Origin: a virus
Strand: one strand, 5' to 3'
IMG/VR virus record: IMGVR_UViG_3300025168_000578
Location: 1-26,049 of that record
Length of the DNA stretch: 26,049 nucleotides
Positions 1 to 26,049 of the stretch are shown here, in pieces; within the stretch, counting starts at the first letter, position 1, and every line of letters starts with the position of its first letter. A program made the position numbers and the translations under genes. The notes beneath the pieces are model-generated. The model saw only the letters and a list, made by a program, of their open reading frames with translations, searched no databases and was not told the origin of the DNA.

Positions 1-762
1 AAACATAACTTGATCTCGGAAAGACCCAAAATATCGTGGTACTCCTGTCGGGTTAACAAGTTTAGCTAGACCGTAGGCATCTAAAGGGCTCTGTGCCGCA
101 GGGGTACCTGTCATCATCCATAGCCAAGTATCATCTTTAATTAACTTGTTAAGGGATTTCCAACGGCGCGTCTGAACATTCTTATAGTGTGTAGCTTCAT
201 CTACAATAATAAGATCAAAACCACTAGCCGCTATATCGTCAGCTATAATCTCAACCCCGTCATAATTTATTACTACGTAGTCAGCATCGTTAGCTAAGAT
301 CTGACGGCGTTTTGCTGGGGTGCCGTAAGCAATATCGACACTACGGTGCATGGCAAAATTAAATAAGTCTGCCCTCCATGCGGAATCCATAATCGACAGG
401 GGGCATATGATTAGTACGCGTTTAATAATACCTTGTTTCAGTAAGAAGTCGGAAGCCCATATAGCACTTGCTGTCTTCCCCGTACCCTGCTCATTAAAAC
501 AAAATGATCTCTTATTCATAGTAAGAAAAGCAGACGTAGTGCGTTGATGTGCAAAAGGTTTATACTTACCAGACCAGTCATACTTACCTGTAATGGGCGC
601 GGGTACGTCTATGTTCATACCTTTTAGTGTAAGAGCTTCACTCACACCCCATTTAACCAGTACGTTGTTATCACCCATGTCTTTGCTGTTGGGTACTACA
701 GTAGTTATCTTCTGTGGATTACGTAGCTTTAGTAGCAGTGATTTGTTATCGACCACTTGCAT
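1..762 (-). CDS. SNF2/DEAD-like superfamily 2 helicase (partial, C-terminus outside window)
   Basis: The reading frame opens at an ATG at 762 and stays open to the window edge (254 codons), so only the N-terminal part is visible. An unlisted N-terminal stretch of about 75 residues precedes an SF2 helicase core. Visible motifs are a Walker A NEQGTGKT, the motif Ia-like region ICPLSIMDSAW, a Walker B/DEAH-type motif DEATHYKN and motif III TGTPAAQSPLDAYGL. This arrangement is typical of phage SNF2-type helicases, which translocate on double-stranded DNA and are usually found with replication or recombination genes. The second RecA-like domain should lie to the left of the window. The ribosome binding site AGGAG lies about 7 bases before the ATG, in the same CAGGAGAA context as several other leftward genes. 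It is the last visible gene of the leftward replication block. Confidence 0.85.
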   Translation of the reverse strand, partial: MQVVDNKSLLLKLRNPQKITTVVPNSKDMGDNNVLVKWGVSEALTLKGMNIDVPAPITGKYDWSGKYKPFAHQRTTSAFLTMNKRSFCFNEQGTGKTASAIWASDFLLKQGIIKRVLIICPLSIMDSAWRADLFNFAMHRSVDIAYGTPAKRRQILANDADYVVINYDGVEIIADDIAASGFDLIIVDEATHYKNVQTRRWKSLNKLIKDDTWLWMMTGTPAAQSPLDAYGLAKLVNPTGVPRYFGSFRDQVMF

Positions 763-791
763 TATAATTCTCCTGTTATACTCCCTACCGA

Positions 792-1085
792 TTAACTTTT
801 TTTGGTAGGTTTCTTCCCATTACGACTTCTATTTTTACTAGCACTTTCTATCCGATACCCGTCCTTGTTGGTACCTCCCTTGGATAGCATCTTTTTATGG
901 CTAATATCTTTACCTTCACGCTTGTCAGCTTTACCGTTTTTATTTTTATCGGGGCTTGTTTTGTCCACTGCCCTACGGGCGCGTTGCCTCTCCATACGGT
1001 CAGGATGTTCCCCCCGTTCTTTTTGTTTTTCATATTCTTTCTTGTATGGGCGTCTCTTACCCGCTCCGGTCTTCTTATAGGTCAT
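792..1085 (-). CDS. Small basic protein, HNH-endonuclease-like remnant
   Basis: A 97-residue protein very rich in Lys and Arg. The start at 1085 is chosen because GGGAGG lies 6 bases before this ATG and the ATG overlaps the stop of the upstream nuclease gene by one base (TAATG). An ATG 24 bases earlier has no ribosome binding site. The C-terminal half (GKDISHKKMLSKGGTN followed by RIESASKNRS) resembles the His-containing and Asn/Lys-rich segments of small phage HNH proteins, where the common form is G-K-D-V-D-H-K-x-P-L-S-K-G-G. The first acidic metal-associated residue is replaced (DISH instead of DVDH), so catalysis is uncertain. It could equally be a DNA-binding protein. The family assignment is from motif resemblance only. 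Confidence 0.6.
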   Translation of the reverse strand: MTYKKTGAGKRRPYKKEYEKQKERGEHPDRMERQRARRAVDKTSPDKNKNGKADKREGKDISHKKMLSKGGTNKDGYRIESASKNRSRNGKKPTKKS

Positions 1086-1750
1086 TAGTTCCTCCCGTTG
1101 TGAGCGCATTCAAGAACCGCGCAGTGTCTATGACATAACCCACTAGGACGCGGGTTCCATGTATTTGTTTCTAGTGCTTTCTCCATTGTAGCATAGTCTG
1201 CTAACCATTTGTTCCATAATATAGGGGCAATCGACACATCATAGCTATCTTTTACTAATGTTTTGGCAACTACGAATAGTAATCCCCCCTTAACAACTTT
1301 TATTTTAGGGAAGTGTTTGAATGTAGCGAGCGCCATTAACTCTAACTGTCCCTTGTCAGCGTATCGTGCAGACTTGCCGGTCTTATAGTCAACCACCCAT
1401 GCAGTGGTACCGTCTATAATAATAAGGTCTGCAATACCACGGAACCAAACATCACTATCAAAGAAACCACAGGGGTCTAAGTTTTCAGTAAGTCCTAACT
1501 TGTACTCACATAACTTCTCCCCTGATCTAGACTTAAGGTTCTCTAATGCTTTGGATGCAAAGGCAAACTTATTAGGTAGGGGAACGTCATCACGAACGTA
1601 CTCTTCAGCGGCAGTATGGAACAACGTCCCATAAAGCATCGCCTCTGTCTCTTTATCCTTATACTCTTTGGCAATCTTCATATGGTAGAACTGTTTAGGA
1701 CATTGCTCAAAGGCTTTAATTTTACTAAAGGACCACGGTTTAATACTCAT
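1085..1750 (-). CDS. PD-(D/E)XK nuclease, Cas4/RecB-like with probable Fe-S cluster
   Basis: A 221-residue single-domain nuclease of the PDDEXK_1/Cas4/AddB type. The N-terminus SFSKIKAFEQCPKQFYH is the usual opening of this family and supplies Cys17. GTLFH carries His45, GIADLI carries Asp108, and VVDYKTGK carries Asp121 and Lys123, followed by Gln135 of the QxxxY-like motif. Cys206, Cys210 and Cys215 near the C-terminus, with Cys17, form the set that binds a 4Fe-4S cluster in Cas4 and AddB. Such phage proteins are 5'-3' single-strand exonucleases or end-processing nucleases. The gene overlaps the upstream HTH-like gene by ATGA and has AGGAAA before its start. Its neighbours (helicase, polymerase, VRR-NUC) fit a replication or recombination role. 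There is no CRISPR array nearby. Confidence 0.85.
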   Translation of the reverse strand: MSIKPWSFSKIKAFEQCPKQFYHMKIAKEYKDKETEAMLYGTLFHTAAEEYVRDDVPLPNKFAFASKALENLKSRSGEKLCEYKLGLTENLDPCGFFDSDVWFRGIADLIIIDGTTAWVVDYKTGKSARYADKGQLELMALATFKHFPKIKVVKGGLLFVVAKTLVKDSYDVSIAPILWNKWLADYATMEKALETNTWNPRPSGLCHRHCAVLECAHNGRN

Positions 1751-2016
1751 TTTGTTTCCTGTAGTGGCTTTTCGTACATTATGCCAAATAGGAGTTCTTT
1801 AAGTAAATCCTCTTGAAGCAATCTTCTCCCTTTCGGTTTCTCACCAACTATTTCATATATCCGTGAGGGGTGTAAATTATACTTACACGCTAAAGAAAGA
1901 ACACATTTCCGTCTACTAGCCCTATCCACAATCTCCGCTTCGTACCAAAACTCCCGCCTTATACTCTCGTTCCTATTCGGGTGACGTTCACGAAACTCCC
2001 GCCTTACATCTGTCAT
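1747..2016 (-). CDS. Small helix-turn-helix-like protein of unknown function
   Basis: An 89-residue charged protein. Residues about 37-58 (CVLSLACKYNLHPSRIYEIVG) read like a helix-turn-helix of the transposase/terminase-small-subunit type: a helix with Ala-Cys-Lys-Tyr, a turn at Asn-Leu-His-Pro and a recognition-like helix. No other domain is recognisable. The gene lies between the polymerase and the Cas4-like nuclease, with ATGA overlaps at both ends and a strong ribosome binding site (GGAGG, 6 bases before the ATG). A DNA-binding accessory role in replication, or a regulator, is an inference from the motif and position. Confidence 0.65.
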   Translation of the reverse strand: MTDVRREFRERHPNRNESIRREFWYEAEIVDRASRRKCVLSLACKYNLHPSRIYEIVGEKPKGRRLLQEDLLKELLFGIMYEKPLQETK

Positions 2017-3839
2017 TCACATCCTCCGTAAGATTTTCCAACTCCAGACTCACAGTTAATAGGTAAACCAGCCGCCCATTCGGGAGTCTCTCGCATACAC
2101 ATCTCAACATAAGCCTGTGCTTCAGCAACATCTGAGTCAGGTACACAACACATAATAGAGTCATGTACTGTTAAAACAACACGATATCTTTTAGCAACCT
2201 CTAACATCTGATCCCCGATTATGCACCGTGCTATAGCTTGGCATACATTCTCGACAACCTTACCCCCATATATTCTGGTGCGTCCCCTACGGGTTTTATA
2301 ACTATACTCAAAACCTTTGTCGGTCTGTTCCGCACGTAATTCATCGTATCTAAGTAACAACCCTGATGGGGTTACTAGCGCTGAGTCTTCAGCATTAACT
2401 TTTATAAACCGCTCCGTGCCAAAAGAAACAGCATCGCCACGCGATAGGTTTACGATCATGTTCTGAGCGTCACGCCATAACCTGTTTATCTGGTGATTTG
2501 CATCTCTGTATATATTAATTACTCGACGTGCTTCGTCGAGTTCCATCTCCGTACCAAAAGATTTTAATTGTTCCTTAAATCTTACAGCCCCCATGCCATA
2601 CCCAGCGCCAAGTATAGTGACCTTACCAACGAACCGTTGTTGTGCTGTAACATCTTTCTCTGCGCAGTCATATATACGAGATGCCATCTTCTTATATACA
2701 TCTTCACCATTAGCGAATGCAGTGACTAAATCCTCTTGATCTGCAAGCCATGCCAATACTCTAGCCTCGATTTGTGAGGAGTCGGCCTCTATCAAAGAGT
2801 ATCCTTCTGGTGCTACGATACTACACTTTAACACCTTACCATTAGGGCCGCGAGATGGTAGGTTTTGTAGGTTGATCTTATCGTCACCACCCCACCTACC
2901 TGTATGCGCGGCGTAATATCTAACTGGTACTGGGAGTAACCCCCGCTTAGAAATGTCTATGAACCTTTGGGTACGCGTCTCTTCTAGCGTACTCTTGACA
3001 CCTAACCGTGCAGATACAGCGGCCTGTACACGTACATCATCATGCTCCGCTAACGCCTTAAACTCTTCATCAGATTTAGCAAATGCAAATGTTTCTTTAC
3101 CTGTACGTAAACTAACCTTAGTAGGTGGTATGATAGCTAAAGATTTTAATACCTCTGCGAACTTAGGATTACTCATTAAGTCTTCACGACTTACACCAGA
3201 AGATATTAACAGGTCATCCTTTGCTACCTTGATATCCTCTAGGTGTTGTTCAAGTAACCCAAGGTCTAGATCAAGTATCGGGTCAACAAACATACGCAGG
3301 GTAAGGTCTATCAGCTTAAGTTCTTTACGTGGGAACCCACGTGTTAACACTTTAAATAGCTCATACGTTAGATCAACATCGTTGATACAATAATCTCCGT
3401 ACCTAGCTAGTTCTTCGGCAGTGAAATCTTCTCTACGTTTGCCGAGTGCTTGAATGACCTCTGTGCCTTTAGCTCCAAGATCATATCGCTCGACCAATGC
3501 TTTGAGACTTCCACCAGCTTCCACCCCGTGTACAGCACGGGCGATACAAAGAGTATCGGCATAAGCCCTAGGAAAAATATTATAGCGCCAAGAAGCAATA
3601 GCGCCATCAAACATAGTATTGTGAGCGAGTAGCATAGCCTCTTTCCAGTTGAATGTTTGTAGATAGGTCTTGATTTCTTCATGTGTGCCACTAGCCCACT
3701 CCGTATCCCTGTTGTTTACTTTGACGCTAACTCCAATTACTTGGAACTTAGGATCACGTATGTACTCTTCTGTTGTTAATTTAGATAGCGAATATTCTTT
3801 GTCGTAGTAAGTTTCAAAGTCTATTGTTATCAAATCCAT
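2013..3839 (-). CDS. polA: DNA polymerase I family A with 3'-5' exonuclease domain
   Basis: Phage replicative polymerase of about 608 residues. Counting from a GTG one codon upstream, exonuclease motif I is DFETYY (Asp8, Glu10), motif II is AHNTMFD (Asp79) and motif III is YCINDVD (Tyr151, Asp155). Polymerase motif A is EADSSQIEAR (Asp354), motif B is RFVGKVTILGAGYG (Arg403, Lys407, Tyr415) and motif C is VHDS (His560, Asp561). No 5'-3' exonuclease domain is present, as in T7-type enzymes. The residue equivalent to E. coli Phe762 (Lys of motif B plus four) is Leu411. The ATG at 3839 is preferred over the GTG at 3842: AGG lies 6 bases before it and it overlaps the upstream stop by one base (TGATG). 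It lies in a tightly coupled replication operon. Confidence 0.96.
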   Translation of the reverse strand: MDLITIDFETYYDKEYSLSKLTTEEYIRDPKFQVIGVSVKVNNRDTEWASGTHEEIKTYLQTFNWKEAMLLAHNTMFDGAIASWRYNIFPRAYADTLCIARAVHGVEAGGSLKALVERYDLGAKGTEVIQALGKRREDFTAEELARYGDYCINDVDLTYELFKVLTRGFPRKELKLIDLTLRMFVDPILDLDLGLLEQHLEDIKVAKDDLLISSGVSREDLMSNPKFAEVLKSLAIIPPTKVSLRTGKETFAFAKSDEEFKALAEHDDVRVQAAVSARLGVKSTLEETRTQRFIDISKRGLLPVPVRYYAAHTGRWGGDDKINLQNLPSRGPNGKVLKCSIVAPEGYSLIEADSSQIEARVLAWLADQEDLVTAFANGEDVYKKMASRIYDCAEKDVTAQQRFVGKVTILGAGYGMGAVRFKEQLKSFGTEMELDEARRVINIYRDANHQINRLWRDAQNMIVNLSRGDAVSFGTERFIKVNAEDSALVTPSGLLLRYDELRAEQTDKGFEYSYKTRRGRTRIYGGKVVENVCQAIARCIIGDQMLEVAKRYRVVLTVHDSIMCCVPDSDVAEAQAYVEMCMRETPEWAAGLPINCESGVGKSYGGCE

Positions 3840-4321
3840 CACAAACCTACCCCCCTGTCATCCTTTCCTGTCTTGCGTTCTTCATACGCTATTAAAAACA
3901 TAAGACAGCAAGCGGCGTGATGAAGATGACTTGCGCCTGTCTCCCTATCCGTGTCCTCACCTCTCCACCATGCCCACATATGGCGCATCAACGCACCGAA
4001 AGGACGGCTCCAATTCATACCTCTCTCCCAATTACGTGCGCCATACTTCTTAGCACCAAACTGTAATATCCCTACAGTTGCGGCTAAAAACTCAGGTGCA
4101 AGTAATTCATACGGTAACTTGTTCTGGTCAAACTTTAAACCAACACGTTTTGGGTCGTTAGGCATATCATGCCCACACCCTAAACATGAGAAAGAGGACC
4201 ATCCATTGTCCGCTAAAGTGTGTTTGTAGTTACACTCAGTGCATATAACTATGAGGTTTTCTTTGTCAAACTCAAACCTCTCTAATGGGGGGTCAAAAGG
4301 TAACTCTAACTGTTCACTCAT
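3839..4321 (-). CDS. dATP/dGTP diphosphohydrolase-like protein (DUF5664 type) with N-terminal zinc ribbon
   Basis: A 160-residue protein. The C-terminal two thirds carries the sequence signature I associate with the DUF5664 family (described as dATP/dGTP diphosphohydrolase N-terminal domain): FGAKKYGARNWERGM, RHMWAWWRGEDTDRETG and HLHHAACCLMFLIAYEE. These supply the Glu, Asp and His positions expected of a MazG/HD-like all-alpha nucleotide hydrolase. The N-terminal part has Cys27-x2-Cys30 and Cys46-x2-Cys49, a zinc-ribbon arrangement. The likely role is adjusting the purine dNTP pool during phage replication, consistent with its position directly upstream of the DNA polymerase, which it overlaps by one base. 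The ribosome binding site AGGAGA lies 6 bases before the start. Substrate is not deducible from the sequence. Confidence 0.7.
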   Translation of the reverse strand: MSEQLELPFDPPLERFEFDKENLIVICTECNYKHTLADNGWSSFSCLGCGHDMPNDPKRVGLKFDQNKLPYELLAPEFLAATVGILQFGAKKYGARNWERGMNWSRPFGALMRHMWAWWRGEDTDRETGASHLHHAACCLMFLIAYEERKTGKDDRGVGL

Positions 4322-4461
4322 CTGTCTCTCCTAAACCAATCTATAATCTTGTTGATCCAACTATTACTAATACTGAAAATAGAAATTTCTGATACGTCGT
4401 CTACATACTCGATAGAACCGTCATCGTAGCGGTACACAATTGACGTTAGTTTTTTAGTCAT
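4318..4461 (-). CDS. Small hypothetical protein (47 aa)
   Basis: A short ORF starting MTKKLTSIVYRYDDGS and ending IIDWFRRDR. Its stop overlaps the start of the diphosphohydrolase-like gene (ATGA), and its own ATG overlaps the stop of the upstream ORF in the same way, so it fits a chain of translationally coupled leftward genes. A weak GGA lies about 9 bases before the start. The sequence is acidic in the middle and ends basic. No family is recognised. Confidence 0.6.
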   Translation of the reverse strand: MTKKLTSIVYRYDDGSIEYVDDVSEISIFSISNSWINKIIDWFRRDR

Positions 4462-4634
4462 TCGTCTTTATCCATCAACGAACCGTCAATTATGTTGCGG
4501 CTGGCGGCTATGCGTCTTTCCATTGCTGGCAACGATGTTTTGCGACGAGGTGGAATGTCCGGAGTTTTCCTACCAAAATACTTGTTGGTCATCGGGTTAC
4601 ACTTAAAGATTTTGCTGATCCATTGTTTTAACAT
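4458..4634 (-). CDS. Small basic hypothetical protein (58 aa)
   Basis: A short ORF beginning MLKQWISKIFKCNPMTNKYFG, with a basic, Pro-rich middle (TPDIPPRRKTSLPAMERR) and an acidic tail. AAGGA lies 7 bases before the ATG, and the stop overlaps the next start (ATGA). Coupling at both ends and the good ribosome binding site support expression. Function is unknown. Confidence 0.6.
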   Translation of the reverse strand: MLKQWISKIFKCNPMTNKYFGRKTPDIPPRRKTSLPAMERRIAASRNIIDGSLMDKDE

Positions 4635-4644
4635 TATGTTTTCC

Positions 4645-4965
4645 TTATATGGTTTTAAATTTAACGTCCCTGAATTGCTGCCCGTTTAGTAAACGCGTCC
4701 AAACAACTTCTGGCGAACGTCGAGCTTCAAACTTTGCCATCTGTTCTTCTTTGATTGCTTTTAGCTGTGCTTTCTCTTCTCTACTGTAAAGACCTTTTCT
4801 TTCTTTGGCCCGCTTCCGCTCTTTTTGTTCTTCTGACCGCAATTGTTTCGGACGTATGGGGTTATCCGCTAAGAACTCCCTGCACCACTTCCTTTCTTGT
4901 GGTGTTGACTCAACCTCTAAAGACAATATCTCTAACGCTTCCCTTCGCAGTTTCTCAACAGTCAT
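4645..4965 (-). CDS. Charged hypothetical protein, probably helical
   Basis: A 106-residue protein rich in Lys, Arg and Glu. Residues about 45-80 (LRSEEQKERKRAKERKGLY and the following KAQLKAIKEEQMAKF) would form a long charged helix or coiled coil. The C-terminus ends in a short hydrophobic and basic stretch. GGAG lies 7 bases before the ATG, and the ATG overlaps the stop of the upstream 50-residue ORF (ATGA). No family is recognised. A nucleic-acid-binding accessory role would fit the composition and position but is only an inference. Confidence 0.65.
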   Translation of the reverse strand: MTVEKLRREALEILSLEVESTPQERKWCREFLADNPIRPKQLRSEEQKERKRAKERKGLYSREEKAQLKAIKEEQMAKFEARRSPEVVWTRLLNGQQFRDVKFKTI

Positions 4966-5114
4966 ATTACTACTCCATCTAATAGTTCCATAGCTTTTGT
5001 GTATGTTAGTTGTCCGTGAAAGACCAACCAGTTTACCGCGTCAAAGTATTCTATCTCCCCACCTTTAACGCGTGCCATAAGAACTTCTGGGTAAGTTAAT
5101 ACTGATTTAACCAT
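4962..5114 (-). CDS. Small hypothetical protein (50 aa)
   Basis: A short ORF beginning MVKSVLTYPEVLMARVKGG, with a GGGAG ribosome binding site about 6 bases before the ATG. Its stop overlaps the start of the next gene (ATGA) and its start overlaps the end of the upstream Cys-containing gene by 8 bases. It looks like a small folded domain with alternating hydrophobic residues (FDAVNWLVFHGQLTY). No family is recognised. Confidence 0.6.
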   Translation of the reverse strand: MVKSVLTYPEVLMARVKGGEIEYFDAVNWLVFHGQLTYTKAMELLDGVVI

Positions 5115-5301
5115 AAGACTCTCCCTCTTGGTTTGCAGTAAACACTTCTAGTGCGGGACAAAAAGTAGGGTTCGGTGGACCACCATTTAGCAACCTACAC
5201 CCATCATCTTCCCAGTTCCATTCACACCCCACACAGTTCTCATCTCCATTATCAAAGAAGTCACCGATCATCTCCCATGTCGGATCTATTTCACGTGCCA
5301 T
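5107..5301 (-). CDS. Small acidic cysteine-containing protein, possible zinc binder
   Basis: A 64-residue acidic protein with Cys23-x2-Cys26, Cys35 and Cys48, spaced as a possible single zinc site. It is rich in Trp, Asp and Glu. GGGAG lies 7 bases before the ATG. It overlaps the end of the VRR-NUC gene by 11 bases and the start of the next ORF by 8, so it belongs to the coupled leftward cluster. Function is unknown. Metal binding is inferred from the cysteine spacing alone. Confidence 0.65.
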   Translation of the reverse strand: MAREIDPTWEMIGDFFDNGDENCVGCEWNWEDDGCRLLNGGPPNPTFCPALEVFTANQEGESYG

Positions 5302-5590
5302 TAGTTTTCTCCCTAATAAGTTTGTCTACATCGCGTGCATTGTCTTCGTTGACCACCATCTGGATGCCTCCAGCGTTACCTATCTCCTCAAGGTTTCGCT
5401 CTTGTAATGGGGTCGGTTTGTTTTTCCCAGCTTTACACTCAAGACCAAAGAACATTCCATCGAAACATCCTACAATATCAGGTACGCCACTACGTCCATA
5501 GCCACCTGTAGCTGGAAAGAAATAGTAGGCTCCCATTTCTTTTAGTTGTTTGGTTACAACACGTTTTACTTTAGCTTCGGGGGTCATCAT
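5291..5590 (-). CDS. VRR-NUC domain nuclease
   Basis: A 99-residue stand-alone VRR-NUC domain, a compact PD-(D/E)XK nuclease form common in phages. Visible catalytic residues are Asp38 in GRSGVPDIVG and Glu51-x-Lys53 in FFGLECKAGKNKPTPLQ, followed by Gln63. The hydrophobic strand near the C-terminus (GGIQMVVNEDNARDV) is also typical. Members of the family act on branched or structured DNA, so a role in resolving replication or packaging intermediates is likely. Two adjacent ATGs (5590 and 5587) are possible; GGGAG is better spaced for the second. A 19-bp palindrome lies 41 bases upstream of the start. Confidence 0.85.
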   Translation of the reverse strand: MMTPEAKVKRVVTKQLKEMGAYYFFPATGGYGRSGVPDIVGCFDGMFFGLECKAGKNKPTPLQERNLEEIGNAGGIQMVVNEDNARDVDKLIREKTNGT

Positions 5591-5630
5591 TTTCTCCCTT
5601 AAAGTTTTTTCCGATACCAGTTCTCCGACA

Positions 5631-5649
5631 TGTTAGTGCGGCACTAACA
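5631..5649. repeat. 19-bp palindrome, copy 1
   Basis: TGTTAGTG-CGG-CACTAACA, a perfect inverted repeat with 8-bp arms. It starts 3 bases beyond the stop of the 86-residue gene (minus strand) and lies 41 bases upstream of the VRR-NUC gene. No T-run follows on either strand. Confidence 0.85.
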
Positions 5650-5652
5650 CGT

Positions 5653-5913
5653 TCACTGGTACAGCCAGTATGTATCTTTATCAATTCTCCTACCAACACC
5701 AGAAACTTCTTTGGTTGGGGGTTCACTACTTGTCATTGACAAAATAGCTAGCCCTTCCTGTATCCAACTTGGTAACTCGTCAACACTATCATATGTTGTC
5801 GCATCTTGCTCGTCAAGTGATTCCATAGCAAGACATAACACACTGACTTGTTTTGTTGTGTTGCTTATACTTACTCGATAAAGAGTATCGTTTTGTTCAG
5901 TCTGTGTATACAA
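5653..5913 (-). CDS. Hypothetical protein (86 aa), TTG start
   Basis: An acidic 86-residue protein with no recognised domain. The frame starts at a TTG (5913), with GAGG about 7 bases upstream, and overlaps the end of the preceding 307-residue gene by 17 bases. The next in-frame ATG would remove about a third of the protein. Its stop codon is followed after 3 bases by a copy of the 19-bp palindrome, the same arrangement as at the ends of the MoxR-like and DUF3150-like genes. Function is unknown. Confidence 0.55.
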   Translation of the reverse strand: MYTQTEQNDTLYRVSISNTTKQVSVLCLAMESLDEQDATTYDSVDELPSWIQEGLAILSMTSSEPPTKEVSGVGRRIDKDTYWLYQ

Positions 5914-6820
5914 AGAAGCACCTCTCTGTTATCCGCGCCCCAACTCGGTCAACGAAATTACCTGCGTTGAACATTGTCAATGGAGCTAAACGGCTACTCA
6001 ACTCATCGGGTAGTGAGTCAACATCACGCACCTGTACATCTGCCAAACTCCATATGTCTGACCCATACTTATCGACTTCTGACAGCCTAGCTATACTACA
6101 TGTCTCCTCTCCCATGTGTATAAAGGCGGCACCCCCCTGTCGCTCCGCAACATCTTCAGCTAACACTTTCCTAGCTTTAGAGAAATTCTCCATTAGTTTG
6201 GTTACCTCTGGATTTGTAAACGTATGGCCTTGTTCGTATAAACTTTCTAACTCAACCACAACGACATCAGTTTTACTCACCGATTGCTGTGCGTCTATTA
6301 CTATATCCCTTAAATCCTTCGCGCCCTTGAACCAAAGGTTACGTATTCGTTGACCGCGCCCTTGCACGTCATCAGTCATGTGACCCCATAAAAAATTAGC
6401 TGTTTCTGTTGTAGACCACGGACGTAGATACCGGCACGCCGCCTTAACTGCTGTATGTAAATTCTTTGTGAGTACCATATGATGTTGGTCATCATAATCG
6501 TTGTATCTTTTATTCTTAATAGAACGCGACCCAACCATATAAACTTCAGCTTCAGTCGTTTTGTTGTGCATCCCATACGAAATCCTACCGACAGCAAGAG
6601 GGCAATCATCGTAGTACACAAAAACATGTCTAAGTGGTGTGTGTGCGTCCTTCTCCCTTCCTATCTTACACCCACGTAATGCTTTCTTAACTTCGACAAT
6701 AAACTCACGGCTGTCGGCGTGTAGCATCTGCATTGCTTCTGAATTGTCGGTGTAGGTTTCATCCCACGGAACCTCAACCAAGTCTTCTACTAAAGCTGTT
6801 GTAAATCCATTGTATCTCAT
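5897..6820 (-). CDS. Conserved-looking hypothetical protein of the MoxR/VWA module (307 aa)
   Basis: A soluble 307-residue protein without a recognised domain, signal peptide or membrane segment. It looks mixed alpha/beta: residues about 65-95 alternate in strand-like fashion (HVFVYYDDCPLAVGRISYG) and the middle is helical and charged. AGGAG lies 7 bases before the ATG, and its start is 2 bases beyond the stop of the 302-residue gene, so the two are almost certainly co-translated. It is the fourth gene of the run DUF3150-like, MoxR, VWA, unknown, unknown. A role as substrate, adaptor or effector of the ATPase/VWA pair is an inference from position only. Confidence 0.75.
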   Translation of the reverse strand: MRYNGFTTALVEDLVEVPWDETYTDNSEAMQMLHADSREFIVEVKKALRGCKIGREKDAHTPLRHVFVYYDDCPLAVGRISYGMHNKTTEAEVYMVGSRSIKNKRYNDYDDQHHMVLTKNLHTAVKAACRYLRPWSTTETANFLWGHMTDDVQGRGQRIRNLWFKGAKDLRDIVIDAQQSVSKTDVVVVELESLYEQGHTFTNPEVTKLMENFSKARKVLAEDVAERQGGAAFIHMGEETCSIARLSEVDKYGSDIWSLADVQVRDVDSLPDELSSRLAPLTMFNAGNFVDRVGARITERCFFVYTD

Positions 6821-6822
6821 AT

Positions 6823-7731
6823 CTATTCTCCTAATATCTTATTGTTTAATCCAAGACTACGATTAGCCCATGCGTTGAACTTAGACTTTAACGCCTTAAG
6901 TTCTTCCTGTGTGGTAATGTTACGTATGCTCGTGTTCTGTAACGAAAGTAAAAACTCACAAGCGTAGTGTACGCGTAGCTCATGCTCAGTATCACATAAA
7001 ACTTCCCTACGCCGCTTTGCTTCGTAGTCAGTGTATGTTCCATCATAAGTGTTGTCATAATCGGTGTGAAAAGAACGATCTAAACTACTAACCTTCTCAC
7101 GCATAGCTCGACCTTCATCTGGAATTAATGGGCCTACGGCACACAACCAACTAAAAAACTCATCGATGTGGGGCTGTAACTTTTTCTTCGCTACCTTGTC
7201 GATTCGCGTAGACGGTTTAGTATAGTTCCCAGAAACATGTTCCCACACGTTAAGCCATCTATCCGTCATTTTGTTTATGCGCTTGAACACAAGGGGTGTA
7301 GGTTTTCTAGGGTCTTTCTTCTCACTAGAGCGCGGCACGTAATACGAACCAGATGCTGATCTAATCGTGTGATAAGCACCCCCACAAAAATCCAACCCGT
7401 TTGGTAGATACTCAAATAGAAACGCCATCCGTGCTTGGTCAGTACTCCACGTAACGGTGTGTATAGTAACAAACTCGTCCCCATGCTTATCTCTGGACCA
7501 TGTTATAGGTGGTCTCTTAAGATGTTCATCAACCCACGAATAATTTTCGTAAGGTATAACATCGTGCAGTATGTAGCAGTTGTCATCTACCTTGGCGATG
7601 CGCTCCCACTTACGGTGACGTTCACTTATAGGCCGTATGTCATCCTCACGTTTGTGGTTCTTACTAACCATAGGTTTAACTTCAGCATAACGCTCGGCAA
7701 CATCGGAAAAAGTATTAAGATTGACTCTCAT
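6823..7731 (-). CDS. Hypothetical protein of the MoxR/VWA module (302 aa)
   Basis: A 302-residue soluble protein with no recognised family. The ATG at 7731 is chosen because GGGAG lies 7 bases before it and it begins one base after the stop of the VWA gene; a GTG 30 bases upstream would overlap that gene and lacks a ribosome binding site. The protein is rich in Arg, Lys, Tyr and Trp, with a central segment FEYLPNGLDFCGGAYHTIRS and a C-terminal helical region. Its coupling to the VWA metallopeptidase gene suggests a joint function, but nothing in the sequence says which. Confidence 0.75.
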   Translation of the reverse strand: MRVNLNTFSDVAERYAEVKPMVSKNHKREDDIRPISERHRKWERIAKVDDNCYILHDVIPYENYSWVDEHLKRPPITWSRDKHGDEFVTIHTVTWSTDQARMAFLFEYLPNGLDFCGGAYHTIRSASGSYYVPRSSEKKDPRKPTPLVFKRINKMTDRWLNVWEHVSGNYTKPSTRIDKVAKKKLQPHIDEFFSWLCAVGPLIPDEGRAMREKVSSLDRSFHTDYDNTYDGTYTDYEAKRRREVLCDTEHELRVHYACEFLLSLQNTSIRNITTQEELKALKSKFNAWANRSLGLNNKILGE

Positions 7732-7732
7732 T

Positions 7733-8941
7733 TTATAACTCCCTTGATTTAACGTGAACACATTTACCTACATCAGGTACGGCATTTTTATTGTCTATGA
7801 TTATCCAAAGTACAGGACACGACCAATTACCCCAACTACCACCAAGATATCCATCGGTGATAACAATCGCACACTGAGGTGTTATGTTGTTGTCGTCTAA
7901 GTATTGCGGGACACACTCGACATCAGTACCCCCACCACCTTTTGGTTTAGTAGAATGTATGAAGTCATCCAGTTCATGCATCTCATACTTCTCGTCACCA
8001 CATACAGCGGTGTCCCAGTACAACATGCGTAACCATTCGGGTTTGACAAGCTCGGACAAAGTCTTGATTTCTGTTAGAATGACTGATTGTTCTTGTACAC
8101 CAATGGACCCCGACATATCCCCACACGTTGCTATACCCCCAACCCTCTCGGATATACCGCTCGGCATATAATCACCACTAGCAATAAAGCGTCTGTTAGG
8201 ACGTCTCCACGTAGAGTAATCATTGCCCGAACAAGTGTTGGATATGTACTCGCGTAGCATTTCGCGCCAATCAACTTGAGGTTTAAGTAGTTCTGCGATG
8301 GATAGATCAACATTACCCCCCATCTTGCCAGCGATCAACGCGCCTTGGCGTACAGCTTCATCCAGATCACGCCCAAGCTCACGTTGCTCTTCGGCACTTA
8401 TCTCCTGCGCACCTTCCCAGTCATGTTCATCGAAACCAGTTCCCTGACCCTGACCCTGACCCTGACCCTGACCCTGACCCTGACCCTGATCTTCTTGGTC
8501 TTGTTTTATTATGTTGAATACTTGAGCGGTGTCCATGTCTCGGAACCGTTGGTCAAGTAATCCACAACTGGGCATAACTGCAAAGCCATCTTGGTTGTCA
8601 TCCAATATCTTTATGTTGATAACATAATCACATGCTATGTTTGCGAGTTGTGCATCTTCGCGGTATAAATGTTCCCACGTGATGAGATGTCTATACAGCT
8701 TGTGATAGCTCTCATGTAAAATTAGAAACCTAAGTTCTGGATCAGACAAGCTCTCGACAAACTTCCTGCCGTACATCTCATCACGACCATTCGTACACGC
8801 TGTTGGTATGTCTTCGCGCACCGTGCGCTCTCCGATCATCAACACACCAGCAAGGGCGACATACTTATCGTTACCCATGATATCGACAACCGCTTTCGAT
8901 AGACGTTGCTCGACTGTTAGTTGTTTCCCTATACTTAACAT
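7733..8941 (-). CDS. VWA-domain protein with HExxH metallopeptidase motif (DUF2201-like)
   Basis: A 402-residue two-part protein. The N-terminal half carries HESYH at residues 76-80, a zincin HExxH motif, within a segment (LRFLILHESYHKLYRH, then ANIACDYVIN) typical of the putative metallopeptidase domain that precedes VWA-like domains in DUF2201-type proteins. A low-complexity linker of eight Gly-Gln pairs (about 152-167) follows. The C-terminal half is a VWA-like domain with an intact MIDAS: DMSGS (Asp275, Ser277, Ser279), a Thr in GGGGTD and Asp in VITDG. Such proteins pair with MoxR AAA+ ATPases, and the MoxR gene lies directly upstream. Together they probably act as a metal-dependent remodelling or protease complex. 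Target and role in infection are unknown. AGGAG lies about 8 bases before the ATG. Confidence 0.9.
   Translation of the reverse strand: MLSIGKQLTVEQRLSKAVVDIMGNDKYVALAGVLMIGERTVREDIPTACTNGRDEMYGRKFVESLSDPELRFLILHESYHKLYRHLITWEHLYREDAQLANIACDYVINIKILDDNQDGFAVMPSCGLLDQRFRDMDTAQVFNIIKQDQEDQGQGQGQGQGQGQGQGTGFDEHDWEGAQEISAEEQRELGRDLDEAVRQGALIAGKMGGNVDLSIAELLKPQVDWREMLREYISNTCSGNDYSTWRRPNRRFIASGDYMPSGISERVGGIATCGDMSGSIGVQEQSVILTEIKTLSELVKPEWLRMLYWDTAVCGDEKYEMHELDDFIHSTKPKGGGGTDVECVPQYLDDNNITPQCAIVITDGYLGGSWGNWSCPVLWIIIDNKNAVPDVGKCVHVKSREL
8442..8489. repeat. Hexanucleotide microsatellite (ccctga)8 in the VWA gene
   Basis: Eight perfect tandem copies of ccctga. Read on the minus strand they encode eight Gln-Gly pairs, the linker between the metallopeptidase-like and VWA parts. 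Length changes of whole units keep the frame. Confidence 0.9.
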
Positions 8942-8964
8942 AACTTCTTCTCCTGTGTGTAAGT

Positions 8965-8988
8965 GGGGTGCAGGTGTAGCCGCACCCC
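8965..8988. other. Hairpin between MoxR-like and VWA genes
   Basis: GGGGTGC (8965-8971) and GCACCCC (8982-8988) form a 7-bp G/C-rich stem with a 10-base loop. It lies 24 bases upstream of the VWA gene start. It could slow or attenuate transcription or shield mRNA. There is no T-run, so it is not a typical terminator. Confidence 0.6.
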
Positions 8989-8991
8989 GTT

Positions 8992-9010
8992 TGTTAGTGC
9001 CGCACTAACA
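8992..9010. repeat. 19-bp palindrome, copy 2
   Basis: TGTTAGTG-CCG-CACTAACA. It begins 2 bases after the stop of the MoxR-like gene on the minus strand and is followed toward the VWA gene by a second, unrelated hairpin. Confidence 0.85.
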
Positions 9011-9012
9011 CG

Positions 9013-10110
9013 TTACTTCTTGTCAGCGGCAAACATGTAGTTGTTACCCATAGCCCAGTCAGTGAACTTCTTGTTAGTCATCACTAAGGATTGCTTAGAG
9101 TATTTGGGGGAGCGCACACCATTGGCGAACATACCTTGTGCTTCTTTGTCGAGCCGAACTAAGTAGTCCATCCATGAGTCAACCCAAGTCTTGTCCAAAC
9201 TTGCTAGCGTACGATACACAACCATACACACTGCGGCGGCACTGCTGGGTACCGTGGCGTTGAGAGGATCTTGTTTGATCGACTCAAGCGATGGAAGCTG
9301 AGTGCTTAACTTAACGAAAGCCATTAAGTCCATAGCGCCTCGATCACCAATCGTACCCATGAGTAAACTTGTTAGGGTCTGGTCGTCGAAATTTACTCGG
9401 TTCTTGAGCCAATCGGAAGCCGCTTCCAACGATCTGGGTGTAACAAACGCGGCACGCTGGTCCCGTGGGTGATATATGTACGGGTTTTCTTCTGGATCTT
9501 TGACATCCTCAAAGGACGCAAAGAGGTATGGGTTATCTTTTGCCCAGCCAAGTATAATGTGGTCGATACCATTGTTAATTCCCCATTCTATCCATTCCAT
9601 GTTATCAGGTTTACGTGCCGTAAGTACAGTCATACGGTTACGTGCGTGCGGTGGCATCAGGTCTCCTACACCTTCCGCGCCTAGGTTAGTGGTAGCAAAT
9701 ATTATACTATCTGGATGTAAGGTATAAGAACCTATCTTCCGTTCAAGTATAAGTCGGAGCAACGCGACCTTTACCGCTGGGTTTGCCTTACCAATCTCAT
9801 CCACCATTAGCGTGATGGGGCTTTTGATGTGCGCACCAAGCTCTTCATTGGTAGCGTAGGTTACATAATCCGAACCTTCTTCCTTTAGCATAGCAAGTTT
9901 AGGTATGGTTATATCCCCAAGATCCTTGGTGGTGCAATCAAAGTAACATGGCGTATGTGTCGGCAAGTCATTGCTTAACATCGTTAGTAGTGATGACTTA
10001 CCTGTCCCCATGTGTCCTTGGACAAGTATTGTCCGTTGATGCCCACCGACTTTGATTGCCTGTGCAATCTGGTCTAGTGATAATGCGTACATTGTTTGTG
10101 CTGTTGACAT
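9013..10110 (-). CDS. MoxR-type AAA+ ATPase
   Basis: A 365-residue AAA+ protein. Walker A is GHMGTGKS (residues 32-39), Walker B is LMVDEIGKA (Asp104, Glu105), sensor 1 is IFATTN (Asn142), the arginine-finger region is ARNRM (about 156-160), and a sensor-2-like TPRSLEAA occurs near residue 240. The order and spacing match the MoxR/CbbQ/CobS group, whose members act as chaperones with VWA-domain partners to remodel or insert metal into targets. The partner VWA gene follows directly downstream, separated by about 70 bases that hold two hairpins. AGGAG lies 7 bases before the ATG. Confidence 0.92.
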   Translation of the reverse strand: MSTAQTMYALSLDQIAQAIKVGGHQRTILVQGHMGTGKSSLLTMLSNDLPTHTPCYFDCTTKDLGDITIPKLAMLKEEGSDYVTYATNEELGAHIKSPITLMVDEIGKANPAVKVALLRLILERKIGSYTLHPDSIIFATTNLGAEGVGDLMPPHARNRMTVLTARKPDNMEWIEWGINNGIDHIILGWAKDNPYLFASFEDVKDPEENPYIYHPRDQRAAFVTPRSLEAASDWLKNRVNFDDQTLTSLLMGTIGDRGAMDLMAFVKLSTQLPSLESIKQDPLNATVPSSAAAVCMVVYRTLASLDKTWVDSWMDYLVRLDKEAQGMFANGVRSPKYSKQSLVMTNKKFTDWAMGNNYMFAADKK

Positions 10111-10131
10111 TGTAGTTCTCCTGTTGAGTTG

Positions 10132-10150
10132 TGTTAGTGCGACACTAACA
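10132..10150. repeat. 19-bp palindrome, copy 3
   Basis: TGTTAGTG-CGA-CACTAACA. It begins one base after the stop of the DUF3150-like gene on the minus strand and lies 21 bases upstream of the MoxR-like start, next to its ribosome binding site. Confidence 0.85.
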
Positions 10151-10151
10151 A

Positions 10152-11150
10152 TTATAGTGTCATGTCTATGGATAGTGATGGTAGTTGTGCTATTGCTAAA
10201 TCTACCTTGCGTTTGGTTTCGGCGCGTAGATAGTCGTCATCACGTAACGCGTCCGGTGTAACTCCCCGCAACGCGTTGTCTAATTGCTTGGCGATCTCGC
10301 TCATCTGCGCATCGTTGGTAATGTTGCACACGTTCATCAAATCTATCATATCGATGACATTATCAACTAATGTGTCGCGGAACACTTTCTTGGTTTCGTT
10401 TGATGCATAGTCGAGCCGCTCCGACATACTCACCAACACCTTGTGGACACGTGTCCATATGTCACCTATCGCATTGGTTAGTTGGCGGCTGTAGTATTCT
10501 TGGTAGTGAGCTTTGATCTGCTCATTACCTTCCGCACCAACATCAGTGCGAAAATCGTCCGCGAGTGGAATGTAAGATAATCTAAAACTAAACTTGTTAG
10601 TGAGCGCACTAACACTCGGGTACTCATCACGATGAAAGAAGTCACCGAGCTTGGTTTGAGCGTTGCTGATCTCCCACTCATACTCACGCATACATAATCG
10701 TGCTAGGTCTTCCCACTTAGATTGCATTGCCGTCATCTCCTTATTGTATTTAAAGTATTGTGCGGTTGGAAGTAAACGAAGCCCCGTATCTGACCAAGGC
10801 ATTGTCATGCTGTAATGCATGTTGCGAATGTTCCCTGTCATTTTGTGTAGTGCTTCTAGTGTCTCCCAGTCACCCATAAGTTTCTTGTTAACTGATGCCA
10901 CACCAGAAGCGGCATTGTTGTCCGCTGTAACTTCTTTGGATGCCTTGCGATCTTTCTTGCGTCCCGTCCACTGACTGATGGATAGCTCGGTCAACATCGC
11001 GCTTGATCCGATAGATGGTACGGATATCTCTGGTGGTGTATTGTCGAGTACATTTGTTAGTGCCGCACTAACATCTTGTGCGATAGGCGTGTTTGTGCCG
11101 CCGTCGATTTCGACGGCTTGGTCTTGGTAGGCGTTACTTGCGGTATTCAT
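10152..11150 (-). CDS. DUF3150-like protein, first gene of the MoxR/VWA module
   Basis: A 332-residue mainly helical protein. The segment LSISQWTGRKKDRKAS, then GNIRNMHYSMTMPWSDTGLRLLP with a following YF, LGDFFHRDEYPS and PLADDFRTDVG match the pattern I associate with DUF3150, a family often coded next to MoxR and VWA genes on plasmids and phages. Its biochemical role is not known. It is the first gene behind a near-consensus sigma70 promoter and has AGGAG 7 bases before the ATG. Two copies of the 19-bp palindrome family lie inside the coding sequence, encoding VSAALTN (about residues 27-33) and VSALTN (about 180-185). The stop is followed after one base by another copy. Confidence 0.78.
   Translation of the reverse strand: MNTASNAYQDQAVEIDGGTNTPIAQDVSAALTNVLDNTPPEISVPSIGSSAMLTELSISQWTGRKKDRKASKEVTADNNAASGVASVNKKLMGDWETLEALHKMTGNIRNMHYSMTMPWSDTGLRLLPTAQYFKYNKEMTAMQSKWEDLARLCMREYEWEISNAQTKLGDFFHRDEYPSVSALTNKFSFRLSYIPLADDFRTDVGAEGNEQIKAHYQEYYSRQLTNAIGDIWTRVHKVLVSMSERLDYASNETKKVFRDTLVDNVIDMIDLMNVCNITNDAQMSEIAKQLDNALRGVTPDALRDDDYLRAETKRKVDLAIAQLPSLSIDMTL
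10595..10614. repeat. Palindrome variant, copy 4, inside the DUF3150-like gene
   Basis: TGTTAGTG-AGCG-CACTAACA, the only copy with a 4-base spacer. It lies in coding sequence and encodes VSALTN on the minus strand; the 18-bp core fills exactly six codons. Confidence 0.8.
11055..11073. repeat. 19-bp palindrome, copy 5, inside the DUF3150-like gene
   Basis: TGTTAGTG-CCG-CACTAACA near the 5' end of the DUF3150-like gene, encoding VSAALTN on the minus strand. Confidence 0.85.
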
Positions 11151-11195
11151 GTCTGTTCTCCTGTTATGTCAATAGATGATCTATCAACTGTTACT

Positions 11196-11224
11196 ATAGT
11201 ACCTAATGTTAGTAGGTATGTCAA
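11196..11224 (-). promoter_or_regulatory. Near-consensus sigma70 promoter of the MoxR/VWA operon
   Basis: On the minus strand TTGACA (11224-11219), a 17-base spacer and TACTAT (11201-11196). Transcription would begin near 11189, about 40 bases before the DUF3150-like start. An inverted repeat TACCTA-N7-TAGGTA covers the spacer and reaches the -10, and a TGTTAGT half-site of the palindrome family sits in the spacer. Both are candidate operators. Confidence 0.8.
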
Positions 11225-11327
11225 TGTTTACCAAAACGTGTCAGGGTTTGTATTGTTCTGTAATGTTCCGTAATGTTCTTTAGTGTAGGCCAGCAAGTAT
11301 TTGATAAGTAAGGAATGTTGCAATGTT
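11205..11327 (+). repeat. AATGTT iteron-like cluster, direct orientation
   Basis: AATGTT occurs at 11205, 11223, 11262, 11272, 11314 and 11322. Three consecutive 10-bp units occupy 11251-11280 (tattgttctg, taatgttccg, taatgttctt), and two 8-bp units AATGTTGC lie in tandem at 11314-11329. Helically phased repeats of this kind usually bind an initiator or regulator cooperatively. Confidence 0.65.
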
Positions 11328-11390
11328 GCTAAAATGCGGGGTGCGATGAAGGGGTCGGACAGACACGCTCACGTGGTAACCAACTAACAG

Positions 11391-11470
11391 GCATAATTGA
11401 TAAACATTTTTGAGATATCATACTATTTTCAAACTACTACATTACATACTATATATATAAAACTAAACAG
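11391..11470. other. AT-rich core of the non-coding region
   Basis: About 80 bases with few G or C, including an atatatata run near 11450-11459, lying between the two halves of the AATGTT/AACATT clusters. It could be a DNA unwinding element. This rests on composition and position only. Confidence 0.45.
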
Positions 11471-11515
11471 TTTGCTAAAAGCTGATAGGCAAAGGAGAGA
11501 ACACCTTGTATAACC

Positions 11516-11543
11516 CTGTCACAAAACAACATGAAACTATAAT
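11516..11543 (+). promoter_or_regulatory. Possible rightward promoter in the non-coding region
   Basis: CTGTCA (11516-11521), 16-base spacer, TATAAT (11538-11543). It would transcribe the 110-bp repeats rightward. The -10 is perfect, the -35 is 4 of 6. No gene follows on this strand, so a non-coding RNA is the only possible product. Confidence 0.35.
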
Positions 11544-11662
11544 GTTCTTTTCACTTGCAACATTAGGCTCTTTTTTGCAACATTACACCCCGTAAAAACG
11601 GAACATTCTTTTGTTATCAATATGTTAGTGCCGCACTAACAAACTACATTGCAAAGAACATT
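11541..11662 (-). repeat. AACATT iteron-like cluster, mostly inverted orientation
   Basis: AACATT, the reverse complement of AATGTT, occurs at 11559, 11579, 11602 and 11657, with one direct AATGTT at 11541. Two of the copies are within TTGCAACATTA (11555-11565 and 11575-11585), an 11-bp direct repeat spaced by exactly 20 bases. With the left cluster, this makes a roughly inverted arrangement around the AT-rich core. Confidence 0.6.
11623..11641. repeat. 19-bp palindrome, copy 6
   Basis: TGTTAGTG-CCG-CACTAACA in the non-coding region, among the inverted AACATT motifs. Confidence 0.85.
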
Positions 11663-11720
11663 ACCTAATAACAATGACTTAAGGCTCAACGCGACTCTAA
11701 GAACTGGTTTCGTGGTGTTA

Positions 11721-11739
11721 TGTTAGTGCCGCACTAACA
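11721..11739. repeat. 19-bp palindrome, copy 7
   Basis: TGTTAGTG-CCG-CACTAACA, within the first unit of about 110 bp in the non-coding region. Confidence 0.85.
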
Positions 11740-11829
11740 AACTGTCCCCCGGCAGCACGGTTTAAGTCACGCACGATAACAAGTTACTACAGGCTCAACG
11801 CGACTCTAAGAACTGGTCTCGTGGTGTTA

Positions 11830-11848
11830 TGTTAGTGTGTCACTAACA
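11830..11848. repeat. 19-bp palindrome, copy 8
   Basis: TGTTAGTG-TGT-CACTAACA, at the equivalent place in the second unit of about 110 bp. The arms are identical to copy 7 while the spacer differs. Confidence 0.85.
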
Positions 11849-11943
11849 ACTAGCAGCCGGGTATCCGGGAACCTTAGAGCCACGCACGATAACAAATTAC
11901 TACGGGCTCAACGCGACTCTAAGAACTGGTTTCTTTTGGACAC

Positions 11944-11975
11944 AAAAAAAGGACGACACCCGAAGGTGCCGCCCG
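11944..11975 (-). terminator. Intrinsic terminator after the leftward membrane protein gene
   Basis: On the minus strand a 10-bp stem, GGGCGGCACC with GGTGTCGTCC (two G-U pairs), closed by a TTCG tetraloop and followed by seven T. It lies 6 bases beyond the stop at 11981, so it ends the 12926-11981 transcript before the origin-like region. Confidence 0.88.
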
Positions 11976-11980
11976 AGAAG

Positions 11981-12316
11981 TCATGGGATATATCTAAAAT
12001 CATTATCAAACATCATTAAGAAATCGATAATCGTTTGTTCGTGTGTAGCGCCAATCCAGCCCATCACACAAATAGCAATCGTACAAAGTAAGAAACTCTG
12101 CAAGAATATCGACCGAGACAACCTTTTGTAAATCTGTTGAAACTTAGTTGGTTTAATTATTGTAAACATATTTTCAGATGGTTCTTGATAGTTATTAAAT
12201 ACAGCATCAAGATTTTTTAACCATATATCATGGCGTCGTTTGGCGTCTTCATCAAATTGCTTTCGGTCTTGCTTTTTTATTACGTATTTCGGTTTTACGT
12301 CTTTATAGTATCGCAT
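11981..12316 (-). CDS. Small membrane protein of unknown function
   Basis: A 111-residue protein. The N-terminal 65 residues are strongly charged and basic, followed by one clear hydrophobic segment at about 70-90 (IFLQSFLLCTIAICVMGWIGA) and a short C-terminal tail. The positive N-terminal side predicts N-in topology. GGAG lies 7 bases before the ATG. The gene ends directly at an intrinsic terminator and is preceded by the most extended palindrome of the window. Possible roles include membrane anchoring of replication or a lysis or exclusion function; the sequence does not decide. Confidence 0.65.
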   Translation of the reverse strand: MRYYKDVKPKYVIKKQDRKQFDEDAKRRHDIWLKNLDAVFNNYQEPSENMFTIIKPTKFQQIYKRLSRSIFLQSFLLCTIAICVMGWIGATHEQTIIDFLMMFDNDFRYIP

Positions 12317-12338
12317 GGTTTTTTCTCCAGTAAAGTTG

Positions 12339-12367
12339 GGCGATGTTAGTGTAGCACTAACATCGCC
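12339..12367. repeat. Extended palindrome, copy 9, with 13-bp arms
   Basis: GGCGATGTTAGTG-TAG-CACTAACATCGCC, a perfect inverted repeat of 13-bp arms containing the common 19-bp core (12344-12362). It lies between the stop of the 183-residue gene (7 bases away) and the membrane protein gene. No T-run follows in the direction of transcription, so it is not a standard terminator. Confidence 0.85.
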
Positions 12368-12374
12368 TGTTAAG

Positions 12375-12926
12375 TTATACCTTAGTGTTCAGAATTTTAG
12401 ATAACTGAACAATATGATGTAGAGCCTCTACAACATCGAACGTCGCGCCTTCCGCCTTTTCCAAGCGCTTGAGCATTTGGGTTGCACGTTCCAAACAGAA
12501 CGTCTTGTCGTCCGTGCGCTTGTCGTCGGCGCCCTTGGCTGGTGTCGGGTTCAAGCGCTTGTTTAGCGCCCGTTGGTAGTCGTTCCTACGTGCTCCAATT
12601 TGCGCTTGAATGTAACGTCTTGTACCTTTCGCTGGAAGTTTTGCATCGCCCTTTTGACCTGCTTCATTACCTGCTTCCAGTGATTTGATTGGGCAATTAA
12701 TCAATCTACGTTCACTTGCTGTGAAACTTGCCATAATTGCACCATTTAACTCGCCAAAGAATGCGATGTGGGCCTTGTCGCTAGTGTCCTTCTTAGGACT
12801 CTTAAAGAATTCCAATGACACTCCATCAGCTATAAACCCGTCTAGTACAATAGCCATAAGGCTGGCGGTCTTAGTGTTGGCCCTGCTGTGTGTCGTGATC
12901 GCTTTGATTGTTTTAACGTTTAACAT
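12375..12926 (-). CDS. Hypothetical early protein (183 aa)
   Basis: A basic, probably helical protein of 183 residues with no recognised domain. It has a basic central region (KGTRRYIQAQIGARRNDYQ) and a C-terminal leucine-rich helix (ATQMLKRLEKAEGATFDVVE). Two starts are possible. The ATG at 12926 is preferred because GGAG lies 9 bases before it; an in-frame ATG at 12941 (5 residues longer) lacks a ribosome binding site. It is the first leftward gene next to the divergent region, so it is probably expressed early. It is followed by the 13-bp-arm palindrome and the small membrane protein gene. Confidence 0.65.
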   Translation of the reverse strand: MLNVKTIKAITTHSRANTKTASLMAIVLDGFIADGVSLEFFKSPKKDTSDKAHIAFFGELNGAIMASFTASERRLINCPIKSLEAGNEAGQKGDAKLPAKGTRRYIQAQIGARRNDYQRALNKRLNPTPAKGADDKRTDDKTFCLERATQMLKRLEKAEGATFDVVEALHHIVQLSKILNTKV

Positions 12927-13056
12927 GTTGTTAGTCTCCATTTAATCGCGGCAACATTATTGTTCCGTTCGATGATTAGATAATAACAAGTTTTGATGTA
13001 ATGTATATAGATAAACGAGCACTAAACTAAATAAAACTACATAAGACTACACGATT

Positions 13057-13075
13057 TGTTAGTGTCGCACTAACA
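13057..13075. repeat. 19-bp palindrome, copy 10
   Basis: TGTTAGTG-TCG-CACTAACA in the divergent region, 131 bases upstream of the 183-residue leftward gene and about 230 upstream of the small terminase gene. Confidence 0.85.
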
Positions 13076-13248
13076 TGAAAAACGATATCTGGCGAACCCT
13101 ACCCTACCCCCATGACCCGCGCTGTGATTAGGAGTCCCTGACTTTCTCTAGTATTACTAGTCTACGTGAATATTTGTTCGTTTTTTAAGTTTGGCGACCC
13201 CCACCCCCCTCTATATAGGAAGTACCCCCCATAGGAGTCCCAACCTAC

Positions 13249-13277
13249 TTGCATAAAAAATTATTATGTTGTACTAA
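13249..13277 (+). promoter_or_regulatory. Possible promoter of the rightward packaging/head operon
   Basis: TTGCAT (13249-13254), a 17-base spacer and TACTAA (13272-13277), about 32 bases before the small terminase ATG. The -35 is 5 of 6 and the -10 is weak, as might be expected for a late promoter that needs an activator. No other promoter is obvious in the segment. Confidence 0.35.
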
Positions 13278-13308
13278 TCAAAACACGGTCAACGACCTGC
13301 GGAAGATA

Positions 13309-13908
13309 ATGACATTAATTGTAGACCCAGAGCTTGGAGTGCCTTACTCCCCGGATACCCCCCACATGGGATTGAAGACGCATGTGGAAGCGGCATCTAA
13401 TACCGTGCAAGAATTGACTGAGCATGGTTTAGAGGTTGACCCTACTAAAGAAGATAAAGAAACAGCGGCCCAGTTAGCGATGGCTTACGCTGAAGACCCC
13501 AAACAAACAGATAAAAAAGTTACTGCTAAGAAAGCTGCTACGTTAACGCCAGCTTCTTTAGTGTTGACTAACAATATCCTGCAAGAGTTTGGACGGTCTG
13601 TTGCAGAAAGCGCTGTACAAATACGCCACATGGTTACTAACAAGTTGGTGCTTGAATCTGAGAACCCTGATCCGCGAGTACGTATTCGCGCTCTTGAATT
13701 ACTTGGGAAGATTTCCGATGTTGGGTTGTTTGCTGAGAAATCAGAAGTTACCATAACACATCAGTCTACAGAGGATTTGCGACTCAAGTTACGTTCTAAG
13801 TTAGCTAGGTTGGTTAATCCAGATATTGAAGACGCAGTTATTATTGATGGCACGGTTATGGATGTTAACGAAGAGCTTGGGCTAGAAAGCGACGCAGATG
13901 ATGCTTGA
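13309..13908 (+). CDS. terS: Terminase small subunit
   Basis: A 199-residue protein directly before the large terminase, overlapping it by 11 bases. Residues about 80-150 hold a helical core, LTPASLVLTNNILQEFG, then SAVQIRHMVTNKLV and DPRVRIRALELLGKISDVG, similar to small-terminase-type proteins of aquatic phages. The C-terminus is acidic. The ATG at 13309 is preferred, with GGAAG shortly before it. A TTG 60 bases upstream also opens the frame but adds a stretch lacking family character and has no ribosome binding site. The subunit recognises phage DNA and starts packaging. The pac or cos site is expected nearby, perhaps in the upstream non-coding segment. Confidence 0.78.
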   Translation: MTLIVDPELGVPYSPDTPHMGLKTHVEAASNTVQELTEHGLEVDPTKEDKETAAQLAMAYAEDPKQTDKKVTAKKAATLTPASLVLTNNILQEFGRSVAESAVQIRHMVTNKLVLESENPDPRVRIRALELLGKISDVGLFAEKSEVTITHQSTEDLRLKLRSKLARLVNPDIEDAVIIDGTVMDVNEELGLESDADDA

Positions 13909-15454
13909 CTCTACTGCCTTTGATTTTACGGATAGTGAAGTCCAAGTTATGTTGGACAACCTTGAGAATTATACCACAGAAGAAGTAGAAGAGATTGATC
14001 GACTCGTAGATGAGTTGGCGACTAGGAAGTACACTCAAGCTGCACACCAAGATTTAATAGAGTTTTGTAAACATATGCAGTCGGACTATATTGTCGGCAA
14101 ACATCATCGCATGTTGGCAGATATGCTTATGGATATCGAAGCCGGGGAGAAAGACCGTATATGTGTTAACATCCCACCACGTCATGGCAAGTCTCAGTTA
14201 GTGTCAATTATGTTTCCTGCGTGGTTTTTGGGTAGGAACCCTAACAAAAAAGTAATGATGGTCTCTCACACTACAGACCTAGCGGTAGATTTTGGACGTA
14301 AAGTACGTAACCTTATTAATACAGAGCAATATCGCGAAATATTTCCAACTGTTTCACTCGCATCTGACTCTAAATCTGCCGGTAGGTGGAATACAAGCGT
14401 CGGTGGGGAGTATTATGCCTGTGGTATTGGTAGTGCGCTAGCTGGACGTGGCGCTGATTTGCTTCTTGTAGACGATCCGCACTCAGAACAAGACGTTATC
14501 AACGGTAATTTTGAGGTTTTTGATAAAGCCTACGAGTGGTTTACGTTCGGGGCTCGTACACGACTCATGCCAAGAGGCAGTGTAGCTATTATTCAGACCA
14601 GATGGCATATGGATGACCTAACTGGGCGTGTTACAAGGGATATGAACAACAACGAAGGGGCTGATGCGTACGATATAGTGGAGTTTCCAGCTATTTTGAA
14701 CATCGAACAGAAAAATGGCACCATCGTACAGAAGCCGTTATGGCCTGAGTTCTTTGATTTAGATGCGTTGATGCGTACAAAGGCATCTATGCCGGTGTTT
14801 CAGTGGAATGCCCAGTACCAGCAGGAACCAACAGCGGAAGAAGCTGCACTTATAAAGCGTGAGTGGTGGGGGTCATGGGAACATGAGGAACCTCCTACGT
14901 GTGAATACGTTATCATGTCTTTAGATGCTGCAGCCGAGACCCATAACCGTGCTGATTACACAGCACTTACAACTTGGGGGGTATTCTTTAACGAAGAAGT
15001 TGGTGAGTACCACATTATACTGTTGAACAGCATTAAAGAGCGTTTGGAGTTTCCAGACCTAAAGAAATTAGCTATGGAAGAGTACTCTGAGTGGGAACCT
15101 GACTCGTTTATTGTAGAAAAAAAGAGTTCTGGAACGGCTTTATATCAAGAGATGCGGCGTATGGGGTTGCCCGTATCTGAATACACACCACATAGGGGGT
15201 CTGGAGATAAATTAGCACGACTTAACTCTGTAGCAGACATAGTGGCATCAGGTATGGTATGGATGCCACAGACTCGGTGGGCAGAGGAAGTTGTAGAAGA
15301 GATTGCAGGATTCCCTTTTATGAGCCATGATGACTTAGTAGATTCGACAGTTATGGCTCTTATGCGTTTTAGGCAGGGGGGGTTTATTACTTTGCCTTCA
15401 GACGAAGCAGAGCCTATTAAATATTTTAAACAACGCAGCGGTGGGTATTACTAA
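13898..15454 (+). CDS. terL: Terminase large subunit
   Basis: A 518-residue packaging motor. The ATPase domain shows Walker A IPPRHGKS (residues 92-99), Walker B LLLVDDPH (Asp192, Asp193) and the coupling segment IIQTRWHMDD (about 231-240). The C-terminal RNase H-like nuclease shows Asp343 in MSLDAAAE, Glu407 in FIVEKKSSG and Asp478/Asp479 with Asp482 in SHDDLVDS. Its length is normal for the family. It uses ATP to drive DNA into the prohead and cuts concatemers. The start overlaps the small subunit gene, and two adjacent ATGs (13898, 13901) are possible. Confidence 0.97.
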   Translation: MMLDSTAFDFTDSEVQVMLDNLENYTTEEVEEIDRLVDELATRKYTQAAHQDLIEFCKHMQSDYIVGKHHRMLADMLMDIEAGEKDRICVNIPPRHGKSQLVSIMFPAWFLGRNPNKKVMMVSHTTDLAVDFGRKVRNLINTEQYREIFPTVSLASDSKSAGRWNTSVGGEYYACGIGSALAGRGADLLLVDDPHSEQDVINGNFEVFDKAYEWFTFGARTRLMPRGSVAIIQTRWHMDDLTGRVTRDMNNNEGADAYDIVEFPAILNIEQKNGTIVQKPLWPEFFDLDALMRTKASMPVFQWNAQYQQEPTAEEAALIKREWWGSWEHEEPPTCEYVIMSLDAAAETHNRADYTALTTWGVFFNEEVGEYHIILLNSIKERLEFPDLKKLAMEEYSEWEPDSFIVEKKSSGTALYQEMRRMGLPVSEYTPHRGSGDKLARLNSVADIVASGMVWMPQTRWAEEVVEEIAGFPFMSHDDLVDSTVMALMRFRQGGFITLPSDEAEPIKYFKQRSGGYY

Positions 15455-15465
15455 GGAATTAAGCT

Positions 15466-17919
15466 ATGGCTATTGAAAAAGGACTATACGCAGCGCCTAT
15501 GGGGCTGGACGAAGGTACTGAAGAAGAGCAAAACATTGAGATTGAGATCCTTAACCCTGATATGGTTACGTTGGATAATGGGGATGTAGAGATTACAATC
15601 GTTCCCGGTGAAGATGTCGGTCCTACTTCCTTTGATGCTAACCTTGCTGATGAACTCGACGATAATGACCTAGCTAGCCTTGCTGATGAGCTTATTGGTT
15701 ACGTTGATACTGATGTTGATAGTCGTAAAGACTGGGCTGATGCTTTTGTTAAAGGTCTAGATGTACTGGGGTTCAAATACGAAGAGCGTACTGATCCGTG
15801 GGAAGGCGCTTGCGGTGTTTACTCTACAGTGTTGGCTGAAGCAGCAATTCGTTTTCAAGCAGAAACTATGAGTGAGACGTTTCCTTCTGCAGGTCCAGTA
15901 AGAATCAAAGTACTAGGCGAAGAAACTAAAGACAAAACAGAAGCTGCAGCACGTGTCAAATCAGACATGAACTACGAACTTACAGAGCGTATGGTAGAGT
16001 ACCGTCCAGAGCACGAGCGTCTCCTGTACAGTCTTGGATTAGCCGGTTCTGCATTTAAAAAAGTATATTACGATACTAACATTGGGCGGCAGACCGCTGT
16101 CTACATTCCAGCAGAAGATGTTATAGTGCCTTATGGCGCGTCTCATATAGAAAGCGCAGAACGTGTTACGCATGTTATGCGTAAGACTAAAAACGAACTT
16201 AAAAAACTTCAAGCTACTGAGTTCTATAGAGATGTTGATCTAGGTGACCCACAAGCGTTTCATACGGACATTGAGAAACGTAAAGCAGAAGAAGGTGGGT
16301 TCTCTATTACCGATGACGAGCGTTACGCGGTCTATGAGATTCACGCTGACATTGTTATTGATGGTGTTGGAGATTCTGACGAAGATCAGATTGCACGCCC
16401 GTACGTAGTTACGATTGAGCGTGGTACTTCTGAAGTATTAGCAATCCGCAGAAATTGGGATCCAGAAGATCCGCTTATGCTTAAACGCCAACACTTCGTA
16501 CATTACGTATACGTGCCGGGATTTGGTTTTTATGGGCTTGGGTTGATACACATCATTGGTGGGTATGCACGTGCTGGCACATCTATTATACGCCAGCTTG
16601 TAGATGCGGGCACATTATCTAACCTTCCGGGCGGTCTAAAAACACGTGGTTTACGTATAAAAGGAGACGACACACCCATTGAACCGGGCGAGTGGCGTGA
16701 TGTAGATGTACCGTCTGGTAGTGTACGCGACAATATCATGCCTCTTCCATATAAAGAACCGTCAGGAACTTTACTACAGTTACTCGATAAAATTACGAAT
16801 GAAGGCCGTAGGTTAGGCGCTATCAGTGATATGAACATTTCTGATATGTCAGCTAACGCACCGGTAGGCACTACACTTGCTTTACTTGAGCGGACCCTCA
16901 AGCCTATGGCTGCAGTACAGGCGCGTGTCCACTACGCTATGAAGCAGGAGTTTAAACTCCTTAAGATTATCATGGCTGAATACGCTCCTGCTGAGTATAG
17001 TTATCAGCCTGAACGTGGAGAAGTTAGCGCACGACAAGCTGATTATGTTATGGTAGATGTTATTCCTGTTAGTGATCCTAACAGTTCGACTATGGCGCAA
17101 CGAGTTGTCCAGTACCAAGCAGTACTTCAGATGGCTCAAGCTGCACCGCAGATATACGACCTCCCCGCGTTACATAGACAGATGATTGAAGTTCTCGGAG
17201 TTAAAAATGCGGATAAGTTAGTACCAACTAAAGACGATATGAAACCGGCTGATCCTATTAGTGAGAATATGGACGCACTTGTTGGAAAACCTATAAAAGC
17301 GTTTATCTACCAAGACCACGACGCGCATATCGCAACACACACATCATTTATGCAAGACCCTATGGTTGCTAAAACGATTGGACAGAACCCACAGGCCCAA
17401 CGAATTATGGCTTCTTTACAAGCACATATTGCTGAACACCTTGGGTTTAGTTACCGTAAGCAAATTGAAGACCGACTTGGTGTAGCGTTACCTCCACCTA
17501 ACGAAGAGTTACCCGAACAGATTGAAGTTAATCTTGCACGGCTTGTAGCGGACGCTGGTAAGCAGCTTACTCAAGCTCATCAACAACAAGCTGCTCAACA
17601 GAAGGCGCAGGAACAGGCTAAAGACCCTATCCTTCAATTGCGCCGTCAAGAAGTAGCTACCAAAGAAGCTGAAGTTAAACGTAAAACGCAAAAAGATATG
17701 ATGGATACGCAAATACGTATGACTGAACAACAACGTAAAGCTCAATCTGATAAGGTTGATTCCGTCCTTGAAGCGCAGAAACTAGAACTTGAAAAAACTT
17801 CACTTGTTGTGAACGCACAGAAAGATAAAGTAAAACTTGACTCTGCTTTAAAAACAGACGCGGATAAATTAGATCTAGAAATATTTAAAACTGTAACAGC
17901 TCCTACTAACCGTAAATAA
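15466..17919 (+). CDS. Portal protein, P22-like
   Basis: An 817-residue protein directly after the large terminase. Its length and sequence fit the P22-type portal group, which forms the dodecameric ring at the capsid vertex through which DNA passes. The N-terminal 75 residues are acidic and probably disordered. The core includes WEGACGVYSTVLAEAAIRF and FVHYVYVPGFGFYGLGL with a following glycine-rich helix-containing region. From about residue 690 the protein is Gln-, Ala- and Lys-rich and predicted as long helices or coiled coil (AHQQQAAQQKAQEQA and onward to the end), consistent with a portal barrel or an extended tail. AAGGA lies 8 bases before the ATG. Confidence 0.9.
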   Translation: MAIEKGLYAAPMGLDEGTEEEQNIEIEILNPDMVTLDNGDVEITIVPGEDVGPTSFDANLADELDDNDLASLADELIGYVDTDVDSRKDWADAFVKGLDVLGFKYEERTDPWEGACGVYSTVLAEAAIRFQAETMSETFPSAGPVRIKVLGEETKDKTEAAARVKSDMNYELTERMVEYRPEHERLLYSLGLAGSAFKKVYYDTNIGRQTAVYIPAEDVIVPYGASHIESAERVTHVMRKTKNELKKLQATEFYRDVDLGDPQAFHTDIEKRKAEEGGFSITDDERYAVYEIHADIVIDGVGDSDEDQIARPYVVTIERGTSEVLAIRRNWDPEDPLMLKRQHFVHYVYVPGFGFYGLGLIHIIGGYARAGTSIIRQLVDAGTLSNLPGGLKTRGLRIKGDDTPIEPGEWRDVDVPSGSVRDNIMPLPYKEPSGTLLQLLDKITNEGRRLGAISDMNISDMSANAPVGTTLALLERTLKPMAAVQARVHYAMKQEFKLLKIIMAEYAPAEYSYQPERGEVSARQADYVMVDVIPVSDPNSSTMAQRVVQYQAVLQMAQAAPQIYDLPALHRQMIEVLGVKNADKLVPTKDDMKPADPISENMDALVGKPIKAFIYQDHDAHIATHTSFMQDPMVAKTIGQNPQAQRIMASLQAHIAEHLGFSYRKQIEDRLGVALPPPNEELPEQIEVNLARLVADAGKQLTQAHQQQAAQQKAQEQAKDPILQLRRQEVATKEAEVKRKTQKDMMDTQIRMTEQQRKAQSDKVDSVLEAQKLELEKTSLVVNAQKDKVKLDSALKTDADKLDLEIFKTVTAPTNRK

Positions 17920-17928
17920 GGGTATTTT

Positions 17929-18129
17929 ATGGCAAATACTGTTTTTGGCGTGCTTAAAGAACGTACCGAGGAACAACGTTCCTCTGCAGTGGAATTTTTA
18001 TCTTCTGGTAGTGCTAAAGACTACGCAGAATATAAAGAATTGTGCGGTCTAATTCGGGGTCTCGACTCCGCACTCTCACACATGGAAGACCTCTTGCGAA
18101 ACTATACGGAAGATGACGATAATGACTAA
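17929..18129 (+). CDS. Small hypothetical protein between portal and co-chaperonin
   Basis: A 66-residue acidic, helical protein. AGGG lies 6 bases before the ATG and its end overlaps the next start by 8 bases. The sequence (AVEFLSSGSAKDYAEYKELCGLIRGLDSALSHM) looks like a two-helix hairpin with an acidic tail (EDDDND). Its fixed position between portal and scaffold suggests a head-assembly accessory, but no function is recognised. Confidence 0.7.
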   Translation: MANTVFGVLKERTEEQRSSAVEFLSSGSAKDYAEYKELCGLIRGLDSALSHMEDLLRNYTEDDDND

Positions 18130-18496
18130 CGCTGCTGTAAAGCTATCAGAAGAAGAGTTTGATGCTCAACTACCTAAACCTGTTGGATACCACGTTTTAA
18201 TTGCGTTGCCAGAGATTGAAGATACATACGGAGATTCTGGCATTTTAAAGACTGATGTAACAAAGCACCATGAATACATTATGTCGATCATAGGTCTTGT
18301 GGTTGATATGGGGGACATGGCTTATAACGATAAAGAACGTTATCCGACTGGACCTTGGTGTAAACCGGGAGACTTTGTAATGTTCCGTGCTAATAGCGGA
18401 ACTCGGTTTAAAGTTGGTGATAAGGAATTTCGTTTGATGAACGATGACAGCATAGAAGCTGTAGTCCCTGATCCCCGTGGTATCGTCAAAGCATAG
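18122..18496 (+). CDS. GroES-like co-chaperonin
   Basis: A 124-residue protein with the Cpn10 fold pattern. PVGYHVLIALPEIEDTYGDSGI is the first strand pair and the start of the mobile-loop region, then a loop around KTDVTKHHEYIM, GLVVDMGDMAY, KPGDFVMFRANSGTRFKVG and a final FRLMNDDSIEAVVPDP. This matches GroES and phage gp31-type co-chaperonins, which cap host GroEL and let it fold the capsid protein. Placement between portal and scaffold, upstream of the capsid gene, supports that role. The ATG at 18122 is preferred, since GGAAG is properly spaced; an ATG 9 bases upstream is too close to it. Confidence 0.75.
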   Translation: MTNAAVKLSEEEFDAQLPKPVGYHVLIALPEIEDTYGDSGILKTDVTKHHEYIMSIIGLVVDMGDMAYNDKERYPTGPWCKPGDFVMFRANSGTRFKVGDKEFRLMNDDSIEAVVPDPRGIVKA

Positions 18497-18506
18497 GAGA
18501 TATATT

Positions 18507-19502
18507 ATGCCATTTGAAAAAGTTGAGTTTGAACTTCCCGTTGCGGAAGAAGATAAAGAAACTTCTAGTTTTGAAATTGAAGTTGAACCGGCCCCTGCGT
18601 TAGAAGTTAATGGAGCTGACGATGACGACGAAGATTTTAAAATTGAAGTTGTTGATGATACGCCGAAAGCGGATCGTAAGCGTAAAGTATCTGATCCACC
18701 AGAAGATGTAACTGAAGATGAGCTTGAAGAGTATTCTGAGAAAGTTCAGAATCGTATAAAGCACTTTAGTAAGGGGTACCATGATGAACGTAGAGCTAAA
18801 GAAACAGCGTTACGAGAACGTCAGGAACTTGAAAGTTTAGCCCAACAGCTTATTGATGAGAACAAAACCCTCAAAGGCACCGTTGGAAAGAATCAATCAG
18901 CACTTCTAGAACAAGCAAAGCTCTCTGTCGATAGTGATCTAGATAAAGCAAAGCGTTCTTATAAAGAAGCATACGAGTCTGGAGACTCAGAAGCTGTCTT
19001 AGAAGCACAAGAAAGTTTAACTACTGCTAAGATAAAGGCAGATAGGTTAAATAATATTAAGTTACCCTCTTTACAGGATAACGAGTTACCTGTAGGGTCA
19101 GAGGCAACGAATGAACAACCCGCCCCGGTAAAAATTGACGAACGGGCCGCAGAATGGGCGAAAGCCAATACGTGGTTCAATGTAGACGAAGAAATGACAA
19201 GTTTAGCGCTGGGGCTGCATCATAAACTTGTTAACTCGGGTGTAAGCCCGCAAAGCGATGAATACTACGAGAGACTTAACACTCGTATGCAGGAAGTTTT
19301 TCCCGATAGTTTTGACGGGGATGAAAAACAAGAAGTAGTACCGAAACGTCGGGCTAATGTGGTTGCCCCCGCTACGCGGAGTTCAGCACCTAAGAAGGTG
19401 ACGTTAACGCAAACACAGATAAACCTTGCAGCGCGTCTAGGACTTACTCCTAAACAGTACGCCACACAGGTTGCAATAGAAATGAGGAAAGAAAATGGCT
19501 GA
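18507..19502 (+). CDS. Head scaffolding protein
   Basis: A 331-residue protein with a typical scaffold layout. The N-terminus is very acidic (VNGADDDDEDFKIEVVDD). The middle is a long charged coiled coil (about 80-180). A Pro/Gln-rich linker leads to a short, basic, helix-turn-helix-like C-terminus (KKVTLTQTQINLAARLGL), where scaffolds bind coat protein. AGGAGA lies 7 bases before the ATG; an upstream in-frame ATG (18477) lies inside the co-chaperonin gene and lacks a site. The gene is two ORFs and about 1.1 kb upstream of the major capsid protein, the expected order. It probably directs prohead assembly and is then removed. Confidence 0.82.
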   Translation: MPFEKVEFELPVAEEDKETSSFEIEVEPAPALEVNGADDDDEDFKIEVVDDTPKADRKRKVSDPPEDVTEDELEEYSEKVQNRIKHFSKGYHDERRAKETALRERQELESLAQQLIDENKTLKGTVGKNQSALLEQAKLSVDSDLDKAKRSYKEAYESGDSEAVLEAQESLTTAKIKADRLNNIKLPSLQDNELPVGSEATNEQPAPVKIDERAAEWAKANTWFNVDEEMTSLALGLHHKLVNSGVSPQSDEYYERLNTRMQEVFPDSFDGDEKQEVVPKRRANVVAPATRSSAPKKVTLTQTQINLAARLGLTPKQYATQVAIEMRKENG

Positions 19503-19944
19503 AAATAGACTTGCACGTGACCATGAGACTCGTGAGAAGAGTGCCCGTAAAAGAGCTTGGCAGCGACCAGAGGTTTTACCATCTCCTGATCCCGAGCCGG
19601 GGTATAAGTACCACTGGGTCCGCGTTTCCACACAAGGTCAAATGGACGCCACCAATGTTTCCTCAAAAATTCGTGAAGGTTGGGAGCCTGTAAAAGCAGT
19701 AGACCACCCAGAAATTACAATAGTCAGTATCGAAAACGATAGGTTTAAAGACAATGTAATTATTGGCGGTCTTATGCTCTGTAAAGCTCCTGTTGAGCTA
19801 GTTGAAGAACGAACCGCTTACTATTCAGAACAAAGCGCTTCGCAGATTCGATCAGTAGACAACAACCTTATGCGGGAAAACGACCCTCGTATGCCGTTAT
19901 TTAATGAGCGGAAAACGAAGGTTACTTTTGGTAATGGAACTTAA
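19495..19944 (+). CDS. Putative virion-associated protein between scaffold and capsid genes
   Basis: A 149-residue protein of unknown function. The N-terminus is basic (RLARDHETREKSARKRAWQRP), followed by a small beta-rich domain (YKYHWVRVSTQGQMDATNVSSK, then a ITIVSIENDRFKDNVIIGGLMLCK strand pair) and a basic, extended tail. GAGG lies 8 bases before the ATG, and the gene overlaps the end of the scaffold gene by 8 bases. Its constant position in this gene order suggests a head component. This is inferred from position only. Confidence 0.7.
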   Translation: MAENRLARDHETREKSARKRAWQRPEVLPSPDPEPGYKYHWVRVSTQGQMDATNVSSKIREGWEPVKAVDHPEITIVSIENDRFKDNVIIGGLMLCKAPVELVEERTAYYSEQSASQIRSVDNNLMRENDPRMPLFNERKTKVTFGNGT

Positions 19945-19961
19945 CCTTTTAGGAGCTTACT

Positions 19962-20591
19962 ATGGCTTTTCCTACGATTACAGCCCCTTACGGGCTGAAA
20001 CCCGTCAATCTGATTGGCGGTAAAGGGTATGCGGGTTCTACTCGTAACATCCCTATTGCTTCAAACTACGCTACTGCTATCTTCAATGGAGATGTGGTGC
20101 AGTATACTACTGACGGCACTATAATTATTACCACCCAGACTGCGGCTACTATTGTCCCCGGTATTGTTGGTGTTTTTGTAGGCTGTAGCTACACGGACCC
20201 AGTATTAGGCTATAAGATATTTAGTCAGTACTATCCCGGTAGCATTGTTGCTTCTGATATTGAAGCTATTGTTGTAGACGACCCTAATTGCCTGTTTAAA
20301 GTTGTAAACGTCACAAACACAACGGCAGACGGCGCAACTACTGGTCTAGCACCACTGGCGAAAACTCGTGCTACTACAATCAGTTGCAACGCAGTGCTTG
20401 TGTTGAATACTGGTGTAGCCGCTACAGGCAACAGCCGTATGGGCGTATTTATTAACAATGTTACATCTACTCTACCGTTTATTGTAGTAGACGTTGTTGA
20501 AAATACTAAGAATAGTGACGGTAATTTCACAGAATTTTTAGTGAAGTTTACTCCCACTTATCATCGTTACACACATACTGTTGGTGTATAG
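19962..20591 (+). CDS. Putative capsid decoration or structural protein
   Basis: A 209-residue protein, rich in Val, Thr, Ile and Gly, strongly beta. It opens with FPTITAPYGLKPVNLIGG, continues with a segment like NGDVVQYTTDGTI and ends in FLVKFTPTYHRYTHTVGV. This N-terminus is characteristic of proteins placed just upstream of the capsid gene in aquatic phages. AGGAG lies 7 bases before the ATG and the capsid gene follows 12 bases after the stop. The composition suits a capsid surface or vertex protein. The exact role is unproven. Confidence 0.72.
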   Translation: MAFPTITAPYGLKPVNLIGGKGYAGSTRNIPIASNYATAIFNGDVVQYTTDGTIIITTQTAATIVPGIVGVFVGCSYTDPVLGYKIFSQYYPGSIVASDIEAIVVDDPNCLFKVVNVTNTTADGATTGLAPLAKTRATTISCNAVLVLNTGVAATGNSRMGVFINNVTSTLPFIVVDVVENTKNSDGNFTEFLVKFTPTYHRYTHTVGV

Positions 20592-20602
20592 GAGAATAAC
20601 TA

Positions 20603-21508
20603 ATGGCTATATCACGCGCACAGTTACTTAAAGAACTGTTACCGGGTCTGAACGCATTGTTCGGTCTGGAGTACGCAAAGTACGGTGAAGAGCATAAAGA
20701 GATTTTTGAGACAGAAAGCTCTGATCGTTCTTTTGAAGAAGAAACTAAATTGTCCGGTTTTTCTGCTGCACCTGTTAAAAACGAAGGCTCTGCCATCGAA
20801 TATGACAATGCACAGGAAACATGGTCGGCTCGTTATACACACGAAACCGTTGCTATGGGCTTCTCCGTTACGGAAGAAGCTATTGAAGATAACTTGTATG
20901 ACTCCTTGTCATCTCGTTATACGAAAGCTCTGGCTCGTGCTATGGCGTACACCAAGCAAGTTAAAGGGGCAGCGGTTCTTAACGACGCTTTCGCTGGTAC
21001 AACCTATGGTGACGGTCAACCATTATGTTCAACAGCACATCCACTTGTGTCTGGTGGTGTGAACTCTAACGAACCAGCAACTGCAGCCGACCTCAACGAA
21101 ACTTCGCTTGAAGCCGCAGTTATTCAGATTGCTGGTTGGACAGACGAACGTGGTTTGTTGATTGCTGCTCAACCTCGTAAACTCATAATTCCACCAGCCC
21201 TTCAGTTCGTTGCTACGCGACTTCTGGAGACTGAGGGACGTGTGGGTACAGCAGATAACGATCTCAACGCACTACGTAACAACGGTTCGATTCCTGAAGG
21301 CTATGCAGTCAATCATTATTTGACTGACACGAATGGTTGGTTCCTCTCTACCGACGTTCCAAACGGTCTGAAGCATTTCGTACGTACCCCGATGCAGACA
21401 TCTATGGATGCTGATTTCGATACGGGTAACAGCCGTTACAAAGCTCGTGAGCGTTATTCTTTTGGTGTATCAGATCCTCTTGGGATCTTTGGTTCTCCGG
21501 GCGCATAA
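20603..21508 (+). CDS. Major capsid protein, Mu gpT-like
   Basis: A 301-residue protein resembling the Mu-type major head subunit gpT group. The N-terminal region has ITRA-like SRAQLLKELLPGLNALFG, then SDRSFEEETKLSGFSAAPVKNEG and ARYTHETVAMGFSVTEEAIEDNLYD, which is the family's typical core. TTYGDGQPLCSTAHPLVSGG follows at about 131-150. The C-terminus contains RYSFGVSDPLGIFGSPG. It forms the icosahedral shell. AGGAG lies 9 bases before the ATG and the gene is followed by a strong terminator, as expected for the most abundant transcript. It lies downstream of scaffold and co-chaperonin. Confidence 0.9.
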   Translation: MAISRAQLLKELLPGLNALFGLEYAKYGEEHKEIFETESSDRSFEEETKLSGFSAAPVKNEGSAIEYDNAQETWSARYTHETVAMGFSVTEEAIEDNLYDSLSSRYTKALARAMAYTKQVKGAAVLNDAFAGTTYGDGQPLCSTAHPLVSGGVNSNEPATAADLNETSLEAAVIQIAGWTDERGLLIAAQPRKLIIPPALQFVATRLLETEGRVGTADNDLNALRNNGSIPEGYAVNHYLTDTNGWFLSTDVPNGLKHFVRTPMQTSMDADFDTGNSRYKARERYSFGVSDPLGIFGSPGA

Positions 21509-21529
21509 CAACTTATGTTGTAATATATT

Positions 21530-21558
21530 AAGGGGAGTACTTGCTACTCCCCTTTTTA
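21530..21558 (+). terminator. Intrinsic terminator after the major capsid gene
   Basis: AAGGGGAGTA and TACTCCCCTT form a 10-bp stem with the loop cttgc, followed by a T-run. It starts 22 bases after the capsid stop and probably ends most of the head-operon transcript. Confidence 0.9.
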
Positions 21559-21569
21559 TTTTGTATACT
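21541..21569 (+). promoter_or_regulatory. Possible promoter overlapping the capsid terminator
   Basis: TTGCTA (21541-21546), 17-base spacer and TATACT (21564-21569). The -35 is in the terminator loop and right arm. It would restart transcription about 50 bases before the ATG of the 242-residue structural gene. Confidence 0.4.
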
Positions 21570-21626
21570 AAATCATCCCTGACAGTTACATTGTGTAGCT
21601 GACACCAGCCAAGACAGGAGATACAC

Positions 21627-22355
21627 ATGGCTAATACAACTTTTAACGGCCCAGTACGGTCGGAAAATGGCTTTCAACAAGTTACTAAAAATGCTACTAC
21701 TGGAACTGTAGCTCAAAAACAGTTTGAACTTCAAACTGTTGCAACTTCTGGCGTTAACAATGTTGTTGACACAAATGGTTTTTCAGGAACAGCTACTGCC
21801 GCTGGAGCAAACAATGCTAGTTTAGATACTGGCGCTACTATTTTTGGGATTACTCCTAACGCTCATGGATCTGGCATTGCTGATGCTTCTATTAACACTT
21901 TTATTAACAAAGTTGGCGGCACTATCGTAACGTCCATTCTTATTGACCTTCAAGGTGGATTTGTTGGATCAGCTTCAGCAGATCGTGTTATTGGTGTTGG
22001 CACTGCTGCTAATGCATACATTGCTGAACTTACAAAAGAAGTGAACGGCATTCCAATTCTGCTAGAGTTTGGTTGCGTAGAAGTACCAACTGGTGGTGAC
22101 CCAGATATTAACGTAGACATTTCTGCTACAGGAACTACTGCTTCTGCTGCTGCGGTTGCTTCTGGTACTCAGATGATGAACAACGGCGATCTTACTCTAG
22201 GTTACTATAACGCCGTAGATTCTGGCGCTGTTATGGCGGCCCTGACTAAAAAGTATGTGTACCTTGTACAAGGTACTGCAACAAACGCCGCTTATTTAGC
22301 AGGTAAAATTTGGATTCGTATTACTGGCATGAACGTCGATTATGCTAATGGCTAA
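21627..22355 (+). CDS. Putative virion structural protein (242 aa)
   Basis: A 242-residue Ala-, Thr-, Gly- and Val-rich protein with beta-rich appearance and very low charge. It opens MANTTFNGPVRSENGFQ and ends IWIRITGMNVDYANG. The composition and its position as a single gene between two terminators suggest an abundant virion component such as a head fibre or decoration protein. AGGAG lies 8 bases before the ATG. A candidate promoter lies 50-90 bases upstream. No family with known function is recognised. Confidence 0.7.
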   Translation: MANTTFNGPVRSENGFQQVTKNATTGTVAQKQFELQTVATSGVNNVVDTNGFSGTATAAGANNASLDTGATIFGITPNAHGSGIADASINTFINKVGGTIVTSILIDLQGGFVGSASADRVIGVGTAANAYIAELTKEVNGIPILLEFGCVEVPTGGDPDINVDISATGTTASAAAVASGTQMMNNGDLTLGYYNAVDSGAVMAALTKKYVYLVQGTATNAAYLAGKIWIRITGMNVDYANG

Positions 22356-22362
22356 TGGTTTT

Positions 22363-22392
22363 AGGCAGGGGGTTTATTATCCCTGCCTTTTA
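22363..22392 (+). terminator. Intrinsic terminator after the 242-residue structural gene
   Basis: GGCAGGG (22364-22370) and CCCTGCC (22381-22387) form a 7-bp G/C-rich stem with a 10-base loop, followed by tttta. It starts 8 bases after the stop, so this gene forms its own transcription unit. Confidence 0.8.
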
Positions 22393-22430
22393 CTCATGTA
22401 AAAGGATCTATTTTTTTAAGGAGAATATAT

Positions 22431-23039
22431 ATGTCTTCTGACATCCAATCGACATTTATGACCGCCGCCGCGGCAGATACTGACGGAGTGTCGGCTGTTG
22501 CGTCTGTTGCTAATAATGCTAACCTAGTTCTTGGTGGTGCGTTAGCTTCTGGCGGTTCGGTTACGTTTGATGAACCCCGTAATATCACCATTCTTAGTTC
22601 TGCCGATGATTCTGGTATATCGTTTAACGTAACGGGTACGGACGAAACAGGTACGGCTGTCGTAGTATCTGTTGATGGCGCTGATACTGGTACTACTACT
22701 GGAACTGCTTTTTTTAGTACTATCACTCAAATAACAGCAGTAGGCAACCCTGCGGGCAACGTAAGTGTTGGTTCTGGTACTTCTATTGCGGCTCCTATGT
22801 TCCGAGGTAGGTTACGACTTCGTGGTTTATATGCTGTAAATACTGCTACTGCAGGTACAATTACGTTTAGAGAAGGTTCTGGTACAGGCGCAGTACGGAT
22901 GCAGTTTAATACTGTAGCTTCCGCAAATACTACGCAGTATCCAGATGTTCCTGACGACGGTATTGTGTTTGCTGGTGGTGGGTATGTAACGTATGTACAA
23001 ACTACTTTATCTTCTCTTACGGTATTTTATGTAGGGTAG
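22431..23039 (+). CDS. Putative virion structural protein (202 aa)
   Basis: A 202-residue protein, rich in Ala, Gly, Thr, Ser and Val. Residues about 25-95 look like an immunoglobulin-like or other beta domain (GGSVTFDEPRNITILSSADD, ISFNVTGTDETGTAVVVSVDG). The C-terminal part has RGRLRLRGLYAVNTATAG and GGGYVTYVQTTLSSLTVFYVG. AAGGAG lies 8 bases before the ATG. It starts a new cluster after a terminator. It is likely a virion component, on composition and position. No known function is recognised. Confidence 0.68.
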   Translation: MSSDIQSTFMTAAAADTDGVSAVASVANNANLVLGGALASGGSVTFDEPRNITILSSADDSGISFNVTGTDETGTAVVVSVDGADTGTTTGTAFFSTITQITAVGNPAGNVSVGSGTSIAAPMFRGRLRLRGLYAVNTATAGTITFREGSGTGAVRMQFNTVASANTTQYPDVPDDGIVFAGGGYVTYVQTTLSSLTVFYVG

Positions 23040-23044
23040 TTGCT

Positions 23045-23338
23045 ATGAGACATTATTATAAGTCTGGTGGTAGAGTAAATAAAGCCAGTATGGCTTGTAA
23101 TAAACCGCGCCGTACTCCCTCTCACGCTAAAAAATCACATGTTGTAAAAGCATGTGAAGGCGGAAAACAACGAGTAATTCGGTTTGGTCAACAAGGCGCT
23201 TCTACTGCGGGCAAACCAAAAAAAGGTGAGTCTAAACGCATGAAGATGAAACGTAAGTCGTTTAAATCGCGTCACGGAAAGAATATTTCCCGTGGTAAGA
23301 TGTCTGCGGCGTATTGGGCGAACCGTGTAAAATGGTAA
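23045..23338 (+). CDS. Small very basic protein (97 aa)
   Basis: A 97-residue Lys/Arg-rich protein, MRHYYKSGGRVNKASMACNK at the start and RHGKNISRGKMSAAYWANRVKW at the end. The C-terminal motif (K-S-R-H-x4-I-x-R-G-K-M-S-A-x-Y-W-A) recurs in small proteins of aquatic phages. Its opening, MR(H/Q)YYKSGG, is shared with the 133-residue gene 1 kb downstream. No function is known. DNA condensation, internal virion or tail-tip roles are possible. The ribosome binding site is weak (GGG). Confidence 0.7.
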   Translation: MRHYYKSGGRVNKASMACNKPRRTPSHAKKSHVVKACEGGKQRVIRFGQQGASTAGKPKKGESKRMKMKRKSFKSRHGKNISRGKMSAAYWANRVKW

Positions 23339-23363
23339 CTACTTTATTATAAAGGATTTTAAA

Positions 23364-24053
23364 ATGGCTAAAAAAATGACTCCGTTCCAAGCTGCGTTTG
23401 CTAAAGCACGTAAAGAAAAAGGCGCAGAGGGGATGTTTACTTTTAACGGTAAGAAGTACAACACTCGCCGTGCTGACGATAAACCTAAAACGTCAAGCAA
23501 GCCAAAGGCTAAACCCGCTAAGAAAAAAGATTCTAAGCCGGTAGATACTATAACTCCTAAAGGTTTACGTAGCGGAAGCAAACGTGCAACCAGTGGTCTG
23601 GATGTGAGTGCTAAAGGTTTACGTGGCGCAAAAGATCGTGTGGGCAGTGGTTTGAGCATGAGCAGTAAAGATTTCCGCAAAGCGCCGAGTCGAGTTGGCG
23701 CTGATGATTTTACTACGATGAAGGAAAGTTCTGCCGCTACAAAAAACCGTCAAGCAAGCCAAAGGCTAAACCCGGCTAAAACTCCAGATTATAAACGTAT
23801 AACTAGTATGTCGGATAAAATGGAAGATGAACTGAAACTTCCAACTTTAGCTAAAGGTGGTGTAGCTAAGAAACCTGTTAAAAAGAATATGGGTGGCATG
23901 ATGAAGTACAATAAAGGCGGTACAGCTAAAAAACCCATGAAGATGATGGGTGGTGGCATGATGAAATACAATAAAGGCGGTGGCGTCCGTGGTTGTGGTA
24001 TAGCTCAACGAGGCAAGCGCCCTGCTAAAATGGTGGTTATGAAGGGTTCTTAA
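23364..24053 (+). CDS. Lys-rich repetitive basic protein (229 aa)
   Basis: A 229-residue Lys/Arg/Gly/Met-rich protein that looks largely disordered. Internal repeats are visible: (P/A)KGLR(S/G) and related SKDFRK units at about 71-112, and two GGMMKYNKGG-type units near 177-208. It ends RGKRPAKMVVMKGS. A 27-bp stretch of DNA occurs twice in the gene, read in two different frames (23491-23517 and 23748-23774). AAAGGA lies 7 bases before the ATG. It is part of a run of four basic proteins. Role unknown; nucleic-acid binding or an internal virion protein is plausible. Confidence 0.7.
   Translation: MAKKMTPFQAAFAKARKEKGAEGMFTFNGKKYNTRRADDKPKTSSKPKAKPAKKKDSKPVDTITPKGLRSGSKRATSGLDVSAKGLRGAKDRVGSGLSMSSKDFRKAPSRVGADDFTTMKESSAATKNRQASQRLNPAKTPDYKRITSMSDKMEDELKLPTLAKGGVAKKPVKKNMGGMMKYNKGGTAKKPMKMMGGGMMKYNKGGGVRGCGIAQRGKRPAKMVVMKGS
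23491..23517 (+). repeat. 27-bp direct repeat, first copy
   Basis: Identical to 23748-23774. Here it is read as SSKPKAKPAK-like codons (frame with tca agc aag cca). Confidence 0.85.
23748..23774 (+). repeat. 27-bp direct repeat, second copy in another frame
   Basis: The same DNA as 23491-23517, 257 bases downstream, hence shifted by two bases. Here it reads RQASQRLNP. Confidence 0.85.
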
Positions 24054-24454
24054 TGCGCCAGTATTATAAGTCCGGTGGGGTAGCGACTAAAAGAGACCCC
24101 GCCAAATGGGCAAGAGCTAAAGCTAGAGCTAAAGCTAAGATGGGTGGCAAGCACTCCGCAAGGGCTATGCAACTCGCCACCAAATACTATAAAGATGACG
24201 GTGGTAGCTACAAAGGAAAGAAGAAGTCTACTAATAAGTTATCAAAATGGACAAAAGAAAAATGGCAAACGAAATCGGGGAAACCCTCGGGCAAGACTGG
24301 GGAACGATACCTACCCAAGAAGGCGATAAAGTCGTTGTCGTCAAAGGAGTATGCAGCGACCACAAAAGCAAAGCGCCGAGGGACTGCTGCCGGGAAGCAG
24401 TTCGTGAAGCAGCCGAAGCGCATAGCGAAAAAAACCGCTAAGTTTAGGAAGTAA
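24053..24454 (+). CDS. DUF5872-like basic protein
   Basis: A 133-residue, very basic protein. The segments RDPAKWARAKARAKAKMGGK, SARAMQLATKYYKDDGGSY, SKWTKEKWQTKSGKPSGKTG, ERYLPKKAIKSLSSKEYAAT and AGKQFVKQPKRIAKKTAKFR follow the pattern I recall for DUF5872, found in aquatic phages, some bacteria and large eukaryotic viruses. Function is unknown. The start overlaps the upstream stop (TAATG), with AAGGG before it. The short N-terminal YYKSGG is shared with the gene at 23045. Confidence 0.78.
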   Translation: MRQYYKSGGVATKRDPAKWARAKARAKAKMGGKHSARAMQLATKYYKDDGGSYKGKKKSTNKLSKWTKEKWQTKSGKPSGKTGERYLPKKAIKSLSSKEYAATTKAKRRGTAAGKQFVKQPKRIAKKTAKFRK

Positions 24455-24456
24455 AA

Positions 24457-24642
24457 ATGGCGAAAGGCGTTAAACACTACTTTGCAGATGGACGAGAACA
24501 TAAAGGTGGTACGCACAAACACCCTAATGGTACCCTTATGACGGGTAAAGTAATGTCTAGCGTTTCTAAAAAACTACACCATTATAGTAGTCTATCTAGT
24601 AAAGCTAAAGCTAAAGCGCGTGAAAGCTGGGGGCGTAAATGA
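24457..24642 (+). CDS. Small basic protein (61 aa), KHYFxDGxEHKGGTHK type
   Basis: A 61-residue protein of a compact type seen beside DUF5872-like genes in aquatic phages. It opens MAKGVKHYFADGREHKGG and continues with THKHPNGTLMTGKVMS, then a helix and a Lys/Arg tail ending SWGRK. His and Gly content suggest metal or nucleic-acid contact, but this is inference. AGGAAG lies about 6 bases before the ATG, and the stop overlaps the start of the adaptor-like gene (ATGA). Confidence 0.7.
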   Translation: MAKGVKHYFADGREHKGGTHKHPNGTLMTGKVMSSVSKKLHHYSSLSSKAKAKARESWGRK

Positions 24643-25328
24643 CTACATCTGGTACAACTGCGTTTAATATGGAGTTTACAGAGATTGCGGAAGAAGCGTG
24701 GGAACGCGCTGGTCGAGAAATGCGCTCTGGGTATGACTTACGAACTGCTCGTAGGTCTATGAATCTACTTACTATCGAATGGCAGAACCGTGGTATCAAC
24801 ATGTGGACGATTGATAGCGGTACAGTTAACCTTGTTGCGGGCACGGCTCAATACGATTTACCCGCTGATACTATTGACTTATTAGAGCAAAGTATACGCA
24901 CGGGAGCCGGAAACACATCTACACAGTCAGATCTTACATGTAGTCGGGTTAGTGTTAGTACGTATTCTTCTATCCCAAACAAACTTACTCAAGGCAGACC
25001 AATACAAGTGTGGATCGAACGGCTTCGTGACGCTCCACGTATTAATGTATGGCCTGTACCAGACCTCAGTAATACTTACACGTTTGTATATTACCGGTTA
25101 CGGCGTATTGAAGACGCTGGGGCTGGAGTCCAGACAGCCGACGCAAACTTCCGTTTCTTACCAGCGCTTGTTTCTGGGCTAGCTTATTACATTGCTATGA
25201 AGGTACCGGATTTTATGCCTAGGCTTCCTATTCTTCAAGCCGAGTATGAATCTCAATTTACTAAAGCTATTGGAGAAGATCGAGAAAAAGCATCTATTAC
25301 TATTACCCCTCGTATAGCGGCGATATAG
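24639..25328 (+). CDS. Head-completion/adaptor-like protein
   Basis: A 229-residue protein. The N-terminal helices (FTEIAEEAWERAGREMRSG, then TARRSMNLLTIEWQNRGINM), a short beta segment (WTIDSGTVNLVAGTAQYDLP) and the later VWIERLRDAPRINVWPVP with YYRLRRIEDAG recall P22 gp4/T7 gp11-type adaptors, which bind below the portal and connect to the tail. The C-terminal helical part (LAYYIAMKVPDFMPRLP) fits. It starts by ATGA overlap with the upstream gene. The next partial gene is also adaptor-like. The assignment rests on pattern and gene order. Confidence 0.72.
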   Translation: MTTSGTTAFNMEFTEIAEEAWERAGREMRSGYDLRTARRSMNLLTIEWQNRGINMWTIDSGTVNLVAGTAQYDLPADTIDLLEQSIRTGAGNTSTQSDLTCSRVSVSTYSSIPNKLTQGRPIQVWIERLRDAPRINVWPVPDLSNTYTFVYYRLRRIEDAGAGVQTADANFRFLPALVSGLAYYIAMKVPDFMPRLPILQAEYESQFTKAIGEDREKASITITPRIAAI

Positions 25329-25332
25329 GCGT

Positions 25333-25695
25333 ATGTCTAGATTTGCCTCATCTAAAATTGCTCTTGGGATGTGTGATGTTTGTGGGTTTCAATACAAGCT
25401 ACGCGAACTACGTAGTTTAACTGTTAAAGGTCGTGATACTAATGTTAAGGCTTGTCCTGAGTGTTGGAACCCCGACCAACCACAACTAAGGTTAGGAGAT
25501 TATCCGGTTGATGACCCACAGGCTATACGTAACCCACGTACAGATACTAGCCTTGGTGAATCTGGTAATTTTAGTAGTAGAGTTATACAATGGAGTTGGA
25601 ATCCAGTAGGTGGAGGTAAAGATCCGTATAGTTTAACCCCAGATGATTTAATTGCTACTGGATATATTGGTCAAGTTATAGTAACAACGACGTAG
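25333..25695 (+). CDS. Zinc-ribbon protein of the head-tail region
   Basis: A 120-residue protein with Cys14-x2-Cys17 and Cys41-x2-Cys44-Trp, a clear zinc-ribbon spacing, in MCDVCGFQYKLRELRSL and KACPECWNPDQPQ. The C-terminal half is Pro/Gly/Thr-rich and beta-like. The gene starts 4 bases after the adaptor-like stop, with a weak AGG. Proteins of this type are common at this position in aquatic phages. Function is unknown, and it could be structural or an assembly factor. Confidence 0.75.
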   Translation: MSRFASSKIALGMCDVCGFQYKLRELRSLTVKGRDTNVKACPECWNPDQPQLRLGDYPVDDPQAIRNPRTDTSLGESGNFSSRVIQWSWNPVGGGKDPYSLTPDDLIATGYIGQVIVTTT

Positions 25696-25705
25696 GAGTT
25701 TAGAT

Positions 25706-25894
25706 ATGCGCAACGTAAAAAATGTAACCAATGCGAAAGACGTTAAAGTAGTTAAAAATATAGGCTGGCCTGTACCCGTCCCTAACCCTGACGCTCCTAA
25801 ACCTGATATGCAGGGTGTTAAAACTTCCGGTGTTAAAATGCGCGGCGTAGGCGCCGCAACAAAAGGCACTATGGCTCGTGGACCTATGGCGTAA
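25706..25894 (+). CDS. Small Val/Lys/Pro-rich hypothetical protein
   Basis: A 62-residue basic protein, opening MRNVKNVTNAKDVKVVKN and ending RGVGAATKGTMARGPMA, with a central PVPVPNPDAPKP. It is low-complexity and probably disordered. AGGAG lies 8 bases before the ATG and the next gene starts 2 bases after the stop. Nothing known is recognised. Confidence 0.6.
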   Translation: MRNVKNVTNAKDVKVVKNIGWPVPVPNPDAPKPDMQGVKTSGVKMRGVGAATKGTMARGPMA

Positions 25895-25896
25895 CT

Positions 25897-26049
25897 ATGA
25901 ACTATACGGAATTAAAAACTAATATCCAAGACATCTGTGAAAACACGTTTACAGATGCCGAGCTTGATATGTTTACCGAGCAAGCGGAACAAAAGATTTA
26001 TAATTCTGTGCAGATTCCAGCGCTAAGAAAAAATGTCGTAGGAAGTATG
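25897..26049 (+). CDS. Phage adaptor-like protein (partial, C-terminus outside window)
   Basis: The first 51 codons of a gene that runs off the right edge. The N-terminus MNYTELKTNIQDICENTFTD followed by FTEQAEQKIYNSVQIPALRK is the typical start of phage adaptor or tail-tube-type proteins (a helical N-terminal domain with xxAExxIxxxxxxPxxRKN). Its position after another adaptor-like gene fits. No ribosome binding site is clear; the start lies 2 bases after the preceding stop. Confidence 0.68.
   Translation, partial: MNYTELKTNIQDICENTFTDAELDMFTEQAEQKIYNSVQIPALRKNVVGSM

Follow-up and report, generated by a model that had tools for sequence, protein, structure and literature searches.

A conserved iteron array as the very probable replication origin of an aquatic phage group, with a PrimPol-DUF927 protein as candidate initiator

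A non-coding array of short repeats (iterons, AATGTT) in a 26-kb virus fragment is very probably where a large group of aquatic phages, most of them uncultured, starts genome replication, as judged from sequence comparison. The window analysed here is the whole 26,049-bp stretch of IMG/VR record IMGVR_UViG_3300025168_000578, which is a fragment of a ~61-kb phage and a distant relative of HTVC023P/MinM2. The best explanation for the array, and in our assessment probably the right one, is an iteron origin fired by the phage's own PrimPol-DUF927 Rep protein. The group is known mostly from metagenomes, and one published account of the HTVC023P type mentions no origin.

The array comprised 12 exact AATGTT or AACATT hexamers in 458 bp (Table 1), placed exactly as in a preliminary description of this DNA. 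That description had put the number expected by chance at well under one, which proved too low: 2,000 dinucleotide-preserving shuffles of the 458 bp gave a mean of about 1 and a maximum of 5. Among 458-bp windows, the array was also the strongest hexamer cluster of the record. The 8-bp tandem pair described earlier was recovered, while only two of the three units said to be phased at 10 bp are exact, the first being degenerate. The AT-rich stretch noted amid the array (11400-11466) contains the 60 bp of lowest G+C in the entire window (11/60 G+C). Here, the homologue of the core iteron of relatives is the degenerate TACATT, and the exact AACATT is additional. The region shares two features with iteron origins: a non-coding cluster of short repeats far denser than chance predicts, and an AT-rich candidate unwinding region within or beside them. 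The earlier reading of an initiator-dependent origin is supported by comparison with relatives.

Table 1. Features of the proposed origin region, in window coordinates.
Feature	Position	Strand	Remarks
Direct AATGTT	11205, 11223, 11262, 11272, 11314, 11322, 11541	+	exact copies
Inverted AACATT	11403, 11559, 11579, 11602, 11657	-	exact copies
Whole iteron array, proposed replication origin	11205..11662	.	12 exact copies; conserved in relatives
10-bp-phased direct iterons AATGTTCCGTAATGTT, preceded by degenerate ATTGTT (11252)	11262..11277	+	equivalent pairs in relatives
Second motif YAAGNCNTTG, window version CAAGTATTTGA	11294..11304	+	fixed distance upstream of 8-bp tandem pair
8-bp tandem iteron pair AATGTTGCAATGTT	11314..11327	+	from sequence; kept in relatives
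G-rich stretch between left iterons and AT-rich core	11336..11364	+	G runs in equivalent place in several relatives
AT-rich core (79% A+T), putative unwinding region	11400..11475	.	contains TACATT (11438) and AACATT (11403)
TGATAGGCA element (TGATARGCA)	11483..11491	+	in most relatives 44-46 bp past core iteron and 58 bp ahead of next direct iteron
Single direct iteron with invariant 58-bp spacing	11541..11546	+	spacing in relatives
Inverted iterons at 11559, 11579, 11602 and 11657	11559..11662	-	exact copies
Degenerate mirrored copy of second motif, ACAATGACTTA	11671..11681	-	8 bp past last iteron; 9 bp in L017 and L030
Promoter-like TTGACA-17-TACTAT, leftward into DUF3150-AAA-VWA operon	11196..11224	-	overlaps two leftmost iterons; equivalents in relatives read by eye
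GGCTCAACGCGACTCTAAGAACTGGT repeat, three copies (11683, 11792, 11905)	11683..11933	+	palindrome after two of them
Operator-like palindrome TGTTAGTGNNNCACTAACA, three copies (11623, 11721, 11830)	11623..11848	.	from sequence
DUF3150 protein gene at head of leftward early operon; left boundary of region	10152..11150	-	from homology
Intrinsic terminator of leftward gene 11981-12316; right boundary of region	11951..11974	-	from sequence
188-aa all-helical protein gene, next conserved gene rightward	12375..12941	-	candidate origin accessory factor

Relatives were gathered via the ATPase (n = 80), and 44 non-redundant upstream regions were compared. AATGTT was enriched in most of these 44 loci, where the observed counts were matched by few shuffles, if any. 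Loci outside this enrichment include L015, L027, L061, L063, L064, L069, L075 and L076, several of which carry related words instead (such as ATGTTC, GGAACA or CGAATA). The preliminary description had named a lack of conservation in relatives as grounds for giving up the origin reading; the array is kept in relatives, as is the polarity that had been noted in the window, the left side holding direct copies and the right side inverted ones (concordance averaging 0.90 in the 28 loci that have at least six copies). The order of elements was likewise constant: phased direct copies, the second motif, the 8-bp tandem pair, a G-rich stretch, an inverted core iteron and the AT-rich core, followed by TGATARGCA, a direct copy, an inverted cluster, GGCTC..GAACTGGT units with palindromes, and the terminator. 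Spacing followed a fixed 44-58-18 bp geometry overall, in which every one of the 20 exact cases had 58 bp between TGATARGCA and the next AATGTT, and 16 of 21 cases had 44 or 45 bp between the core iteron and TGATARGCA. Moreover, in 29 non-redundant modules YAAGNCNTTG preceded the tandem pair at a constant distance (positions -19, -18, -12 and -11 nearly invariant), and it was mirrored on the right side in L017 and L030.

We also scanned 2.9 million viral contigs with a DNA-only pattern that joined the second motif to the tandem pair. This recovered at least 118 loci; among the matches listed, 111 of 118 lay near DUF3150, the ATPase, terS or terL, and the other seven had no match to the neighbour proteins, most of these being short. 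An apparent inversion of the whole array relative to the genes was dropped, the pattern having been matched by the mirrored right-hand module. No AATGTT array was seen in ~25 kb around terL of the cultured phages HTVC023P, HTVC027P, 023Pt_psg01, DSL-LC04 and MinM2. Part of the region's conservation may be regulatory, because the region also contains a promoter and operators.

In relatives, the array occupies the slot between the DUF3150-AAA-VWA early operon and terS-terL. The leftward block to its left in the window encodes the DUF3150 protein, a MoxR-like AAA ATPase, a VWA protein, nucleases, a family-A DNA polymerase, an exonuclease and an SNF2 helicase, and to its right lie leftward genes for 111-aa and 188-aa proteins, a putative terS, terL, portal and GroES. 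TerL was 41-47% identical to that of HTVC027P, HTVC023P, DSL-LC04 and MinM2, and the related terminase, portal and GroES block is shared with the HTVC023P/MinM2 type, GroES being downstream in both. The closest relative (G010) was colinear, with core proteins mostly 84-88% identical. The predicted model of the DUF3150 protein was of low confidence (pLDDT 75, pTM 0.46). At the start of its reading frame (window 10997-11150), homology begins near Met52 (about 10997), and translation may start at this residue, in which case the palindrome at 11055 would fall in the leader. The 188-aa protein gave a confident all-helical model (pLDDT 91) with the conserved core KRYWQQQIGARRNDF.

Cumulative GC skew had been proposed earlier as a check on the origin, a minimum elsewhere counting against it. 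In G002 and in G003 the minimum fell no more than ~2-3 kb from the array, and G001 showed a local minimum there. However, skew also tracks gene orientation, and genes diverge where it turns. The skew thus agrees with an origin but is no independent test, because divergent transcription coincides with it.

No classical initiator had been recognised among the genes visible in the window. This observation stands for the window itself, but a candidate PrimPol-DUF927 gene is expected beyond the truncated left end. In G010, the left edge of the window falls at position 8756, with the DUF927 domain at 4309-5136, and the gene should therefore start ~2.5 kb past the end of the window. The homologous protein of G002 (952 aa) combines DUF927 (E = 1.2e-32) with a weak PrimPol match. 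A DUF927 protein was present in five of five near-complete relatives and in 21 of the 36 IMG/VR records searched; those lacking it were all under 30 kb and may simply stop short of the gene. It was not found in five cultured distant phages, and some relatives that encode it have few or no AATGTT copies (e.g. L075/G009), their iteron perhaps having diverged. Homologues share invariant DLD, SGxGxHxYW, GKT and DE residues, which we take to be the expected primase and Walker motifs. A profile built from 16 of them matched 8tch, a SaPI 'pathogenicity island protein' (E = 9.5e-20), as well as 5dgk, an SCC helicase (E = 5.4e-14). The PrimPol-DUF927 protein, which is thus related to SaPI Rep and SCC Cch, is our candidate for the initiator. 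The DUF927 helicase Cch is related to SaPIbov1 Rep, and relatives of the DUF927 protein bind iterons themselves (PMC7581432). Fusions of primase to DUF927 have been described in mobile elements, and C-terminal winged-helix domains of related primases have been suggested as origin recognisers (PMC5862659).

The SaPI module (SaPIbov1-type Rep) relies on a DUF927/MCM-like AAA+ helicase homologous to the one encoded here, which was found in relatives, the window ending before the gene. Its origin reportedly has an AT-rich region with an iteron set on either side, the two sets being in opposite orientation, and opposed sets of short iterons around an AT-rich region were likewise found in the present loci, with the concordance given above. 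Kin of SaPI Rep and of SCC Cch are self-loading and recognise iterons. The two systems differ in that SaPI is a satellite, whereas the present one belongs to a virulent-type phage genome, has its primase fused to the helicase, uses the iteron AATGTTC and adds further rigidly spaced motifs to the origin. Furthermore, the SaPI origin lies directly downstream of rep, whereas the array is ~15 kb from the DUF927 gene in G002 and G010; because the array is not beside rep, we call the system a variant of the SaPI/SCC type and not a member of it. SCCmec Cch is a DUF927 helicase as well, and Cch2 binds short direct repeats adjoining its gene, but the putative SCC origin for Cch2 has three AAGTG iterons only (PMC7581432), compared with 8-12 in two opposed sets plus a second motif here. 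Origins of iteron plasmids (Rep, DnaA and a DUE) similarly place direct iterons beside an AT-rich unwinding region. Unlike these, the present array contains no DnaA box, no RepA-type initiator was found, the iterons form phased opposed sets, and the candidate initiator is itself a helicase-primase.

A mechanism can be proposed for the iteron origin fired by the PrimPol-DUF927 protein. The protein, encoded in the early operon, would bind both oppositely oriented iteron sets and assemble there as self-loading AAA+ helicase hexamers in two rings. The helicase would then melt the AT-rich core, unwind bidirectionally and prime for the phage family-A polymerase, with helicase loading having no need for DnaA or DnaB. 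Binding of the initiator could, in addition, damp transcription from the early promoter, which the leftmost iterons overlap.

The protein that reads the iterons could be a different one, most likely the 188-aa helical protein or some other factor, with the DUF927 protein recruited only as helicase-primase. The 188-aa gene adjoins the array in 49 relatives, its product has a far higher rate of evolution than terL or the ATPase and contains a conserved basic segment (KRYWQQQIGARRNDFK), and the presence of two rigidly spaced motif classes suggests two binding proteins. We nevertheless consider this unlikely, as the 188-aa protein matched no DNA-binding protein by fold or by family (searches of Pfam, PHROG, PDB and BFVD gave no match, and the structure list gave helical-bundle-level scores only), and direct iteron binding is known for relatives of the DUF927 protein (PMC7581432). 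Also rather unlikely is a two-component origin in which the DUF927 helicase would read AATGTTC, a second protein (possibly the 188-aa one) would read YAAGNCNTTG at its fixed spacing, and trinucleotides abutting the iterons would open the strands as an analogue of DnaA-trios without DnaA. If so, such an origin would belong to an abundant aquatic phage group.

A purely regulatory region, whose repeats bind a phage regulator of divergent early and late units with no replication start, would account for the promoter over the two leftmost iterons, the operator-like palindromes in and around the array, and the divergence of genes at this point. Yet 12 sites over 460 bp, symmetric about the most AT-rich stretch and set at fixed 44-58-18 bp distances, would be unusual for a promoter, and nine palindromes already supply operator sites over the early region; we regard this reading as distinctly improbable. 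There is very little to recommend a pac or genome-end site read by the small terminase: the array does lie 1.6-2 kb upstream of putative terS/terL, and the nearby repeated GGCTC..GAACTGGT units could be pac, but near-complete relative contigs start at differing positions relative to the array, and an AT-rich core with oppositely oriented iterons is not typical of pac. An oriC-like origin dependent on host DnaA seems just as remote. In the basal unwinding system of bacterial oriC, an AT-rich core is likewise adjoined by repeat sites, in some cases with a trinucleotide periodicity, and CTACTA/ATTATT trinucleotides resembling DnaA-trios follow the core iteron in some relatives. In the present loci this periodicity is weak (lag-3 z 2.9 and lag-6 z 4.2, pooled over related loci), and DnaA-trio scores per locus were mostly not significant. 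Against such an origin, no DnaA box (TTATNCACA) within one mismatch occurs anywhere in the array or between 8962 and 14589, and neither DnaA_C nor DnaB_C domains were found in 11 records.

An outgroup, Pseudomonas phage Rollin, suggests that the iteron word can change and leave a similar layout in place. Rollin encodes a DUF927 homologue (28% identity over 90%), and eight of the nine TATGCAA copies in its record are packed into 700 bp, half of them direct and half inverted (maximum of 3 in shuffles). Three inverted TATGCAA copies 9 bp apart are followed by an AT-rich AATAATAATAAT stretch (AATAATAAT), and the region also has a TAAGTGGTTGATTTT element resembling the second motif. Rhizobium phages encoding a 23% homologue had a pair of inverted elements similar to the second motif; no clear iteron was found in them.

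If the iteron origin fired by the PrimPol-DUF927 protein is correct, the self-loading helicase system of SaPI/SCC would reach from staphylococcal islands to virulent-type aquatic phages. With a conserved origin and a named candidate for its initiator, tests of initiation in this group need two parts (a ~500-bp segment and one gene). The origin is recognisable by sequence alone, and could therefore mark contigs of the group and show where their replication starts. With an iteron word that varies by lineage (AATGTTC, TATGCAA) in a layout that looks similar, these phages would also offer a natural experiment in the co-evolution of initiator and origin.

Several other repeats were observed in and beyond the region. 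The palindrome TGTTAGTGNNNCACTAACA has nine perfect 19-bp copies (5631, 8992, 10132, 11055, 11623, 11721, 11830, 12344 and 13057), mostly just 5' of early genes, and relatives have other palindromes at such places, namely TTAGGGA..TCCCTAA (L042, L063, L085), CGGTTCAGNCTGAACCG (MinM2) and AAAAGGTAG-N7-CTACCTTTT (Rollin). These palindromes are putative operators of a regulator whose specificity changes between relatives. Two to three copies of the GGCTCAACGCGACTCTAAGAACTGGT repeat separate array and terminator in most relatives; this repeat is possibly a pac or origin accessory element. An Rfam search gave no match within the array, and matched Mu-gpT-DE RNA (RF03012, 71.8 bits) at 21577-21629 in the head-gene region. 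A CCCTGA hexamer cluster (8 in 458 bp) overlaps the VWA gene at about 8051-8900, and in L097, 15 GGATCA hexamers occur in 460 bp near 18641 (about 58.6 kb in G002), overlapping a long ORF of G002.
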